From assembly GCA_019779905.1 (NCBI GenBank), contig JABAKE010000019.1, positions 1 through 64,000 of the forward strand: DNA of 64,000 nt, in the 5' to 3' direction. The notes below the pieces were generated by a model. The model saw only the letters and a program-made list of their open reading frames with translations, made no database searches and was not told the DNA's origin. The stretch is from Modestobacter lapidis. Lineage in GTDB: Bacteria; Actinomycetota; Actinomycetes; Mycobacteriales; Geodermatophilaceae. A program made the translations under genes and the position numbers. Each line of letters begins with the position of its first letter. The first letter of the stretch is position 1. Shown here one piece after another: positions 1 through 64,000 of the stretch.

Positions 1-101
1 ATCACCACCCGATCCAGGGCCACCACACTCTTCACCAACCCACCCGGGGCAGAGAGCGGAGCATCGTCGGGCAGGGGCGCGGGACTGCTGGTGCCGGTCA
101 T
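1..101 (-). CDS. 5' end of an unidentified gene, cut by the window edge
   Basis: An ATG reading leftwards from position 101 is preceded by a strong ribosome binding site (ggaggt, about 10 nt upstream at 112-121). It stays open to the window edge. Only about 33 residues are visible: a Pro/Ala-rich start, then LVKSVVALDRVV. That segment faintly resembles the region before the helix-turn-helix of IclR-type regulators, but this is too little to name it. The gene is divergent from htpX. Confidence 0.55.
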   Translation of the reverse strand, partial: MTGTSSPAPLPDDAPLSAPGGLVKSVVALDRVV

Positions 102-260
102 GTGATCGAGGTACCTCCGGCGTGCCAGGTTACGTCCGCGTCGCACCGGTCGACCGGTCGTCGCGCCAACGTGACCGAACCCACGTCAGCGCGCCCGGCC
201 TGACTTGCGCGGGCCGGTCGGGCGGGGGAACGGGTGTCCGAGGGCGGGCGTTGAGCGGGC

Positions 261-1136
261 GTGCACCGCTGGAGCAACGGACTGAAGACCGCCCTGCTGC
301 TCGGCCTGATGGCCGGCGTCATCCTCGCCGCCGGTGCGCTCGTGGGCGGCCGCGGCGGCCTGGTCATCGCCCTGGCGATCGCCCTGGGCGTGAACGGGTA
401 CGCCTACTTCAACTCCGACAAGCTCGCCCTGCGCGCCATGCGTGCGTTCCCGGTGACCGAGACGCAGGCGCCTCAGCTGTACGCCATGGTCCGGGAACTG
501 GCGACCGAGGCAAGGCAGCCGATGCCCCGGCTCTACGTCAGCCCCACCGATCAGCCCAACGCCTTCGCCACCGGCCGAAACCCGCGCAACGCCGCGGTCT
601 GCTGCACCCAGGGCATCCTGGAACTGCTCGACCGGCGGGAGCTCCGCGGGGTGCTGGCCCACGAGCTGTCCCACGTCTACAACCGCGACATCCTGATCAG
701 CTCGGTGGCCGGTGCGATGGCCACGGTGGTCACCTACCTGGCGCACATGGCGATGTTCGCCTCGCTGTTCGGCGGGCGGTCCGACGACCGCGGCGGTGGC
801 AACGCGCTCGGCAGCCTGCTGCTGGTCTTCCTCGGCCCGGTCGCCGCCGGGCTGGTCCAGATGGCAGTGAGCCGCAGCCGCGAGTTCCAGGCCGACGCCT
901 CGGGCGCGCAACTCTCCCAGGACCCGCTGGCGCTGGCCAGCGCGTTGCGCAAGCTCGAGCAGGGGGTGACCGCCCGGCCGCTGCCCCAGGAGGACCGGCT
1001 GGTCGCCCAGAGCCACCTGATGATCGCCAACCCGTTCCGCGGCCAGGGGCTGGCGTCGATGTTCGCCACCCACCCCCCGATGCCGCAGCGGATCGCGCGA
1101 CTGGAGGACATGGCCCGCCGGCTCGGCCAGCGCTGA
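261..1136 (+). CDS. htpX: HtpX-like M48 membrane zinc metalloprotease
   Basis: Membrane-bound protease that, in this family, degrades misfolded membrane proteins under stress. The 291-aa product has two hydrophobic segments (about residues 8-26 and 31-48), then the zinc motif HELSH at 134-138 and the third ligand in REFQAD (Glu208). A further hydrophobic pair lies between them (about 150-200). Length fits the family (280-300 aa). The GTG start at 261 gives the usual short N-terminus before the first membrane segment. The gene is convergent with yajQ, with a shared hairpin between. Assignment is firm; the natural substrate cannot be read from the sequence. Confidence 0.93.
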
Positions 1137-1143
1137 GCGGCGG

Positions 1144-1183
1144 CCGGTCACGTCGCGGCCAGGGGCGGCCACGACGTGACCGG
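1144..1183. terminator. Bidirectional hairpin between htpX and yajQ
   Basis: A perfect 12-bp inverted repeat (ccggtcacgtcg / cgacgtgaccgg, 1144-1155 and 1172-1183) fills the 52-nt gap between two convergent genes. It has no U-tract, as is common in actinobacteria, and could serve both strands. Confidence 0.7.
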
Positions 1184-1188
1184 ACGGA

Positions 1189-1680
1189 TCAGCGGTAGTT
1201 GTCGAACTGCAGGGCGATCTCGAAGTCCTTGCCCTTGAGCAGCTGCTGCACGGCCTGCAGATCGTCCCGCTTCTTGCCGCTCACCCGCAGCTGGTCGCCC
1301 TGGATCTGCGCCTGCACGCCCTTGGGGCCCTCGTCGCGGATGGCCTTGGCGATCTGCTTGGCCTTGTCCGAGGCGATGCCCTGCTGGATCCGGGCGGAGA
1401 GCTTGTAGCTCTTGCCCGACGGCTGCGGCTCGTCGGCGTCCAGCGCCTTCATCGAGATGCCGCGCTTGACCAGCTTCTCCTTGAAGACGTCCAGGGCCGC
1501 GGCGACCCGCTCCTCGGTGTCGGCGGAGAGAGTGACCGCCTCCTCGCCGGCCCAGGCGATGGTCGCGTTGGTGCCCCGGAAATCGAAGCGCTGCGAGAGC
1601 TCCTTGGCCGCCTGGTTCAGGGCGTTGTCGACCTCCTGGCGGTCGACCTTGCTGACGACGTCGAAGGACGCATCGGCCAT
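1189..1680 (-). CDS. yajQ: YajQ family nucleotide-binding protein
   Basis: The 163-aa product has the YajQ/DUF520 layout: [17 protein letters not shown] at the start, RFDFRGT near residue 33, and a C-terminal repeat of the same fold ending in LQFDNYR. Family members have two RRM-like domains and bind nucleotides; some have been reported to bind c-di-GMP. A membrane GGDEF/EAL protein lies 1.4 kb away, so a c-di-GMP link is possible but unproven. The ATG at 1680 gives the family's usual length. Confidence 0.93.
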
Positions 1681-1776
1681 CTCGGTTCCTCCTCTCCCGG
1701 GGGTGTGGCCCCCGGGCGCCGGGACCCGGCGAACCGGGCTGCCCGTGTCTTGTACGATCTCCCGGTACCACCCCGG

Positions 1777-1858
1777 GGCGGGTTGCCCGAGTGGCCAATG
1801 GGAGCGGACTGTAAATCCGTCGGCTTAGCCTACGAAGGTTCGAATCCTTCACCCGCCA
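1777..1858 (+). tRNA. tRNA-Tyr (GTA)
   Basis: The acceptor stem ggcgggt / acccgcc (1777-1783, 1851-1857) is complete. The anticodon loop ctgtaaa carries GTA at 1811-1813 and the T-loop ttcgaat is present. A long variable arm explains the 82-nt length, typical of bacterial tRNA-Tyr. CCA is not encoded. Confidence 0.97.
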
Positions 1859-1868
1859 CCCCCGGTAC

Positions 1869-1900
1869 GACGGCCCTCGACCACCAGGTCGGGGGCCGTC
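1869..1900 (+). terminator. Terminator after tRNA-Tyr
   Basis: A 14-bp stem with one G-U pair and an acca loop (1869-1882 / 1887-1900) starts 11 nt after the tRNA. Confidence 0.75.
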
Positions 1901-1902
1901 GC

Positions 1903-1967
1903 CGTATCGGGAGCGGTCGCCGTATCGGGAGCTGTCGCCCGTATCGGGAGCTGTCGCCGTGTCGGGG
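1903..1967. repeat. 18-bp tandem repeat, about 3.5 copies
   Basis: The unit cgtatcgggagctgtcgc occurs at 1903-1920 (one mismatch), 1921-1938 and 1940-1957, followed by a degenerate partial copy. It lies between the tRNA-Tyr terminator and the 3' end of the opposite-strand TadG-like gene and ends just outside that gene's stop codon. Confidence 0.85.
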
Positions 1968-1975
1968 GGCCGGCT

Positions 1976-2416
1976 TCAGGGGCTGGTGGGCGCGCGGGCA
2001 CTCGCCACGGCGGTGCGCTCCAGCGGTTCCCCGCCCAGGAACAGCCAGCCGAACGCGATCTGCACCGTCCGGGTGCACCGCACCGTGACCTCGATCCCGT
2101 CGGTGGCGGCCGACCAGCCGTCCAGCCGGACGCCGGCATCGGTGAGCTGATCGGCCACCGCGGCCTCGGCGCCGGCCGGCGTGAGGGGCAACGCGGTGCC
2201 CACACCGCGGGAGTAAAGGGCCGCCTCGTCGACCTGGTTCGCCGCGGCGAGGGCGGCGCCATCACAGGTCGACTGCACCTGCTGCTGCTCGAGGAAGGCA
2301 TCGGAGGCCGCGATCGCGCCGAACGCCATGAGAGCGGCCACCAGCCAGCAGACCAGGACGAACGGCAGCGTCGACCCGCGCTCGAAAGCTGGGTCCGCGG
2401 ACCGCCCGGCATGCAC
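1976..2416 (-). CDS. TadG/TadE-like pilin-type protein (Rv3654c-like)
   Basis: A short charged N-terminus with ERGST is followed by one hydrophobic segment (LPFVLVCWLVAALMAF), then a helix with QQQVQSTCDGAALAAAN. This is the hallmark of TadE/TadG-like pseudopilin proteins in actinobacterial Flp-pilus loci. The remaining ~90 residues form a small extracytoplasmic domain with two Cys. The start is uncertain: the open frame runs to 2596, but upstream residues look like translated intergenic DNA, so I chose GTG 2416 (146 aa). No other tad gene is in the window, so it looks detached from its locus. Confidence 0.72.
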   Translation of the reverse strand: MHAGRSADPAFERGSTLPFVLVCWLVAALMAFGAIAASDAFLEQQQVQSTCDGAALAAANQVDEAALYSRGVGTALPLTPAGAEAAVADQLTDAGVRLDGWSAATDGIEVTVRCTRTVQIAFGWLFLGGEPLERTAVASARAPTSP

Positions 2417-2467
2417 CCAGGCAGCGTAGGGGGCGGGCGCCCCGCGATGGCGCCCGTCGTCCACCGC

Positions 2468-2541
2468 TGTGGACGGCAACTGTGGACGATGTGGACACAG
2501 CCGCGACGTCCGCCGCCGCACGGGCGCCGACCTGTGGACGA
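2468..2541 (+). promoter_or_regulatory. Cluster of four DnaA-box-like TGTGGAC sites
   Basis: The heptamer TGTGGAC occurs at 2468, 2481, 2490 and 2533, all in the same orientation. Read on the other strand, three sites match the relaxed high-GC actinobacterial DnaA box: CCGTCCACA (2468) and TCGTCCACA (2481, 2533). The site at 2490 is off consensus at its outer base. Binding by another factor is equally possible. Confidence 0.4.
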
Positions 2542-2690
2542 CGACTCTGCCGCCCGGGCGCCGTTCGGCCACCGCCGCTCTCGGCCGCAGCTGCACGCGG
2601 GCCGCCGGACGGCCGAGCCTTCCGGTAGTTCTCGTCCGGGTGTCACTCCACGGTGAGGATCATTGGCTCATTGGTGACTCAACGTCACGA

Positions 2691-2741
2691 CACCCACGAC
2701 ACGCACCATGCGATGGTGTCAACGCTTGCCTCGTGTGGGTG
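2691..2741. repeat. Nested inverted repeats in a 427-nt gap
   Basis: Outer arms cacccac (2691-2697) and gtgggtg (2735-2741) enclose a perfect inner palindrome caccat-gcg-atggtg (2704-2718). The surrounding gene-free stretch 2417-2843 otherwise holds the TGTGGAC cluster and no ORF I can support. The nested palindromes may be an operator for the leader peptide and GGDEF/EAL unit. Confidence 0.4.
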
Positions 2742-2843
2742 ACAGCTTGCAGTCTCTCGGGCGCGGTCTGTTGCCGGACGACGCTCTGCCCCCGCGTGGG
2801 CGGCTGCCGCACGTTGCAGTCGTCCCATGCCTGAGGAGGCGTC

Positions 2844-2933
2844 ATGACCCGCACGACCGCTCTGCCCGTTGCCCAGACCGCCAGCGAGAGCCGCAACTGG
2901 CGCTGGGGCCGCAACTGGCGCTGGGGCTGCTGA
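2844..2933 (+). CDS. Trp-rich leader peptide (29 aa)
   Basis: ATG 2844 follows a near-ideal ribosome binding site (gaggagg, 5-6 nt spacer). The 29-codon frame ends with the tandem motif RNWRWGRNWRWGC and TGA at 2931-2933. Four of the last eleven sense codons are TGG (2898, 2904, 2916, 2922). A hairpin able to form two exclusive pairings follows at once. This is the architecture of a ribosome-mediated attenuation leader responding to charged tRNA-Trp. The next gene is not a trp gene but a GGDEF/EAL protein. An alternative is a short cationic Arg/Trp peptide with its own activity. Confidence 0.6.
   Translation: MTRTTALPVAQTASESRNWRWGRNWRWGC
2890..2925 (+). repeat. Perfect 18-bp tandem duplication inside the leader ORF
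   Basis: gccgcaactggcgctggg is repeated without change at 2890-2907 and 2908-2925. The duplication keeps the reading frame and doubles the Trp codons of the leader from two to four. Confidence 0.95.
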
Positions 2934-2983
2934 GCGCCCTCGCACCGACCGAGGAGGCAGCCCGGGATCCGGGCTGCCCCCTC
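2924..2983 (+). promoter_or_regulatory. Attenuator: alternative antiterminator / terminator hairpins
   Basis: The terminator stem is ggcagcccgg (2956-2965) with ccgggctgcc (2969-2978) and a 3-nt loop, extended by gagg/cctc (2951-2954, 2980-2983). Its 5' arm can instead pair with gggctgc (2924-2930), the last leader codons, as gcagccc (2957-2963). A ribosome stalled at the Trp codons would leave 2924-2930 free, and one at the stop codon would cover it. This is the expected logic of attenuation. There is no U-tract after the stem. Confidence 0.6.
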
Positions 2984-3057
2984 GGGGTGAGGCTCCTGCC
3001 CCGGGGCGTCCTCCGCTGTTACCTTCGATCGACGCCCGCTCCCCGACAGACAGGCTG

Positions 3058-5601
3058 ATGTTGGCCGAGCCCACTGATCCCGAGCAGCGCGGGTCAGCAG
3101 CCATCCGCCGGCCATGGACGATCTCGGTCCTGGGGTGCGGGCTGGCTACCGTGCTCGCGGTCCTCGTGCTGCCCTCATCCTGGTCCACGCCCCCGGTGTG
3201 GATGGTGCTCGCGCTTCTCGCTGCCTTCGTGCTCACCGAGTCGGTGCAGCTCGACGTCGAGTTCCGCCGGCAGACCATCTCCCTGGCGCCGACCGAGATC
3301 GCGCTGGTCGTCGGCCTGGTGGAGGTCGGCGGGCTCTGGACGGCCGTCGCCCGGGTCGCCGCCGTGGTGGTGGTCGAGGCGTGGCGCCGCTGGCCGCCGG
3401 CCAAGGTGTTCTTCAACGCCGCGCTTGCCGTCGCCGAGCTGTGCGCCGCCCTGGCCGTGCTCCGGCTGCTGCCGCCGCTGGACGTCAGCAGTCCGATCAC
3501 CTGGCTCTCGCTGATCGTCGCCGTCCTCGTCACGAGCCTGGTCAGCATGGTCGGCGTCGGGGCCGCGGTGACCCTCACCGACGGCTGGCCCGGCTGGCCG
3601 TTCGTGGCCGCGGCGCTGCCCACGATCGTGCTCGGGCCGTTGAGCGTGGTCATCGCGGTGATCGCGCTGCTGCTGACCCGCCAGACCTCCTGGACGTGGA
3701 CGCTGATCGTCCCGCTGCTGCTCGGCGTCGTGGCGATCTTCCGGCAGTCGGCGCAGGCGGTCCGCGAACGACGTACGGTGCAGCGCGTGTACGACTTCGC
3801 CCGCCGGGTGGAGCTGGTCACCCCCGACGAGGCCGGCACGCGGGACATCGTCCGGGCCGTCCGGGAGCTGCTCAACGCCGATCGGGTGGCGCTCTGGCTG
3901 CCCCCCTATCTCGACGACGGGCCCCAACTCGTCGTCGACGCGGCCGACGGTGACCTGGCCTGGTACGACGGCCCCGGCGACCCCGACGACCCCATCCGGC
4001 GGTGGACCGTGGCGCCGGGCGCCGACGGCCCGGTCTTCGTCTCGCACGGCCGTACCGACGACCCGGAGGCGCGCGGCGCGCTCCTCCGGCGAGGTGCCCG
4101 CGAGGTACTGGGCGCACCCGTCACGACCGCCGCCGGCGAGCCGGGCTACCTGGAGGTCTGCGACCGGCAGGGCGACATCGTGTCCTTCGCCGACGGCGAC
4201 CGCGGTGCGCTGGAGTCGATGCTCACCCACGTCAACGCCGCGATCCGGCAGCAGCAGCTCCTGAGTCAGATCCGCCACGACGGCGACCATGACCGGCTCA
4301 CCGGGCTCCCGAACCGCCAGCGGCTGGCCGCTGAGATCGACGCGCTGCTGCTCGCCGAGCCCGCCGCCCGGGCAGGCCTGGTGCTCGCCTCGCTCGACGG
4401 CTACACCAACGTCACCGACACCCTGGGGCACGCGGCCAGCGACGAGCTCCTGCTGGTCACCGCCGGGCTGCTGCGCGAGCACGCGCCGCCGCAGGCCGTG
4501 GTCGCCAGGATGGAAGCTGGGCAGTTCGCCGTCCTGCTGCCCGGGCTCTCGCTGGCCGCCACCGAACGCGCCGCGCGCCGGCTGCGTGAGGCGGCCTCCA
4601 CGAGAGCAGAGGTCGCCGGACTGGACCTCGAGGTGTCGCTGACCATCGGGGTGGCCGCCACCCCGGTGCACGGGCTGGACTCCGGCACGCTCATCCAGCG
4701 GGCCGACGTCGCCCTGCTCGCCGCGCACGCCTCGAGCGGGGTGGCCACCTACCACCCGGTGCTCGACCAGCAGAGCCTGCGCCGACTGCAGCTGGGCACC
4801 GAGCTCGAGACGGCGATGGCCGAGCAGCAGATCACCGTGGTGTTCCAGCCGATCGTGGAGACCCGGACGTCGGACATCGTCTCGGTCGAGACGCTCGTGC
4901 GCTGGGCGCATCCGCGCTACGGCAACATCCCGCCGGACGACTTCATCAGCCTCGCCGAGCAGATCGGCCGGATCGGTCCGCTGACCGACTACGTGCTCGA
5001 CCGCGCCCTGGACCGGTGCCGGCGCTGGCTCGACCAGGACATCGCCCTCTCGGTGGCGGTCAACCTCTCCGCACGCTGCCTGTCCGAGCCCGACCTGGTC
5101 GACCGCGTCCGCCGTGCCCTCCGGCACCACGGCGTGCCGGGGGAGCTGCTCACCCTCGAGCTCACCGAGGGCAGCGTCGTCGACGACACGGTGCGCAACA
5201 GCACCGTGCTGGCCGACCTGCACTCCCTGGGGCTGCGGCTGTCGATGGACGACTTCGGCACCGGGTACTCATCGCTGTCCCAGCTGCGCCAGCTCCCCAT
5301 CGACGAGCTGAAGATCGACAAGTCCTTCGTGCTGGGGATGTCGACCAGTCAGAACGAGTCCTTCATCGCCCGCTCGATCGTCGAGCTGGCCCACAACCTG
5401 GGCCTGCGGGTGGTGGCCGAGGGCGTGGAGGACGAGGTGACCCGTGACCTCCTGGCCCAGATGGGCTGCGACAAGGTGCAGGGCTTCCTGGTCAGCCGCC
5501 CTCTGCCGGAGGACCGGCTGGAGGGCTGGCTGCTGGCTCGCACGGGCGTCCGCACCGCCGCGCCGGGGGCGACCCACCGCCGGCTGTTCGTCCGGACCTG
5601 A
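3058..5601 (+). CDS. Membrane-bound GGDEF/EAL c-di-GMP enzyme, GGDEF degenerate
   Basis: The product is 847 aa from ATG 3058. Residues about 20-235 hold multiple membrane segments, followed by a GAF-like region (about 250-395), a GGDEF domain (about 412-560) and an EAL domain (about 575-825). The GGDEF signature is replaced by EAGQF at 486-490, so cyclase activity is unlikely. The EAL domain keeps ETLVR (Glu611), LELTE, DDFGTGYSS, LKIDKSF and QGF, so c-di-GMP hydrolysis is plausible. The frame is open back to 2869, but that part overlaps the leader peptide and attenuator. The leader lies 125 nt upstream. Confidence 0.88.
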   Translation: MLAEPTDPEQRGSAAIRRPWTISVLGCGLATVLAVLVLPSSWSTPPVWMVLALLAAFVLTESVQLDVEFRRQTISLAPTEIALVVGLVEVGGLWTAVARVAAVVVVEAWRRWPPAKVFFNAALAVAELCAALAVLRLLPPLDVSSPITWLSLIVAVLVTSLVSMVGVGAAVTLTDGWPGWPFVAAALPTIVLGPLSVVIAVIALLLTRQTSWTWTLIVPLLLGVVAIFRQSAQAVRERRTVQRVYDFARRVELVTPDEAGTRDIVRAVRELLNADRVALWLPPYLDDGPQLVVDAADGDLAWYDGPGDPDDPIRRWTVAPGADGPVFVSHGRTDDPEARGALLRRGAREVLGAPVTTAAGEPGYLEVCDRQGDIVSFADGDRGALESMLTHVNAAIRQQQLLSQIRHDGDHDRLTGLPNRQRLAAEIDALLLAEPAARAGLVLASLDGYTNVTDTLGHAASDELLLVTAGLLREHAPPQAVVARMEAGQFAVLLPGLSLAATERAARRLREAASTRAEVAGLDLEVSLTIGVAATPVHGLDSGTLIQRADVALLAAHASSGVATYHPVLDQQSLRRLQLGTELETAMAEQQITVVFQPIVETRTSDIVSVETLVRWAHPRYGNIPPDDFISLAEQIGRIGPLTDYVLDRALDRCRRWLDQDIALSVAVNLSARCLSEPDLVDRVRRALRHHGVPGELLTLELTEGSVVDDTVRNSTVLADLHSLGLRLSMDDFGTGYSSLSQLRQLPIDELKIDKSFVLGMSTSQNESFIARSIVELAHNLGLRVVAEGVEDEVTRDLLAQMGCDKVQGFLVSRPLPEDRLEGWLLARTGVRTAAPGATHRRLFVRT

Positions 5602-5603
5602 AG

Positions 5604-5660
5604 AAGGACCCCGTCCTCCTCATGCCTCGCAAGCTCGGCACGAGCCTCTGGACGGGGCCG
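5604..5660 (+). repeat. Stop-abutting hairpin repeat, copy 1
   Basis: Begins three nt after the GGDEF/EAL stop. The outer stem ccccgtcc / ggacgggg (5609-5616, 5650-5657) encloses the family core ctcgcaagctcg. Probably acts as a terminator. One of at least eleven copies in the window. Confidence 0.8.
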
Positions 5661-5753
5661 TCTGAGGTGGCTGTTACAGTCGTCCGGCACGGTTCAGGGG
5701 GGGTCCACCGGTCGGCGTGAGCGACTTGGTAGAGTCTCACCGCAGCCGAGCAC

Positions 5754-5826
5754 GCCCCTTTAGCTCAGTCGGCAGAGCGTCTCCATGGTAAGGAGAAGGT
5801 CTACGGTTCGATTCCGTAAAGGGGCT
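5754..5826 (+). tRNA. tRNA-Thr (GGT)
   Basis: The acceptor gcccctt / aaggggc, D-arm, anticodon loop atggtaa (GGT) and T-loop ttcgatt are all present in 73 nt. CCA is not encoded. A possible -10 element TAGAGT lies at 5730-5735. tRNA-Met follows 43 nt later. Confidence 0.97.
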
Positions 5827-5869
5827 CCGACCACCGGTCCAGTCGGAAGACCGGGCCGTGAGGTCACCC

Positions 5870-5943
5870 GGCGGTGTAGCTCAGCCTGGTAGAGCAAGCG
5901 GCTCATAATCGCTGTGTCACCGGTTCAAGTCCGGTCACCGCTA
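5870..5943 (+). tRNA. tRNA-Met (CAT), elongator type
   Basis: The acceptor ggcggtg / caccgct has a terminal G-U pair. The anticodon loop ctcataa carries CAT and the T-arm is accgg ttcaagt ccggt. The anticodon stem (agcgg / tcgct) lacks the three G-C pairs of initiator tRNA, so it is the elongator form. CCA is not encoded. Confidence 0.95.
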
Positions 5944-6055
5944 CCCCTGATGGCCCCCGATTCCGGGGACCGTCGCCGTGTCCGGCACCTGCCGGCCGCG
6001 GGCACGATCCGAGAAGGTGCACCGGCACCGTCCAGAACAAGGCGAGGATGCGCTC

Positions 6056-6220
6056 ATGGCAGCCACAGACGTCCGTCCGAAGATCACCCTGGCCTGCCAG
6101 GAGTGCAAGAACCGCAACTACATCACCCGCAAGAACCGGCGCAACGATCCCGACCGGATCGAGCTGAAGAAGTACTGCCCGACCGACCGGAAGCACACGG
6201 TCCACCGCGAGACGCGCTGA
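6056..6220 (+). CDS. rpmG: Ribosomal protein bL33
   Basis: Large-subunit protein, 54 aa. ATG 6056 follows gcgagga; the frame open from 5978 is only read-through. The first zinc pair CQEC (residues 14-17) is present. The second pair, usually CxxC, reads CPTDRKH, so one Cys is missing and His or Asp may substitute. The order tRNA-rpmG-hadA-hadB matches other actinobacteria. Confidence 0.95.
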
Positions 6221-6251
6221 TCCGGGCGGTCGGCAGGCAGGGTGCGGGGGC

Positions 6252-6698
6252 ATGACGCTGGACGCAGGACTGGTCGGGCGCAGCTACCCGCCCTCCGCCG
6301 TCTACGAGGTCGGCCGGGAGAAGCTCGCCGAGTTCGCCGCCGCGCTCGGTGACCGCGACCCGGTCTACCGCGATCCGGCGGCCGCCCGCGCGGCCGGGCA
6401 CCCCGATGTGATCGCGCCCCCCACGTTCGCCATCGTGCTGAGCCTGGGCGCGGGCAACGTGGTCGTCGAGGACCCCGACGTGGGCATCGACTACAGCCGG
6501 GTCGTGCACGGCGAGCAACGCTTCACCCACCACCGCCCGATCCGGGCCGGCGACCGGCTGGTCGCCACCGCCTCCGTCGCCGCGGTCCGCAGCATGGCGG
6601 GCAACGACATGCTCACCACCCGAGTCGACCTGGCCACCGAGGCCGGTGAGCCGGTCTGCACGACCACCTCCATGCTGGTCGCCCGGGGCGGGGCATGA
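6252..6698 (+). CDS. hadA: (3R)-hydroxyacyl-ACP dehydratase subunit HadA
   Basis: The 148-aa hot-dog fold MaoC-like protein lacks the catalytic Asp/His motif and carries the conserved FAAALGDRDPVYRD region. In mycobacteria HadA pairs with catalytic HadB in the FAS-II dehydration step. Here it overlaps hadB by ATGA, supporting a heterodimer. Whether this organism makes mycolate-like lipids cannot be told; a role in general fatty acid or polyketide dehydration is possible. Confidence 0.85.
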   Translation: MTLDAGLVGRSYPPSAVYEVGREKLAEFAAALGDRDPVYRDPAAARAAGHPDVIAPPTFAIVLSLGAGNVVVEDPDVGIDYSRVVHGEQRFTHHRPIRAGDRLVATASVAAVRSMAGNDMLTTRVDLATEAGEPVCTTTSMLVARGGA

Positions 6699-7117
6699 CC
6701 GGCCGCCCAGCCGACCTCGAGGTCGGCAGCGAGCTGCCCGAGCAGGTCTCCCGCGTGACCCGCGCCGACCTGATCCGCTATGCGGGCGCCTCCGGTGACT
6801 TCAACGTCATCCACTGGAACGAGCGGGTCGCCCGAGAGGTCGGGCTGCCCGGCGTCATCGCCCACGGCATGCTCACCGCCGGGCTCGCCGTCCGCGCCGT
6901 CACGGCCTGGGCCGGTGACCCCGGGGCGGTCGTCGACTACCAGGTGCGCTTCAGCCGCCCGGTGGTCGTCCCGGACGACGAGGACGGTGCCGAGGTGACC
7001 GTCCGCGGCCGGGTCGCCGCCCTGCTCGACGACGGGCGGGTGCGGGTCGACCTCACCGTGACCAGCGGCGGGGAGAAGGTCCTCTCGCTGGCGCGCGCCG
7101 TGGTCGCGCTGCGCTGA
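6695..7117 (+). CDS. hadB: (3R)-hydroxyacyl-ACP dehydratase subunit HadB
   Basis: The 140-aa MaoC-like hydratase carries the hydratase-2 motif YAGASGDFNVIHWNE (about residues 29-43) with catalytic Asp and His, followed by GVIAHGML. It starts inside the hadA stop (ATGA overlap), so translation is coupled. No hadC follows; the next gene is on the other strand. Confidence 0.88.
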   Translation: MTGRPADLEVGSELPEQVSRVTRADLIRYAGASGDFNVIHWNERVAREVGLPGVIAHGMLTAGLAVRAVTAWAGDPGAVVDYQVRFSRPVVVPDDEDGAEVTVRGRVAALLDDGRVRVDLTVTSGGEKVLSLARAVVALR

Positions 7118-7180
7118 CGCGCGGGCGGTCGCCACTGCCCTGGCGCCGGCGACCGGCCGGGCCGGTCGCCGGGGCGCCGG

Positions 7181-8434
7181 TTACTCCGCGCTGCCGAGCA
7201 GTCGCTGCATCCGGCTGACGCCCTCCACCAGGTCCTCGTCCCCGAGGGCGTAGGACAGCCGGAGGTACCCCGGTGTCCCGAACGCCTCACCCGGGACGAC
7301 CGCGACCTCCGCCTCCTCGAGGATCAGCTCGGCCAGTTCCACGCTGCTGGTGCAGGTGCGGCCGGCGATCGGGCGGTCCAGCAGGGCCTTGACCGACGGG
7401 TAGACGTAGAACGCACCCTGGGGTTCGGGGCAGGCCACCCCGGGGATCTGCCGCAGCATCGACACGATCGTCTGCCGCCGGCGGTCGAAGGCCTCGCGCA
7501 TCACCGCCACTGCCGACAGGTCACCGGTGAGCGCTGCGACGGCGGCGACCTGCGAGAGATTGGCCACGTTCGACGTGGCGTGTGACTGGAGGTTGGTCGC
7601 GGCCTTGACCACGTCGGCCGGGCCGACGACCCACCCGACGCGCCAGCCGGTCATCGCGTAGGTCTTGGCCACGCCGTTGACGACGACGCAGCGGTCCTGG
7701 AGCTCCGGGACGACGACGGGCATCGACGGCGCGGTGACCCCGCCGTAGGTGAGGTGCTCGTAGATCTCGTCGGTCAGCACCCATAGGCCGGCGTCCAGCG
7801 CCCAGCGGCCGATCGCCTCGACCTGCTCGAGCGGGTACACCGCGCCGGTCGGGTTGGACGGCGAGCAGTACAGGAGCACCTTGGTGCGCGGGGTCCGGGC
7901 TGCCTCCAGCTGGCCCACCGACACCAGGTAGCCGCTCTGCTCGTCGGCGACGACGGGTACCGGGACCCCGCCGGCCAGCCGGATGGCCTCCGGGTAGGTG
8001 GTCCAGTACGGCGCCGGCAGCAGCACCTCGTCCCCGGGGTCGAGCATGGTGGCCAGCGCCTCGTACACGGCCTGCTTGCCGCCGTTGGTGACCAGTACTT
8101 GGGTCGGGGTGACCTGCAGGCCGGAGTCGCGCGCGGTCTTGGCCGCGATGGCCTCCTTGAGCTCCGGCAGGCCACCGGCGGGGGTGTAGCGGTGGTACTT
8201 CGGGTTCGACGCGGCCGCGACAGCCGCCTGGACGACGTAGTCCGGGGTCGGGAAGTCGGGCTCGCCGGCGCCGAAGCCGATGACCGGCTTGCCGGCGGCC
8301 TTGAGCGCCTTGGCCTTCGCGTCGACCGCCAGCGTGGCGGACTCGGTGATCGCGCCGACCCGCCGCGAGATGCGGCGCTCGGCGGGCGGGAGGGCGGACG
8401 GGGCAGCGGGCTCCGACGGGAACACGGCGGTCAT
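7181..8434 (-). CDS. aspC: Class I PLP-dependent aminotransferase (aspartate type)
   Basis: A 417-aa fold-type I transaminase converting aspartate/oxoacetate or related pairs. Visible motifs: [15 protein letters not shown] near the start, [19 protein letters not shown], and the PLP lysine in [10 protein letters not shown] (Lys257). The start is uncertain: ATG 8434 and ATG 8443 both lack a clear binding site, and the frame is open to 8527. Substrate specificity is inferred from family resemblance only. It is convergent with hadB. Confidence 0.85.
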
Positions 8435-8540
8435 GGGGCCCATCGTGGCAGGGCGGGGGAGTGTCGCGCGCCCCCGGCGGTCGTCGGCACCGGTGCGGCA
8501 CCCCGTGCCCGTGGCCCCTGGGCCCACGGTGGAGTGCGTG

Positions 8541-8571
8541 TTGGCTGCCGGTCGCCGCGGTCCCGTACACT
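8541..8571 (+). promoter_or_regulatory. Candidate promoter for tRNA-Trp / secE
   Basis: TTGGCT (8541-8546) and TACACT (8566-8571), spaced 19 bp, precede tRNA-Trp by about 140 nt. The stretch 8444-8709 otherwise shows no gene. Confidence 0.4.
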
Positions 8572-8709
8572 CGTTGCTCTGGGGCCGTGGGACCCCGCCA
8601 CCGGCATGCCCGTGGTCCTGTCATGGGCCCTGTCATGCCATGGGGCGGCCCGTGTTCCCAGAGGGCCCGATCGAGCTCCGCCCCTGCGGCGGGGCTCCGG
8701 CCGGGCACT

Positions 8710-8785
8710 AGGGGTGTAGCTCAACTGGCAGAGCAGCGGTCTCCAAAACCGCAGGCTGCAGGTTCAAGTCCTGTCACCCCTGCCA
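8710..8785 (+). tRNA. tRNA-Trp (CCA)
   Basis: The acceptor aggggtg / cacccct, anticodon loop ctccaaa (CCA) and T-loop ttcaagt are complete. The discriminator G is followed by an encoded CCA at 8783-8785, unlike the other three tRNAs here. Upstream of secE, as in many actinobacteria. Confidence 0.97.
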
Positions 8786-8847
8786 CTCCACCAGCACGAC
8801 CACCAGCACCACACCGAGCACGACGAGCCGAGACGAGCGAGGGCGCT

Positions 8848-9348
8848 GTGAGCGAGGACAAGCCGGGACGCGAGGACGGGTCGGCCCGTCCGTCCGGTCC
8901 CGACGGCGCCGACGCCGACGGCGGGCTCAGCGACGAGCAGATCGACCGCGAGACCCCCGGGGTCGACGACGCCGGCGAGCTCGAGGCGGCCGAGGCCGAG
9001 ATCGCCGGCGAGGCGCACGAGGACGAGGACAAGGTGGTGTCCACCCCGGCCGGCCGTCGCCGCCGCTCCGCCGGTCGCCCGGCGAACCGGACGCCGGAGC
9101 GCACCGGCGAAGGCACCCGCTCACGGGCCGCCGCAGAGCGCGCCCGCGCCGCGGAGCTGCGCGAGAAGCGCAACCTCGGCCGGTTCCTGCGCGAGGTCGT
9201 CGCCGAGCTCCGCAAGGTCATCTGGCCCGGGCGCCGGGAACTGATCACCTACACGACCGTGGTGATCATCTTCGTGACGGTCATGGTCGCGCTGGTGGCC
9301 GGCCTGGACATCCTCTTCGCCAAGGGCGTGGTCGCCATCTTCGGCTGA
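8848..9348 (+). CDS. secE: Preprotein translocase subunit SecE
   Basis: Clamp subunit of the SecYEG channel. The 166-aa product from GTG 8848 has an acidic, disordered N-terminal extension of about 100 residues. The SecE core follows: [20 protein letters not shown] and one membrane helix (about 130-158). The frame is open upstream through tRNA-Trp, so the tRNA rules out longer starts. It is cotranscribed with nusG through a 26-codon micro-ORF. Confidence 0.93.
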
Positions 9349-9392
9349 CCCACCCGGCGCCTGCACCGCACCCGAAGAAGGAACACAGACCT

Positions 9393-9473
9393 GTGATCGA
9401 TCTTGCGAGATCACCTATGAGCGCAGCACCGTCGGTCACGATGCCGACGAGCGCCAGCGAGGAGATGCAGTGA
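9393..9473 (+). CDS. Micro-ORF (26 aa) coupled to nusG
   Basis: GTG 9393, 44 nt after the secE stop and preceded by gaagaaggaa, reads 26 codons to TGA 9471-9473, which overlaps the nusG GTG (9470) as GTGA. The C-terminal part is [13 protein letters not shown]; the EE codons double as the nusG ribosome binding site. It is about 80% identical in DNA to the micro-ORF before rpsI (54862). It may act as a translated leader rather than a functional peptide. Confidence 0.5.
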
Positions 9474-10366
9474 CAGACCCCCGCGAGCCCTTCGAGACCG
9501 ACAACGCCGTCGAGGGCACCGACCTCGACGACGCCCGGTCCGACGTGCGCGGCAGCGTCGACCTCGAGACCGGCACGGGTGAGACCGGCGCCGCCGAGGG
9601 TTCGTCCGACACCGCCGACCAGGACACCGCCAGCCGGGCCGCCGACGTTCCTCCGGACGTGGCGAGCGGTGGGCGGGACAGCGTGGTGGGCGACCCGCTG
9701 GCCACGCCTGCGCCGGACCACGACCCGCTGGTGGAGGAGGTCCTCGAGGCCGCGGCCGAGGAGGACGAGGACCCGGCCGTGGCGCTGCGCCAGGCGCTGC
9801 GGACGGCGCCGGGCGACTGGTACGTCGTCCACTCGTACGCCGGCTACGAGAACAAGGTGAAGACGAACCTCGAGTCCCGCATCACGTCACTGGACATGGA
9901 GGACTACATCTACCAGATCGAGGTGCCCACCGAGGAGGTCACCGAGATCAAGAACGGCAAGCGGACCCAGGTCAACCGCAAGGTCTTCCCGGGATACCTG
10001 CTGGTCCGGATGGACCTCAACGACGAGTCGTGGGGCGCCGTCCGCAACACCCCGGGGGTCACCGGCTTCGTCGGCGCGACGTCGCGACCCTCACCCCTCA
10101 CCCTCGACGAGGTCGTCAAGATCCTCGTCCCGGCGACCGCGCCGAAGCAGGCCGCGGCGGCCGAGACCACCGCGGCGGCCGGCCCCGCGCCGGTCGTGGA
10201 GTTCGAGGTCGGCGAGTCGGTCACCGTCATGGACGGCCCGTTCGCCACCCTTCCGGCCACCATCAACGAGGTCAACGGCGAGCAGCAGAAGCTGCAGGTG
10301 CTGGTCTCGATCTTCGGCCGCGAGACGCCCGTCGAGCTGTCGTTCAGCCAGGTCCAGAAGATTTAA
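9470..10366 (+). CDS. nusG: Transcription termination/antitermination factor NusG
   Basis: The 298-aa product has an acidic N-terminal extension of about 110 residues, common in actinobacterial NusG. The NGN domain starts at [17 protein letters not shown] and includes [10 protein letters not shown] Pro/Ala linker leads to a KOW domain ([21 protein letters not shown]). It links RNA polymerase to ribosome or Rho. GTG 9470 overlaps the micro-ORF stop and has gaggag 6 nt upstream. Confidence 0.97.
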
Positions 10367-10425
10367 GGACCCGGTCGCCCCCCACCGCTCGCAAGCTCGC
10401 GGCGGGACCCTGCGACCGCGCCGTT
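10367..10425 (+). repeat. Stop-abutting hairpin repeat, copy 2
   Basis: Directly follows the nusG TAA. The outer stem cggtcgc / gcgaccg (10372-10378, 10412-10418) encloses the core ctcgcaagctcg. It sits inside the secE-nusG-rplK-rplA unit, so it would attenuate rather than end transcription. Confidence 0.8.
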
Positions 10426-10450
10426 CCATCCACTCACCAAGAAGGAAGTC

Positions 10451-10879
10451 ATGCCCCCCAGGAAGCGGTTGACCGCGGTCATCAAGCTCCAGATCAACGC
10501 CGGCGCGGCCACCCCCGCGCCGCCCGTGGGCCCCGCCCTCGGTCAGCACGGCGTGAACATCATGGAGTTCTGCAAGGCCTACAACGCCGAGACCGAGTCG
10601 CAGCGCGGCAACGTCATCCCGGTCGAGATCTCGGTCTACGAGGACCGCTCGTTCACCTTCGTCACCAAGACTCCGCCGGCGGCCCGCATGCTGCTAAAGG
10701 CAGCGGGGGTGGAGAAGGGCTCGGGTGAGCCGCACAAGACCAAGGTCGCCACCGTCACCCGTGACCAGGTCCGGGAGATCGCCCAGACCAAGATGGCCGA
10801 CCTGAACGCCAACGACCTCGAGCAGGCCGAGCGCATCATCGCCGGCACCGCCCGCTCGATGGGCATCACGGTCAAGTAA
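10451..10879 (+). CDS. rplK: Ribosomal protein uL11
   Basis: The 142-aa protein of the GTPase-associated centre binds 23S rRNA and the L10/L12 stalk. The start [19 protein letters not shown] and the proline-rich [17 protein letters not shown] are characteristic. ATG 10451 follows gaagga. Confidence 0.98.
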
Positions 10880-10936
10880 AGGACCCCCTCGCCCCCCACC
10901 CTTCGCAAGCTCAGGGTGGGCCCCTGCGAGGCGGCC
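10880..10936 (+). repeat. Stop-abutting hairpin repeat, copy 3
   Basis: Directly follows the rplK TAA. The outer stem contains cctcgc / gcgagg, and the inner hairpin is cccaccct / agggtggg around cgcaag. Confidence 0.8.
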
Positions 10937-11028
10937 GGTTCCAGCACGTCACGTCCGTAGTCGTGGGAGGGCCTGGCCAGGCCCGTACACCACACGTCCC
11001 CCGGTTGCCGGGGGGAAGGAGCACCACC

Positions 11029-11748
11029 ATGGCGAAGCACGGCAAGAACTACCGCAAGGTCGCTGAGCTGGTCGACGAGGCCACGCTGTACAGCCCGCTG
11101 CAGGCCGCCGGCCTGGCCAAGAAGACGTCGACGACGAAGTACGACGCCACCGTCGAGGTCGCCATCCGCCTCGGGGTCGACCCCCGCAAGGCCGACCAGA
11201 TGGTCCGCGGCACGGTCAACCTGCCCCACGGCACTGGCAAGACCGCCCGCGTCATCGTCTTCGCGACCGGTGACAAGGCCGCCGAGGCCGAGGCGGCCGG
11301 TGCCGACGTCGTCGGCTCCGACGACCTGATCGAGCGCATCCAGGGCGGCTTCCTGGACTTCGACGCCGCGATCGCGACGCCGGACCAGATGGCCAAGGTC
11401 GGCCGCATCGCCCGCATCCTCGGCCCCCGTGGCCTGATGCCGAATCCGAAGACCGGCACCGTGACCCCCGACGTCACCAAGGCCGTCAACGACATCAAGG
11501 GCGGGAAGATCAACTTCCGCGTCGACAAGCAGTCCAACCTGCACCTGGTCATCGGCAAGGTCAGCTTCGACGAGGCCAAGCTGGTGGAGAACTACGCCGC
11601 TGCCCTCGACGAGGTGCTCCGCGCCAAGCCGTCCGCGGCCAAGGGCCGGTACGTCCGCAAGGTGACCGTCTCCACGACCATGGGCCCCGGTATCCCGGTC
11701 GACCCGAACCGCACCCGCAACATGCTGGTCGACGAGCCTTCCGCCTGA
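11029..11748 (+). CDS. rplA: Ribosomal protein uL1
   Basis: The 239-aa L1-stalk protein contains [21 protein letters not shown], the L1 signature. ATG 11029 follows ggaaggag. Just before the binding site a 7-bp hairpin (cccccgg-ttg-ccggggg, 10998-11014) could be a feedback site, since L1 is an autoregulator in other bacteria; this is inference. Confidence 0.98.
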
Positions 11749-11760
11749 GCCGGTAGCGCA

Positions 11761-11800
11761 GCAGCAGGGCCCCGCAGCGATCGCTGCGGGGCCCTGCTGC
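11761..11800 (+). terminator. Terminator after rplA
   Basis: A perfect 20-bp palindrome (11761-11780 / 11781-11800) lies 12 nt after the rplA stop and ends the secE-nusG-rplK-rplA unit. Confidence 0.85.
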
Positions 11801-11920
11801 ATTCTCGGGCAGGGGTAGGGACCGCCAGGTGTTCGATCCGACCGGCCGATCCGGATGGGTGCGATGCGGTGACCTCGGTCGCAGTCGGGCACCGCCGGCC
11901 GGGAGCCGGCGCGGATGGCG

Positions 11921-12171
11921 TACTGTCGACATCGTTCCCCCCAAGACCGCTGGTCGTCGCACGTTCGCGTGCGGTCGAAGGTCCCGGAGTTCCGGGCGAC
12001 CCGCGCAGGTGGACGGTTCGACGAACGGAGCGCGGTCCGGGCCCAGTGCCCACCGACCGGCGCTTCGCGCCTCGCCCCGTGCGCCCTGCGCCGGGGCGTT
12101 CCTCGTCTCCGGGGTCATCGACGTCCGTGTGCACGCCGGCCGGTGGTCGCCCGACAGACGAGAGGAGGCCC
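11921..12171 (+). promoter_or_regulatory. Leader region of rplJ-rplL
   Basis: A 423-nt gene-free gap precedes rplJ. After the rplA terminator, a -10-like TACTGT (11921-11926) starts about 245 nt of GC-rich leader with several potential stems, e.g. cgcacg / cgtgcg around 11958-11974. The L10-L12 complex represses its own leader in other bacteria, so this is the likely autoregulatory RNA. No exact binding site is assigned. Confidence 0.35.
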
Positions 12172-12801
12172 ATGCCCACGCAGGCCAAGGCCGCGGTGAT
12201 CGACGAGATCACCAGTCGGTTCCAGGAGTCCAGCGCAGCCGTGCTCACCGAGTACCGCGGGCTGACCGTGGCGCAGCTGACCCAGCTGCGTCGTTCCCTC
12301 GGTGCGGGCAGCAGCTACGCCGTCGTCAAGAACACCCTGACGAAGCGTGCGGCGGACGCGGTCGGTCACGCCGACCTCGCCCCGCTGCTCAACGGCCCGA
12401 CCGCGATCGCCTTCATCTCGGGCGACCCCGTTGAGGCCGCCAAGGCCATCCGTGACTTCGCGCGCGCCCACCCGATGCTCGTCGTCAAGGGCGGCGTCGT
12501 CGAGGGCCGCACGGTCGATGCCGCCGAGGTCACCCGCCTCGCCGACATCGATTCCCGTGAGGTCCTGCTGGCCAAGCTGGCCGGCGCCATGAAGGGCAAC
12601 CTGACCAAGGCTGCCGGGCTGTTCCAGGCCCCGCTGTCGCAGGTCGCCCGGATGGCCGCCGCGCTGCAGGAGAAGAGGGAGTCCGAAGAGGGCTCCGCAG
12701 CTCCTGCCGCCGGATCCGCCCCGGACGGCGACGTCACTGCTGCTGACACCACCCCCGACACGACCGATGCCGCCGCGGACGCCGCGGCCGGCACCGACTG
12801 A
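12172..12801 (+). CDS. rplJ: Ribosomal protein uL10
   Basis: Stalk base protein, 209 aa, anchoring L7/L12 dimers. [18 protein letters not shown] and the Lys-Asn-Thr motif [10 protein letters not shown] are typical. An Ala/Asp-rich tail of about 35 residues follows the L12-binding helix. ATG 12172 follows agaggagg; the open frame to 11869 is leader. Confidence 0.97.
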
Positions 12802-12817
12802 TCCCCAAGGAGACACC

Positions 12818-13207
12818 ATGGCCAAGCTTTCCGCCGACGAGCTGCTCGACGCCTTCAAGGAGATGACCCTCCTGGAGCTGTCCGACTTCGTGAAGCAGTT
12901 CGAGGAGACCTTCGACGTCACCGCGGCTGCCCCGGTCGCCGTTGCCGCTGCCGGCCCCGCCGCTGGTGGCGCCGCTGCCGAGGCCCCGGCCGAGCAGGAC
13001 GAGTTCGACGTCATCCTGGAGTCCGCCGGTGACAAGAAGATCCAGGTCATCAAGGAGGTGCGCGGCCTGACCTCGCTCGGTCTCAAGGAGGCCAAGGACC
13101 TGGTCGACGGCGCGCCCAAGGCAGTCCTGGAGAAGGTCGCCAAGGACGCCGCGGAGAAGGCCAAGGCCGCCCTCGAGGGCGCCGGCGCCACCGTCACCGT
13201 CAAGTAA
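12818..13207 (+). CDS. rplL: Ribosomal protein bL12 (L7/L12)
   Basis: 129 aa: N-terminal dimerisation helix, Ala-rich hinge (about 40-55), and C-terminal domain with EKTFDVI-like [10 protein letters not shown] and [16 protein letters not shown], which contacts translation factors. ATG 12818 follows aaggag, 17 nt after rplJ. Confidence 0.98.
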
Positions 13208-13224
13208 AGGACCTCCTTGCCCTC

Positions 13225-13281
13225 GGGCTCCTCGCAGGGTCCCGCCGCGAGCTCGCGAGCGGTGGGGGGCGAGGGGTCCTT
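13225..13281 (-). repeat. Hairpin repeat, copy 4, inverted orientation
   Basis: Read on the minus strand it matches the family core (cccaccgctcgcgagctcgc). It is the only copy facing against the neighbouring gene, and lies 18 nt after the rplL stop. Confidence 0.7.
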
Positions 13282-13329
13282 CGACAAGGAGGCCAGCCCG
13301 GCCTGACGGCCGGGCGCTGCACCGCACGA

Positions 13330-13363
13330 CAGGGGCCGATCCACTCCGGTGGGTCGGCCCCTG
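13330..13363 (+). terminator. Terminator between rplL and rpoB
   Basis: aggggccgatccac / gtgggtcggcccct (13331-13344, 13349-13362) pair with one G-U and a tccg loop. The 511-nt gap 13208-13718 also holds the inverted repeat copy and the rpoB promoter; I see no gene in it. Confidence 0.8.
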
Positions 13364-13491
13364 CTGCATCTCCCCGGCGTGGCGGTCCCCATGGGGCCGT
13401 TCCGCTGGCATCATCGGCACTCGGCAGCACCCAGCCCGCTCCGCCGGCCACCCCCCGCGGGTGTGTCCCCGGTCGCTCCGGCGCCCCGGCG

Positions 13492-13520
13492 TGGACACCG
13501 GCGTTGAGCAGGGGTAGGGT
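13492..13520 (+). promoter_or_regulatory. Candidate rpoBC promoter
   Basis: TGGACA (13492-13497) and TAGGGT (13515-13520) have a 17-bp spacer, close to the actinobacterial housekeeping consensus. They lie about 200 nt ahead of rpoB, downstream of the rplL terminator. Confidence 0.6.
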
Positions 13521-13718
13521 TTCCTGTTGCGCTGCCCTCCGACTGACTGCCCGCCGCGACGGGTCACCTGGAGTGCCCGGAATCCTTTCCTGGTCGCTCC
13601 GCGTTGACCCCACTGGCAGGCGCCCCGCCGTACCGGGCAGCCCCGCCGAAACCGACGACGACCCAGGACGACCCGCACTGAACGCCCGCACGTCGTGAGG
13701 TCCTTGGAAGGACGCATC

Positions 13719-17216
<3,498 letters not shown>

Positions 17217-17223
17217 TCGGTCC

Positions 17224-17260
17224 GCCGGCCGGGGCCCGCGCATCGCGGGCCCCGGCCGGC
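17224..17260 (+). terminator. Strong hairpin between rpoB and rpoC
   Basis: A perfect 16-bp GC stem (17224-17239 / 17245-17260) with a 5-nt loop lies 7 nt after the rpoB stop, inside an operon whose two products are needed in equal amounts. It may be a processing site or a weak, NusG- or coupling-suppressed terminator. Confidence 0.65.
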
Positions 17261-17320
17261 CACAGCTCCACACAAAGACGAGAAACACAGCATTTCTAGC
17301 CCCGGGAAAGGGGTAGCCAC

Positions 17321-21226
<3,906 letters not shown>

Positions 21227-21241
21227 CGCGCTGAGTGAGTA

Positions 21242-21281
21242 ACAGATGGCCCCGTCGACGGAAGTCGGCGGGGCCATCTGT
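21242..21281 (+). terminator. rpoC terminator
   Basis: An 18-bp stem with one G-U pair and a GGAA tetraloop (21242-21259 / 21264-21281) lies 15 nt after the rpoC stop. Confidence 0.88.
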
Positions 21282-21378
21282 GTCATGCGGCTGTCACGTG
21301 ACGCAACCGACGACCCGGTGACCCGACGTCGAGCGCCGACCACAGTGTCGTCCGCGAGGACGACTGTGCGAGGTCGGC

Positions 21379-21460
21379 GCGGGGCCGGAGGCTCCCGCCG
21401 TCATCGCACGGAGCGGCTCAGCGGCGGTGGGGGACGGCACCTGACCGCGGTTGGAGTCCG
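21379..21460. repeat. 82-bp extragenic repeat, copy A
   Basis: Begins gcggggccggaggctccc and ends in ccgcggttggag. About 75% identical by eye to 49965-50046, of equal length. Both copies lie between the ends of convergent genes, next to the 3' end of the minus-strand gene. Confidence 0.75.
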
Positions 21461-21472
21461 GAGGACGACGAT

Positions 21473-22510
21473 TCAGCACAGCCTCCGCATCGTCTCCACG
21501 GTGCGCAGGCGGCTCTCGCGGCTGCCGTCCATGGGCTGGACGTTGAGGGTGGTCACCCCGGCCTCGGCGAGGGCAGCGATCCGCTCGGCCACGTAGGACT
21601 CCGGGCCGATCAGCGAGGTGGCCCGCAGCAGGTCCTCGGGGACCGCGGCGGCGGCCTCGTCCTTGCGGCCGGCCAGGTACAGGTCCTGGATGGTCGCGGC
21701 CTCGGCCTCGTAGCCGTAGCGCCGGGCCAGGTCGTTGTAGAAGTTCTTCCCCTTGGCGCCCATGCCGCCGACGTACAGGGCGATGCCCGGTCGGACGGCA
21801 TCCAGCAGGTGGTCCACGTCGTTCCCGATGGCGACCGGCAGGCCGACGACGACGTCGAGCTCGCCGAGCTGCGGGTCCCGCTTGGCCCTGCCCGCGGCGA
21901 GGGCCGCGCCCCAGACGTCGGCGGACCGCTCCGGGCTGAAGAGGATCGGCTCCCACTTCTCCGCGATCTCCGCCGCGAGCTCGACGTTCTTCGGGCCGAT
22001 CGCGGCCAGCAGCACCGGGATCCGCTCGCGCACCGGAGTGTTGATCAGCTTCAGCGGCTTGCCCAACCCGGTGCCCTGGTCGGCGGGCAGCGGGACGGTG
22101 TACTTCGGGCCGTCGTGCACCAGCCGTTCGCGGCGCCACACCTGCCGGCAGATCTCCACGAGCTCGCGGGTGCGCTGCAGCGGGGCGTCGTAGGGAACGC
22201 CGTGCCAGCCCTCCACCACCTGGGGGCCGGATGCTCCCAGCCCGAGGGTGAACCGGCCACCGGAGACGAAGTCCAGGCCGGCCGCGGTCATCGCGGTCAG
22301 CGCCGGGGTGCGGCTGTAGATGGGCAGGATGCCGCTCATCAGCTCGACCCGTTCGGTGACCGCGGCGAGGTAGCCCAGCTGGCTCACCGCATCGAACGTG
22401 TAGACCTCGGCGACCATGGCGACGTCGAGCCCGGCGGCCTCCAAGTCGCGGATCTCGGCCGCCGTCTCGGCGAAGCCCCCGGAATAGCTGGCCTGGATAC
22501 CGATGCGCAC
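21473..22510 (-). CDS. LLM-class F420-dependent oxidoreductase
   Basis: A luciferase-like monooxygenase-fold protein of 345 aa, starting MRIGIQASYSGGF. It has the family segments RVELMSGILPIYSRTP, FTLGLGASGPQV and the late IGPESYVAERIAALAEAGV. Members use F420 or FMN to oxidise or reduce diverse substrates; this one's substrate is unknown. It is monocistronic, on the opposite strand to rpoC, separated by repeat copy A. Confidence 0.85.
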   Translation of the reverse strand: MRIGIQASYSGGFAETAAEIRDLEAAGLDVAMVAEVYTFDAVSQLGYLAAVTERVELMSGILPIYSRTPALTAMTAAGLDFVSGGRFTLGLGASGPQVVEGWHGVPYDAPLQRTRELVEICRQVWRRERLVHDGPKYTVPLPADQGTGLGKPLKLINTPVRERIPVLLAAIGPKNVELAAEIAEKWEPILFSPERSADVWGAALAAGRAKRDPQLGELDVVVGLPVAIGNDVDHLLDAVRPGIALYVGGMGAKGKNFYNDLARRYGYEAEAATIQDLYLAGRKDEAAAAVPEDLLRATSLIGPESYVAERIAALAEAGVTTLNVQPMDGSRESRLRTVETMRRLC

Positions 22511-22596
22511 GCGTCCTCCTCGAACGAGCGCGGCGCCGTCGTCGGCCCCGCTGTCGGCGACGCTAGCGCCCGGCCGGCGATGCCCCGGTCCCCGGC

Positions 22597-22821
22597 CTAC
22601 AGGATCCGGACCGGCCCGATCACGTGCGTGACCACCCGGACGCCGTTGACGTCCCGCGGCACCCGCGCGCCCGCGCCGGCCTCGGTCAGGTCGACCCGCA
22701 CGACGTACTCGGCGTCCTGGCGCGCGAGGCCCACCGCGGCCACCCCCGGGTCGGTGGCGAACCGATGGGCCAGCGTGCTCTTGGCTGCGCTGGCAGCGGC
22801 GCGATCCGTCATGGTCACCAT
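22597..22821 (-). CDS. Small protein resembling the protease N-terminal domain
   Basis: 74 aa (71 aa if the second ATG at 22812 is used), 10 nt downstream of the protease stop and on the same strand. The pattern PGVAAVGLARQDAEYVVRVDL ... NGVRVVTHVIGPVRIL parallels residues 97-148 of the protease (SGVALGLTP ... VHLAIRL ... [12 protein letters not shown]). I infer a stand-alone copy of the protease's propeptide-like domain, which might inhibit it or help it fold. No function is established for such proteins as far as I know. Confidence 0.7.
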   Translation of the reverse strand: MVTMTDRAAASAAKSTLAHRFATDPGVAAVGLARQDAEYVVRVDLTEAGAGARVPRDVNGVRVVTHVIGPVRIL

Positions 22822-22831
22822 GGTGCCCCCG

Positions 22832-24007
22832 TCAGCCCCCGTCGGACACCCACTCCACCCCGAGTTCCCGCAGCACCGTGCCCAGCGGGTTGGCGAAGGT
22901 GACCCCGCCCCCGGCGCGGCCGCCGGTCGCGGAGCCGGCGAAGAGCAGGCCCAGTGGTGCCCGGTCCCGACTGCGCCAGATGACCGATCCGCTGTCACCG
23001 CCGGCGCTGAACCCGCCGCTGAGGCCCTCGACCTCGACCTGGTCGTCGAAGGTGACGATGCCCGAGTCGTACTGCACGCCCACGCCGTCCACCTCCACCG
23101 CGGTGATCCGGCCCCGGGTGTGCCCCGTGGTGCGCCCCACCTTCTCGACCGGTTCCTCCGGGTCGACGTCCTCGCCCGAGGCCACCAGGGCGGCCAGCGC
23201 GCCACCGGGATACGCCGTCGGATCGGCGGTGACCCCGTCGTCCAGCGTGGCGACGGCGGCGTCGACCAGGTTGCCCGGGTCGGGGGAGAACCGCACGAAG
23301 GCGGCGAGCGCCCCGATCCGGTCCGCGCCGGTGCCGCCGTCGGCCACCCCCGGCTGGAGCGCCGGGTCGCCCTCGGTGGCGGCGTCGCTGGCCGCGAGGA
23401 CGTGGTTGTTGGACAGCCCCAGCAGCCGCTCGCTCCCGGGATACCGGACGAAGCCGCCCAGGGTGCCGGCCGTCACGATGGAGTGGCTGACCGAGAGCCC
23501 CGGCCGCAGCGGCCGGACGCGGCGCTGCAGCTCGTCCGGCGACGGGCCGGGGGAGGGCTGGGACAGCGGCCGCACCCGGCCGATCACCCGGACGTCGACC
23601 TCGCCGCGAGCCGTGGGGTCCAGCCCGGCGAGGACCACCTCGGCATCGCTCTCGTCGACCAGGCGGATGGCCAGGTGCACCGACTGCGGCCCCACCGGGG
23701 TGAGCCCCAGCGCCACGCCACTCCACTGCGGCGCCCCGCCGGTGGGGGGCGCCCCGGCGTCCAGGCCCCGGGACAGCACGCTGCCGCGCGGGGCCTCGGA
23801 CAGCCGCCGGGAGAGCCGGGCCTTGAGTTCGCGGGCGGTGTCGGGCAGCACGGCGGCCTCCGGGATGGCGTGGGGGGGGAGCGGGTCGCCACGACCGTAG
23901 GGCGGGGGTGGGACAGCTGCGACGGGAGCGACGGCCGGCGCGCGGTGCGCTGCCGCCGAGGCCGTCCGGGCGTTACTGTGACCGGCGGTACGGTCCCGGC
24001 CGGCCAT
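22832..24007 (-). CDS. Trypsin-like serine protease (chymotrypsin fold)
   Basis: 391 aa with a complete catalytic triad: His202 in SNNHVLA, Asp249 in LVDAAVATL and Ser339 in GDSGSV. The [13 protein letters not shown] strand and a [14 protein letters not shown] loop fit bacterial trypsin-like peptidases. Residues 1-80 are Ala/Pro-rich without a signal peptide; residues 97-148 form a small beta domain also present in the next gene. Cytoplasmic location is inferred. The exact start (ATG 24007) is uncertain. Confidence 0.82.
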
Positions 24008-24177
24008 CGCACGGGCTCCGGTGGCCGCTTCCGCTCCATGCGCGGGCGCCGGTCGGCCCGCGGTGGCCGGGTGCCGAGACGGCGTGCCGCACGTCCAGGT
24101 GGGAATGCATCGTCCCTGACGACGGTTCCCCGGTGCGGTGGCCGACCCGGTGCCCGCGCAGGCGTGCGGACCCGGCT

Positions 24178-24206
24178 TTGACCGGGTTCCGATGCCCGGG
24201 TATCGT
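24178..24206 (+). promoter_or_regulatory. Candidate str operon promoter
   Basis: TTGACC (24178-24183) and TATCGT (24201-24206) with a 17-bp spacer form the best housekeeping promoter match in the window. They imply a roughly 310-nt leader before rpsL. The 515-nt gap 24008-24522 holds, besides this, a 7-bp hairpin at 24302-24319 and no supported gene. Confidence 0.7.
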
Positions 24207-24522
24207 GGTCAGCCGTGCCCAGGGAGATCTGGGCCTTGCTCCCGTTCGCGGTGCACCTGGGTGCCCGGAGGTCGTCCTCGACCGCCGGTGCCGGGGGTCC
24301 CGCCCGCCGCCAGGCGGGCAGGCCGGTGCCGAGTCGCGAGGGGCGGACGAGTCCGGCTCGATCGACTGGCCGGTTTTCGCGAAGGGCGACACGCCCGACC
24401 GCGGGTACCGGACGGGGCGTGCGGGCAGACTCGGACGACGAGGCCGGGCGACCGGGCGCACCACAGCAGTGCACCACCCATCCAGAGCACGACCCAGCGC
24501 AGGCAGGAGATCCAGGCCACCC

Positions 24523-24897
24523 ATGCCCACGATCCAGCAGCTGGTCCGCAAGGGCCGCGAGGACAAGGTCGAGAAGACCAAGACCCCGGCGTTGAAGGGA
24601 TCCCCTCAGCGCCGCGGCGTGTGCACGCGCGTCTACACGACGACGCCGAAGAAGCCGAACTCGGCGCTGCGCAAGGTCGCTCGCGTCCGCCTCACCAGTG
24701 GTGTCGAGGTGACCGCCTACATCCCGGGCGTCGGCCACAACCTGCAGGAGCACTCGATGGTGCTCGTGCGCGGCGGCCGGGTGAAGGACCTCCCCGGCGT
24801 CCGCTACAAGATCATCCGTGGCTCGCTGGACACCCAGGGCGTCCGGGGCCGCAAGCAGGCTCGCAGCCGGTACGGCGCGAAGAAGGAGAAGAGCTAA
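24523..24897 (+). CDS. rpsL: Ribosomal protein uS12
   Basis: 124-aa decoding-centre protein. [17 protein letters not shown] and [13 protein letters not shown] carry the two lysines whose mutation gives streptomycin resistance elsewhere; both are wild type. Start ATG 24523 ([12 protein letters not shown]). The stop overlaps the rpsG start (TAATG). Confidence 0.98.
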
Positions 24898-25367
24898 TGC
24901 CGCGCAAGGGGCCCGCACCGAAGCGCCCGCTCGTCGTCGACCCGGTCTACCAGTCCCAGCTGGTCACCCAGCTGGTGAACAAGGTGCTCGTCGACGGCAA
25001 GCGCTCGATCGCCGAGGCGATCGTCTACGGCGCCCTGGAGGGCGTTCGCGCCAAGAACGACACCGACCCGGTCGTCACGCTCAAGCGGGCACTGGACAAC
25101 GTCAAGCCGGCCCTCGAGGTGCGCAGCCGCCGCGTCGGTGGGGCGACCTACCAGGTGCCGATCGAGGTTCGCGCCTCCCGCAGCACGACCCTGGGCCTGC
25201 GCTGGCTGATCCAGTACAGCCGGGGCCGTCGCGAGAAGACGATGACCGAGCGCCTCACGAACGAGCTGCTCGACGCCAGCAACGGCCTCGGTGCCGCGGT
25301 GAAGCGCCGCGAGGACACGCACAAGATGGCCGAGTCGAACAAGGCCTTCGCGCACTACCGCTGGTGA
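24897..25367 (+). CDS. rpsG: Ribosomal protein uS7
   Basis: 156-aa 16S rRNA head assembly protein, starting [18 protein letters not shown]. It is coupled to rpsL through a one-base TAATG overlap. S7 represses the str operon in other bacteria. Its stop overlaps a micro-ORF start (GTGA). Confidence 0.98.
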
Positions 25368-25450
25368 CATCGGTCCATCAGCAGCCGCTGCCCGCGGTGA
25401 ACCCGGGCGACCCCCGGGCGCCGCGCACGGACCAGAACGAAGAGGAGTAA
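25364..25450 (+). CDS. Micro-ORF (28 aa) bridging rpsG and fusA
   Basis: GTG 25364 overlaps the rpsG stop as GTGA. The frame runs 28 codons to TAA 25448-25450, four bases before the fusA ATG. The last residues are DQNEEE; gaagaggag encodes EEE and is also the fusA ribosome binding site. The 87-nt gap is thus fully translated. No similarity to known peptides was noticed. Confidence 0.4.
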
Positions 25451-25454
25451 GGGA

Positions 25455-27550
<2,096 letters not shown>

Positions 27551-27554
<4 letters not shown>

Positions 27555-27637
27555 GCATCGCAGGGCCGTCCACGGCCCGAGGAGCGGAGCTCTTCCGGAG
27601 TCGAGCAATGAGCCCCGCGAAGGCGACCGGCGAGTAA
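27551..27637 (+). CDS. Micro-ORF (28 aa) coupled to the fusA stop
   Basis: GTG 27551 overlaps the fusA TGA (GTGA) and reads 28 codons to TAA 27637. It ends SPAKATGE, repeating the fusA C-terminus at both protein and DNA level. It begins gtgagcatcgcag, as do elements after glmS and moeA. It stops 91 nt short of tuf, so it does not fully bridge the gap. Confidence 0.3.
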
Positions 27638-27728
27638 CCGGCAGGCGGTCACCCGCCGGCCACCGCGAGCGTGAGCTCGCACCCCCAGACACGCGAACGA
27701 CTGCGAAGAAACGACCGAGAGGAACCCA

Positions 27729-28922
27729 GTGGCCAAGGCCAAGTTCGAGCGGACCAAGCCGCACGTCAACATCGGCACCATCGGGCACATCGACCATGGG
27801 AAGACGACGCTGACCGCGGCGATCACCAAGGTCCTGCACGACAAGTACCCGAACCTCAACGAGGCGTCCGCGTTCGACCAGATCGACAAGGCGCCCGAGG
27901 AGAAGGCCCGCGGCATCACGATCTCGATCGCGCACGTGGAGTACCAGACGGAGAACCGTCACTACGCGCACGTCGACTGCCCCGGGCACGCCGACTACAT
28001 CAAGAACATGATCACCGGTGCGGCGCAGATGGACGGCGCCATCCTGGTGGTCGCCGCGACCGACGGCCCGATGCCGCAGACCAAGGAGCACGTGCTCCTG
28101 GCCCGCCAGGTGGGTGTCCCCTACATCGTCGTGGCCCTCAACAAGTCCGACATGGTGGACGACGAGGAGATCCTGGAGCTCGTCGAGCTCGAGGTGCGCG
28201 AGCTCCTCAGCGAGTACGAGTTCCCGGGTGACGACGTCCCCGTGGTCCGCGTGTCCGCGCTCAAGGCCCTCGAGGGCGACGCCGAGTGGGCCGACAAGCT
28301 CATGGAGCTCATGGACGCGGTCGACTCGGCCATCCCCGAGCCCGAGCGCGACATCGACAAGCCGTTCCTCATGCCCGTCGAGGACGTCTTCACGATCACC
28401 GGCCGCGGCACCGTGGTCACCGGTCGCGTCGAGCGTGGGATCGTCAAGGTGTCGGAGGAGATCGAGATCGTCGGCATCCGCCCGACCTCGAACAAGACCA
28501 CCGTCACCGGCGTCGAGATGTTCCGCAAGCTGCTCGACCAGGGGCAGGCCGGTGACAACGTCGGTCTGCTGCTGCGCGGCATCAAGCGTGAGGACGTCGA
28601 GCGCGGCCAGGTCGTCGTGAAGCCCGGGTCGATCACCCCGCACACCAACTTCGAGGGCTCGGTCTACATCCTCTCGAAGGACGAGGGTGGCCGTCACACG
28701 CCGTTCTTCAACAACTACCGTCCCCAGTTCTACTTCCGGACGACGGACGTGACCGGTGTCGTGACCCTGCCCGCCGGCACCGAGATGGTCATGCCCGGCG
28801 ACAACACCGAGATGACGGTCGAGCTGATCCAGCCGATCGCCATGGAGGAGGGCCTGAAGTTCGCCATCCGCGAGGGTGGTCGGACCGTCGGCGCGGGCCG
28901 GGTCGTCAAGATCCTCCAGTGA
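27729..28922 (+). CDS. tuf: Elongation factor Tu
   Basis: 397-aa GTPase delivering aminoacyl-t[37 protein letters not shown] and NKSDMVDD are the G motifs. GTG 27729 follows gagaggaa. Confidence 0.98.
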
Positions 28923-28928
28923 GCCCCC

Positions 28929-28960
28929 GGTGGGCGGCGGCCCGACGGCCGCCGCCCACC
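28929..28960 (+). terminator. Hairpin after tuf
   Basis: A perfect 14-bp stem (28929-28942 / 28947-28960) with a cgac loop, 7 nt after the tuf stop; likely end of the str transcript. Confidence 0.8.
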
Positions 28961-29043
28961 GCCCCGGGTCACGCCCGGGACTCCGGGTCAACCGACCCAG
29001 CAGTGACTTCAGAACACCCGATCGGCAGGAGCGAAGACAGGCG

Positions 29044-29349
29044 ATGGCGGGACAGAAGATCCGCATCCGGCTGAAGGCCTACGACCACGAGGCGATCGAT
29101 GCCTCGGCGCGGCGCATCGTGGACACGGTGACGAAGACCGGAGCGCGCGTCGTCGGCCCGGTGCCGCTGCCGACGGAGAAGAACGTGTACTGCGTGATTC
29201 GTTCGCCGCACAAGTACAAGGACTCGCGCGAGCACTTCGAGATGCGCACCCACAAGCGGCTCATCGACATCCTCGACCCGACGCCGAAGACGGTCGACGC
29301 GCTCATGCGCATCGATCTGCCGGCCTCGGTCGACGTCAACATCCAGTAA
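29044..29349 (+). CDS. rpsJ: Ribosomal protein uS10
   Basis: 101 aa, starting [19 protein letters not shown]; also known as NusE, part of antitermination complexes. First gene of the S10 operon. Start ATG 29044. Confidence 0.98.
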
Positions 29350-29363
29350 GGGCTGTTCCAGAC

Positions 29364-30029
29364 ATGGCGAGCACATTCCGTGGTCTCCTCGGCGAGAAGC
29401 TGGGGATGACCCAGGTCTTCGACGAGAACAACCGCATCGTGCCGGTGACCGTGGTCAAGGCGGGCCCCTGCGTGGTCACCCAGGTCCGCACCCCCGAGCG
29501 TGACGGCTACTCGGCCGTCCAGCTCGGGTTCGGCGCGATCGATCCCCGCAAGGTGAACAAGCCCGAGGCTGGGCACTTCGCCAAGGCGGGTGTGACGCCC
29601 CGGCGGCACGTGGTCGAGCTGCGCACCGCGGACGCCGGCGACTACCAGGTGGGCCAGGAGCTGACCGTCGAGGTCCTCTCCGAGGTCACCAAGGTCGACG
29701 TCATCGGCACCAGCAAGGGCAAGGGCACCGCCGGGGTCATGAAGCGTCACGGCTTCAAGGGCCTCGGCGCCGGACACGGCACCCACCGCAAGCACCGCGC
29801 CCCCGGTTCCATCGGTGGCGCCTCCACCCCCGGACGCGTCTTCAAGGGCGTCCGGATGGCCGGACGGATGGGTGCGGTCACCACGACGACGACGTCGCTG
29901 ACCGTCCACAAGGTCGACACCGAGAAGGGCCTGGTGCTCATCAAGGGCGCCGTCCCCGGTCCCCGCGGTGGGCTGCTGCTCGTCCGTTCCGCGGTCAAGG
30001 GCGGGCCCGTGAGGAGTGACGCGAAGTGA
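29364..30029 (+). CDS. rplC: Ribosomal protein uL3
   Basis: 221 aa; [15 protein letters not shown] start and the [16 protein letters not shown] loop that reaches toward the peptidyl transferase centre. The stop overlaps the rplD start. Confidence 0.98.
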
Positions 30030-30826
30030 CCGCATCAACGACGGCGGGTTCGACCGACACCCGAACCGACCGACAGGTCGACGTCCGGACGCCGGCGGGG
30101 GAGACGTCGGGCAGCGTGACGCTGCCCGGGCAGCTCTTCGACGCCCCGGCCAACGTCTCGCTGCTGCACCAGGTCGTCGTGGCCCAGCTGGCCGCGGCCC
30201 GCCAGGGCACGCACTCGACCAAGACGCGCGCCCAGGTCAGCGGCACCGGCGCCAAGCCGTACCGCCAGAAGGGGACCGGGCGGGCCCGCCAGGGCTCGTT
30301 GCGCGCCCCGCAGTTCGCCGGCGGTGGCGTCGCGCACGGCCCGCAGCCGCGGAACTACGACCAGAAGACGCCCAAGAAGATGAAGGCGGCCGCCCTGCGC
30401 GGTGCCCTCTCCGACCGGGCCCGCGAGGACCGCGTGCACGTCGTGTCCGCGTTCGTCGACGGGGACACCCCCTCGACGAAGAACGCGCTCGCCGTGCTGG
30501 ACGGCGTCACCGCCGCCAAGCGGGTGCTCGTCGTGCTCGACCGGGACGACGTCCTCAACTGGGTGAGCCTGCGCAACGTGCCGCGGGTGCACCTGATCGA
30601 GGCCGGCCAGCTCAACACCTACGACGTGCTGGTCGCCGACGAGGTGGTCTTCACCGAGACCGCACTGGCCGAGTACGTGGCCGGGCCGGCCAAGGGCAAG
30701 GTCGCCTCCGGGCGGGCCTCGTCCGCGGAGCTGCCCGACCTGGAGACGCACGAGATCGACAGTGACGTGCCGTCGATCGCGCCGGCCACCGGCACCGCCG
30801 GGGACACCACCGAGGAGAAGGCATGA
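30026..30826 (+). CDS. rplD: Ribosomal protein uL4
   Basis: 266 aa, GTG start overlapping rplC (GTGA). An N-terminal extension of about 25 residues precedes [11 protein letters not shown]; the exit-tunnel loop [20 protein letters not shown] is intact. A Thr/Ala/Glu-rich tail follows. L4 autoregulates the S10 operon in E. coli; no such site is assigned here. Confidence 0.97.
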
Positions 30827-31125
30827 GCGTCCGCGACCCCCGGGACGTCCTGCTGTCCCCGGTCATCTCGGAGAAGAGCTACGGCCTGCTCGACGAGAAC
30901 AAGTACACGTTCATCGTCCGGCCGGACGCGAACAAGACGCAGATCAAGATCGCGGTGCAGCAGGTCTTCAACGTGAAGGTCCTCGCCGTCAACACGATCA
31001 ACCGTCAGGGGAAGAGGAAGCGCTCCAAGGGCGCTGTGATGGGGAAGCGCAAGGACACCAAGCGCGCCATCGTCTCCGTTGCCCCCGGCGACCGCATCGA
31101 GCTCTTCGGGGGCCCGGGCGCCTGA
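30823..31125 (+). CDS. rplW: Ribosomal protein uL23
   Basis: 100 aa at the tunnel exit, docking site for trigger factor and SRP. Starts by ATGA overlap with rpl[21 protein letters not shown] is typical. Confidence 0.98.
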
Positions 31126-31193
31126 CGGCCTCGCCGTCACCGCACCGGACCACCGATCGGACCAGAGAGAACAGACAGGGACTCTGAGGAACC

Positions 31194-32027
31194 ATGGCCA
31201 TCCGTAAGTACAAGCCGACGACGCCGGGCCGCCGCGGCTCGTCCGTCGCCGACTTCGCCGAGGTCACCCGCGACCATCCCGAGAAGTCGCTGGTCCGACC
31301 GCTGCACGGTCGTGGCGGGCGCAACGTCCACGGGCGGGTCACGGCACGTCATCAGGGCGGCGGGCACAAGCGTGCCTACCGACTGATCGACTTCCGTCGG
31401 GCCGACAAGGACGGCGTGCCGGCCAAGGTCGCGCACATCGAGTACGACCCGAACCGCACCTCGCGGATCGCGCTGCTGCACTTCGCCGATGGTGAGAAGC
31501 GGTACATCATCGCGCCGGCGAAGCTCAAGCAGGGCGACCTCGTGGAGTGCGGCCCCGCGGCCGACATCAAGCCGGGCAACAACCTGCCGCTGCGCAACAT
31601 CCCGGTCGGCACGGTGGTCCACGCCATCGAGCTGCGTCCGGGTGGCGGGGCCAAGATCGCCCGCTCGGCCGGAACCAGCGTCCAGCTGGTCGCCCGTGAG
31701 GGACGCTTCGCCCAGCTCCGCATGCCTTCCGGCGAGATCCGCAACGTCGACGTCCGCTGCCGCGCGACGATCGGCGAGGTGGGCAACGCCGAGCAGTCGA
31801 ACATCAACTGGGGCAAGGCCGGCCGGATGCGGTGGAAGGGCAAGCGCCCGACCGTCCGCGGTGTGGCGATGAACCCGGTCGACCACCCGCACGGTGGTGG
31901 CGAGGGGAAGACCTCCGGTGGTCGCCACCCGGTCAACCCCAAGGGCAAGCCGGAAGGCCGCACGCGCAAGCGCAAGGCCAGTGACGCTCTGATCGTGCGC
32001 CGCCGGCGCACCGGCAAGAAGCGCTGA
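31194..32027 (+). CDS. rplB: Ribosomal protein uL2
   Basis: 277 aa, essential for subunit joining. [18 protein letters not shown] start and the conserved [17 protein letters not shown] loop. ATG 31194 follows tgagga. The 68-nt gap before it has an open frame ending at 31187, but it would need a CTG start. Confidence 0.98.
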
Positions 32028-32050
32028 GCGGGTAGAGGAGTCAGACAGAC

Positions 32051-32332
32051 ATGCCACGTAGCCTCAAGAAGGGCCCGTTCGTCGACGACCACCTGCTCGC
32101 CAAGGTGGACGCCCAGAACGACAAGGGCACCAAGAACGTCATCCGCACCTGGTCGCGGCGCTCGACCATCATCCCGGACATGCTCGGGCACACGCTCGCG
32201 GTGCACGACGGCCGCAAGCACGTCCCGGTCTTCGTGACCGAGGCGATGGTCGGGCACAAGCTCGGTGAGTTCGCGCCCACCCGCACCTTCCGTGGGCACA
32301 TCAAGGACGACCGCCGGTCGCGGCGCGGCTGA
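32051..32332 (+). CDS. rpsS: Ribosomal protein uS19
   Basis: 93 aa, [19 protein letters not shown], with HNGRKHVPV-like [26 protein letters not shown] 32051 has gaggag about 12 nt upstream. Confidence 0.98.
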
Positions 32333-32361
32333 CGGCCGACCAGGTAGAGAAGAGACGTGAG

Positions 32362-32826
32362 ATGACTTCCCAGTTGGGACAGGAGACGCCGGTCGCCCGG
32401 GCCACCGCCCGGTTCGTCCGCGTCACCCCGATGAAGGCTCGGCGGGTGGTGGACATGATCCGCTACCTGCCGACCGACGAGGCGCTGGCGCTGCTGCGCT
32501 TCGCACCGCAGACGGCCAGCGAGCCGGTGGCCAAGGTCGTCGCCAGCGCGGTGGCCAACGCCGAGCACAACCTGCGACTGGACCCGGCCGCCCTCGTGGT
32601 GAGCGCCGCGTTCGTCGACGAGGGGCCGACGCTCAAGCGGATCCGTCCGCGTGCGCAGGGCCGGGCGTTCCGCATCAACAAGCGGACCAGCCACATCACC
32701 GTCGAGGTCACCGAGGTGAGCTCGAGCGCAGAGCTCGCTCAGCGGTCTCGCAAGGCACGGCGCGACACCGGGCAGTCCGGCCCGGCGACGCAGCAGAAGA
32801 GCAACTCGAGGGGAGGGACCCGCTAG
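32362..32826 (+). CDS. rplV: Ribosomal protein uL22
   Basis: 154 aa; [16 protein letters not shown] and the tunnel hairpin region [20 protein letters not shown] (macrolide-relevant in homologues) are intact. A Ser/Arg/Gln-rich tail of about 35 residues follows. The stop overlaps rpsC by one base. Confidence 0.97.
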
Positions 32827-33770
32827 TGGGTCAGAAGGTCAACCCGCACGGGTTCCGGCTCGGCATCACCACCGACTACAAGTCCCGGTGGTACGCGGAC
32901 AAGCTCTACGCGGACTACGTCAAGGAAGACGTGGCGATCCGCAAGCTCATGGGCAAGGGCATGGAGCGCGCCGGCATCTCGAAGGTGGAGATCGAGCGCA
33001 CCCGTGACCGCGTCCGCGTGGACATCCACACCGCCCGGCCGGGCATCGTCATCGGCCGTCGTGGCGCGGAGGCCGACCGCATCCGCGGTGAGCTGGAAAA
33101 GCTCACCGGCAAGCAGGTCCAGCTGAACATCCTCGAGGTGAAGAACCCCGAGTCCGACGCGCAGCTGGTCGCCCAGGGTGTCGCCGAGCAGCTGTCCAGC
33201 CGGGTGAGCTTCCGGCGGGCCATGCGCAAGGCGATGCAGTCGGCCCAGCGCAGCCCGCAGGTCAAGGGCATCCGCGTGCAGTGCTCCGGTCGCCTCGGCG
33301 GCACGGAGATGAGCCGCTCGGAGTTCTACCGCGAGGGCCGGGTGCCGCTGCACACGCTGCGGGCCAACATCGACTACGGCATCTACGAGGCCCGGACCAC
33401 CTTCGGCCGCATCGGCGTGAAGGTCTGGATCTACAAGGGCGACGCCAGCGGATCGCGCGCCGAGCGGGAGGCCCTCGAGGCCCTCGCCCAGCGTCAGCAG
33501 CGCCGTGAGCGGGCCCAGCGTCCCCAGCGCCGGTCCGGCTCGTCCGGCACGACCGCCGGCGGGACCGAGGCAGGCCGCGCCGCGGCCGAGGGCACCGCCC
33601 CGGTCGAGGGCACCGCGCCGGTCGCGGACACCACGACCGCCGTGGCTGCCTCCTCCGGCGAGGCCGCTCCCGCCCAGAGCATCGGCGAGGCTGCCGGCGC
33701 CCAGGGCACTGCGGCCGCCGAGGCTGCCGGCACCGAGAACTCCACGGCGCCCCAGGAACAGGGGGAATGA
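32826..33770 (+). CDS. rpsC: Ribosomal protein uS3
   Basis: 314 aa, longer than the usual 230-280. The KH domain includes [16 protein letters not shown]; the C-terminal domain has [20 protein letters not shown]. About 75 extra residues form an Ala/Gly/Thr-rich tail with short internal repeats ([13 protein letters not shown]). GTG 32826 overlaps the rplV stop. Confidence 0.97.
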
Positions 33771-33773
33771 CAC

Positions 33774-34190
33774 GTGCTCATCCCACGGCGGGTCAAGCAC
33801 CGCAAGCAGCACCACCCGAGCCGGTCCGGCGCCGCCAAGGGCGGTACCGCGATCAACTTCGGTGACTTCGCCATCCAGGCGCTCGAGCCGGCGTACGTCA
33901 CCAACCGGCAGATCGAGTCCGCGCGTATCGCCATGACCCGCCACATCAAGCGTGGCGGCAAGGTGTGGATCTCGATCTATCCCGACCGTCCGCTCACCAA
34001 GAAGCCCGCCGAGACCCGCATGGGTTCCGGCAAGGGTTCGCCCGAGTGGTGGGTGGCCAACGTGAAGCCGGGCCGCATCATGTTCGAGCTCTCCGGTGTC
34101 GCCGAGCCCGTGGCCCGCGAGGCCATGCGCCGCGCCATCCACAAGCTCCCCATGAAGTGCCGCTTCATCACCCGTGAAGGAGAGGTGTGA
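33774..34190 (+). CDS. rplP: Ribosomal protein uL16
   Basis: 138 aa, [21 protein letters not shown]; near the peptidyl transferase centre. GTG 33774, 3 nt after rpsC. Confidence 0.98.
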
Positions 34191-34423
34191 TGGCCGCCGG
34201 ACTGTCCGCCCCCGAGTTGCGCGAGCTGTCGGCCGACGAGCTGGCCACGCGTCTGCGTGAGTCGCGCGAAGAACTGTTCAACCTGCGCTTCCAGGTGGCC
34301 ACCGGCCAGCTGGACAACAACCGGCGACTGCAGACCGTCCGCCGCGACATCGCCCGGATCTACACGATCATGCGCGAGCGCGAGCTGGGTCTCTCGGTCG
34401 CCCCGAACGAGGGTGTGGCATGA
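34190..34423 (+). CDS. rpmC: Ribosomal protein uL29
   Basis: 77 aa. ATG 34190 overlaps the rplP stop (TGATG) and sits 7 nt after aaggag; a GTG one codon earlier is less well spaced. [19 protein letters not shown] is typical. Confidence 0.97.
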
Positions 34424-34731
34424 GCGAGGCCAGCAGCACCAGCACGGAGTCCCGGACCGGCAGTGGCCCGGGCCTGGCCGGCCGCGGGTACCGCAAGGTG
34501 CGCGAGGGCCTGGTCGTCAGCGACAAGATGGACAAGACCATCGTCGTCGAGGTCGAGGACCGGGTGAAGCACGGTCTCTACGGCAAGGTCCTGCGCCGCA
34601 CGAGCAAGCTCAAGGCGCACGACGAGCAGAACACCGCCGGCATCGGCGACCGCGTCCAGATCATGGAGACGCGGCCCACCTCGGCCACCAAGCGCTGGCG
34701 TCTGGTGACCGTCGTGGAGAAGGCCAAGTAG
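34420..34731 (+). CDS. rpsQ: Ribosomal protein uS17
   Basis: 103 aa with a Ser/Thr-rich N-terminal extension of about 20 residues, then [24 protein letters not shown] overlap with rpmC. Last gene before a 197-nt gap. Confidence 0.97.
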
Positions 34732-34826
34732 GCAGTTCGACTGCCGACCTCCAGGGGTCGGCGGGCAGGGAGTACCCTGGACGACTGGCGCGCCTCCGGG
34801 CGCGCCGCATCCCGGAACCCGTCCAC

Positions 34827-34860
34827 GTACGCACCGGCGGCGCAGGCTGCCGGTGCGTAC
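34827..34860 (+). terminator. Hairpin between rpsQ and rplN
   Basis: A perfect 12-bp stem (gtacgcaccggc, 34827-34838 / 34849-34860) with a 10-nt loop splits the S10 and spc operons. A -10-like TACCCT at 34773-34778 lies upstream of it, so it may be a leader structure of rplN rather than a terminator. Confidence 0.6.
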
Positions 34861-34928
34861 GCATGGGTACCGGACAGCCGGTTCACCGATCCGGTCCGGC
34901 TGTCGCCACAGAGACACAGGAGCAGGTT

Positions 34929-35297
34929 GTGATCCAGCAGGAGTCGCGGCTGCGAGTCGCCGACAACACCGGTGCCAAGGAGATCTTGTGCATCCGTGTT
35001 CTCGGCGGGTCCGGCCGACGCTACGCGGGCATCGGTGACGTGATCGTCGCCACCGTGAAGGACGCGCTGCCCGGCGCCGGCGTCAAGAAGGGCGATGTGG
35101 TCAAGGCCGTCATCGTCCGCACGGTGAAGGAGCGTCGTCGTCCGGACGGCTCCTACATCCGGTTCGACGAGAACGCCGCGGTCATCATCCGCGACACCGG
35201 CGACCCGCGCGGCACGCGCATCTTCGGCCCGGTCGGTCGGGAGCTCCGCGACAAGCGGTTCATGCGAATCATCTCGCTCGCCCCGGAGGTGTTGTGA
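34929..35297 (+). CDS. rplN: Ribosomal protein uL14
   Basis: 122 aa, [20 protein letters not shown]; subunit interface protein. GTG 34929 follows caggagc. First gene of the spc operon. Confidence 0.98.
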
Positions 35298-35299
35298 TC

Positions 35300-35647
35300 A
35301 TGGCCCAGTCGGACAACGGGAAGACCCCGTCGATGAAGGTCAAAAAGGGCGACTCGGTCGTCGTCCTGTCCGGTAAGGACAAGGGCGCCAAGGGCCGGGT
35401 CATCGCGGCCTTCCCGAAGACCCAGAAGGTGCTCGTCGAGGGGATCGGCCGGGTGAAGAAGCACACCCGGATCAGCACCAGCCAGCGCGGTGCCCAGTCG
35501 GGCGGCATCGTCACGCAGGAGGCGGCGATCCACGTGAGCAACGTGATGGTCATCGACTCCGAGGACACGCCGACCCGGGTCGGTTACCGCAAGGACGAGG
35601 AAGGCCGCAGCATCCGGGTCTCGCGGCGCACCGGTAAGGACCTCTGA
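35300..35647 (+). CDS. rplX: Ribosomal protein uL24
   Basis: 115 aa; [20 protein letters not shown] is the KOW motif. ATG 35300 is 9 nt after ggaggt; a GTG at 35294 that overlaps the rplN stop is the alternative. Confidence 0.96.
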
Positions 35648-35651
35648 AGCC

Positions 35652-36236
35652 ATGAGCGCACCCACCCGTGAGCTGCCCCGGCTGCTCGCCCGCTACCGCG
35701 AGGACATCGCGCCGGCGCTGCAGTCCGAGTTCGGTTACCCCAACGTCATGCAGATCCCCGGCCTGGTCAAGATCGTGGTGAACATGGGCGTCGGGGAGGC
35801 CACCCGTGACGCCAAGCTGATGGACGGCGCCGTCCGCGACCTGACCGCGATCACCGGCCAGAAGCCGATCGTCGTCCGGGCCCGGAAGTCCATCGCGCAG
35901 TTCAAGCTGCGCGAGGGCATGCCGATCGGCGCCAAGGTCACCCTGCGCAACGACCGCATGTGGGAGTTTCTGGACCGGCTGCTGTCGCTGGCCCTCCCCC
36001 GCATCCGCGACTTCCGCGGTCTGAGCCCCAAGCAGTTCGACGGCCACGGCAACTACACCTTCGGGCTGAACGAGCAGTCGATGTTCCGTGAGATCGACGT
36101 GGACCGGATCGACCGGCCCCGCGGCATGGACATCACGCTGGTCACCACCGCCACCACCGACGAGGAGGGCCGGGAGCTGCTCACGCAGCTCGGCTTCCCC
36201 TTCGCCGGCCAGACCGTCGTGAACGCGACCCGCTGA
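35652..36236 (+). CDS. rplE: Ribosomal protein uL5
   Basis: 194 aa 5S rRNA-binding protein; [20 protein letters not shown] and [20 protein letters not shown] are characteristic. ATG 35652, 4 nt after rplX. Confidence 0.98.
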
Positions 36237-36258
36237 CGCGGGCGAGGGGAATCCAGAG

Positions 36259-36444
36259 ATGGCCAAGAAGGCTCTAGTCAACAAGGCGGCCCGCAAGCCC
36301 AAGTTCGCGGTCCGCGGCTACACCCGCTGCCAGCGCTGCGGACGTCCGCACGCTGTCTTCCGCAAGTTCGGCCTCTGCCGGATCTGCGTGCGGGAGATGG
36401 CACACGCCGGGGAGCTCCCCGGCGTGACCAAGTCCAGCTGGTGA
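36259..36444 (+). CDS. rpsN: Ribosomal protein uS14, zinc-binding type
   Basis: 61 aa with CQRC ... CRIC zinc ligands, the Zn-dependent S14 form (also called rpsZ). Start ATG 36259. Its stop overlaps a 60-codon frame (GTGA) leading to rpsH. Confidence 0.98.
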
Positions 36445-36623
36445 AGGACCCCGCTCCACCCCACCGCTCGCAAGCTCGCGGCGGGCCCCTGGAGCGGGGC
36501 CGTTCCAGGCCCTCACTTCTGGGCCGAACAGCGCGTCACCCCACTGAGGCACCACCGATCGCCGAGAGGCCCGCGCCGATGAGCGTGCGGAACCGCGGCG
36601 AGAGAGGCAACACACACCCATGA
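36441..36623 (+). CDS. Bridging ORF (60 aa) between rpsN and rpsH
   Basis: GTG 36441 overlaps the rpsN stop (GTGA) and TGA 36621-36623 overlaps the rpsH start (ATGA), so the 175-nt gap is open throughout. The first half ([19 protein letters not shown]) is read from the hairpin repeat. An internal ATG at 36579 would give a 14-codon version. Coding function is doubtful; its value would lie in ribosome passage. Confidence 0.3.
36445..36506 (+). repeat. Stop-abutting hairpin repeat, copy 5
   Basis: Directly after the rpsN stop. The outer stem ccccgctcca / tggagcgggg (36449-36458, 36490-36499) is perfect; inner core ccgctcgcaagctcgcgg. Confidence 0.88.
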
Positions 36624-37030
36624 CGATGACCGACCCGATCGCGGACATGCTCACGCGTATCCGCAACGCGAACTCGGCGTACCACGACGCGACCACCATG
36701 CCGTCGTCGAAGCTCAAGACGAAGGTGGCCGAGATCCTCCAGCAGGAGGGTTACATCGGCGGCTGGACCGTCAACGAGGTCGAGGTGGACGGCTCCGTCC
36801 GCAAGGAGCTGGTGGTCAGCCTCAAGTACGGGCCGAACCGGGAGCGCAGCATCGCCGGCGTCCGCCGGGTCTCCAAGCCCGGCCTGCGGGTCTACGCGAA
36901 GTCCACCGCACTGCCCAAGGTCCTCGGCGGTCTCGGGGTGGCGATCATCTCGACGTCCACCGGGCTGCTGACCGACAAGCAGGCGAACAAGAAGGGCGTG
37001 GGTGGGGAAGTCCTCGCCTACGTCTGGTAA
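36620..37030 (+). CDS. rpsH: Ribosomal protein uS8
   Basis: 136 aa, [20 protein letters not shown]. In E. coli S8 represses the spc operon. ATG 36620 overlaps the upstream frame; the nearest binding site is gagagagg. Confidence 0.98.
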
Positions 37031-37045
37031 GAGGAGCGAGCTGAC

Positions 37046-37585
37046 ATGTCACGGATCGGACGACTCCCGATTCCGGTGCCGGGCGGTGTGGACGTGGCCA
37101 TCGATGGGCGCACGGTCAACGTCTCGGGGCCGAAGGGGAAGCTGAGCCACACGGTCGCGGCTCCCATCACCGTCGAGCGCGGTGAGGACGGCACGCTGCT
37201 GGTGCAGCGTCCCGACGACGAGCGCGAGAGCCGTGCCCTGCACGGTCTGTCCCGCACGCTCATCGCCAACATGATCACGGGCGTGACCCAGGGGTACGAC
37301 AAGACCCTGGAGATCGTCGGCGTGGGTTACCGGGTCCAGGCGCGAGGTTCCGACCTCGAGTTCGCGCTGGGCTTCAGCCACCCGGTCATCGTGCGGGCTC
37401 CCGAGGGGATCTCCTTCACCGTCGAGGCCCCCACCCGTCTCCGGGTGAGCGGCATCGACAAGCAGGTCGTCGGTGAGGTCTCCGCCAAGATCCGCAAGAT
37501 CCGCAAGCCCGACCCGTACAAGGGTAAGGGCGTGCGGTACCAGGGCGAGGTCATCAAGCGCAAGGTCGGGAAGACGGGCAAGTGA
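37046..37585 (+). CDS. rplF: Ribosomal protein uL6
   Basis: 179 aa, [20 protein letters not shown]; near the sarcin-ricin loop. ATG 37046 follows gaggag. Confidence 0.98.
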
Positions 37586-38013
37586 TGGCACAGGCACAGT
37601 CCCAGACCGGGACCACCGACAAGGCCGCACGGGTGCACAAGCCCGTCGGCACCGACATCAGCACCGCCCGCCGCGTGGGCCGGCTGCGTCGCCACAACCG
37701 GCTGCGCAAGCGTGTCTCGGGCACGCCGGAGCGCCCCCGCATGGTGGTCAAGCGCAGCTCGCGGCACATCCACGTGCAGGTCGTCGACGACACCGTCGGC
37801 CGCACGCTGGCCAGTGCCTCGACGCTGGACGCCAGCCTGAAGGGCGCCGCGGGCGACAAGTCCACGCTGTCCCGCCAGGTGGGTGCCCTCGTGGCCGAGC
37901 GCGCCAAGGCCGCCGGCATCACGGCGGTGGTCTTCGACCGCGGCGGCAACCGGTACCAGGGCCGCATCGCGGCACTGGCCGACGCCGCCCGCGAGGGCGG
38001 GCTGGACTTCTGA
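37585..38013 (+). CDS. rplR: Ribosomal protein uL18
   Basis: 142 aa, 5S rRNA-binding, with a ~30-residue N-terminal extension before [25 protein letters not shown] overlap with rplF. Its own stop overlaps a 17-codon ORF. Confidence 0.97.
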
Positions 38014-38066
38014 TGAGCACCTCGTACACGAACGGGATGCCGAGCATGAACGAGGGAGACGTCTGA
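38013..38066 (+). CDS. Micro-ORF (17 aa) bridging rplR and rpsE
   Basis: ATG 38013 overlaps the rplR stop (TGATG) and TGA 38064-38066 overlaps the rpsE ATG (TGATG). The peptide would be [17 protein letters not shown]. gagggag inside it is the rpsE ribosome binding site. Both junctions are of the re-initiation type common between real genes. Confidence 0.45.
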
Positions 38067-38695
38067 TGCCAGGACCACAGCGACGCGGCGGTGGCGCCGG
38101 CGGTGCCGGTGGCGCCGGCGGCGGCAACGACCGGCGTGACCGCCGTGACGGCGGGCGCGGGCCCGGCGGCCCGGTCGAGAAGAGCAACTTCATCGAGCGC
38201 GTGGTCGCCATCAACCGGGTGTCCAAGGTCGTCAAGGGCGGTCGTCGCTTCAGCTTCACCGCACTGGTGGTCGTGGGCGACGGCGACGGCAAGGTCGGCG
38301 TCGGCTACGGCAAGGCCAAGGAGGTGCCCGCGGCGATCGCCAAGGGTGTCGAGGAGGCGAAGAAGCACTTCTACAGCGTGCCGCGCATCGCGCTCACCAT
38401 CCCGCACCCGGTGCAGGGCGAGGCAGCGGCCGGGGTCGTGCTGCTCAAGCCGGCCAGCCCCGGTACCGGTGTCATCGCCGGTGGTCCGGTGCGCGCCGTG
38501 CTCGAGTGCGCCGGCATCCACGACGTGCTGTCCAAGAGCCTCGGGTCCTCCAACCCGATCAACATCGTCCACGCCACCATGCAGGCGCTGAAGGACCTCG
38601 TCCGCCCCGAGGAGATCGCGGCGCGCCGTGGTCTGCCCCTGGAGGACGTCGCTCCGGCTGCCATGCTGCGTGCGCGGGCCGGTCAGGGGGTCTGA
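38066..38695 (+). CDS. rpsE: Ribosomal protein uS5
   Basis: 209 aa. A Gly-rich basic N-terminal extension of about 30 residues precedes [35 protein letters not shown] and [13 protein letters not shown] are S5 motifs. ATG 38066. Confidence 0.98.
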
Positions 38696-38696
38696 G

Positions 38697-38879
38697 ATGG
38701 CTCAGCTGAAGGTCACCCAGGTCAAGTCGGCCATCGGCACCAAGCCGAACCAGCGCCAGACGCTGCGTTCGCTGGGGCTCAAGCGGATCAACGACACGGT
38801 CGTCCAGGAAGACCGTCCGGAGATCCGCGGCATGGTCGCGACGGTGCCGCACCTGGTCACCGTCGAAGAGATCGTCTGA
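38697..38879 (+). CDS. rpmD: Ribosomal protein uL30
   Basis: 60 aa, [23 protein letters not shown] 38697, one base after the rpsE stop. Confidence 0.97.
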
Positions 38880-38904
38880 GCCGCGGGCGAGAAGGAAGAC
38901 AGTC

Positions 38905-39348
38905 ATGACTCTCAAGGTCCACCACCTGCGTCCGGCTCCGGGCGCCCATACCAAGAAGACCCGCGTGGGTCGTGGTGAGGGCTCCAAGGGCAAGACCGCC
39001 GGTCGCGGCACCAAGGGCTCCGGCGCCCGCGTGCAGGTCTCTGCCCGCTTCGAGGGCGGCCAGACCCCGCTGTACATGCGGTTGCCGAAGCTCTCCGGCT
39101 TCAAGAACAACAACAAGGTGGTCTTCCAGGTCGTGAACCTGGACCGGATCGCCTCGCTGTTCCCGCAGGGCGGGACCATCGATCCCGACAGCCTGGCCGA
39201 GGTCGGCGCCGTGCGGCGCGGACAGCCGGTCAAGGTGCTCGGGACGGGGGAGCTGGGTGGCGTGCAGGTGCACGTCTCCGCCCATGCCTTCTCCGCTTCG
39301 GCCGCCGAGAAGATCGGCGCCGCCGGAGGCAGCACCACCCAGCTCTGA
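38905..39348 (+). CDS. rplO: Ribosomal protein uL15
   Basis: 147 aa; [20 protein letters not shown] and [14 protein letters not shown] Gly/Arg loop. ATG 38905 follows gaagga. Confidence 0.98.
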
Positions 39349-39349
39349 A

Positions 39350-39414
39350 AGAGGACCACCCTTCCCCCCACGCCTCGCAAGCTCGGCGCGGGCCCCTGAA
39401 GGGTGGCCGTCCAG
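39350..39414 (+). repeat. Stop-abutting hairpin repeat, copy 6
   Basis: Two bases after the rplO TGA. The outer stem ccacccttc / gaagggtgg (39356-39364, 39398-39406) keeps pairing with a sequence unlike other copies. Confidence 0.85.
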
Positions 39415-39430
39415 GAAACACCTGGGGCGG

Positions 39431-39469
39431 GACGCGGCCCGGCGGCTGTAGAAGCCGCCGGGCCGCGTC
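39431..39469 (+). terminator. Strong terminator upstream of secY
   Basis: A perfect 17-bp stem (39431-39447 / 39453-39469) with a gtaga loop is followed by ttgct. With repeat copy 6 it forms a tandem block between rplO and secY, normally one operon. A TAATGT at 39475-39480 could be a -10 for secY. Confidence 0.85.
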
Positions 39470-39504
39470 TTGCTAATGTCAAACGACCGACTCGGGGAGG
39501 GCAC

Positions 39505-40815
39505 GTGCTGCAGGCGTTCGCCGCGGCGTTCCGGACGCCAGATCTCCGGCGCAAGCTGCTGTTCTCCCTGGCGATCATCGCCGTCTACCGGCTGGGTGCC
39601 AGCGTTCCGGGCCCGGGGGTGTCGGTCGAGGCGATCAACAGCTGCCTCGACCAGGCGCAGACCTCCGACCAGGCCGATGTCTACTCGCTGGTGAACCTGT
39701 TCTCCGGTGGTGCGCTGCTGCGCCTGTCGGTGTTCGCGCTGGGCATCATGCCCTACATCACGGCCAGCATCATCGTGCAGCTGCTGGTCGTGGTCATCCC
39801 GCGCTTCGAGCAGCTGAAGAAGGAAGGGCAGTCGGGGCAGCAGAAGCTGACCCAGTACACCCGCTACCTGACCATCGCGCTCTCCGTGCTGCAGTCCACC
39901 GGGATCATCGCGCTGGCCCGCAGCGGCCAGCTCTTCCCGAACTGCCCGCAGGACATCATCCCGTCGGACTCCGTGTGGACGACCGTGGTCCTGGTCGTGA
40001 CGCTCACCGCCGGCACCGCCGTCATCATGTGGCTGGGCGAACTGCTCACCGAGAAGGGGATCGGCAACGGCATGTCCGTGCTGATCTTCACCTCGATCGC
40101 TGCCCGCATCCCGGCCGAGGGTGGCTCGATCCTGCAGACCCGCGGCGGCCTGGTGTTCGCCGTCGTCTGCGCCTTCGCGTTGCTGATCATCGGGGCGGTC
40201 GTCTACGTCGAGCAGGCCCAGCGCCGCATCCCCGTGCAGTACGCCAAGCGCATGGTGGGCCGCCGGATGTACGGCGGGACGTCGACGTACCTGCCACTGA
40301 AGGTCAACCAGGCCGGCGTCATCCCGGTCATCTTCGCGTCGTCGCTGCTGTACCTGCCCCAGCTGATCATCCAGCTGCAGGGCAACGAGACCGGTGGGGT
40401 CCGGCAGTTCTTCGAGAACTACGTCATCGACCAGAGCAGCCCGGTCCACATCGCGATCTTCTTCGGGATGATCGTCTTCTTCACGTACTTCTACGTGTCG
40501 ATCACGTTCAACCCGGAGGAACGTGCCGACGACATGAAGCGCTACGGCGGCTTCATCCCCGGTATCCGTCCGGGCCGGCCGACCGCCGAGTACCTGCAGT
40601 ACGTACTCTCCCGGATCACCCTGCCCGGTTCGATGTACCTCGGCGTGGTGGCGGTGCTGCCGAACTTCTTCCTCGCCGTCACGCAGCCGGGTCAGAACCA
40701 GAACTTCCCGTTCGGCGGGGTCGCGGTGCTCATCATGGTCGGAGTGGGGTTGGAGACGGTGAAGCAGATCGAGACGCAACTGAATCAGCGCAACTACGAA
40801 GGGTTCCTGAAGTAG
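39505..40815 (+). CDS. secY: Preprotein translocase subunit SecY
   Basis: 436-aa channel protein with ten membrane segments. [19 protein letters not shown] start, plug region and [24 protein letters not shown] are characteristic. GTG 39505 follows ggggagg; the frame open to 39403 is noncoding terminator sequence. TAG overlaps the adk start by one base. Confidence 0.97.
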
Positions 40816-41432
40816 TGCGCGTCGTGCTGCTGGGCCCCCCCGGAGCGGGCAAGGGCACCCAGGCCCAGATCATCGCCACGGAGCTCGCCGTCCCGGCGAT
40901 CTCCACGGGCGACATCTTCCGCGCCAACGTGAGCGGGCAGACCGACCTCGGCCAGCAGGCCAAGTCCTACATGGATGCCGGGGACCTGGTGCCCGACGAG
41001 ATCACCGTCGCGATGGTGACCGGCCGGCTCGCCGAGCCCGACGCCGTCGACGGCTTCCTGCTCGACGGCTTCCCGCGGACCATCGCCCAGGCCGAGCAAC
41101 TGCGCGATTCGCTCAGCGAGCTGGGACACGCGCTGGACCGGTGCCTGGAGCTCGTCGTCGACGAGGACGAGCTGGTGCGGCGGCTGTCCGGCCGCCGGAT
41201 GCTCGTGGACGGCGAGTGGGTCCAGCGGGACGACGACAAGCCCGAGACGGTCCGGCACCGGCTCGAGGTCTACCGGGAACAGACGGCGCCGCTGTCGGGG
41301 TTCTACGAGCAGGCGGGTCTGCTGAGCCGCATCGACGCGATCGGCGAGGTCGACGAGGTGACGGCGCGGGCGATGCGCGCGCTCGGCAGGGACGGCGACG
41401 GCGGCTCGACCGGAGTTCCGGCGGCGGTCTGA
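40815..41432 (+). CDS. adk: Adenylate kinase
   Basis: 205-aa ATP + AMP to 2 ADP kinase. P-loop [12 protein letters not shown] at 7-18, STGDIFR for AMP and LDGFPRT. The lid is short ([14 protein letters not shown]) without zinc Cys, as in actinobacteria. GTG 40815 overlaps the secY stop. Confidence 0.97.
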
Positions 41433-41514
41433 GTGGGCACCGACACCGGTGCACGCTGACCTCGGCGCCATCCTCCTGGCCCGCCTTCCCGTACTGGCGA
41501 AGTGGAGTGGACGG

Positions 41515-42318
41515 ATGATCCAGATCAAGACCCCGCACGAGCTCGAGCTGATGCGCGCCGCCGGCCTGGTGGTCGCCGGCGCCATCGCCGCGGTGCGTGC
41601 TGCCGTCCGCCCCGGGGTGTCGACAGGTGAGCTCGACGCCATCGCCGAGGACCACATCCGCACGGCCGGTGCCGTGCCGTCGTTCCTGGGCTACCACGGC
41701 TTCACCGGCAGCATCTGCGCCTCGGTCAACGACGAGGTCGTGCACGGCATCCCCGATCCGCAGCGGACGCTGGCCGAGGGCGACAACATCTCGATCGACT
41801 GCGGCGCGATCCTGGCCGGCTGGCACGGCGACTCGGCGGTCACCGTCACGGTGGGGGAGCCCTCCGCCGCCGACGCCGAGCTGATCGCGGTCACCGAACG
41901 GTCCATGTGGGCGGGCCTGGCGAAGGCGGTGGCGGGCGGCCGGCTGACCGACATCAGCCACGGGGTCGAGGAGTCGATCACCGCCCACAGTCACCGCTAC
42001 GGGATCGTCGACCACTACGGCGGCCACGGGATCGGCACCGAGATGCACCAGGACCCGCACGTGCTCAACTACGGTCGCGCCGGCCGGGGCCCCAAGCTGG
42101 TCCCGGGCCTGGCGCTGGCGATCGAGCCGATGGTCACCGTGGGCGACCCGGCGACCGTGGAGCTCGAGGACGGCTGGACCGTGGTGACCAAGGACGGGTC
42201 CCGCGCTGCGCACTTCGAGCACAGCGTGGCGATCACCTCGGAGGGGCCGTGGGTCCTCACCGCAGAGGACGGTGGGGTCGCCGGCCTCGCGCCGTTCGGG
42301 ATCACCCCCCGCTCCTGA
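41515..42318 (+). CDS. map: Methionine aminopeptidase, type I
   Basis: 267 aa from ATG 41515 (ggagtggacgg upstream). Metal ligands lie in SIDCGAILAGWHGDSAVTV, GHGIGTEMHQ and IEPM. Removes N-terminal Met. The frame is open to GTG 41449; the longer form would add 22 unconserved residues. Confidence 0.96.
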   Translation: MIQIKTPHELELMRAAGLVVAGAIAAVRAAVRPGVSTGELDAIAEDHIRTAGAVPSFLGYHGFTGSICASVNDEVVHGIPDPQRTLAEGDNISIDCGAILAGWHGDSAVTVTVGEPSAADAELIAVTERSMWAGLAKAVAGGRLTDISHGVEESITAHSHRYGIVDHYGGHGIGTEMHQDPHVLNYGRAGRGPKLVPGLALAIEPMVTVGDPATVELEDGWTVVTKDGSRAAHFEHSVAITSEGPWVLTAEDGGVAGLAPFGITPRS

Positions 42319-42434
42319 AAGAGGACCCTCCTGCCCCCCGCCACTCGCGAGCTTGCGGCGGGGCCCTGCAGCAGAAGGACCCCGTCGCCCCCCGGCGCTC
42401 GCTCCGCTCGCTCCGGGCCCCTGCGACGGGGCCG
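42319..42434 (+). repeat. Hairpin repeats, copies 7 and 8 in tandem
   Basis: The first copy (42319-42373) follows the map stop and seems truncated at its 3' arm. The second (42375-42434) has a perfect stem ccccgtcgc / gcgacgggg (42380-42388, 42423-42431) and a diverged core (gctcgctccgctcgctcc). They occupy a third of the 344-nt map-infA gap. Confidence 0.8.
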
Positions 42435-42463
42435 GGGCATGGCGCTGGTCACCTGAGGCCGGG

Positions 42464-42493
42464 TTGGTGACCGGGTGGCGGCTGGAGTACAGT
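42464..42493 (+). promoter_or_regulatory. Candidate infA promoter
   Basis: TTGGTG (42464-42469) and TACAGT (42488-42493), 18-bp spacer, follow the two repeat copies and precede infA by about 165 nt. Confidence 0.45.
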
Positions 42494-42562
42494 GGCCGTT
42501 GGCGTTCGCGCCGTCCGTCGTCGTGCTGTGGCCGTACGACTCCGGGCGCCTCTGCGAGATCG

Positions 42563-42599
42563 CCCGCACCACCGCATCCCGCACCACCGCATCCCGCAC
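42563..42599. repeat. 15-bp tandem repeat in the infA leader
   Basis: cccgcaccaccgcat occurs at 42563-42577 and 42578-42592, plus a 7-base partial copy. Confidence 0.9.
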
Positions 42600-42662
42600 G
42601 ACCGTTCCTGCCGATCCGGCATGGGCGCTGTCAGCTCGAACGAACGAAGGGGCCCGCAGGGC

Positions 42663-42884
42663 ATGGCGAAGAAGGACGGGGCCATCGAGGTCGAGGGTCG
42701 CGTCGTCGAACCGCTGCCCAACGCGATGTTCCGGGTCGAGTTGCAGAACGGGCACCGAGTGCTCGCCCACATCAGCGGGAAGATGCGGCAGCACTACATC
42801 CGCATCCTTCCCGAGGACCGCGTGGTCGTGGAGCTCTCGCCCTACGACCTGACCCGCGGACGCATCGTCTACCGCTACAAGTGA
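42663..42884 (+). CDS. infA: Translation initiation factor IF-1
   Basis: 73-aa OB-fold protein, [20 protein letters not shown], ending [12 protein letters not shown] 42663. The open frame upstream to 42492 is leader. The stop overlaps a micro-ORF start. Confidence 0.98.
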
Positions 42885-42958
42885 TCGCCGCTCCACCGCG
42901 CCACCGCGCGCGGGTGACGGCGCACATCGATCTGAGGAATGAGGGCCGGCACCGGTGA
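42881..42958 (+). CDS. Micro-ORF (25 aa) bridging infA and rpmJ
   Basis: GTG 42881 overlaps the infA stop (GTGA) and TGA 42956-42958 overlaps the rpmJ GTG (GTGA). The frame encodes an Arg/His-rich peptide ending DLRNEGRHR; ctgagg inside it is the likely rpmJ binding site. The 70-nt gap is exactly spanned. Confidence 0.42.
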
Positions 42959-43068
42959 AGGTCCAGCCGTCGGTGAAGAAGATCTGCGACAAGTGCAAGG
43001 TGATCCGCCGGCACGGCCGGGTCATGGTCATCTGCGAGAACGCCCGGCACAAGCAGCGCCAGGGCTGA
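42955..43068 (+). CDS. rpmJ: Ribosomal protein bL36
   Basis: 37 aa, too short for most ORF thresholds: [20 protein letters not shown] start, then [17 protein letters not shown]. Three Cys and one His bind zinc. GTG 42955. Confidence 0.97.
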
Positions 43069-43083
43069 GGGAGTACCTGACAA

Positions 43084-43458
43084 ATGGCACGACTGGCTGG
43101 AGTGGACCTCCCCCGCGAGAAGCGGATGGAGATTGCCCTCACCTACATCTACGGAATCGGCCGGACCTCGGCGCAGGCCACCCTTGCCGCGACGGGCGTC
43201 AGCCCGGATCTGCGCGCCAAGGACCTGACCGACGAGGACCTGCTGAAGCTGCGCGACTACATCGACGAGCACTTCCGCGTCGAGGGTGACCTGCGCCGCG
43301 AGGTGGCTGGCGACATCCGCCGCAAGGTGGAGATCGGCTGCTACCAGGGGATCCGGCACCGCCGCGGTCTCCCGGTGCACGGGCAGCGGACGAAGACCAA
43401 TGCGCGCTCGAGCAAGGGCCCGCGCAAGACCATCGCGGGCAAGAAGAAGGCCCGCTGA
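43084..43458 (+). CDS. rpsM: Ribosomal protein uS13
   Basis: 124 aa, [23 protein letters not shown]-type [20 protein letters not shown] tail. ATG 43084, 15 nt after rpmJ. Confidence 0.98.
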
Positions 43459-43470
43459 TCTAGGCACGAC

Positions 43471-43514
43471 GGCGCGCCGCCCCGACGTCAGGACGTCCGG
43501 ACCGGCGGCGCGCC
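43471..43514 (+). terminator. Hairpin between rpsM and rpsK
   Basis: An 11-bp stem ggcgcgccgcc / ggcggcgcgcc (43471-43481, 43504-43514) encloses gacgtc-agg-acgtc. It lies in a 140-nt gap within the alpha operon. Confidence 0.6.
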
Positions 43515-43598
43515 CGCAGCCCTCGGGCTGCTGCTCCACCCCGCTGCCCTCGCGCAGTGCAAGACCAGGCCACGAACACAGACACAGACCGGAGAGAC

Positions 43599-44003
43599 AT
43601 GCCTCCCAGGGCTCGCGCGGGTGCTGCCAAGAAGGTGCGCCGCAAGGAGAAGAAGAACGTCGCCCACGGCGCGGCGCACATCAAGAGCACCTTCAACAAC
43701 ACGATCGTGTCGATCACCGATCCCACGGGCAACGTGATCAGCTGGGCCTCGGCCGGGCACGTCGGGTTCAAGGGCTCCCGCAAGTCCACGCCGTTCGCGG
43801 CGCAGATGGCTGCGGAGAACGCCGCCCGCAAGGCCCAGGAGCACGGCATGCGCAAGGTCGACGTCTTCGTCAAGGGCCCCGGGTCCGGTCGCGAGACGGC
43901 GATCCGCTCCCTGCAGGCCACTGGCCTGGAGGTCGGGCAGATCCAGGACGTGACGCCGCAGCCGCACAACGGCTGCCGCCCCAAGAAGCGCCGCCGGGTC
44001 TGA
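43599..44003 (+). CDS. rpsK: Ribosomal protein uS11
   Basis: 134 aa; [20 protein letters not shown] and [13 protein letters not shown] end. ATG 43599 follows cggagag; an in-frame GTG at 43557 would add 14 unconserved residues. Confidence 0.98.
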
Positions 44004-44038
44004 CCGGGCACTGACGAGAAGACTGAGGAGTACCTGAC

Positions 44039-44665
44039 GTGGCCCGTTACACCGGAGCCGACTGCCGTCTGTGCAGGCGCGAGAAGATGAAGCTGTTCCT
44101 CAAGGGCAGCAAGTGCGAATCCCCGAAGTGCCCGATCGAGATCCGGCCCTACCCGCCGGGCGAGCACGGGCGCGGTCGCACCAAGGACAGCGAGTACCTG
44201 CTCCAGCTCCGTGAGAAGCAGAAGGCCCGCCGCATCTACGGCGTGCTGGAGAAGCAGTTCCGCGGTTACTACGAAGAGGCGAACAAGAAGTCGGGCAAGA
44301 CCGGTGAGGTCCTGCTGCAGATCCTCGAGTCCCGCCTGGACAACGTCGTCTACCGGGCCGGCCTGGCCGAGTCCCGCGACATGTCCCGCCAGCTGGTGCG
44401 CCACGGCCACATCAAGGTCAACGGCCGCAAGGTGGACATCCCCTCCTACCGGGTGAGCGCGAACGACATCGTCGAGGTCGCTGCCAAGTCGGTCGAGATG
44501 CTGCCGTTCCAGGTCGCCCAGGCCAAGGCCGGTCAGCGTCCGGTGCCGCCGTGGCTCGAGGTCATCAGCAGCCAGCTCAAGGTCCTGGTGCACGCCATCC
44601 CGGCGCGCCAGGTCATCGACACCCCCGTGCAGGAACAGCTGATCGTCGAGCTCTACTCGAAGTAG
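44039..44665 (+). CDS. rpsD: Ribosomal protein uS4
   Basis: 208 aa. Four Cys (CRLC, then KCESPKC) form the zinc site of the C+ type. The S4 domain has [20 protein letters not shown] and [20 protein letters not shown] 44039 after tgaggag. Confidence 0.98.
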
Positions 44666-44725
44666 AAGGACCCCCTTGCCCCCCACGCCACGCTTCGCGC
44701 GGCGCGGGGCCCTGCAAGGGGGCCG
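44666..44725 (+). repeat. Stop-abutting hairpin repeat, copy 9
   Basis: Directly after the rpsD TAG. Perfect outer stem cccccttgc / gcaaggggg (44671-44679, 44714-44722); inner core cacgcttcgcgc. Confidence 0.85.
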
Positions 44726-44820
44726 TACGACGGCGGGGCGGGTGGACCGATGTCCGCCCCGCCGGCACCACCCTCACGGCGTCATATGGCGGTCGCCGGA
44801 GGACCTGGAGGAGAACCACC

Positions 44821-45888
44821 ATGCTCATCGCACAGCGTCCGACCCTCACCGAGGAGACGATCGACGCCCAGCGCTCGAGGTTCGTCATCGAGCCGCTCGA
44901 GCCCGGTTTCGGCTACACCCTCGGCAACTCGCTGCGTCGCACCCTGCTGTCCTCGATCCCCGGCGCTGCTGTCACCAGCATCCGCATCGAGGGCACCTTG
45001 CACGAGTTCACCACCGTGCCGGGTGTCAAGGAGGACGTCACTGAGCTCATCCTGAACCTCAAGGGCCTGGTCGTCAGCTCCGACTCCGACGAGCCGGTGA
45101 CGATGTACCTGCGCAAGCAGGGCCCGGGTGACGTCACCGCCGCCGACATCGCGCCCCCGGCCGGTGTCGAGGTGCACAACCCCGAGCTGCACCTCGCCAC
45201 GCTGAACGCCAAGGGCCGGCTGGAGATCGAGCTGGTCGTCGAGCGCGGGCGCGGTTACGTGCCGGCCACCCAGAACAAGCAGCCCGGCCAGGAGATCGGC
45301 CGCATCCCGGTCGACTCGATCTACTCCCCGGTGCTCAAGGTGACCTACGCCGTCGAGGCGACCCGGGTCGAGCAGCGCACCGACTTCGACCGCCTCGTGG
45401 TCGACGTCGAGACGAAGCCGTCGATGGAGCCGCGCGACGCGATCGCGAGCGCCGGCTCGACCCTGGTGGAGCTGTTCGGCCTGCTGCGCGAGCTGAACGT
45501 CGACGCCGAGGGCATCGAGGTCGGGCCCAGCCCGGCCGAGGCCGCCGACATCGCGAACTTCTCGATGCCGATCGAGGACATGGACCTCACCGTCCGGTCC
45601 TACAACTGCCTCAAGCGCGAGGGTGTGCACACCGTGGGTGAGCTCGTCACCCGCTCCGAGGCCGACCTGCTGGACATCCGGAACTTCGGTGCCAAGTCCA
45701 TCGACGAGGTCAAGCTGAAGCTGGCTGCCATGGGCCTCGCGCTCAAGGACAGCCCGCCCGGGTTCGTCCCGTCCTCCGTCGAGAGCTACGACGAGGGCTA
45801 CGAGACCGATGCCTACCAGGGCGTCGCCGAGTACGCCGAGGGCCAGGAGTTCACCGAGGGCGGCTACCAGGAGACCGAGCAGCTCTGA
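44821..45888 (+). CDS. rpoA: RNA polymerase alpha subunit
   Basis: 355 aa. The N-terminal assembly domain has [20 protein letters not shown]; the C-terminal DNA-binding domain has [15 protein letters not shown] and [14 protein letters not shown] Tyr/Glu-rich acidic tail of about 35 residues follows. ATG 44821 after ggaggag. Confidence 0.98.
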
Positions 45889-45889
45889 G

Positions 45890-45996
45890 GAAGGGCCCCG
45901 CTGCCCCCACCGTGGAAGGACCCCGTCCTCCCCACCCCTCGCACGCTCGGGGTGGCACCCTGGACGGGGCCACGGCGGGGGCCCTGCAGCGGGGCC
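45890..45996 (+). repeat. Nested hairpin repeats, copies 10a and 10b
   Basis: An outer copy starts 2 nt after the rpoA stop with arms ccccgctgc and gcagcgggg. Its loop is interrupted by a complete second copy (about 45916-45971; stem ccccgtcc / ggacgggg, core cctcgcacgctcgg). One element thus sits inside another. Confidence 0.8.
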
Positions 45997-46112
45997 ATCC
46001 GGGGCCCGGCACACTGGCCCCGGACGCAGCACGGCCCGTCGTGCACGGGGCGACAGCACCACCACGGAACGCAGCCGGCGGCCCCCGCCCGGCCGCCTGA
46101 GGAAGGACCGAC

Positions 46113-46820
46113 ATGCCCACCCCCACCAAGGGCCCCCGTCTCGGCGGTTCCCCCGCGCACCAGCGGCTGATGCTGGCCAACCTGGCCACCTCGCTGTTCG
46201 AGCACGGGCGGATCACCACCACCGAGGCCAAGGCCAAGCGGCTCCGCCCGCTGGCCGAGAAGCTCGTCACCTTCGCCAAGCGCGGTGACCTGCACGCCCG
46301 GCGTCAGGTCATGACGACGATCCGCGATAAGGACGTCGTCCACACCCTGTTCGCCGACATCGGCCCGCGCTACGAGAACCGTCCCGGTGGCTACACGCGC
46401 ATCGTCAAGGTCGGTCCCCGCAAGGGCGACAACGCCCCGATGGCGATCATCGAGCTCGTCGAGGCCCTGACCGTCGGCCAGCAGGCCGTCGGTGAGGCCG
46501 AGCGCGCCCGGGGCACCCGATTCGCCACCGGTGCCGGTGCCGCCTCCGCGGCCGGTGAGGTCCCGGCGGACGCCACCGCTGTCGCCGACGAGGCCGACGA
46601 GGTCGTCACCGACGTCTACAACCCCGATGGCGAGGTGCAGGACGACTCCGCGGTCGACCGGCAGCCCACCGCCGAGGGCACCGCTGTGGTCGACGACGCG
46701 GCCCTGACCCCGGACGTGGCCGACGCGGCCGCCGCCGAGGTCAACGCCGCCGAGACGCAGGACGCCGCGACCGAGAGCCGCAAGGCTCCCGGCGGCGAGT
46801 CGGCGCCCGACCCGAAGTAA
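46113..46820 (+). CDS. rplQ: Ribosomal protein bL17
   Basis: 235 aa. The core (1-125) has [20 protein letters not shown] and [11 protein letters not shown]. About 110 extra residues form an acidic Ala/Glu/Asp-rich tail, longer than in most bacteria. ATG 46113 follows gaggaa. Confidence 0.96.
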
Positions 46821-46828
46821 GTGCTCCG

Positions 46829-47680
46829 CTGAACGACCCGCACGTCGACGAGCCCGCCACCGATCCCGGTGGCGGGCTCGTCCGCGTTCGGCTCGACATC
46901 TCCTACGACGGGACCGCGCTGCACGGCTGGGCCCGCCAGCCGGGACTGCGGACCGTCCAGGGCGAGCTGGAGCTGGCGCTGGCCACGGTGCTGAGGTGCG
47001 ACGTCGACCTGACCGTAGCCGGGCGCACCGACGCCGGGGTGCACGCCATCGGGCAGGTGGCCCACACCGACCTCGACGCGGTGGTGTTCACCGCCCACGA
47101 GCCCAAGCTGCTGCGCCGGTTGCGCGGGGTCCTGCCGCCCGACATCGCGGTCACCGGCCTGCGGGAGGTCCCGGCGGCGTTCGACGCGCGCTTCGGCGCG
47201 CTCTCCCGGCACTACGTCTACCGCCTCGCCGACGCCGACGCCGGGCCCCCGCCGCTCCGCCGGGCGGACACCGTGGGCTGGCCGCGCCGCCTGGCGGCCG
47301 GGGCGATGGCCGACGCCGCCGAGCGGTTGCTGGGGGAGCAGGACTTCGCCGCCTACTGCCGGCGGCGTGCAGGCGCGACGACGATCCGCACCCTGCTGGC
47401 CCTGGACGTGGCCCGCACCGGCGACCTGGTCACCGTCGGCGCCTCGGCCGACGCCTTCTGCCACTCCATGGTCCGCAGCCTCGTGGGTGCGCTGCTGGCC
47501 GTGGGGGAGGGGCGGCGGGACGTGGCGTGGCCGGCTTCCCTGCTCAGCCGGACCAGCCGGGCCGGCGACGTACCGGTCGCGCCGGCCGGGGGGCTGACGC
47601 TGGTGCGGGTCGACTACCCGGCCGATGACGCGCTCGCCGCCCGGTCGCTGGTCACCCGGAACCGTCGTGGACCCCGGTGA
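46829..47680 (+). CDS. truA: tRNA pseudouridine synthase A, non-canonical start
   Basis: Makes pseudouridine 38-40 in the tRNA anticodon arm. The catalytic Asp is in VAGRTDAGVHAIGQVAH. The conserved N-terminus VRLDISYDGTALHGWARQPG lies upstream of the first ATG/GTG/TTG of this frame (GTG 46988). The frame has no such codon back to the rplQ end. The best candidate is CTG 46829, which overlaps the stop of a 3-codon frame (GTG CTC CGC TGA, 46821-46832) as CTGA. Product 283 aa if so. A sequencing error is the alternative. Confidence 0.82.
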   Translation: MNDPHVDEPATDPGGGLVRVRLDISYDGTALHGWARQPGLRTVQGELELALATVLRCDVDLTVAGRTDAGVHAIGQVAHTDLDAVVFTAHEPKLLRRLRGVLPPDIAVTGLREVPAAFDARFGALSRHYVYRLADADAGPPPLRRADTVGWPRRLAAGAMADAAERLLGEQDFAAYCRRRAGATTIRTLLALDVARTGDLVTVGASADAFCHSMVRSLVGALLAVGEGRRDVAWPASLLSRTSRAGDVPVAPAGGLTLVRVDYPADDALAARSLVTRNRRGPR

Positions 47681-47684
47681 CCCG

Positions 47685-48350
47685 TCAGTCGAGGGCTGCG
47701 ACGGCCTCGGTAACCGGGGTGTCGCCGCCGACGAGCTCGACCACGGCACCGGACCTCGGGTGGTCCAGCAGCTCGACGAGCACCGCGGCGACGTCGTCCC
47801 GGGGCACCTGCCCCCGACCGACGTGCCGGTCGAGCCGGACCCGGCCGGTGCCGGGGTCGTCGGTGAGGCCACCGGGCCGCAGCACGGTGACGGCCGGCCC
47901 GCGGCGGGCGAGCACGTCCTCCTCGGCCGCCAGCTTCGCCCGCAGGTAGGCCACGAACACCTCGTTCACGCCCTCGGGGGTCGCCCCGTCGGCCACCGAC
48001 TCGACGCCCATCGAGGACACCAGCAGGTACGAGCCGACGCCGGCCCGCTCCGCTGCGTCGGCCAGCAGCACCGCGGCACCGCGGTCGACGGTGTCCTTGC
48101 GGGCGATCCCGCTGGCCGGGCCGCCACCGGCGGCGAAGACCGCCGCGTCGGCGCCGGCCAGCACCGCCGCGACGGCGTCGACGCCCGCGTGCTCCAGGTC
48201 CAGGACCACCGGTTCGACGCCGTCGGACGTGAGGTCCGGGCGGTGGTCGGGATTGCGGACGATGCCGACGACGGTGTCTCCCCGGGTGCTCAGCAACCGT
48301 CCGAGGCGGCGGGCAACCTGACCATGGGCTCCAGCGATGACGATGCGCAT
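47685..48350 (-). CDS. NAD(P)-binding SDR / NmrA-like protein
   Basis: 222 aa with the Rossmann motif GAHGQVARRLG at 7-17, VSSMGVESV and VLRPGGLTDDPGTG. Resembles atypical short-chain dehydrogenases that act as redox or NADPH sensors; substrate unknown. ATG 48350 lies 2 nt after the mobA-like stop, so they are probably cotranscribed. Convergent with truA. Confidence 0.82.
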   Translation of the reverse strand: MRIVIAGAHGQVARRLGRLLSTRGDTVVGIVRNPDHRPDLTSDGVEPVVLDLEHAGVDAVAAVLAGADAAVFAAGGGPASGIARKDTVDRGAAVLLADAAERAGVGSYLLVSSMGVESVADGATPEGVNEVFVAYLRAKLAAEEDVLARRGPAVTVLRPGGLTDDPGTGRVRLDRHVGRGQVPRDDVAAVLVELLDHPRSGAVVELVGGDTPVTEAVAALD

Positions 48351-48352
48351 GA

Positions 48353-49027
48353 TCAACCCCTACCCCGGCCGGTCCCGGGCACGCCGGGTGCGGTGTTCCG
48401 TCGGTCACGGCCGGACCGGGCGGTCGTCGTCGGCGGGGTCCCGTCATCGGCCCCGGCGGCGGTCCGCGCCCGGGCGAGTTCGGCCGGGGTGTCGCAGTCG
48501 GTCCAGGGCGCCGGCCGGCCGGGGACGGCCGGCGGCCGGTACCGGCGCACGGCCAGCGGCGCCAGAACCGCACGCATGGAGGTCGGCCCGCCCCCACCGG
48601 CGACCGCCGCGCGCAGCGCCTGGGTTCGCCACACACCGAGCAGCAGCTGGTCGCGGCCGGTGTCGTCGACGACCAGCACACCATCGCCGGTGAGCCGCTC
48701 CCGCAGCGCGGTGACCAGCTCCGCGGTGAGGAAGGGCAGGTCGCCGGCGAGCACGGCCACCACGTCGCCGGGGACGGCGGCCAGCCCGGCCCGCAGCGCC
48801 GGCACCGGGCCGCCCCCGGGCGGTTCCTCCCGGACCAGGACGACGTCCGCCGGGACCGGCTGCGGCGGGCCCACCACCACGCGGGGCGCGGCACCGGCCA
48901 CCGCGGTGAGGACGGTCGCCAGCATCGTGCGGTCGCCCACCTGCAGCTGCGGCTTCCGTTGCCCGCCGAGCCGGGCCGCCCGGCCGCCGGCCAGCACCAC
49001 GGCGGCGAAGGGAGGGAGGGCGCTCAT
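48353..49027 (-). CDS. mobA: Molybdenum cofactor guanylyltransferase-like NTP transferase
   Basis: 224 aa. [19 protein letters not shown] is the nucleotide-binding signature, AGDLPFL carries the metal Asp, and [10 protein letters not shown] is typical of MobA-type ends. Attaches GMP (or CMP) to molybdopterin; the choice is not readable. Divergent from fdhD, with other Mo-cofactor genes nearby. A ~35-residue basic tail is unconserved. Confidence 0.82.
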
Positions 49028-49051
49028 GGGGCGAACGGTAGGGCGCTACCG

Positions 49052-49900
49052 GTGAGTACCGTCAACGACGTGGGACGAGTCACCAGCCGTACGCCCGTAC
49101 TGCGCATCCGTGGGGCCGTGCACGGCACCCGCTCCGACACCGTGGCGTCGGAGGAGCCGCTGGAGATCCGGCTGAGCGGCACGCCGCTCGCGGTGACCAT
49201 GCGGACCCCTGGCGACGACTTCGACCTCGTGCACGGCTTCCTGGCCACCGAGGGGGTGATCCGTTCCTCGGCCGACGTGGCCGGGTTGCGGTACTGCAAC
49301 TCCGTCGATGCCGAGGGCCGCAACACCTACAACGTCGTCGACGTCGACCTGGCTCCCGGCGTCGAGGCGCCGGACACCGCGCTGGACCGGAACTTCTACA
49401 CGTCCAGCTCGTGCGGCGTGTGCGGCAAGGCCAGCATCGACGCCATCCGGACCAGGACGACCCACGACGTCGCCGCCGACGACATCCGGCTGCCCCTGGC
49501 CACCCTGCTCGCGCTCCCCGACCGGCTGCGCGCGGCGCAGGAGGTGTTCTCCCGGACCGGTGGGCTGCACGCGGCAGGGCTCTTCACCGTCGCCGGTGAG
49601 CTGGTGGCGTTGCGCGAGGACGTCGGCCGGCACAACGCGGTCGACAAGGTCATCGGCGACGCGGTCCGCGAGGGCCGGGTGCCGCTGGCCGGGCACGTGC
49701 TCATGGTCAGCGGGCGGTCCTCGTTCGAGCTGACGCAGAAGGCCGCCATGGCCGGCGTGCCGGTGCTGGCGGCGGTCTCCGCCCCCAGCTCGCTGGCCGT
49801 GGAGCTGGCCGAGGAGGTCGGCATCACCCTGATCGGCTTCCTCCGCGGCGACGGCTGCAACGTCTACAGCCACACCGAGCGGCTTATCTTGCCCGTGTAG
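49052..49900 (+). CDS. fdhD: Formate dehydrogenase sulfurtransferase FdhD
   Basis: 282 aa. Transfers sulfur from IscS-type desulfurase to the Mo cofactor of formate dehydrogenase. The active Cys pair is in [26 protein letters not shown] and [12 protein letters not shown] are family motifs. GTG 49052 is a probable start, without a clear binding site (24 nt from the divergent mobA); GTG 49070 is possible. No formate dehydrogenase gene is in the window. Confidence 0.92.
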
Positions 49901-49964
49901 GGCAGTGAAGCTGGCCCCGCGAGGCAGCGCCACGCAGGCCGCCCTGCGAGGGTGCAGTCCGATG

Positions 49965-50046
49965 GCGGGGCCGGAGGCTCCCCATCGGAGTGTCACGAAG
50001 CGGCTCAGCGCAAGCCGGGACGGCACCTGGCCGCGGTGGGAGCGCG
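49965..50046. repeat. 82-bp extragenic repeat, copy B
   Basis: Same length and same start (gcggggccggaggctccc) as 21379-21460; shared blocks cggctcagcg, gggacggcacctg and ccgcggt. It lies between convergent fdhD and mog. Confidence 0.75.
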
Positions 50047-50056
50047 CAGCGCGACA

Positions 50057-50551
50057 TCAGACATGATCTCCGCCTCGCAGCTGGCTGACGATGTGCGGTA
50101 GCAGGGGCCCGAGCACGGCCAGGCCGTCGCGCACACCGCCGGTGGAGCCGGGCAGGTTGACGACCAGCGTCCGCCCCGCCGTGCCGGCCAGCCCGCGGGA
50201 CAGCACCGACGTCGGCACCGTGGGTGCGCCGTACCGGCGGACGGCCTCGGCGATCCCCGGCGCCTCCCGCTCGAGCACCAGCCGGGTCGCCTCCGGCGTG
50301 ACGTCGGTGGGGGACAGCCCGGTGCCGCCGGTGGTCAGCACGACGTCGACCCCACCGGCGACGGCTGCCCGCAGCACCTCGACCAGCGCGTCGACGTCGT
50401 CCGGCCGGACGTGCGGGCCCGCCACGGTGAAACCCAGCGCGCGCAGTCCGTCGGCCAGCAGCTGGCCGCTGGTGTCGGCGTAGACGCCGGCGGACGCCCG
50501 GTTGGACGCGGTGATCACGACGGCGCGGGCGCCGGCGGGCAGCTCGCTCAC
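50057..50551 (-). CDS. mog: Molybdopterin adenylyltransferase (MogA/MoaB family)
   Basis: 164 aa. ITASNRASAGVYADTSG, TTGGTGLSPTDVTPEAT and NLPGSTGGVRDGL are the MPT-binding motifs. Adenylates molybdopterin before Mo insertion by MoeA, encoded 900 bp upstream. GTG 50551 overlaps the stop of the last of four tandem micro-ORFs (GTGA), with gaggag 6 nt upstream. Confidence 0.92.
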   Translation of the reverse strand: MSELPAGARAVVITASNRASAGVYADTSGQLLADGLRALGFTVAGPHVRPDDVDALVEVLRAAVAGGVDVVLTTGGTGLSPTDVTPEATRLVLEREAPGIAEAVRRYGAPTVPTSVLSRGLAGTAGRTLVVNLPGSTGGVRDGLAVLGPLLPHIVSQLRGGDHV

Positions 50552-50628
50552 GTGATCTCCTCGCTGGCGCTCGTCGACCGCGTTCGCGACGCTGCTGTGC
50601 CCCTGGATGAGCTCGCGGGCTCGCTCAT
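50548..50628 (-). CDS. Relay micro-ORF 4 (26 aa), coupled to mog
   Basis: Begins MSEPASSSRG, ends STSASEEIT. Its stop overlaps the mog GTG as GTGA (50551-50548). Confidence 0.5.
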   Translation of the reverse strand: MSEPASSSRGTAASRTRSTSASEEIT

Positions 50629-50705
50629 CTGATCTCCTCGCTGACGCTCGTCGACCGCGTTCGCGACGCTGCTGTGCCCCTGGATGAGCTCGCGGGCTCG
50701 CTCAT
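50625..50705 (-). CDS. Relay micro-ORF 3 (26 aa)
   Basis: Same peptide as micro-ORF 2, ATGA overlaps at both ends. Confidence 0.5.
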   Translation of the reverse strand: MSEPASSSRGTAASRTRSTSVSEEIR

Positions 50706-50782
50706 CTGATCTCCTCGCTGACGCTCGTCGACCGCGTTCGCGACGCTGCTGTGCCCCTGGATGAGCTCGCGGGCTCGCTCAT
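50702..50782 (-). CDS. Relay micro-ORF 2 (26 aa)
   Basis: ATGA overlap at both ends. Begins MSEPASSSRG, ends STSVSEEIR; gaggag encoding EE is the binding site for the next ORF. Confidence 0.5.
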   Translation of the reverse strand: MSEPASSSRGTAASRTRSTSVSEEIR

Positions 50783-50859
50783 CTGATCTCCTCGCTGGCG
50801 CTCGTCGACCGCGTTCGCGACGCTGCTGTGCTCCTGGATGAGCTCGTGGGCTCGCTCAT
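50779..50859 (-). CDS. Relay micro-ORF 1 (26 aa) after moaC
   Basis: ATG at 50859 overlaps the moaC stop (TGATG). Begins [10 protein letters not shown], ends STSASEEIR. Its TGA overlaps the next ATG. Confidence 0.5.
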   Translation of the reverse strand: MSEPTSSSRSTAASRTRSTSASEEIR

Positions 50860-51332
50860 CAGCGGACCCAGTCGCCGCTCTTGCCACCGGACTTGGCCAG
50901 CAGCCGGATGTCGGTCACGGTGGCCCGCGGATCGACCGCCTTCACCATGTCGATCACGGTCAGCCCGGCGACGGCGACCGAGGTCAGCGCCTCCATCTCC
51001 ACCCCGGTGCGGTCCGCGGTGCGCGCGGTGGCGGTGATCTCCACGGCCTCGTCGGTGACCTCGATGTCGACGGTCACCCCGTGCAGCGCGATCGGGTGGC
51101 ACAGCGGGATCAGGTCCGGCGTCCGCTTGGCCCCGGCGATGCCGGCGATCCGGGCGACGGCGATCGCGTCGCCCTTGGGCACGCCGCGGCCGCGCAGCAG
51201 GGCGACGACCTCCGGGCTGACGAGCACCCGGCCGGCCGCCGTCGCCACCCGGGCGGTGACCGGCTTGGCGGTGACGTCGACCATCCGGGCGGCGCCGGAC
51301 TCGTCGACGTGGGTCAGTCGCTGCTCGCTCAC
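50859..51332 (-). CDS. moaC: Cyclic pyranopterin monophosphate synthase MoaC
   Basis: 157 aa. Second step of the first stage of molybdopterin synthesis. [34 protein letters not shown] and the Lys/Gly-rich KSGGKSGDW end are signatures. GTG 51332 overlaps the stop of a 28-codon micro-ORF. MoaA is not in the window. Confidence 0.95.
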
Positions 51333-51415
51333 TGCGCACTCCTGTTCGTCTCCGCTACTGCTCCGCTCCTCGCTCGCTGGCGCTCGCTGCGATGCTCACC
51401 GCAGCGTCGACTCAC
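51329..51415 (-). CDS. Micro-ORF (28 aa) bridging moeA and moaC
   Basis: GTG 51415 overlaps the moeA stop and TGA 51331-51329 overlaps the moaC GTG, both as GTGA. Arg/Ser-rich, ending AETNRSAQ. It reads through a dispersed element (gtgagcatcgcagcgagcg, 51372-51400) also found after glmS. aacagga inside it is the moaC binding site. Confidence 0.42.
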
Positions 51416-52617
51416 TGGAGCGCTCCTTCGATCAGCACGACGTCGACCTCGGTGCCGGCGGGCAGCTCGGTCACTGCCTCGGGGACGACGACGAGGCAGT
51501 TGGCGCGGGCGAGGTGGGCCACGAGATGGGAACCGGGCCCGCCGACCTGGGTGACCACCCCACCGTCGAACAGGCCGCGCAGGAACTGCCGCTTCCCGGC
51601 GGGGGAGCGCAGGCCCTCGGTGAGCCGCGCCGAGGTGCGCAGCCGGTCGGGCGAGGCGTGCCCGAGCGCGCGGCGCAGCGCCGGCCGGACGAACACCTCG
51701 AAGGAGACGAACGAGCTCACCGGGTTGCCCGGCAGGGTGACCACCGGGACGCCGTCCACGGTGCCGGCGCCCTGCGGCCCACCCGGCTGCATGGCCACCT
51801 TTCCGAACTCCACGGTGCCGAGCGCGCCGAACGCGTCCTTGACCACCTCGTAGGCGCCGGCGCTCACGCCACCGCTGGTGATCAGCAGGTCGGCGCCGAC
51901 CAGTTCGGCGCGCACGGTGCGCAGGAAGGTGTCGACGTCGTCGGGCACGAAGTGGAGGGTGCGCGCCTCCCCGCCGGCGTCGGCGACCGCGCCGGCCAGC
52001 AGCACCGAGTTGGACTCGTAGATCTGCCCCGGCGCCAGTGGTTCACCGGGGGCGACCAGCTCGCTCCCGGTGGAGAGGACCAGCACGCGGGGGCGGCGGC
52101 GCACCGGCAGGGTGGCGTGACCGACCGCGGCGGCCAGCCCGAGCTGGGTCGGACCGAGGGCGGTGCCGGCCGGCAGCGCCACGGCGCCGGCGGCGATGTC
52201 CTCCCCGGCGTGCCGTAGATGGGTGCCGGCGGCGGGGGAGCTGGTGATGGTGACGACGTCGGTGGCGCCGTCGGTGCGCTCCACCGGGACGACGACGTCC
52301 GCGCCGGCCGGCAGGGGTGCGCCGGTCATGATCCGGTGCACCGTGCCGGGGGCGAGCGCCGGGACGTCGGTGCGCCCGGCGGGGATGTCCGCGGCGACCG
52401 GCAGCCGGACCGGCGCCGCCTCGCTCGCCGCGCCGACCTCGGCCCAGCGGGCGGCGTAGCCGTCCATCGCCGAGTTGTCGAAGCCGGGCAGCGCGACCAG
52501 GGCGGGGAGGTCCGCGCCCAGTACCCGCCCGGCGGCCGCGGGCACCGCGACGTGCTCGACCGGCAGCAGCCCCAGGAGCCCGGCCACCACCGCCTGGTGT
52601 TCCTCGACGGTCCGCAC
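51412..52617 (-). CDS. moeA: Molybdopterin molybdenumtransferase MoeA
   Basis: 401 aa. Inserts molybdate into adenylated molybdopterin. LPGFDNSAMDGYA near residue 45, TGAPLPAGADVVVPVE, LITSGGVSAGAYE and TLPGNPVSSFVSFEVFV are family motifs. GTG 52617. First gene of the moeA-moaC-mog unit; divergent from the PfkB kinase. Confidence 0.96.
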   Translation of the reverse strand: MRTVEEHQAVVAGLLGLLPVEHVAVPAAAGRVLGADLPALVALPGFDNSAMDGYAARWAEVGAASEAAPVRLPVAADIPAGRTDVPALAPGTVHRIMTGAPLPAGADVVVPVERTDGATDVVTITSSPAAGTHLRHAGEDIAAGAVALPAGTALGPTQLGLAAAVGHATLPVRRRPRVLVLSTGSELVAPGEPLAPGQIYESNSVLLAGAVADAGGEARTLHFVPDDVDTFLRTVRAELVGADLLITSGGVSAGAYEVVKDAFGALGTVEFGKVAMQPGGPQGAGTVDGVPVVTLPGNPVSSFVSFEVFVRPALRRALGHASPDRLRTSARLTEGLRSPAGKRQFLRGLFDGGVVTQVGGPGSHLVAHLARANCLVVVPEAVTELPAGTEVDVVLIEGALQ

Positions 52618-52708
52618 GACCCCATCCTCTCCGACCCGGGGCGCCGGCGGCCCCGGCGGGGTCGCGCCGGAGGGTGTGCGGGCGGCTCGCGCGGGGCAGG
52701 CAGCCGGG

Positions 52709-53722
52709 GTGGGTGCAGCGGGCGGTTCCGTCGTGGTGGTGGGTCAGGTGGGTCGGGACCTCGTCCTGCAGGTGGACCGGCTCCCGGATGCGGGTGGCAG
52801 CGCCCCCGTGCGCGGCCGCCGGGAGGTGCTGGGCGGCAAGGGGGCCAACCAGGCCGTGGCCCTGGTCCAGCTGGGTCGACCGGCGGCCCTGCTGGGCGTC
52901 GTCGGCGCCGACGCGGCGGGTGACCAGGTGCTGGCCGAGGCGGTCGCCGACGGGCTCGACGTCTCGGGGGTGGCCCGCCGTCCGGGCGTGGCCACCGCGC
53001 TGCTCCTCGACCTCGTCGAGACCGGGGGCGTCCGCCGGCTGCTGGAGGACGTGCCCGACGCCGCGCTGCTCACCGCCGCCGACGTCGCGGCGGCCGCACC
53101 GTTGCTGGACCGCGCGCCGGCGGTCCTGCTCCAGCTGCAGCAGCCCGGCGACGCGGTCCGGGCGGCGCTGGCCCACGCCCCCGGCGGGGCGCTGCTCGTC
53201 GCCGACGGCGCCGCCGCCGAACCCGGCACCCGCGCGGCGGTGCTCGCGGCGGTGGACGTGCTGCGCGCCGACGCGTCCGAGGCCCGGGCCTGGGTCGACG
53301 GCGACCTGGCGGGGCTGGACGACGTGCGGGCGGCGGCCCGCGAACTGTGCGGCCGGGGCCCGCGGGTGGTGTCCCTGGCCGCCGGGGAGGACGGCGACCT
53401 GACCGTCTGGGCCGGCCCGGACGGTGGGCTCGAGGAGCAACTGGTGCCGCTGCTCGGCGCGGAGCCGGTGGACCCGACCGGCGCGGGCGACACGATCGTG
53501 GCGGCACTGACGGCCGCCCTGCTGCGCGGCGCCGGCCCGCGCACGGCCGCCTGGGAGGCGGGTGCCGCGGCGGCGCTGACCGTGGCCCGAGCCGGTGGCC
53601 GCCCGCGGCTGGACCCGGTCGGGGTGACCCGGGATGCCGTGGCGGCGCAGCGCGGGACGGAACCGGAAGGGCGCCCCGCTACCGTCGGCCTCCGGACACA
53701 GCGGACAGGAGACCTGGCATGA
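52709..53722 (+). CDS. PfkB/ribokinase-family sugar kinase
   Basis: 337 aa from GTG 52709; the start is chosen to place VVVVGQVGRDLVLQ near the N-terminus. GGKGANQAVALVQLGRPA and DPTGAGDTIVAAL (catalytic Asp in GAGD) are the two PfkB signatures. Ribokinase-like; sugar not determined. Its stop overlaps the carbonic anhydrase start (ATGA). Confidence 0.87.
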   Translation: MGAAGGSVVVVGQVGRDLVLQVDRLPDAGGSAPVRGRREVLGGKGANQAVALVQLGRPAALLGVVGADAAGDQVLAEAVADGLDVSGVARRPGVATALLLDLVETGGVRRLLEDVPDAALLTAADVAAAAPLLDRAPAVLLQLQQPGDAVRAALAHAPGGALLVADGAAAEPGTRAAVLAAVDVLRADASEARAWVDGDLAGLDDVRAAARELCGRGPRVVSLAAGEDGDLTVWAGPDGGLEEQLVPLLGAEPVDPTGAGDTIVAALTAALLRGAGPRTAAWEAGAAAALTVARAGGRPRLDPVGVTRDAVAAQRGTEPEGRPATVGLRTQRTGDLA

Positions 53723-54279
53723 CAGAGATCGACCGGATGCTGGCGGCCAACCGGCAGTGGCTCGCGAACTTCCCGGGCGACCTGCCGGTCGCTCCGGCCC
53801 GCGGCGCCGCCGTCGTGGCCTGCATGGACTCCCGGATGCCGCTGTTCGGCATGCTCGGCCTGGCGGTCGGCGACGCGCACGTCATCCGCAATGCCGGCGG
53901 CGTGGTCACCGATGACACCCTGCGGTCGCTGGCGATCTCCCAGCACCTGCTGGGCACGCGCGAGGTGGTGCTCGTGCACCACACCGACTGCGGGCTCAAC
54001 AAGGCCACCGACGCGGAGTTCGCCGACCTGGTCGAGCGCACCACCGGGCACCGGCCCCCCTTCGCCGCCCGGGCCTTCTCCGACGTCGACGCCGACGTCC
54101 GGGAGTCGATGGAGCTCGTCCGTGCGGCGCCCTACCTGCTGTCCACCGAGGTCCGCGGCGCCGTCTACGACGTGGCCACCGGGCTGCTCCGCGAAGTGAA
54201 GGACCCTGCTGCCCCCCACCACTCGCAGGCTCGCGGCGGGCCCCTGCAGCAGGGCCAGGGCCAGGAGTCGGGTTCGTAG
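53719..54279 (+). CDS. Beta-carbonic anhydrase with repeat-derived C-terminus
   Basis: 186 aa. Zinc ligands Cys35, His88 and Cys91 and the Asp37-Arg39 dyad (ACMDSRM, HHTDCG) are all present, so CO2 hydration is expected. ATGA overlap with the kinase. The last ~27 residues ([19 protein letters not shown] and on) are read from a hairpin repeat. A TGA at 54197-54199, where the repeat normally follows a stop, is out of frame here, suggesting a small indel or an insertion. Confidence 0.92.
54200..54257 (+). repeat. Hairpin repeat, copy 11, inside a coding end
   Basis: Perfect outer stem ccctgctgc / gcagcaggg (54204-54212, 54246-54254), inner core actcgcaggctcgcgg. The only copy located within an annotated reading frame. 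Confidence 0.85.
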
Positions 54280-54421
54280 CCCGCGCTGGTATCGTCGTCG
54301 GCTGGCGCGCGACGCCGGCTGGTGCGCGCGCGTCCTCTCGACCCTCCAGGGTCTGTCTCCCGTGCTCGGTGAGGCGATCCGACCAGCCGCCCGCCTGACG
54401 ACGACAAGGACAGTGAGCCTC

Positions 54422-54865
54422 GTGCGCACGTACTCCCCCAAGCCCGGTGACATCACCCGGGCCTGGCACGTCATCGACGCCACCGACGTGGTGCTCGGTC
54501 GACTGGCCAGCCAGACCGCCATCCTGCTGCGCGGCAAGCACAAGCCGCAGTTCGCCCCGCACGTGGACGCCGGTGACTTCGTCGTCATCGTCAACGCGGG
54601 CAAGGTGGCCCTCACCGGCTCGAAGCGCGAGACCAAGGTCGCCTACCGCCACTCGGGCTACCCGGGCGGCCTGCGGACGATCAATGTCGGCGACGAGCTC
54701 CAGACCCGCCCCGACCGCGTCATCGAGCGCGCCATCAAGGGCATGCTCCCGCACAACTCGCTGGGCCGGCAGATGATCTCCAAGCTCAAGGTGTACGCCG
54801 GGCCGGAGCACCCGCACGCCGCCCAGCAGCCCCAGACCTTCGAGATCAAGCAGGTGTCCCAGTGA
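54422..54865 (+). CDS. rplM: Ribosomal protein uL13
   Basis: 147 aa, [39 protein letters not shown] is conserved. GTG 54422 chosen to match homologue starts. The stop overlaps a micro-ORF (GTGA). A possible -10 TATCGT lies at 54290-54295. Confidence 0.97.
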
Positions 54866-54942
54866 CTGAGCCTGCGAAGTCACCCATCAGCATTGCACCG
54901 TCGGTCACAATGCCGACGAGCGCCAGCGAGGAGAGCAAGTGA
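54862..54942 (+). CDS. Micro-ORF (26 aa) bridging rplM and rpsI
   Basis: GTG 54862 overlaps the rplM stop and TGA 54940-54942 overlaps the rpsI GTG, both GTGA. Begins [10 protein letters not shown] and ends [13 protein letters not shown]. About 80% DNA identity to the nusG micro-ORF (9393-9473); shares the MxEP start and TSASEE end with the moaC-mog ORFs. gaggag encoding EE is the rpsI binding site. Confidence 0.55.
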
Positions 54943-55361
54943 CCAGCGCCGCCCAGACCGTGACCGACGCCGACGGGCGCCCCATCCAGACGGTCGGCCG
55001 CCGCAAGGAGGCCGTCGTCCGCGTCCGGCTGCTGCCGGGCACCGGCCAGTTCAAGCTGAACGGCCGCACCATCGAGGAGTACTTCCCCAACAAGGTGCAC
55101 CAGCAGCTCATCCGTGAGCCGCTCGTCATCCTGGAGAAGGGCGAGCAGTACGACGTCGTCGGTCTGCTGCACGGTGGTGGCGTCTCCGGCCAGGCCGGCG
55201 CGCTGCGTCTGGCGATCGCCCGGGCGCTCATCGAGATCGAGCCGGAGGACCGTCCGGCCCTCAAGAAGGCCGGCTTCCTGACCCGTGACCCCCGGGTCAC
55301 CGAGCGCAAGAAGTACGGACTGAAGAAGGCCCGCAAGGCGCCCCAGTACTCCAAGCGCTGA
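54939..55361 (+). CDS. rpsI: Ribosomal protein uS9
   Basis: 140 aa; [20 protein letters not shown] and the basic tail [18 protein letters not shown] that reaches the P-site tRNA. GTG 54939. Confidence 0.98.
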
Positions 55362-55383
55362 CCCCGGTCTCCCCGAGACGTCC

Positions 55384-56730
55384 ATGGGTCGCCTCTTCGG
55401 AACCGACGGTGTCCGCGGTCTGGCCAACGCCGACCTGACACCGGAGCTGGCACTGGCGGTGGCGCGCGCCGCCGCCGGTGTGCTCGCCGACCGCGACGGG
55501 ACCTCGCGTCCCGTCGCGGTCGTCGGGCGTGACCCACGGGCCAGCGGGGAGATGCTGGAGGCCGCGGTCGTCGCCGGCCTGACCAGTGCGGGCGCCGAGG
55601 TGCTGCGGGTGGGCGTGCTGCCCACCCCGGCCATCGCGCACCTCACCGGCCAGACCGGCGCCGACCTCGGCGTGATGCTGTCGGCCAGCCACAACCCGAT
55701 GCCCGACAACGGGATCAAGCTGTTCAGCCGCGGTGGCCACAAGCTGCCCGACGCGGTCGAGGCGGCCATCGAGCGGCAGATCACCGGCGGCGACAGCCGC
55801 ACCGACCACCGCCCCACCGGCGGGGGCATCGGCCGGGTCCGCGACCTGCCCGGGGCGGCCGACGACTACGTCGACCACGTGCTGTCCGCCCTGCGGCAGC
55901 CGTTGTCCGGACTGCGGGTGGTCGTCGACTGCGCCCACGGCTCGGCCGCCCGCGTCGCGCCCGAGGTGTACCGCCGGGCCGGCGCCCAGGTGCACGTCAT
56001 CGGCGGCGAGCCCGACGGCTGGAACATCAACGACGGCATCGGGTCGACGCACCTCGAGCCGCTGCAGGCCGCGGTCGCCCGGTTCGGCGCCGATATCGGC
56101 ATCGCCCACGACGGCGACGCCGATCGCTGCCTGGCCGTGAGCGCCGCCGGCGACGTCGTCGACGGCGACGCGATCCTGGCCATCTGCGCGCTCGCGCTGC
56201 ACGAGAGCGGCAACCTCACCGACGACACCGTCGTCGCCACGGTGATGAGCAACCTCGGCTTCCACCACACCATGCGCGCCGCCGGCATCGCCGTGCAGAC
56301 CACCGCCGTGGGTGACCGGTACGTGCTGGAGGCGTTGCACGCCGGCGGGCTGAGCCTGGGCGGCGAGCAGAGCGGCCACCTGGTCTTCCTCGACTGGGCC
56401 ACCACCGGCGACGGACTGCTCACCGGGCTCGCGCTGCTGTCCCGGATGAGCGCGACCGGGGCGTCGCTGGCCGAGCTGGCCTCCGTCGTCCGCCGGTTGC
56501 CGCAGACCCTGGTCAACGTGCCGGTCACCGACCGGCTGGCGGTCGCGGCGAGCGACGACGTCGCCGCCGCGGTGAACGCCGTCGAGGCCGAGCTGGGCGA
56601 TGCCGGCCGGGTGCTGCTGCGCCCGTCGGGCACCGAGCAGCTGGTCCGCGTGATGGTCGAGGCGCCCACCCAGGAGCAGGCCGACGCCACCGCCGGGCGG
56701 CTGGCCGGGGTCGTCGCCGCCGTCAGCTGA
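55384..56730 (+). CDS. glmM: Phosphoglucosamine mutase
   Basis: 448 aa. Converts glucosamine-6-P to glucosamine-1-P for UDP-GlcNAc. [12 protein letters not shown], phosphoserine Ser102 in SASHNP, metal loop DGDADR and RPSGTEQL are intact. ATG 55384, 22 nt after rpsI. Confidence 0.97.
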
Positions 56731-56819
56731 CGTCGGCACGGAGGGTCACCGCGCGAGCCTGGTCACCTGGACGGGTGATTCCGGCCGGATGGCCGCCCGG
56801 CGCCGGTACCCTCGGAACA

Positions 56820-58682
56820 ATGTGCGGCATCGTGGGGTACGTCGGCCCGCAGGACTCGTTGGACGTCGTCCTGGAAGGGCTGCGCCGGCTGGAGTACCGC
56901 GGCTATGACTCGGCAGGCGTCGCCGTGCTGGCCGGAGGCCGGCTGACGACGGCGAAGAAGGCGGGCAAGCTCGCCAACCTTGAGAAGGAGCTGGCCCAGG
57001 AGTCCCTGCCCGCCTCCACCATCGGGATCGGGCACACCCGCTGGGCCACGCACGGCGGTCCGACCGACCGCAACGCCCACCCGCACGTCTCCGCCGACGG
57101 CACCGTGGCGGTCGTCCACAACGGGATCATCGAGAACTTCGCCGCGCTGCGCGCCGAGTGCGAGGCGGCCGGCGTCGAGTTCTCCTCCGAGACCGACACC
57201 GAGGTCGTCGCCCACCTGCTGGCCGCCGAGTACCGCGAGCTGCCCGCCGGGCGGAGCCGGCTGGCCGCTGCCATGCGGGCGGTCAGCCGCCGGCTCGAGG
57301 GCGCGTTCACCCTGGTGGTCACGCACGCCGACGAGCCCGACCGGCTGGTCGCCTCCCGTCGCAACAGTCCGCTGGTGGTCGGCGTCGGCGACGGCGAGTA
57401 CTTCCTCGGCTCCGACGTCGCCGCGTTCATCGCGCACACCAAGGAGGCCCTCGAGCTGGGCCAGGACCAGGTCGTCGAGATCGACCGCACCGACGGCGTC
57501 ACGGTCACCGACTTCGCCGGCGCCGAGGTCGGCGCCACCCCGTACACCGTCGACTGGGATGCCGCGGCCGCCGAGAAGGGCGGCTACGACTGGTTCATGC
57601 TGAAGGAGATCGCCGAGCAGCCCAAGGCGGTTGCCGACACGCTGCTGGGCCGGCTCAGCGACAACGGCGAGCTGGTCCTCGACGAACTGCGGCTGGCCGA
57701 GCAGGACCTCCGCGACGTCGACAAGGTCTTCGTCGTCGCCTGCGGGACGGCGTACCACGCCGGGCTGATCGCCAAGTACGCGATCGAGCACTGGACCCGG
57801 ATCCCGGTCGAGGTCGAGCTGGCCAGCGAGTTCCGGTACCGCGACCCGGTGCTCGACCGCAGCACGCTGGTCGTGGTCGTCAGCCAGTCCGGCGAGACCA
57901 TGGACACCCTGATGGCGCTGCGGCACGCCAAGGAGCAGAAGGCCAAGGTCCTGGCCATCTGCAACGCTAACGGCTCGACGATCCCGCGCGAGTCCGACGC
58001 GGTCCTCTACACGCACGCCGGTCCCGAGGTCGCCGTCGCCTCGACCAAGGGCTTCCTCACCCAGGTGGTCGCCTGCTACCTGGTCGGGTTGTTCCTGGCC
58101 CAGGTCCGCGGGGTCAAGTACGCCGACGAGGTCGGCGCGATCGTCGACGACCTGCGCGCGCTGCCCGAGCAGGTGACCGCGGTCCTCGCCACCATGGAGC
58201 CGGTGCGCGAGCTCGCCCGGTCGCTGGCGACGGAGGACACGCTGCTGTTCCTCGGCCGGCACGTGGGCTACCCGGTCGCGCTGGAAGGTGCGCTCAAGCT
58301 CAAGGAGCTGGCGTACATCCACGCGGAGGGCTTCGCCGCCGGTGAGCTCAAGCACGGTTCGATCGCGCTGATCGACCAGGGCACCCCGGTCGTCGTCATC
58401 GTCCCCTCGCCGCTGAGCCGCGAGTCGGTGCACGGCAAGGTGGTCAGCAACATCCAGGAGGTCCGGGCCCGCGGCGCGCGGACGATCGTGATCGCCGAGG
58501 AGGGCGACGACGACGTCGTGCCCTACGCCGACCACCTCATCCGGGTGCCGCGCACCCCGACCCTGCTCGCCCCCGTCGTGACGACGGTGCCGCTGCAGGT
58601 GCTGGCCTGCGAGATCGCCGCCACCCGCGGCCTGGACGTCGACCAGCCGCGCAACCTGGCGAAGAGCGTCACCGTCGAGTGA
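56820..58682 (+). CDS. glmS: Glutamine-fructose-6-phosphate aminotransferase
   Basis: 620 aa from ATG 56820, which places the nucleophile Cys2 (MCGIVGYVG) correctly; the frame open to 56775 would bury it. Glutaminase domain 1-240; two SIS domains with SQSGETMDTL and STKGFLTQV. A -10-like TACCCT ends 7 nt before the ATG and no binding site is seen, so the mRNA may be leaderless. Feeds GlmM product synthesis. Confidence 0.97.
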   Translation: MCGIVGYVGPQDSLDVVLEGLRRLEYRGYDSAGVAVLAGGRLTTAKKAGKLANLEKELAQESLPASTIGIGHTRWATHGGPTDRNAHPHVSADGTVAVVHNGIIENFAALRAECEAAGVEFSSETDTEVVAHLLAAEYRELPAGRSRLAAAMRAVSRRLEGAFTLVVTHADEPDRLVASRRNSPLVVGVGDGEYFLGSDVAAFIAHTKEALELGQDQVVEIDRTDGVTVTDFAGAEVGATPYTVDWDAAAAEKGGYDWFMLKEIAEQPKAVADTLLGRLSDNGELVLDELRLAEQDLRDVDKVFVVACGTAYHAGLIAKYAIEHWTRIPVEVELASEFRYRDPVLDRSTLVVVVSQSGETMDTLMALRHAKEQKAKVLAICNANGSTIPRESDAVLYTHAGPEVAVASTKGFLTQVVACYLVGLFLAQVRGVKYADEVGAIVDDLRALPEQVTAVLATMEPVRELARSLATEDTLLFLGRHVGYPVALEGALKLKELAYIHAEGFAAGELKHGSIALIDQGTPVVVIVPSPLSRESVHGKVVSNIQEVRARGARTIVIAEEGDDDVVPYADHLIRVPRTPTLLAPVVTTVPLQVLACEIAATRGLDVDQPRNLAKSVTVE

Positions 58683-58848
58683 CGCCGCTGTGAGCATCGC
58701 AGCGAGCGCCAGCGAGCGAGGAGCGGAGCAGGGGCGGAACCGACGTGGGGGCACCGTCGAGTGACGCCGCTGTGAGCGAGCGCCAGCGAGCGCCAGCGAG
58801 CGAGGAGCGGAGCAGGGGCGGAACCGACGTGGGGGCACCGTCGAGTGA
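58671..58848 (+). repeat. Tandem element duplicating the glmS 3' end
   Basis: The last 12 bases of glmS (accgtcgagtga, 58671-58682) recur at 58753-58764 and 58837-58848. Between them lie two near-identical segments of 70 and 72 bp containing gccagcgagcgaggagcgg. The layout resembles an element with direct repeats of its target. Confidence 0.88.
58690..58764 (+). CDS. Micro-ORF (24 aa) in the glmS-acpS gap
   Basis: Part of a chain: the glmS stop overlaps GTG 58679 (4 codons, MTPL), whose stop overlaps GTG 58690. This 24-codon frame ends GGTVE, as glmS ends VTVE. Its stop overlaps GTG 58761, a second MTPL frame, whose stop overlaps GTG 58772. All junctions are GTGA. Likely a by-product of the duplicated element, but it extends the coupling pattern. 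Confidence 0.3.
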   Translation: MSIAASASERGAEQGRNRRGGTVE

Positions 58849-58910
58849 AGGACCCCTCTGCCCCCACCCGCTCGCAAGCTCGCGGCGGGGCCCTGCAGAG
58901 GGGCCGTTCC
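58849..58910 (+). repeat. Stop-abutting hairpin repeat, copy 12
   Basis: Starts directly after the third accgtcgagtga. Outer stem cccctctgc / gcagagggg (58853-58861, 58895-58903) is perfect; inner core cgctcgcaagctcgcgg. Confidence 0.85.
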
Positions 58911-58946
58911 AGTACGGCGACCATCGGGCGCTGACACACTGGCGGC

Positions 58947-59324
58947 GTGATCATCGGGGTCGGCATCGACGTGTGCCCGGTGGAGCGGTTCGCCGCGTCC
59001 CTCACCCGCACCCCGGGCCTGCGCGACCGGTTGTTCACGCGCGCCGAGCAGCACACCCCGGCCGGTGCGCCCCGCACCGGCGAGTCGTTGGCCGCCCGGT
59101 TCGCGGCCAAGGAGGCGCTGGCCAAGGCCCTCGGCGCGCCGGGGAACCTGCACTGGCACGACGCCGAGGTCATCGTGGGGGAACACGGCCGGCCGCTGCT
59201 CACCGTGCGTGGCACGGTCGCCCGCCGGGCCGCCCAGCTGGGGGTGACCGGCTGGCACGTGTCGTTGTCGCACGACGGGGGCATCGCCTCCGCTGTGGTC
59301 ATAGCCGAAGGTGCCCCCGCGTGA
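58947..59324 (+). CDS. acpS: Holo-[acyl-carrier-protein] synthase
   Basis: 125 aa. Transfers 4'-phosphopantetheine to [16 protein letters not shown] (metal Asp) and [12 protein letters not shown] are signatures. GTG 58947. Overlaps nnr by GTGA. Confidence 0.96.
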
Positions 59325-60790
59325 TCGGTCTCTACACAGCCGACCAGGTCCGGGGGGCCGAGCGCGCCGCGATGGCCGCGCTGCCCCCCGGAACGCTCAT
59401 GCAGCGGGCGGCCACCGGCCTGGCGGCCGTCTGTCTCCGGCTACTCGGCCGGGGGCACGGCGTCCGGGTGGTGCTGCTCGTCGGCTCCGGCGACAACGGT
59501 GGGGACGCCCTGCACGCCGGCGCGGTGCTGGCCGCCCGCGGGGCCGCGGTGCGTGCCGTCCTGCTCGATCCCGGCCGCGCGCACGCCGGCGGGCTGGCCG
59601 CGCTGCGTCGGGCCGGCGGCCGGGTGACCGGCCCCGGTGATCCGGGTCTGGACCGCGCCGACCTCGTGCTCGACGGCATCGTGGGCATCGGCGGGCGGGG
59701 TGGCCTGCGCGAGACCGCCGCGCGGCTGGTGCGCCAGGCCACCGAGGGCCCCGGCCTGCTCGTCGCCGTGGACCTGCCCAGCGGCGTCGCCGCCGACACC
59801 GGCGCCGTGCCCGGTGCCGCCTTCCCCGCCCAGCACACCGTCACGTTCGGCGCGGTGAAGACCGGGCTGGTGGTCGGCCCCGGGCGGGGCGCGGCCGGAA
59901 CGGTGCACCTGGTCGACATCGGCCTGGCCGGGCATCTTCCCCGGCCGGACGCGGGGCAGCTCGCCGACGCCGACGTCGTCGCGCACCTCGGGCCGCCGAG
60001 CGCCGACGACGACAAGTACTCCCGGGGCGTGGTCGGCGTGGTGGCCGGGTCGGCGACCTACCCGGGCGCCGGCGTGCTCTGCACCGGTGCCGCGCTGCGC
60101 ACCCGGCCGGGACTGGTCCGGTACGCGGGCACCGCCGCCGAGGGCGTGCGGGCGGCCTGGCCCGAGGCGATCGTCACCGCCGGCCGGCCCGCCGACGCCG
60201 GCCGGGTGCAGGCCTGGGTGGTGGGCCCGGGCATGGGCACCGACGACGACGCCCGCAGCGCGCTCGCCGAGGTGCTGGCCACCGACCTGCCGGTGGTCGT
60301 GGACGCCGACGCCCTCACCATGGTGTCCCGCGAGCCGGGGCTGGTCGGCGGCCGCGCCGCGCCGACGGTGCTGACCCCGCACGACCGCGAGTTCGCCCGC
60401 CTGTTCGGTGACGTGGGCGACGACCGGGTCGGTGCCGCCCGCCGGGGAGCGGCCCAGCTCGGTTGCACGGTCCTGCTCAAGGGTGCCGCCACCGTGGTCG
60501 CCGACGCCTCGGGGCAGGTCCACGTCAACGCCACCGGCACCCCGTGGCTGGCCACCGCTGGCACCGGCGACGTGCTGGCCGGCATCCTCGGCGCGCTGCT
60601 GGCCACCGGCCTGGGCGCGCCGGAGTCGGCCGCCGTCGCCGCGCACGTGCACGGCCGCGCGGGGCAGCTCGCCGCCGAGGCCGGTCCGCTGATCGCGGGC
60701 GACCTGGTTCGCCGGCTCCCCGCGACGCTGGCCCGGCTGCGGGGCGCCGGGACGGCGGGCGACGCCGCGCCTGGGACAGTGGGGACGTGA
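59321..60790 (+). CDS. nnr: Bifunctional NAD(P)HX epimerase / dehydratase
   Basis: 489 aa. The N-terminal epimerase (1-205) has [10 protein letters not shown] and [12 protein letters not shown]. The C-terminal ADP/ATP-dependent dehydratase (about 225-480) has [18 protein letters not shown] and [12 protein letters not shown]. Repairs hydrated NAD(P)H. GTGA overlaps with acpS and alr. Confidence 0.96.
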
Positions 60791-61953
60791 CGCTGGTGGA
60801 GCAGGCCCCGCAGGACCGGGCCGTCGGGAACAGGGCCGAGGTGGTGGTCGACCTCGACGCCATCGCGGCCAACACCGCCGCCCTGCGCGAGCGGGTGGAC
60901 CGGCCGCTGATGGCGGTGGTCAAGGCCGACGGCTACGGGCACGGCCTGCTCCCCGCCGCCCGGGCGGTGCTGGCCGGCGGCGCGGACGCGCTCGGCGTCG
61001 CGGTGCTGGAGGAGGCCCTCGCGCTACGCGCCGCGGGCATCACCGCACCCGTGCTGGCCTGGCTGAACGGGCCGGGGGAGGACCACGCCGCCGCGCTGCG
61101 GGCCGACGTCGAGGTCTCGGTCAACGCGGCCTGGGGCCTGGCCGAGGTGGTGGCGGCGGCCCGTGCCACCGGCCGCACCGCCCGGGTGCACCTCACCATC
61201 GACACCGGGCTGGGCCGCGAGGGCGCCACCCCCGACGAGTGGCCGCAGCTGGTCGCCGCGGCGGCGCGGGCCCAGGCCGACGGGGAGGTCGCCGTGGTGG
61301 GGCTGTGGAGCCACCTGGCCTACGCCGACGCCCCGAGGCACCCCACCATCGGGGCGCAGGTGCGGGTCTTCGAGGAGGCGGTGGCGGTCGCCCGGGCAGC
61401 CGGGCTCACCGGCGCCCGCCGGCACCTGGCGAACTCGGCCGCCACGATCGCGCTCCCCGGCACCTGGTTCGACATGGTGCGCCCCGGCGTCGCCCTCTAC
61501 GGGCTCGATCCGCTCGGCGGCAACCCCGCGCAGTACGGGCTGCGGCCGGCGATGACCGTGCAGGCCCGGGTGGTGCTGACCAAGCGGGTGCCGGCCGGCG
61601 CCGGGGTCTCCTACGGCCACACCTACTCACCGGCGCAGGCGACCACCCTCGCGCTGGTCCCGGTCGGCTACGCCGACGGCGTCCCCCGCGCGGCGGGCAA
61701 CCGCGCGCGCGTGCTCGCGGGCGGCGCCCAGCGCCGGATCGCCGGGCGGGTGTGCATGGACCAGTTCGTGCTCGATGTCGGTGACGACCCGGTGGCCGTG
61801 GGCGACCCGGTGGTGCTGTGGGGGCCGGGCACCGGCGGGGAGCCCACCGCGCAGCAGTGGGCCGACGCCGTCGAGACCATCCACTACGAACTGGTCACCC
61901 GGGTCGGTGGCCGGTTCCGCCGCCGGTACGTCGGCACGGCGGGGGTGCGGTGA
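60787..61953 (+). CDS. alr: Alanine racemase
   Basis: 388 aa. Makes D-alanine for peptidoglycan. PLP lysine Lys46 in VVKADGYGHG; catalytic Tyr in AGVSYGHTY; CMDQFVLDV near the end. GTG 60787 overlaps nnr; the stop overlaps the next gene (TGATG). Confidence 0.97.
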   Translation: MTLVEQAPQDRAVGNRAEVVVDLDAIAANTAALRERVDRPLMAVVKADGYGHGLLPAARAVLAGGADALGVAVLEEALALRAAGITAPVLAWLNGPGEDHAAALRADVEVSVNAAWGLAEVVAAARATGRTARVHLTIDTGLGREGATPDEWPQLVAAAARAQADGEVAVVGLWSHLAYADAPRHPTIGAQVRVFEEAVAVARAAGLTGARRHLANSAATIALPGTWFDMVRPGVALYGLDPLGGNPAQYGLRPAMTVQARVVLTKRVPAGAGVSYGHTYSPAQATTLALVPVGYADGVPRAAGNRARVLAGGAQRRIAGRVCMDQFVLDVGDDPVAVGDPVVLWGPGTGGEPTAQQWADAVETIHYELVTRVGGRFRRRYVGTAGVR

Positions 61954-63146
61954 TGGCAGCCGGACATCCGCACGAGCACCACCTGGGCCGCACCGCCGGT
62001 CTGATCGGCGCGGCCGTCGGGCTGGCGGCCGCCGGCACCGCGGTGGGCGTCGCGGTCACCCGGACGGCGACGTCCCGGGTGCGGGCCGGCCAGCTCGCCG
62101 GCCAGGCCGGGAACGGCGGCCGCGCGGTCGCCGACCTGCCGGCGCGGGAGCAGCGCGAGCAGGACCCGCTCGGCGCCGCCCGCCGCCCGGCCGACCGCAC
62201 GGCCCTGGTCCAGACCGACGACGGGGTGCTCCTCGCCGTCGAGGAGATCGGCCCGCTCGACGCTCCGCTGACCGTCGTCTTCGTGCACGGGTACGCCCTG
62301 TCGATGGCATCGTGGACCTTCCAGCGCCGCGAGCTGGCCACCGAGCTGGCCACCGCCAACGGGCACCGCCCCACCGCCCGGCTGGTGTTCTACGACCAGC
62401 GCGGGCACGGCTCCTCCGGCCGGGGCGCCGCCGATTCCGCGACGATCGACCAGCTGGCCACGGACCTGGAGACGGTGCTCACCGCGCGGGTGCCGCGCGG
62501 GCCGGTGGTGCTGGTCGGCCACTCGATGGGCGGCATGACCATCCTGACGCTGGCCCAGCACCGGCCGGACCTCTTCGGCAGCCGGGTGGCCGGGGTGGCC
62601 CTGGCCTCTACCTCCAGCGGCAACCTGGCCGACCTCGACTTCGGCCTGCCCCAGCTGCTCACCCGGGTGCGCGCGGCCGTGCTGCCGGTGGCCGCGTTCG
62701 TGATGCGCCGGCGGCCCGGGTTCGCCGAGCACGCCCGCCGGCTGGCCAAGGACGTCGTCTCCGCGGCGACCTGGTCGCTGTCGTTCGCCTCGGCCGACGT
62801 GGACCCGGCACTCGGTCGCTACGTCGACGCGATGATCGCCGGCACCCCGGTCGACGTGATCGCCGAGTTCTACCCGGCGATTGCCGGCCTGGATGCCGGC
62901 GGGGCGATCGAGCCGCTGCGCCGCGTCCCGACGCTGGTGCTCACCGGCGACGCGGACAAGCTGATCCCGCAGGCGCACAGCGAGCGGATCGTCGAGGAGC
63001 TCGGGCGCACGGGCAGCGACTCGACCGAGTTCGTCGTCGTCCCCGGTGCCGGCCACCTCGTGCTGCTGGAGAAGCCGGCCGAGGTGACGGCTGCGCTCTC
63101 GGCGCTGCTGCGGCGGGTGGCGGCCGAGCAGCCCGCCCGCCGCTGA
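61953..63146 (+). CDS. Alpha/beta hydrolase with N-terminal membrane segment
   Basis: 397 aa. A hydrophobic segment at about 12-32 (LIGAAVGLAAAGTAVGVAV) may anchor or export it. Nucleophile Ser in VGHSMGGMT, acid Asp in LTGDADKLIP, His in GAGHLVLLE complete a triad. Lies between alr and the tsaE region, a common actinobacterial position; substrate unknown. Confidence 0.9.
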   Translation: MAAGHPHEHHLGRTAGLIGAAVGLAAAGTAVGVAVTRTATSRVRAGQLAGQAGNGGRAVADLPAREQREQDPLGAARRPADRTALVQTDDGVLLAVEEIGPLDAPLTVVFVHGYALSMASWTFQRRELATELATANGHRPTARLVFYDQRGHGSSGRGAADSATIDQLATDLETVLTARVPRGPVVLVGHSMGGMTILTLAQHRPDLFGSRVAGVALASTSSGNLADLDFGLPQLLTRVRAAVLPVAAFVMRRRPGFAEHARRLAKDVVSAATWSLSFASADVDPALGRYVDAMIAGTPVDVIAEFYPAIAGLDAGGAIEPLRRVPTLVLTGDADKLIPQAHSERIVEELGRTGSDSTEFVVVPGAGHLVLLEKPAEVTAALSALLRRVAAEQPARR

Positions 63147-63772
63147 TGCCCGACCTCCGCCCGCCTCGCTCGGGCGCGCCGGCCGAGGAGGTGGCCCGCA
63201 CCGCCGCGGCGGCTCCGGACTGGGCGTCGTTGGCAGCCGTGGCCGGTGGTTGCCTCGCCTGCCCCGAGCTCGCGGCCACCCGGCAGCACGTGGTGGTCGG
63301 TGACGTGCCGGTGTCGGGCCGGCCGCTGGTCGCCCTGGTCGGCGAGGCGCCGGGCGCCACCGAGGACGAGACCGGCCGGCCCTTCGTCGGGCGATCGGGC
63401 GCCCTGCTGGACCAGCTGCTGGCCGCGGCCGGCCTGGACCGCGCCGAGACGGCAGTGCTCAACGTGGTCAAGTGCCGCCCGCCCGGCAACCGGACGCCGA
63501 AGGCCCCAGAGGTCGCCCGCTGCAGCGGCTGGCTGCACCGCCAGCTCGACCTGCTCGACCCCCCGGCGGTCGTGGCGCTGGGGCTCTCGGCGGCGAAGTG
63601 GTTCCTCGGACCCCGGACGGTCCTCGGGCAGGTGCGCGGCCGGCCGCACGACGTGGGCGGGCGGGCGCTCTGGGTCACCTACCATCCGTCGGCCGCGATC
63701 CGTTTCGGGCCGAACGGCGCCCCGCGGGCAGCGCTGGCCGAGGACCTCGCGGCCGTGGTGGGCAGCCTGTGA
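63146..63772 (+). CDS. Uracil-DNA glycosylase, Fe-S type (family 4/5-like)
   Basis: 208 aa. VALVGEAPGATEDETGRPFVG is the uracil-pocket motif; Cys residues in GCLACPEL, VKCRPPGN and VARCSGW can hold a 4Fe-4S cluster; TYHPSAAIR is the late motif. Removes uracil from DNA. ATG 63146 overlaps the hydrolase stop (TGATG). Confidence 0.88.
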   Translation: MPDLRPPRSGAPAEEVARTAAAAPDWASLAAVAGGCLACPELAATRQHVVVGDVPVSGRPLVALVGEAPGATEDETGRPFVGRSGALLDQLLAAAGLDRAETAVLNVVKCRPPGNRTPKAPEVARCSGWLHRQLDLLDPPAVVALGLSAAKWFLGPRTVLGQVRGRPHDVGGRALWVTYHPSAAIRFGPNGAPRAALAEDLAAVVGSL

Positions 63773-64000
63773 ACCGCGACCACCTGCTGGCCACCGTCGC
63801 CGACACCCAGGCGTTCGGCCGGGCGCTGGCGCAGCTGCTCCAGGCCGGTGACCTCGTCGTCCTCGCCGGCCCGCTGGGCGCGGGGAAGACCGCGCTGACC
63901 CAGGGGATCGGGGCGGGCCTCGGCGTGCCCGGCCCGGTCACCTCGCCGACCTTCGTGCTGGCCCGGGTGCACCGCGGCGGCCGGGTGCCCCTGGTGCACG
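63769..64000 (+). CDS. tsaE: tRNA t6A biosynthesis ATPase TsaE, 3' end missing
   Basis: GTG 63769 overlaps the UDG stop (GTGA). 77 residues are visible up to the window edge: Walker A GPLGAGKTALTQG at about 34-46 and VTSPTFVLARVH are TsaE motifs. Partner of TsaB/TsaD in t6A37 synthesis. Confidence 0.9.
   Translation, partial: MNRDHLLATVADTQAFGRALAQLLQAGDLVVLAGPLGAGKTALTQGIGAGLGVPGPVTSPTFVLARVHRGGRVPLVH

Follow-up and report, generated by a model that had tools for sequence, protein, structure and literature searches.

A MIRU-like 77-bp interspersed element at the moaC-mog junction of Modestobacter lapidis

MIRUs are the described elements closest to the array reported here. In the parts of the literature consulted, they appear mobile and insert at start codons, with an internal ORF coupled at -4 (PMC12548453, citing Supply 1997). 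The consulted text of the same paper places them in many mycobacteria and states that their insertion likely has minimal impact on expression (PMC12548453). A unit is 40-100 bp long, and class I units measure 77 bp (PMC2734929, PMC4213456, and PMC4128351, each in the sections consulted). According to excerpts of these papers, MIRUs are present at 41 places in M. tuberculosis H37Rv (PMC2734929), senX3-regX3 of H37Rv holds three 77-bp MIRUs, which at this locus are limited to M. leprae and the M. tuberculosis complex (PMC4213456), and in M. bovis a class I MIRU makes up the whole of a 77-nt 5' UTR (PMC4128351).

In this study, we analysed an array of 77-bp units between moaC and mog in a window of 64,000 nucleotides from Modestobacter lapidis, the window being the whole stretch of DNA that was analysed. 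The unit has the size of a class I MIRU, with a net length of 77 bp in 77 of 89 distinct units from the family Geodermatophilaceae. It is interspersed, occurring at 35 places in one genome, four of which are arrays, and at 31 of the 35 places its anatomy is that of an insertion at a start codon with an ORF predicted to be coupled at -4. Empty orthologous sites were found at three junctions. The host is Modestobacter and not a mycobacterium, and the likeness is one of anatomy, not of consensus sequence; therefore, we call the element MIRU-like and not a MIRU. Its 3' part may resemble the mycobacterial MIRU. Compared with class I MIRUs, the element is present in Geodermatophilaceae and several further actinobacterial groups, and it has covarying hairpins that involve both of its RTGA ends (R, A or G), which the consulted portions of the MIRU papers do not mention.

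Two further kinds of described systems are similar in part. Like the upstream ORFs that deliver ribosomes, the unit carries a micro-ORF coupled to the next start, and unlike those in the consulted part of the source, it is repeated at many genes, looks mobile, and is not conserved at moaC-mog (PMC12548453). The TAACTGA direct repeats of Beggiatoaceae are likewise abundant, short, and intergenic, and differ in sequence and length, judging by their description in the consulted part of the paper (PMC4679880). A search of mostly open-access literature gave, among the matches listed, no description of the element outside mycobacteria. New in this study are named carriers outside mycobacteria and two covarying hairpins that pair the RTGA ends with internal GAAY/TCAY.

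The array and its sister copies in the genome

The preliminary description had reported four tandem 77-bp repeats between moaC and mog, each an open 26-codon frame with its own GAGGAG and each overlapping the next, and this anatomy was borne out in full. The whole chain runs on the minus strand of the window, where Pfam supported MoaC, a MoCF_biosynth domain protein (mog), and MoeA. As shown in Table 1, the moaC stop TGA at 50861-50859 (-) gives its final A to the ATG of the first micro-ORF (TGATG), ATGA overlaps join the units at three joints, and the TGA of unit 4 sits within the mog GTGA at 50551-50548 (-). GAGGAG stands 5 nt before the next start in every unit. Tandem Repeats Finder gave a period of 77, 4.1 copies, 97% matches, and a score of 596. 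Any pair of units has at most 4 differences over 81 positions, and units 2 and 3 are identical. Because the genome lies in 383 contigs, the count of four units may be an estimate made by the assembly. The sense strand of the array contained no TANNNT (-10-like) promoter motif. Rfam found nothing at gathering score over 50300-51500 and only 4 tRNAs in the whole window, and plasmid and phage searches gave no match to the array.

Table 1. Positions of the array, its flanking genes, and related elements in the window
Feature	Position	Strand	Basis or remark
mog (MoCF_biosynth domain), downstream gene, GTG start	50057..50551	-	Pfam 2.6e-29
Unit 4, micro-ORF MSEPASSSRGTAASRTRSTSASEEIT*	50548..50628	-	TGA inside mog GTGA start
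H3 of unit 4, ACGCGGTC-GA-C-GA-GC[GCCA]GC-GA-G-GA-GATCACGT	50550..50583	-	Holds GAGGAG, reaches mog GTGA
GAGGAG, Shine-Dalgarno-like	50557..50562	-	5 nt before mog GTG
GAGGAG equivalents in other units	50634-50639, 50711-50716, 50788-50793	-	Sequence
Unit 3	50625..50705	-	Same sequence as unit 2
Unit 2, micro-ORF MSEPASSSRGTAASRTRSTSVSEEIR*	50702..50782	-	ATGA overlap with units 1 and 3
Unit 1	50779..50859	-	ATG overlaps moaC stop as TGATG
H1 of unit 1, ATGAGC pairs with GCTCAT; same arms in units 2-4	50838..50859	-	Covariation
moaC, upstream gene	50859..51332	-	Pfam MoaC 1.1e-50
Second, different RTGA-to-RTGA insert, moeA-moaC, 28-codon frame	51329..51415	-	Sequence
Single element copy before 298-codon open frame	9393..9473	+	R1 match
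Single element copy	54862..54942	+	R1 match

A covariance model, R1, was made from 44 distinct Modestobacter units and searched against the window's own genome. At an E-value of 1.9e-8 or below, 44 element copies were found at 35 places, with unit 4 of the array as the top match; 150 of 18767 first-look candidates were scored, and a further 9 matches, weaker and with E-values of up to 0.01, were not counted. The element is single at 31 places, double at one, triple at one, and fourfold at two. We then asked of each place whether its 3' RTG starts a frame of at least 100 codons with a codon-usage rank of 1 among 6 (downstream test), and whether its 5' TGA is the stop of such a long frame (upstream test). 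The downstream test was passed at 31 of the 35 places, the upstream test at 23, and both at 21, as against 128, 20, and 9 of 772 control RTGA sites in the window. Of the four places that failed downstream, three have no intact 3' TGA and the fourth ends in CTGA (rank 4). A second stop codon adjoins the left TGA at three places, moaC-mog among them. At nine of the 35, the left TGA neither closes a long frame nor has an abutting stop, and the upstream side of several of these has a non-coding score; at several places, the element thus seems to sit at a gene start. Therefore, coupling is not the sole reason for the choice of site. The inserts lie in the sense direction.

Some copies in this genome depart from the common form. 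Those at C275:135421 (L247), C90:179721, and C89:42790 were matched over 73 nt (net 69), and if these ends are right, the micro-ORF would be fused in frame to the downstream gene rather than overlap it by -4, a fusion read by eye at C275:135421 only. A further four-unit array lies at C10:133006-133317 (L253); its units 1 and 3 are alike and units 2 and 4 have another base in common, hinting that this array may have grown by pairwise duplication.

Filled and empty sites were compared within the genus. moaC and mog are adjacent in 24 of 24 loci, and the array is present in the window genome only. The other 23 loci are all empty: the two genes share the four bases RTGA (-4) in 22 and are separated by one base in the remaining locus, spacing being taken from the in-frame start closest to the stop. 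The -4 overlap was found in 97 of 104 loci carrying both moaC and mog, a set that includes some records held twice. The empty site of the nearest relative reads TGACGTGA (gap +1), and therefore the exact sequence at moaC-mog before insertion is unsure. At nuoD-nuoE (nuoE identified by Pfam 2Fe-2S thioredoxin, nuoD inferred), 3 of 19 genus loci are filled, the window genome included, one has another repeat, and 15 are empty (11 with RTGA, 4 with TGATGA). At nuoF-nuoG, with both gene names inferred, 2 of 19 are filled and 17 are empty (12 with RTGA, 5 with TGATGA). The inserts at both nuo junctions leave RTGA at each end, and filled and empty sites differ by the overlap insert.

The preceding junction, moeA-moaC, carries the second insert of Table 1, which is absent from the own-genome matches of R1. 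Read by eye, this junction is a plain overlap in 21 of 24 genus loci, and inserts were seen in this genome, in L150, and in L157, where the insert is short. Similar-looking inserts are present at moeA-moaC in two Blastococcus loci (L063 and L067). The core of the insert, GAGCGCCAGCGAGCGAGGAGCGGAGC, recurs at 58704 and 58788, within two tandem 84-bp copies at 58670-58848 that may be a cousin of it.

Occurrence in other genomes and the open frame

A DNA search of 39 relatives, with up to 19 candidates scored per genome, matched 24, comprising all 23 Modestobacter genomes and one weak match outside the genus. In the order-wide R1 search, in which 15 candidates per genome were scored and not all matches were read, 122 of 298 genomes matched at E 1e-4, including 49 of 51 from the element's own family. 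From 12 genomes of four other families of the order, 30 loci were fetched, yielding 38 distinct units. RTGA was present at both ends of 26 of these, at net lengths of 77 (14), 80 (10), 79 (1), and 65 bp (1). A 65-bp form was found in genus g8, which is probably Mycobacterium; its peptides resemble MSEACERIIG..RACEVAA, and it is tandem in some genomes. Matches were obtained in 62 of 198 g8 genomes, a count that is overstated because several matches are a coding gene and not the element, at least 7 of 30 fetched g8 loci (L297, L298, L301, L303, L305, L306, and L308) holding one such gene. A plasmid search with one g8 unit found none.

Among named genomes, 13 of 24 matched at E 1e-5. The matches numbered 52 in Blastococcus CT_GayMR19, 32 in Geodermatophilus TF02-6, 18 in Blastococcus VKM Ac-2987, 12 in G. 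dictyosporus, 9 each in B. haudaquaticus and B. aurantiacus, 6 in Nocardioides soli, and 4 each in Blastococcus LR1 and Modestobacter VKM Ac-2984. Klenkia taihuensis, Jidongwangia, Nocardioides Root240, and Kitasatospora GAS204B had one each. At the same threshold, no match was found in two Actinoplanes, a Frankiales MAG, Parafrankia, Frankia nepalensis, N. potassii, four Streptomyces, and K. aureofaciens. Each of the nine copies from Nocardioides, Jidongwangia, and Kitasatospora has a frame open to its terminal TGA, and in seven of them both ends are RTGA. A phylum-wide sample run with strict filters and 15 candidates scored per genome matched 4 of 296 genomes at E 1e-6, all from one and the same order; since copies in Nocardioides and Kitasatospora are known, such a search can miss some.

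The preliminary description had proposed a comparison of phase in related genomes, and most units keep the overlap phase. The 89 distinct Geodermatophilaceae units are those with RTGA at both ends, 10 without it at one end having been dropped. A net length of 2 mod 3, which keeps the phase, was found in 83 of the 89, each of them with a frame that runs open to the last TGA. Six break the phase, four at 0 mod 3, three of which would give an in-frame fusion with the gene, and two at 1 mod 3. The other common net lengths, 80 and 65, are likewise 2 mod 3. Among the Geodermatophilaceae units of any length other than 77, the phase is kept in 6 of 12, which taken alone is little above chance. In the other families, 25 of 26 units are in phase (12 without RTGA at an end dropped), and 11 of the 12 that are not 77 long are 2 mod 3.

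The frame itself was examined in alignment A1, which holds the 44 genus units, and was open in 39 and not open in 5. The 39 ungapped rows contain no premature stop, against 7.3 expected, and none of 300 simulations was as low; the 5 gapped rows were excluded from this test, and one of them (L056) has an early stop. Entropies at codon positions 1, 2, and 3 were 0.674, 0.604, and 0.545, the third position being the least variable. Pfam had no family matching the two unit peptides tested, and the peptides differ widely between families. Open frames are thus kept with no codon-position signature, and therefore it is open passage that is kept, not a product. Judging from the anatomy, ribosomes would actually use this passage.

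Hairpins at the two RTGA ends

Hairpin H1 pairs the 5' RTGANC with an internal GN'TCAY. In A1, 90.3% of its cells were paired, and four pairs showed changes on both sides. Double-change cells numbered 20, compared with 5.0 in shuffled alignments, which leave the shared ancestry of the copies in place, and none of 500 shuffles was as high. When the partner was slid, at most 49.2% of cells were paired. Columns 3-4 against 19-20 read GA/TC in 32, GA/GA in 11, and GG/CC in 1 of the 44 units, and no unit has any other state, a pattern that suggests pairing of the Watson-Crick or tandem G.A type; columns 5/18 show G-C, C-G, A-U, and U-A. The result recurred in another alignment, of 14 genus units and 28 from other families (42 in all), where 82.7% of cells were paired, with 18 double-change cells compared with 2.5. 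The stem is kept in two units that have lost the RTG, as CCGAGC/GCTCGG (L216) and GCGAGC/GCTCGC (L226). In one unit whose fold was computed, H1 is not part of the minimum-energy structure.

Hairpin H3, in which GAGGAG lies, joins the RTGA of the 3' end to an internal GAAY or TCAY. In A1, 77.1% of its cells were standard pairs, and the covariation score was above all shuffles; two of five measures did not exceed the shuffles (number of double-change pairs, with 182 of 500 shuffles as high; further pair types, with 332 of 500). H3 arms paired better within their own unit than after swapping between units, at 207 versus 183.5 +- 4.5 in the genus, 156 versus 129.4 +- 4.5 in other families, and 173 versus 148.5 +- 3.4 in g8, with 0 of 2000 permutations as high in each set. 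These sets held 40 of 44 genus units and 24 of 28 other-family units (4 without the core dropped from each), and 18 g8 units. A middle hairpin, H2, was dropped despite 74.8% paired cells, above most shuffles, as its register varies; a slide of -2 raises its double-change cells, and part of it is common to an H3 arm.

The R of each end also tends to match its own internal Y. In the 44 genus units, the left pair is G-C in 28, A-T in 10, G-T in 3, A-C in 2, and G-G in 1. In 20 distinct g8 units, which were chosen by a pattern requiring RTGA ends and GCGAAY and leaving the R-Y match free, the left pair is A-T in 15 and G-C in 5, and the right pair is A-T in 14, G-C in 5, and G-T in 1. Stems are alike in several families. 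Whole-unit folding energy was ordinary (mean z -0.16 over 72 units, 38 negative), and that of the middle stretch was weak (mean z -0.50, 48 of 72 negative). Whole-unit folding energy is not significant, and therefore the claim of structure stands on covariation; the subterminal one-strand hairpins typical of IS200/IS605 and REP are found here by the covariation of H1 and H3, not by folding energy. G.U-type cells numbered 26 and A.C-type cells 14 on the sense strand, an excess that favours the sense strand, not RNA over DNA. The pairing of the RTGA ends with the unit's own internal tetranucleotide could serve either as a targeting guide or to hide the start and Shine-Dalgarno sequence in mRNA. 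In Nocardioides soli (L328-L333), the 3' stem has up to 12 perfect base pairs, including TCAT/ATGA (L329), and the loop region reads GGAGCGAAGCGAG, with GCGAAGC. GCGAAGC forms a very stable DNA mini-hairpin.

Explanations for the element

We consider it probable that the array is a MIRU-like, mobile-looking short interspersed element that is camouflaged by preserving translational coupling. In this proposal, a 77-bp unit would have inserted at the moaC-mog stop-start junction and then grown to four tandem copies. The element sits at RTGA, which is either the four bases shared by a stop codon and the following start or the RTGA start of a gene. It has RTGA ends of its own, an open frame of 2 mod 3, and GAGGAG before the 3' RTGA, and with these three features a ribosome leaving the upstream gene could restart on the unit and then on the downstream gene, so that the element would rebuild the overlap that it interrupts. 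The micro-ORF would act as camouflage, allowing the element to stay in an operon with translation still coupled, and the peptide would be irrelevant. The element may still be moving, and it is camouflage rather than regulation that selection would have favoured.

The chain had been read in the preliminary description as a route that hands the ribosome from moaC to mog, possibly tuning mog. The anatomy of that chain was right; it is not a device specific to mog, since none of the 23 other genus loci has the array and the unit is also present at 34 other places in the genome. For the same two reasons, we hold it improbable that mog is tuned, or the mRNA shielded from Rho, through the number of units or through unbroken translation, in spite of the fitting position and phase and of a correlation between repeat length upstream of a mycobacterial gene and its expression, given in the consulted part of PMC2734929. 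Still less credible is the earlier suggestion that the units encode functional peptides. The kept frames with their lack of premature stops would agree with it, and it is not supported by the third codon position, which varies least, by Pfam, which had no match to the two peptides tested, or by the wide peptide differences between families. A different possibility is that the hairpins are an RNA device in which the starts and GAGGAG lie in stems opened only by a ribosome arriving from upstream, so that strict coupling is kept. We regard this as possible and give it limited weight: the covariation of H1, the better pairing of H3 arms within units in all three sets, and the G.U excess on the sense strand are in line with it, whereas the ordinary whole-unit folding energy, the H1 stem kept in L216 and L226 although the RTG is lost, the two H3 measures not above shuffles, and the lack of conservation of the array at moaC-mog are not. 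The covariation might also have arisen as a side effect of quasi-palindrome correction or of kinship among the copies, with no structure under selection and the elements being only phase-keeping repeats. Template-switch repair can perfect inverted repeats, and the copies have ancestry in common that the shuffles leave in; however, the several pair types at columns 5/18, the restricted states at columns 3-4/19-20, and the likeness of stems in several families make this explanation unlikely.

The hairpins may instead mark a single-stranded-DNA element like IS200/IS605 or REP, with the internal GAAY/TCAY guiding it to RTGA by pairing, a possibility that we hold only tentatively. The match between end R and own Y points this way (38 of 44 G-C or A-T at the left end in the genus; 20 of 20 left and 19 of 20 right in g8, with one G-T), and tetranucleotide guides for IS200/IS605 cleavage sites are described in the consulted part of PMC8266576. 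As far as the consulted parts of PMC8266576 and PMC6006769 go, REP and IS200/IS605 are also short, with one-strand structure and a tetranucleotide at a hairpin. Unlike them, the present element inserts in sense direction at gene starts and has an open frame of fixed phase, and its tetranucleotide is one strand of the stem foot, whereas the described guides lie 5' of the palindrome. A search for the Y1 transposase (PF01797) was negative in all 32 genomes covered, 22 of them from the genus and 10 from other carriers of the element; a control search was positive in 5 of 14 named genomes. A broader proposal, somewhat speculative at present, is that a widespread actinobacterial mobile class targets the RTGA overlap of stop and start codons by base pairing, each end being a hairpin that pairs RTGA with an internal GAAY or TCAY through Watson-Crick or tandem G.A pairs, and is moved by a non-Y1 enzyme, with MIRUs as one branch.

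MIRU copy number is widely used for typing tuberculosis strains. In this study, the MIRU-like way of life is placed in Modestobacter, Blastococcus, and Geodermatophilus, and such actinobacteria offer numerous copies for comparison, with orthologous sites both filled and empty. If the RTGA-pairing hairpins are a recognition signal, the question of how MIRUs move would become a search for a specific enzyme. If the hairpins act in mRNA, they would provide a ready test of strict translational coupling.
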